In this document: piece by piece, positions 1-10,187 of the stretch
How the letters are laid out: each line of letters begins with the position of its first letter
How positions within the stretch are numbered: the stretch's first letter is position 1
From: Candidatus Zhuqueibacterota bacterium
GTDB taxonomy: Bacteria > SM23-31
Direction: 5' to 3'
NCBI GenBank assembly: GCA_022562855.1
Contig: JADFON010000042.1
Coordinates: forward strand, 1 to 10,187
DNA length: 10,187 nt
The notes under the pieces: model-generated
Database searches by the model: none
What the model was told of the DNA's origin: nothing
What the model saw: the letters and a program-made list of their open reading frames with translations, nothing else
Translations under genes and position numbers: made by a program

Positions 1-1242
<1,242 letters not shown>

Positions 1243-1268
1243 CTAAAAATCTTATAAATATTGTTTTT

Positions 1269-2141
1269 TTATTTCAATGCCTCTGCGCCGCCGACGATTT
1301 CCAACAGTTCCTTTGTGATAGCCGCCTGGCGCACACTGTTATAATAAAGTGTCAGGTTCTCGATCATATCCTGTGCGTTTGTCGTTGCGCTTTCCATTGC
1401 GGTCATTCGTGCTCCTTGTTCAGCCGCAGACGATTCAAGGAGAACCCGCCAGATTTGTATACCGACATGCAACGGCAGCAGGGTATCGAGAATCCTCAGC
1501 GGTTCGGGTTCATATAGATAATCAGTCCGGTTTCCTTTTTCAAGTTCCTTCCCCGCAATCGGGGCAGGTGGTTCTATCGGCAATAACTGCTCTGTGATAA
1601 CGTTTTGCTGGATGGCGGATTTAAACTCGTTGTATATCATTATAACCCGGTCAAGCTCCTCTGAAACATAAAGATCGATAATCCGGTCGGTAATCTGCTG
1701 CGCATGGGCATATTCAAGATTGTTGAAGAACATTGTATAGTGTTCGAGAATAGGATATTTTCTTGTCCTGAAAAAATCACGACCTTTCCTGCCAACGCAC
1801 ATAAGACTGTAATCTTCAAAGTTGTCTTCTTTTACAATTTTTCGGGCATGGTTGACAATGTTGGAGTTAAAACCTCCACAGAGACCACGGTCAGCAGTTA
1901 CAATGAGGTAGACAACTTTTTTCGGTGCGCGTTTCTGTAACAACGGGTGCATATCAGGGCTTACCCGTACGGCGATTTCCGACTGTACCTCCCGGAGTTT
2001 AAAAGCGTATGGGCGTGCCTGGACGATATTTTTCTGCGCGCGGCGAAGTTTTGCCGCGGCAACCATTTTCATCGCCTTTGTGATTTTTTGCGTTCCCTTG
2101 ACGGAAGTAATACGTCTTTTTATTTGTTGTAATGTCGCCAT
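1269..2141 (-). CDS. atpG: ATP synthase F1 subunit gamma
   Basis: The gamma subunit is the central rotor shaft that couples c-ring rotation to conformational change in the alpha3beta3 ring. The 290-residue length is normal. The N-terminal helix has the typical ATLQQIKRRITSVKGTQKITKAMK start, with the conserved ITKAMKMVAAAKLRRAQ stretch. The Rossmann-like middle holds VTADRGLCGGFN near residues 82-93. The C-terminal helix ENLTLYYNSVRQAAITKELLEIVGGAEAL is the part that sits inside the F1 barrel. The start at 2139-2141 matches the family N terminus exactly. I see no Shine-Dalgarno sequence in the roughly 30 bases before it, unlike atpA, atpE and atpD. It sits between atpA (113-base gap) and atpD (50-base gap), the usual F1 order. 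Confidence 0.98.
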   Translation of the reverse strand: MATLQQIKRRITSVKGTQKITKAMKMVAAAKLRRAQKNIVQARPYAFKLREVQSEIAVRVSPDMHPLLQKRAPKKVVYLIVTADRGLCGGFNSNIVNHARKIVKEDNFEDYSLMCVGRKGRDFFRTRKYPILEHYTMFFNNLEYAHAQQITDRIIDLYVSEELDRVIMIYNEFKSAIQQNVITEQLLPIEPPAPIAGKELEKGNRTDYLYEPEPLRILDTLLPLHVGIQIWRVLLESSAAEQGARMTAMESATTNAQDMIENLTLYYNSVRQAAITKELLEIVGGAEALK

Positions 2142-2164
2142 TTAATTATTGCACAACCGTAGGG

Positions 2165-2187
2165 GCAGGCCCAAAATCTGGGCAAGC
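2165..2187. repeat. Small dyad in the atpA-atpG gap
   Basis: The 113-base gap between atpA and atpG holds an inverted repeat. Inner arms GCCCA (2169-2173) and TGGGC (2179-2183) surround a 5-base loop. After two mismatched positions on each side, a GC pair closes the stem at 2165-2166 and 2186-2187. A GGGGCAGGC word at 2162-2170 runs into the left arm; the same nine bases occur inverted at 10173-10181. This may be a fragment of a dispersed repeat or a short RNA hairpin upstream of atpG. The rest of the gap is AT-rich, with a run of eight T on the minus strand just after the atpA stop. Confidence 0.5.
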
Positions 2188-2254
2188 AAAAAGGTCTGTT
2201 CATCCAGTATTAGGTAATCGTTTCAAAAAAAAGAAAATAATCGTTTTCGGTTTC

Positions 2255-3793
<1,539 letters not shown>

Positions 3794-3838
3794 TTAATGA
3801 TAACACTTAGATTTTTTTGGAATATTTATTTTTGTAAC

Positions 3839-3897
3839 CGCAATCTAAAGTTTGCCCCGCAGCGACCACTGCGCGGCGGTACAAGTTTTAAACTGCG
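3839..3897. repeat. Long imperfect palindrome in the atpH-atpA gap
   Basis: The left arm (3839-3862) and the right arm (3869-3897) are inverted copies of one another around a 6-base loop CGACCA (3863-3868). The arms begin and end with CGCA/TGCG. They share a TAAA core, a TTG step, a CCGC block and a terminal CGCAG/CTGCG stem next to the loop. I pair about 22 positions, with a few mismatches, some G-U pairs and a 5-base bulge. Smaller nested dyads are GCAATCT/AGTTTGC (3840-3855) and AGTTT/AAACT (3884-3894). Transcribed with the operon it would fold into a strong hairpin. No long T run follows, so it is not a standard intrinsic terminator. It may be a REP-like dispersed element or an mRNA processing or stability element. 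Confidence 0.75.
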
Positions 3898-3935
3898 TCT
3901 TACCACAATGATTGTCTAAAAAAAATACATAGAAT

Positions 3936-4472
3936 TCAATTCAACAACAGATTTTTCATCATGCTCAGGCTGTATAAGATAGAAGAGTCATAAACGGTGT
4001 TGTTTGCCCGGATTTGAAGACCGCCGACAATCGAAGGGTCCACCTCTTCCCGGATTGTCACCGTTTTATTTAAGATTTTCTCAAAAACCCGTTTAATTTC
4101 AGCATGAGTATCGCTATCAAGCGAAACCGCCGGTTTTACGGTGATCACTGTTCTATTTTGATAGCTGTCATAAAGTGTAGAAAAATGCTCATACATCTTT
4201 AATAGAAGTGTCTGCCGTTTTTTGTCGAGGACCAGGAAGAAAAAATTGAGTAATGTTGGAGTAACGGTATCTCCAAAAATTGATTTCAGAACCTTTTTTT
4301 TCTCGTTTAAATCAATTTTTGGTGAGAATAAAAAATACCGGAAATTGTCATTTTTTCTTAACATTCCGTCTATTATGGAAAATTCTTCTGCGACAGTATC
4401 AAGCACATTTCTGTCATGCGCGAGATTGAATACCGCTACCGAATACCGTCTTGCAAGCGATTCGGAAATCAT
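3936..4472 (-). CDS. atpH: ATP synthase F1 subunit delta (OSCP-like)
   Basis: Delta sits on top of F1 and holds it to the peripheral stalk formed by the b subunits. The 178-residue length is normal. The N-terminal helical domain starts ISESLARRYSVAVFNLAHDRN, the typical opening in which an Ala-Arg-Arg-Tyr motif begins the domain that binds alpha. The C-terminal part has VTIREEVDPSIVGGLQIRANNTVYDSSI (about 135-162), with the conserved DPSIVGGLQIR strand. The start codon lies inside the atpF end in an ATGA overlap (4469-4472), so translation is probably coupled. GGAG at 4481-4484, about 8 bases upstream, supports the start. The identification is firm from this motif and the position between atpF and atpA. 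Confidence 0.97.
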   Translation of the reverse strand: MISESLARRYSVAVFNLAHDRNVLDTVAEEFSIIDGMLRKNDNFRYFLFSPKIDLNEKKKVLKSIFGDTVTPTLLNFFFLVLDKKRQTLLLKMYEHFSTLYDSYQNRTVITVKPAVSLDSDTHAEIKRVFEKILNKTVTIREEVDPSIVGGLQIRANNTVYDSSILYSLSMMKNLLLN

Positions 4473-4957
4473 ATTTTTGACTCCAAATCTTTGATAGCCT
4501 GCCGCGCAAGACCAGTCTGTTGCTCGAGAGTAAGACTCGATGTTATTATCTTTGCGGCAATTGCAACGGAAAGATCAACAGCGCGCTCTTTCAGTTCAGA
4601 CACCGCTTTGTCGCGTTCCCGTTCCAAATCTTTTATGGTTTTTTCCACGATAGATTTTGCTTCTTCGGATGCTTTTTCGATCAACTCTTCCCGAACTTTT
4701 TCAGCCCGTTCGACGCCTTGTTTTACAATATCCTGCGCTTCTTTGCGCGCTTTGTTCAGCATCTCCTTTGTTTCTTCCATTTTCTGAATCGCATCCTTCT
4801 GTGCTTTTTCCGCGTCGCTTAGAGCAGTTTTTATTTTCTCTTCGCGTTCCTCCAATGCAGAAAGGATCCTTGGCCAGACCTTCCATGAGAGAAGGATAAC
4901 CAAAAACAAAAACGTTAACAAGGTCCAGATAGCCAGACCCGGTTCAAATTGCATCAT
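4469..4957 (-). CDS. atpF: ATP synthase Fo subunit b
   Basis: Subunit b forms the peripheral stalk that stops F1 from turning with the rotor. It has one N-terminal membrane helix (about residues 8-28, starting at the typical PGLAIWTLLTFLFLVILL) and then a long charged coiled coil rich in Glu, Lys and Ala to the C terminus, as expected. The 162-residue length is normal. Only one b gene is present, so the stalk should be a b2 homodimer. Two adjacent ATG codons (4957 and 4954) could start it. GAGGG lies 4 bases before the first and 7 before the second, so 4954 is at least as likely, giving 161 residues. It overlaps atpH by four bases and follows atpE by 30 bases. Confidence 0.97.
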   Translation of the reverse strand: MMQFEPGLAIWTLLTFLFLVILLSWKVWPRILSALEEREEKIKTALSDAEKAQKDAIQKMEETKEMLNKARKEAQDIVKQGVERAEKVREELIEKASEEAKSIVEKTIKDLERERDKAVSELKERAVDLSVAIAAKIITSSLTLEQQTGLARQAIKDLESKI

Positions 4958-4987
4958 AATACCCTCAGATTTTTATTACTAATGGAA

Positions 4988-5230
4988 TTATGATGTCCTG
5001 ATAACCATCAAAAAACCTGCTACTACAGCAAAAAGGGCGATCGCCTCTATCATAGCCGCCGGGATTATCATTGTTCTGAAAATTTGATCCGCTGCATCCG
5101 GCTGGCGCGCAGTACTTTCGCATGCTGTGCCTGCGATTCTTCCAATACCCAAAGCAGCGCCAATTGTCGCCAATCCTGCAGCAATTCCTGCTCCTATATA
5201 GCCCAATCCTAAATCCGTAAAGCCTTCCAT
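4988..5230 (-). CDS. atpE: ATP synthase Fo subunit c (proton-type rotor ring)
   Basis: Subunit c forms the membrane rotor ring. The 80 residues form two membrane helices joined by the polar loop ARQPDA (41-46) that contacts gamma and epsilon. Helix 1 is Gly/Ala-rich (GAGIAAGLATIGAALGIG, 13-30), the packing motif of c rings. The ion-binding carboxylate is E62 in helix 2 (MIEAIALF). Known Na+-type c subunits have Gln in helix 1 and Ser or Thr just after the Glu. Here the aligned residues are Ile and Ala, so I infer proton coupling. AGGAGGG is at 5235-5241 just before the ATG, the strongest ribosome-binding site in the window, fitting the many c copies needed per enzyme. A 296-base gap separates it from atpB. 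Confidence 0.98.
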   Translation of the reverse strand: MEGFTDLGLGYIGAGIAAGLATIGAALGIGRIAGTACESTARQPDAADQIFRTMIIPAAMIEAIALFAVVAGFLMVIRTS

Positions 5231-5234
5231 GAAG

Positions 5235-5241
5235 CCCTCCT
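5235..5241 (-). promoter_or_regulatory. Strong Shine-Dalgarno sequence of atpE
   Basis: The minus strand reads AGGAGGG ending 4 bases before the atpE ATG, the best match to the anti-SD in this window. Strong initiation at atpE is expected because c is needed in roughly 8 to 17 copies per complex. Confidence 0.8.
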
Positions 5242-5355
5242 GTTAATATGAAATTGATAAATTAAAAAATTAATTAATAGAAAATTTTACTTTCCAGATC
5301 TCGCAAAGCCGCTAAGCCGCAAAGAAAAAATTTATGATACAGGTTTAATACACTT

Positions 5356-5376
5356 TATAGATATAGCGCATCTATA
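5356..5376. promoter_or_regulatory. Perfect 7-base dyad, possible operator, upstream of atpE
   Basis: Arms TATAGAT (5356-5362) and ATCTATA (5370-5376) are exact inverted copies around the 7-base spacer ATAGCGC. The dyad overlaps the candidate -10 box of the promoter proposed at 5371-5399. Either a bound regulator or simple AT-rich coincidence could explain it. Confidence 0.3.
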
Positions 5377-5399
5377 TTTGATAACTTTAACTTGTCCAA
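5371..5399 (-). promoter_or_regulatory. Candidate sigma70-type promoter for atpE
   Basis: On the minus strand TTGGAC (5394-5399) and TATAGA (5371-5376) are separated by 17 bases. They match the -35 consensus at five of six positions and the -10 at four of six. Such a promoter would give a leader of about 130 bases before atpE and could restore expression downstream of the inserted element. The region is AT-rich, so chance matches are easy. Confidence 0.3.
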
Positions 5400-5478
5400 A
5401 ATACCCGGTGAAAATCACGTCTAATCTGCTGTAACTCAGTGTCATGTATTGTTTTTCTGCGTCCTTGCGTTTTTGTCC

Positions 5479-5496
5479 CGTGAGGGATGGCTCACG
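5479..5496. repeat. Short hairpin just downstream of atpB
   Basis: CGTGAG (5479-5484) and CTCACG (5491-5496) are perfect 6-base inverted arms around GGATGG. The hairpin lies about 30 bases after the atpB stop and could slow 3' exonucleases or weaken read-through. No T run follows it on the minus strand, so I do not call it an intrinsic terminator. It is part of the right arm of the inverted-repeat element. Confidence 0.4.
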
Positions 5497-5526
5497 CACG
5501 AGAGATTATTTTAATTAAAAGTCCGG

Positions 5527-6384
5527 TTAATGTTCCCCATGAAATGTCATGCTGATAAACATCGACGATAAAAACGTGAAAATGAATGCCTGCAAAAAAG
5601 CGAAGAAAATTTCAAGAATATAAATAAACAATGCAAACGGAATCGAAAATATACTGACAAAATAACTTTGCAAGACTATTATAAGACCCAGAAATGCAAG
5701 GATTACTATGTGTCCGGCAGTCATACTTGCAAATAGTCTTATAGCAAGAGCGACAGATTTGCCGGCTGTTCCTATAATTTCGAGGGGAAATAATATTGGC
5801 GTTATCCAAAGTGGAACGCCGGGTGGAACAAAATTTAAAAAATGGCGCACGGGACCGTGTTTAATCATACCGACAACATGTATTAACGAGAATGTTACCG
5901 CCGCAAGGGTGGCGGTTACGGTAATATTACTCGTTGCTGTTGAGAAAATCGGAATCAAACCAAGCAAGTTCATAAAGAGTATAAAGAAAAACAGGGATAG
6001 AAAATAGGGAACAAACGGTTTACCTTTTTTGCCAAAATTTATATAGACAATTTCATCTCTAACAAATGTAACAATCGGTTCAAACAGACCGGTTAACACT
6101 CCGCGGGGAGCCAGGTTGTTCCATTTTAGACCGAATCTAAACACAGAAAGAACAAGCAGGGCGGCAAGCCACAACATTAATACATGCTTGGTAATCGATA
6201 AATCAACCCCAAATAATTCAATTTCAGGAAGATGGAATGTCCATCCCAGAAGATCGTACTCATTGGAATTGCTGATGTGATGCACAAGCACATCGCCAAA
6301 CTGCTCTTCGTGCTCCACGGCTTGTTCTGCAACCTGTCGGGAGGTTTCTTCCTGTTGCAGCGTTGATAACGAAAAAAAATTCAT
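5527..6384 (-). CDS. atpB: ATP synthase Fo subunit a (proton channel)
   Basis: Subunit a provides the two half-channels that carry protons to and from the c ring. The protein has 285 residues with a charged N-terminal region of about 65 residues, then hydrophobic segments near 67-86, 124-146, 152-174, 190-205, 207-245 and 247-278. The essential Arg is R216 in LAIRLFASMTAGH. His225 and Glu258 occupy the positions of E. coli E219 and H245, the swapped pair seen in many bacteria and mitochondria. S220 replaces an Asn that is highly conserved in the family (E. coli N214). The C-terminal LQAFIFTFLSSMFISM is typical. Its ATG overlaps the atpI stop in an ATGA (6381-6384), so translation is probably coupled; only a weak GGAAA lies upstream. 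Confidence 0.97.
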   Translation of the reverse strand: MNFFSLSTLQQEETSRQVAEQAVEHEEQFGDVLVHHISNSNEYDLLGWTFHLPEIELFGVDLSITKHVLMLWLAALLVLSVFRFGLKWNNLAPRGVLTGLFEPIVTFVRDEIVYINFGKKGKPFVPYFLSLFFFILFMNLLGLIPIFSTATSNITVTATLAAVTFSLIHVVGMIKHGPVRHFLNFVPPGVPLWITPILFPLEIIGTAGKSVALAIRLFASMTAGHIVILAFLGLIIVLQSYFVSIFSIPFALFIYILEIFFAFLQAFIFTFLSSMFISMTFHGEH

Positions 6385-6776
6385 TTGTTTTCCGGCTTCT
6401 GTTTTCCGAACCGTTTTTGAAAATATATTATCTCGATGATTTGCATCATCACATATGAAAGCAGTAAACCGGAAAAATAGCTTGCAAGATTCATATTTGT
6501 TAAGAATTTTACCATCAATCCTGAACCGATAACAACGGCAAACCTGAAAATGATACCGCCAAATACGAGCGCCAGCAACCCGGCTATGGATGATTGCAGC
6601 AATTTATCCGTAACAAGCACCGTTGACCAGATAAGCAATACACTTACCACAGAACCCAAAAGCGCGGGTTTAAAGAATTCCGTGCTCCCCAATAAAAAAA
6701 GAAGAGTCAAAACAAAGATCGCAATAGGGCAGTATAAAACCAGAAAGAGCGCCGGGAAGGACTCTGTCTTAATCAT
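6381..6776 (-). CDS. atpI: AtpI-like ATP synthase accessory membrane protein
   Basis: This small membrane protein of 131 residues begins at MIKTESFPALF. Four hydrophobic segments (about 10-30, 36-58, 64-88, 96-118) and a basic C-terminal tail match the AtpI (subunit I) family, which helps c-ring assembly in some bacteria and, with AtpZ, has been linked to divalent-cation uptake. I chose the ATG at 6774-6776 rather than a longer open frame reaching 6848: the extra 24 residues are not membrane-like and would lie almost wholly over atpZ. With this start the gene overlaps atpZ by 8 bases and atpB by 4. No good Shine-Dalgarno sequence is visible, so reinitiation after atpZ is likely. The family call rests on size, topology and position more than on a sharp motif. 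Confidence 0.85.
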   Translation of the reverse strand: MIKTESFPALFLVLYCPIAIFVLTLLFLLGSTEFFKPALLGSVVSVLLIWSTVLVTDKLLQSSIAGLLALVFGGIIFRFAVVIGSGLMVKFLTNMNLASYFSGLLLSYVMMQIIEIIYFQKRFGKQKPENK

Positions 6777-7050
6777 CTGTTTTTTTTTGTATATGGTCGA
6801 TATAATGTATAAGGTAGTATAATCCTGCTCCCGAGCCACCAAAAACACCGGTGATCAGGATAATAGGGGAGGTTTGAAATTGTCGGTCCAGAAACCACCC
6901 AAGCAACCCTCCGGCTCCAATTATTGAAAGATATTGCGTTGTTGCTGAGAGATACCTTCCAAGCTGCGCGGTCCAGGGTATGTCATCCTTGTTCTTTTTT
7001 TGGTTTTCAGAGGGCTTTGTATACCGGTTATTTCCCAGTCTCTTGATCAC
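6769..7050 (-). CDS. atpZ: AtpZ, ATP synthase accessory protein
   Basis: AtpZ is a two-helix membrane protein encoded before atpI and atpB in many bacteria. The 93 residues comprise a hydrophilic Lys/Asn-rich N terminus, then WTAQLGRYLSATTQYLSIIGAGGLLGWFLDRQF with the family's Gly-rich helix ending in LDRQF (Asp55). After a short TSP turn comes a second helix, IILITGVFGGSGAGLYYLI (63-81). This is the AtpZ / F0F1-ATPase gene 1 pattern. The frame has no ATG; the start is a GTG at 7048-7050 that overlaps the bactofilin end by 23 bases. No clear ribosome-binding site is visible, so coupling to bactofilin translation is likely. The exact start is less certain than the function. Confidence 0.9.
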   Translation of the reverse strand: MIKRLGNNRYTKPSENQKKNKDDIPWTAQLGRYLSATTQYLSIIGAGGLLGWFLDRQFQTSPIILITGVFGGSGAGLYYLIHYIDHIQKKTDD

Positions 7051-7447
7051 TTTTCGTTTGCCCCGGTTTTACGGGTGCGTTTTTATCATCCATAATACAG
7101 TTCCCGTCAAAAATCGCTCCTTCCGCAATATTTAATTTTTGCGTTACTAAATCGCCTATAAGCACCGAGTTTTTTTCGAGAATTATTTTTGACTTGACAT
7201 TCATTTTCCCCCGGACCCTTCCACCTACAATCACATTGGTGGCATTTATCGTACCCTCAACTTCTCCGTCGCTGCCAATCGTAACGGTGCCGGTTGAAGT
7301 TATCTCACCTTTAATTTTACCGTCAATCCTGACGCTGTTTTTTATCTTAATCTTGCCTTCGATAACAGATCCCTTTCCGACTATCGTATTAAGTTCGCGT
7401 CTGTCTCCATCCCCGCCGGAATCATTACTTTTGTTGGCTGCAAACAT
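7028..7447 (-). CDS. Bactofilin (cytoskeletal beta-helix polymer)
   Basis: Bactofilins polymerise without nucleotide into membrane-bound filaments that organise cell-wall enzymes and cell shape. The 139 residues have a flexible N terminus, a right-handed beta-helix core (about 20-119) with short repeats such as IEGKIKIKNSVRIDGKIKGEI and VEGTINATNVIVGGRVRGKM, and a disordered polar tail. I chose the ATG at 7445-7447 over one four codons upstream, because GGAG (7454-7457) is 6 bases before it and because the resulting MFAANKSN start resembles the MF-type membrane-targeting N terminus of known bactofilins. The ATG shares a base with the stop of the M23 gene (TGATG). An adjacent M23 peptidase is a classic partner for this family. 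Confidence 0.95.
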   Translation of the reverse strand: MFAANKSNDSGGDGDRRELNTIVGKGSVIEGKIKIKNSVRIDGKIKGEITSTGTVTIGSDGEVEGTINATNVIVGGRVRGKMNVKSKIILEKNSVLIGDLVTQKLNIAEGAIFDGNCIMDDKNAPVKPGQTKSDQETGK

Positions 7448-8277
7448 CAATTTCTCCATTTACTTTTAGGCCAGACTGAAACGGGATCAACGGGAACATA
7501 GTTTTTCCAGATTTCAATATGGAGATGAGGCGCTGAACTGTCGCCGGAGTTTCCAAGAAGCGCTATAGGTTCTCCCTGGTAAATAAATTTTCGCTCCTGA
7601 ACTAATAACGAAGCATTATGTTTATATACGGTGATATATCCATTTTGATGGTCTATAATTACCTGATTACCTGCATCAACAGTCCAATTTGAGAAAATAA
7701 CCACTCCGTCTCCGGCAGCGCTTATGACCGATCCTTCTTTTGCCGACAGGTCTACTCCAAAATGCCCCCGCCCGGTAAGCGCCTCTTTTGGAGAAAATGC
7801 TTGGGTTATTTCTCCGCCGACAGGAATTAAGGTCGGGTATGCGCTCATAATATCGGCAAGGAGAAAAGGATTTAACAATTTGTAAAGATTATCCCTGCCT
7901 CCGGGCGATATATATCCCGAACCGGCAGACGCCTGTCCTACCGAATTAGCCGGTTCACTGTTCGTGAAGTTGATATCGCCAAATAAATTCCGTATTCGCC
8001 GGTCGGTCGCCTGTAACGATTGATATTTGAGAGCTATTTCATTTATAATCGCATTATCTTTGAGCAATTTCTCATTTCGTGAAACAAGCCTGTCATAATC
8101 CCATGATAATTTCGTCAGATTCCAATACGAAAATGAACCTGCAGCAAATATAACGCAGGCAACAATAAACATTGAAAAGAGGATTTTCAAGACTCCGTAT
8201 CGAATCTTGAGTGAGAAAGTTTGCTTCTCGCCCTCAGGTATAAAAAGAACAGATAATGTCTTTTTTCTTTTGGTCAT
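7447..8277 (-). CDS. M23 family (LytM-type) zinc metallopeptidase, membrane anchored
   Basis: Predicted peptidoglycan endopeptidase that cuts cross-links in the wall. The 276 residues begin with a short basic cytoplasmic part, one membrane helix (about 29-51) and a short coiled-coil stretch (about 57-92). The periplasmic M23 domain then runs from about 150 to the end. Zinc ligands are H172 and D176 (GHFGVD) and H253, with catalytic H220 (VYKHN) and H251 in the HLH motif at 251-253. All are present, so the domain looks active rather than a degenerate EnvC-like activator. The gene ends in a TGATG junction with bactofilin, which probably positions the enzyme. It begins 37 bases after parB, with no Shine-Dalgarno sequence visible before the ATG. 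Confidence 0.93.
   Translation of the reverse strand: MTKRKKTLSVLFIPEGEKQTFSLKIRYGVLKILFSMFIVACVIFAAGSFSYWNLTKLSWDYDRLVSRNEKLLKDNAIINEIALKYQSLQATDRRIRNLFGDINFTNSEPANSVGQASAGSGYISPGGRDNLYKLLNPFLLADIMSAYPTLIPVGGEITQAFSPKEALTGRGHFGVDLSAKEGSVISAAGDGVVIFSNWTVDAGNQVIIDHQNGYITVYKHNASLLVQERKFIYQGEPIALLGNSGDSSAPHLHIEIWKNYVPVDPVSVWPKSKWRN
7454..7457 (-). promoter_or_regulatory. Shine-Dalgarno sequence that decides the bactofilin start
   Basis: GGAG on the minus strand sits 6 bases before the ATG at 7447. The alternative ATG at 7459 would overlap this motif and has none of its own upstream. The site lies inside the last codons of the M23 peptidase gene. Confidence 0.7.
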
Positions 8278-8289
8278 AAAAAGACTTTA

Positions 8290-8318
8290 AAATTACGTAT
8301 TTTTGTCAAAAATGTCAA
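8290..8318 (-). promoter_or_regulatory. Candidate promoter for the M23-bactofilin-atpZIB genes
   Basis: A perfect TTGACA (8313-8318 on the minus strand, overlapping the parB stop) is followed after 17 bases by TAATTT (8290-8295), a poor -10 box. A start site about 7 bases downstream would fall near 8283 and leave only about 6 bases before the M23 ATG, an almost leaderless transcript that fits the lack of a Shine-Dalgarno sequence there. Confidence 0.35.
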
Positions 8319-9187
8319 TTATTTTTTTCTATTATTGCAATGAGTTCAATAAGCCTGTTCAAGTCCTCGGAAGAATAATATTCTATTTCTATTTTTCCTC
8401 CGTCTTTTTGTGGTTTTACTCTCACTTGCGATCCGAAAATATAACGAAGTCTCTCCTCCAATTGCAAAATTGCGGGGCTTTTTCCGGAGGGGCTTTTTTT
8501 GGAGGCTGATTTTTTGATCACCGGGGCAGTCAACAGGGCTTCAGTCTGTCTCACATTGAGACCATCCTTTATTATGCGTCTCATCAATGTTTTTTGTTCT
8601 CCGGCTGTGGGAAGCGCAAGCAGGGCGCGTGCATGACCCATGCTGAGGTCACTCTTTTTTACGCTGTTTTGCACTTCCTCCGGGAGTTTAAGCAGGCGCA
8701 TCATATTTGTAACCGAGGTACGGTCAACCGAAAACGATTCGGCTATTTCCTTTTGGGTCATTCCAAATTCTTCGTTCAGTCTTTTGTATCCCGTGGCAAT
8801 TTCTATCGGATTAAGATTCTCTCTTTTGAGATTTTCAAGAAGCGATACCTCAAGCAATTCGCGGTCACTCTTTATCTCAAGAACATATGCGGGAATTGTA
8901 GAGATATTCAGGTCAATTACCGCGCGCAGTCTCCGTTCGCCGGCAACAAGTTCGTATTTTCCATTTGCTTTTCTGACAGCCACCGGCTGTATAAGACCGG
9001 TATTTTTTATTGATTTTTTTAGTTCTTCGAATTTCTCTTTTTCAATCTTCTCCCGTGGTTGCAGGGGATTGAAACTTATATTTTTTGCGGGTAGTTCAAG
9101 AAACCGGCTGCCGCTTTCCATGTACTCTGTAAGATTTGAGTCACCGAAAAGCGCCTGTAGTCCTTTACCGAGTGGTTTGGATTTCAT
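8315..9187 (-). CDS. parB: Chromosome partitioning protein ParB (Spo0J family)
   Basis: ParB binds parS sites near the origin, loads onto DNA as a CTP-dependent clamp and works with ParA to move the origin. The 290 residues start MKSKPLGKGLQALFGD, the N-terminal motif that stimulates ParA. The CTP-binding domain has QPRE (43-46) and GERRLRA (83-89), followed by ENLKRENLNPIE (118-129). A helix-turn-helix MTQKEIAESFSVDRTSVTNMM (143-163) reads parS. A Ser/Lys-rich linker (about 226-240) leads to the C-terminal dimer domain. I chose the ATG at 9185-9187; an upstream TTG at 9208 would add seven residues unlike the family N terminus. It overlaps parA by 23 bases. I saw no full parS site in the window. 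Confidence 0.96.
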   Translation of the reverse strand: MKSKPLGKGLQALFGDSNLTEYMESGSRFLELPAKNISFNPLQPREKIEKEKFEELKKSIKNTGLIQPVAVRKANGKYELVAGERRLRAVIDLNISTIPAYVLEIKSDRELLEVSLLENLKRENLNPIEIATGYKRLNEEFGMTQKEIAESFSVDRTSVTNMMRLLKLPEEVQNSVKKSDLSMGHARALLALPTAGEQKTLMRRIIKDGLNVRQTEALLTAPVIKKSASKKSPSGKSPAILQLEERLRYIFGSQVRVKPQKDGGKIEIEYYSSEDLNRLIELIAIIEKNN

Positions 9188-9944
9188 CCGAGAGCATCTC
9201 CCTGGCAAGGCTCATGTAATTTTCCGCGCCTTTTGAAACTGCGTCGTAAAGCAGTACAGGTTTTCCGTGACTTGGGGCTTCGCAAAGTGTTATGTTACGG
9301 TATATCACCGTCTGATACACCAGGTCTGTAAAAAATTTTTTGACGTCTTCAACAATTTGTTTTGCCAGATTCAACCTTGAATCATACATGGTGAGAAGAA
9401 TACCGGTAATGACAAGGTTTGGATTCAATTTATTTTTTACGTGTTTGATCGTGTTAAGGAGTCTGTTTATCCCTTCCATTGCATAGTATTCAGTTTGAAG
9501 GGGAATTATAACGCCGTCTGCCGCAGTCAGTGCGTTGAGCGTTAATAATCCAAGAGACGGGGGACAATCGATAAAAATATAGTCATAATCTTTCTTGATA
9601 GGCTCGAGAATTTTTTTCAGGTAATGTTCCCGGGAGGGTAGATTCACTAATTCCAATTCACAACCGACTAAATTTATATTCGAAGGGACTAACTCCAGAT
9701 AAGGTATATCGGTCTGTTTAATTACATCGCTGAGTGGTGCAGATTCCGTAATCGCCTCATACAGTGAAGCTTCAATATCTTCAGAACGGTAACCTAACCC
9801 GCTGCTGGCATTTGCCTGCGGGTCCATATCGATCAAAAGTATTTTTTTTTCTGCCGCAGCAAGGGAAGCCGAAAGATTAACAGCGGTTGTGGTTTTGCCG
9901 ACGCCTCCTTTTTGATTTGCAATTGCAATGATTTTTCGCAGCAC
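9165..9944 (-). CDS. parA: Chromosome partitioning ATPase ParA (Soj family)
   Basis: ParA is a deviant Walker ATPase that binds the nucleoid as an ATP dimer and is released by ParB, giving directed origin movement. The 259 residues carry the deviant Walker A KGGVGKTT (12-19) with signature Lys12, Walker A' LLIDMDPQAN (36-45), and Walker B YIFIDCPPSLG (122-132) with Asp126. The short N terminus, with no helix-turn-helix before the P-loop, marks the chromosomal Soj type rather than the long plasmid (P1/F) type. The frame has no ATG near the family start; GTG at 9942-9944 gives LRKIIAIANQKGG directly, as expected. Only a weak GGA lies about 10 bases upstream. Its end overlaps parB. Confidence 0.97.
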   Translation of the reverse strand: MLRKIIAIANQKGGVGKTTTAVNLSASLAAAEKKILLIDMDPQANASSGLGYRSEDIEASLYEAITESAPLSDVIKQTDIPYLELVPSNINLVGCELELVNLPSREHYLKKILEPIKKDYDYIFIDCPPSLGLLTLNALTAADGVIIPLQTEYYAMEGINRLLNTIKHVKNKLNPNLVITGILLTMYDSRLNLAKQIVEDVKKFFTDLVYQTVIYRNITLCEAPSHGKPVLLYDAVSKGAENYMSLAREMLSDEIQTTR

Positions 9945-10187
9945 TATCTCATCATCCGTTTTTATGTATAACCGGGTACGTCACGCGATTTTCACTTAAG
10001 ACCTGACTACTTTTACCGGCAAATATATAGATAAGAAATATATAATTATCTGCCGATATTAGCAAGGGTTTTTATAGATGCAGGAAGGACTAACATCTTG
10101 AAGATTTAACTGTATTTTACCCACTTATTGTCAGTACTGTCCGGTTAAACAATACTTTCGTCATCTTAGCCTGCCTGCCCCGTAATT
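9945..10187. other. Non-coding region upstream of parA
   Basis: No gene is supported in these 243 bases on either strand. No rsmG or mnmG is visible, although these often precede parA. The region holds a dyad at 10017-10055, a short palindrome ATCTTGAAGAT (10095-10105), a CAGTACTG palindrome (10132-10139) and a GCCTGCCTGCCCC word (10169-10181) at the edge. I could not find a convincing promoter: TATACA near 9963 on the minus strand has no good -35 box. Confidence 0.6.
10017..10055. repeat. Interrupted AT-rich dyad upstream of parA
   Basis: Outer arms CGGCA (10017-10021) and TGCCG (10051-10055) and inner arms GATAA (10030-10034) and TTATC (10046-10050) share one axis only roughly. The word AAATATATA occurs twice in the same orientation between the outer arms. 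It could be a regulator site or a hairpin in the parA leader, but the stems are short. Confidence 0.35.

Follow-up and report, generated by a model that had tools for sequence, protein, structure and literature searches.

We predict, with a probability of roughly 80%, that the core of a 59-bp imperfect palindrome between atpH and atpA belongs, as a divergent copy, to a REP-like family of dispersed palindromes with about 40-50 copies in the genome and related ones in other genera of the phylum, and that this copy most likely reached the spacer once the lineage had separated from its nearest sampled relatives. We found no published report of the family, and the phylum in which it was found is represented by six genomes: the genome analyzed here (G000) and five relatives (G001-G005), which together form the comparison within the phylum.

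The window, by which we mean the whole stretch of 10,187 bases that was analyzed, is a complete contig (C27) of a fragmented 2.5 Mb assembly that is 79.6% complete. Based on sequence reading, its minus strand encodes parA, parB, an M23 peptidase, a bactofilin, small membrane genes, and atpB, E, F, H, A, G, and D. Among named AtpA sequences, those of Caldithrix and KSB1 assemblies are the closest (69-72% identity). The atpH gene for the F1 delta subunit (3936-4472, minus strand) has homologues in 41 of 60 genomes, and the product of atpA (F1 alpha subunit; 2255-3769, minus strand) has 72% identity to Caldithrix AtpA. The open reading frame table places between them a spacer of 166 nt (3770-3935, minus strand). 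It is AT-rich outside the hairpin and includes a putative Shine-Dalgarno sequence of atpA (AAGGAG, 3778-3783, minus strand). The atpE-atpB spacer of the same operon (5231-5526) is 296 nt long and has no copy of the core repeat family. Upstream of parA, at 10001-10070, is an AT-rich hairpin (palindrome 18/29), the GC-corrected fold of which is as strong as that of the atpH-atpA hairpin.

The palindrome (3839-3897) has nested dyads, and 19 of 29 positions match its own reverse complement by Watson-Crick pairing without gaps. In the operon transcript it is predicted to form a hairpin without a U tract (3834-3902, minus strand), with 23 pairs once G-U pairs and a bulge are allowed. Folded alone, this segment has an energy of -28.1 kcal/mol, compared to -18.2 +/- 2.7 in dinucleotide shuffles (z -3.7, 1/200), and a repeat of the shuffle test gave z -3.5 (2/1000). 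A terminator scan of both strands of 3834-3902 found no terminator-like site and no T run, which does not fit an intrinsic terminator with its GC-rich stem followed by a T run. The earlier note, which was made from the sequence alone, had described a stable hairpin without a T run between atpH and atpA, with about 22 paired positions in 59 bases; the counts of 19 and 23, the position inside the spacer, and the fold (z about -3.6) agree with this description.

The fold of the complete 166-nt spacer is unremarkable (z -1.25 to -1.6). In its MFE structure the outer arms of the hairpin are re-paired elsewhere, although in a longer mRNA context these arms are predicted to pair with a probability of ~0.77. 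After GC correction, other 70-mers in the window have equally strong folds, and the palindrome score of 19/29 is reached by six centers in 209 kb of the same genome, with none higher. Equally stable windows nearby and centers of equal score are what would be seen if the palindrome had arisen by chance, with its fold and its family resemblance both coincidental. The bare hairpin is uncommon without being exceptional; it goes beyond chance through the family membership of its core.

The word GTGACCACT was seen again in a list of strong intergenic hairpins from other contigs. With one mismatch allowed, the pattern GYGACCACTNNGYGG has 14 sites in the genome (1 for the reversed control), and with three mismatches allowed, the pattern CRYRKWGYGACCACTAYGYGG has 17 sites (0 for the reversed control). 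The family near-palindrome in the window is the central word CCCGCAGCGACCACTGCGCGG (3856-3876, plus strand), and the family consensus is about TCACRTAGYGACCACT(Y)ACGTGGCGGGA. A covariance model, R2, was made from 17 aligned copies with the window copy left out. At E<=1, a rough value as for all the covariance models used here, R2 has 48 matches in the own genome, 14 in G001, 3 in G004, and 3 in G005; the search of G002 and G003 at this threshold gave no match. We put the copy number in the own genome at about 40-50, an uncertain figure given the fragmented, incomplete assembly with several copies near contig ends. These copies are mostly like TCACRTAGYGACCACTCACGTGGCGGGA, and those of G004 and G005 are like TTTATTTTCACAAAGTGACCACTTCGTGGCAG. 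The family center, CCACGTAGTGG, is the most over-represented 11-mer in the sampled contigs excluding the window, some of which were chosen for holding copies. Other over-represented words in the sampled contigs of this genome (GGGACAATGACAG, TAGCACAACGGG, and GCCTGCCACTA) suggest that there are more dispersed repeat families.

Outside the phylum, 2 of 187 genomes gave matches (G090 and G136). Those in G090 were rejected as terminator-like palindromes, and those in G136 were not counted, as at least one looks like chance. An exact 24-mer of the element was not found in viral contigs, nor was the family consensus found in phages; its sole match in plasmids, of 21 bases, was judged to be chance. 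Rfam has no match to the hairpin.

By a simple rule that considers ORF length only, 39 of the 48 own copies (~80%) and all 13 of the relatives' copies examined are outside ORFs, with the intergenic background estimated from a subset of contigs. Copies sit between genes in all orientations, including in short gaps between co-directional genes. The core palindrome is ~20 bp and the outer arms are variable. The two flanks of one copy pair with each other more strongly than do flanks exchanged among copies (p 0.0015 overall, p 0.011 for own copies alone), thus nested palindromes, with copy-specific outer arms on a shared core, are a trait of the family, as in the window. The arms of the relatives' copies differ in sequence yet stay paired. 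A second palindrome, GTCAGGGACGACCC, adjoins about six copies of the family. There is no excess of compensatory pair changes in 17 copies and a modest excess in 55 copies, the alignment of which was fitted to structure; covariation was dropped as proof of RNA function on these two results.

A 20-bp core that is nearly symmetric, dispersed, and conserved in sequence, with little compensatory change in 17 copies, might also be bound by a protein, as a genome-wide operator or a site for a nucleoid protein. We consider this very unlikely, since copies occur in all gene orientations and often far from starts, the nested copy-specific arms and the neighboring second palindromes fit repeats better, and the arms vary in relatives while pairing is kept.

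The 41-nt core in the window (3846-3886, plus strand) scores 20.7 bits with R2, and the next best place in the window scores 7.7. Its genome-wide E-value with R2 is 0.19, among the weakest of the copies. A second model was built because the pattern that supplied the R2 seeds had itself started from the window. This model contains 36 copies that no pattern ever picked (25 from the own genome and 11 from other genera), and with it the core is by far the top match within the window, at 17.9 bits and E 2e-5 (E 1e-3 over 528 kb); its independence is incomplete, as the 36 copies were gathered with R2 and the family was first noticed via the window hairpin. None of 4000 palindrome-preserving permutations of the 59-mer reaches the score of the core (best 5.9 bits, compared to 17.9). 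A coincidental resemblance could accommodate the R2 E-value of 0.19, but a chance palindrome is highly improbable given the E-value of 2e-5 that the 36-copy model assigns to the core within the window and the 0/4000 permutations. The window copy has GCAG/CTGC where most copies have RTAG or AAAG arms, and it is likely, based on sequence similarity, that the core is a divergent member of the dispersed family.

The outer arms of the palindrome have no copy elsewhere by BLAST or by a single-sequence model. A BLAST search of the whole spacer against the own genome, its taxonomic family, phages, and plasmids found no real second copy, and a covariance model of the 69-nt hairpin, run over the phylum, found only itself and its own other strand. 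The suggestion in the earlier note of a dispersed REP-like element therefore stands for the 41-nt core, with 48 matches in the genome, mostly intergenic, and matches in three relatives, but not for the outer arms. Overall, the interpretation given in that note is supported in part.

At the orthologous site, the atpH-atpA spacer of G002 (a genome of the same taxonomic family, with AtpH 49% and AtpA 81% identical) is 55 nt long and contains another, small hairpin, and that of G003 is 27 nt long and has no hairpin. Neither site has a copy of the family, and the pairing is not conserved in relatives at the atpH-atpA locus. In more distant loci most atpH-atpA spacers are shorter than 60 nt. No shared element was found in the long atpH-atpA spacers of other phyla, which have a few hairpins that are strong but unrelated. 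In a Caldithrix assembly, the atpH-atpA spacer (L047:2833-3000) is 168 nt long, consists of short tandem repeats, and folds strongly (z -3.5). In G004 the atp operon appears to be broken at this Fo/F1 boundary, with an unrelated ORF after atpH (MTAEIAILNKTAIALAADSAVTIP..., proteasome-like by eye; L020 on C110) and unrelated short ORFs before atpA (L131 on C29). As this hairpin is missing between atpH and atpA in both G002 and G003, it is most likely not a conserved cis-regulatory RNA of the atp operon.

This comparison bears on two functions proposed in the earlier note. Neither an RNase processing site by which the Fo/F1 ratio is set nor a binding site at the atp operon finds comparative support: the 55-nt and 27-nt spacers of G002 and G003 lack the element, and the longer spacers of distant genomes share none. 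A dedicated processing or stability hairpin would combine cleavage nearby with an exonuclease block and yield unequal Fo (atpB-E-F-H) and F1 (atpA-G-D) messages. The hairpin is strong, has no U tract, is located between the last Fo-side gene and atpA, and is like the E. coli hairpins that end stabilized operon segments (PMC5927463). We nevertheless find such a dedicated role unlikely, given that it is not conserved in G002, G003, or the longer spacers elsewhere and that its core is accounted for by a repeat dispersed between unrelated genes; processing could hold as a side effect of the repeat.

The hairpin could alternatively be part of a translational switch for atpA, in which the 3′ arm (UUGCGGUUAC) would have two alternative partners: the 5′ arm, or GUAACUGCAA, which lies between the Shine-Dalgarno sequence and the start codon. 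The alternative pairing is present in the MFE of the full spacer, and parts of the region are predicted to pair with a probability of ~0.3 with the hairpin sequence and ~0.06 without it. However, by our estimate chance alone would give ~0.5 complements of 10 bp in a spacer as long as this one, the hairpin would fold ahead of the alternative pairing while the RNA is being made, the pairing of the start codon is predicted to be unchanged, and there is no conservation in G002 and G003. We regard a switch as the least probable of the explanations considered.

We favor the entry of a repeat copy. The shorter spacers without a copy suggest that it most likely arrived between atpH and atpA once the lineage of G002 had split off; the copy may instead have been lost in the relatives. 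No insertion junction or target duplication is definable at the window copy. A transposase acting in trans may have brought it in by way of a single-stranded hairpin. Inside the operon, transcription should turn the copy into a strong RNA hairpin that lacks a U tract, and the copy appears to be tolerated. The hairpin may incidentally slow 3′-5′ exonucleases, which would favor the upstream Fo messages. It is unlikely that the REP-like palindrome has been recruited for a function at the boundary of Fo and F1 genes, where it would set the Fo:F1 subunit ratio in this lineage by blocking exonucleases or by competing for the atpA start region.

The presence of a copy inside a core operon suggests that such elements are tolerated there and provides a natural test of their effect on subunit stoichiometry. 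The core is common to several genera without a GTAG or CGTC tag and without a flanking transposase gene, which raises the question of the agent that spreads or maintains the family.

In E. coli, stable hairpins without a U tract mark the ends of stabilized operon segments (PMC5927463). The atpH-atpA hairpin is similarly stable, lacks a U tract, and is located between operon genes, and by analogy it might also shift the Fo:F1 message ratio as a side effect. Many of the protective E. coli hairpins are conserved in relatives and are in coding sequence (PMC5927463), whereas the atpH-atpA hairpin is neither. REPs are extragenic palindromes of 20-40 bp. Most of them carry a GTAG or CGTC tag that is left unpaired, and the GTAG type is tied to RAYT genes (PMC3733652, PMC2817692). 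The family resembles REPs in size (a core of ~20 bp, in the range of about 20-40 bp) and in its many dispersed, mostly extragenic copies. Its alignment has no unpaired GTAG or CGTC tag at the foot of the stem, with GTAG inside the stem of some copies only, and no family match was found in 13 loci of the phylum with Y1_Tnp genes, in an incomplete assembly. Because size, copy number, and extragenic location agree but the tag and RAYT flanking are missing, we call the family REP-like; it is a dispersed palindrome and no REP proper.

The own genome encodes three Y1_Tnp (RAYT-like) genes (L266 on C119, L269 on C347, and L275 on C53), and two of these are flanked by palindromes of other families, of the GCGTCAAGGACT type and the GGCGGGGTCAGGGACGACCCCGCCTAC type. 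The second palindrome that adjoins some copies of the present family also flanks the RAYT-like gene on C347. The palindromes of this type (C347) and of the C119 type share the genome and the intergenic niche of the present family but differ from it in sequence. The C347-type palindrome has GTAG at its end and neighbors a gene for a Y1 transposase, neither of which is seen with the present family. In common with the GTAG- and CGTC-tagged REPs and BIMEs, the family has a short palindrome in tens of mostly extragenic copies (PMC3733652, PMC2817692), nested and possibly composite arrangements, and expected transcription inside operons. Unlike REPs and BIMEs, it has more diverged copies and a core that is conserved across genera.
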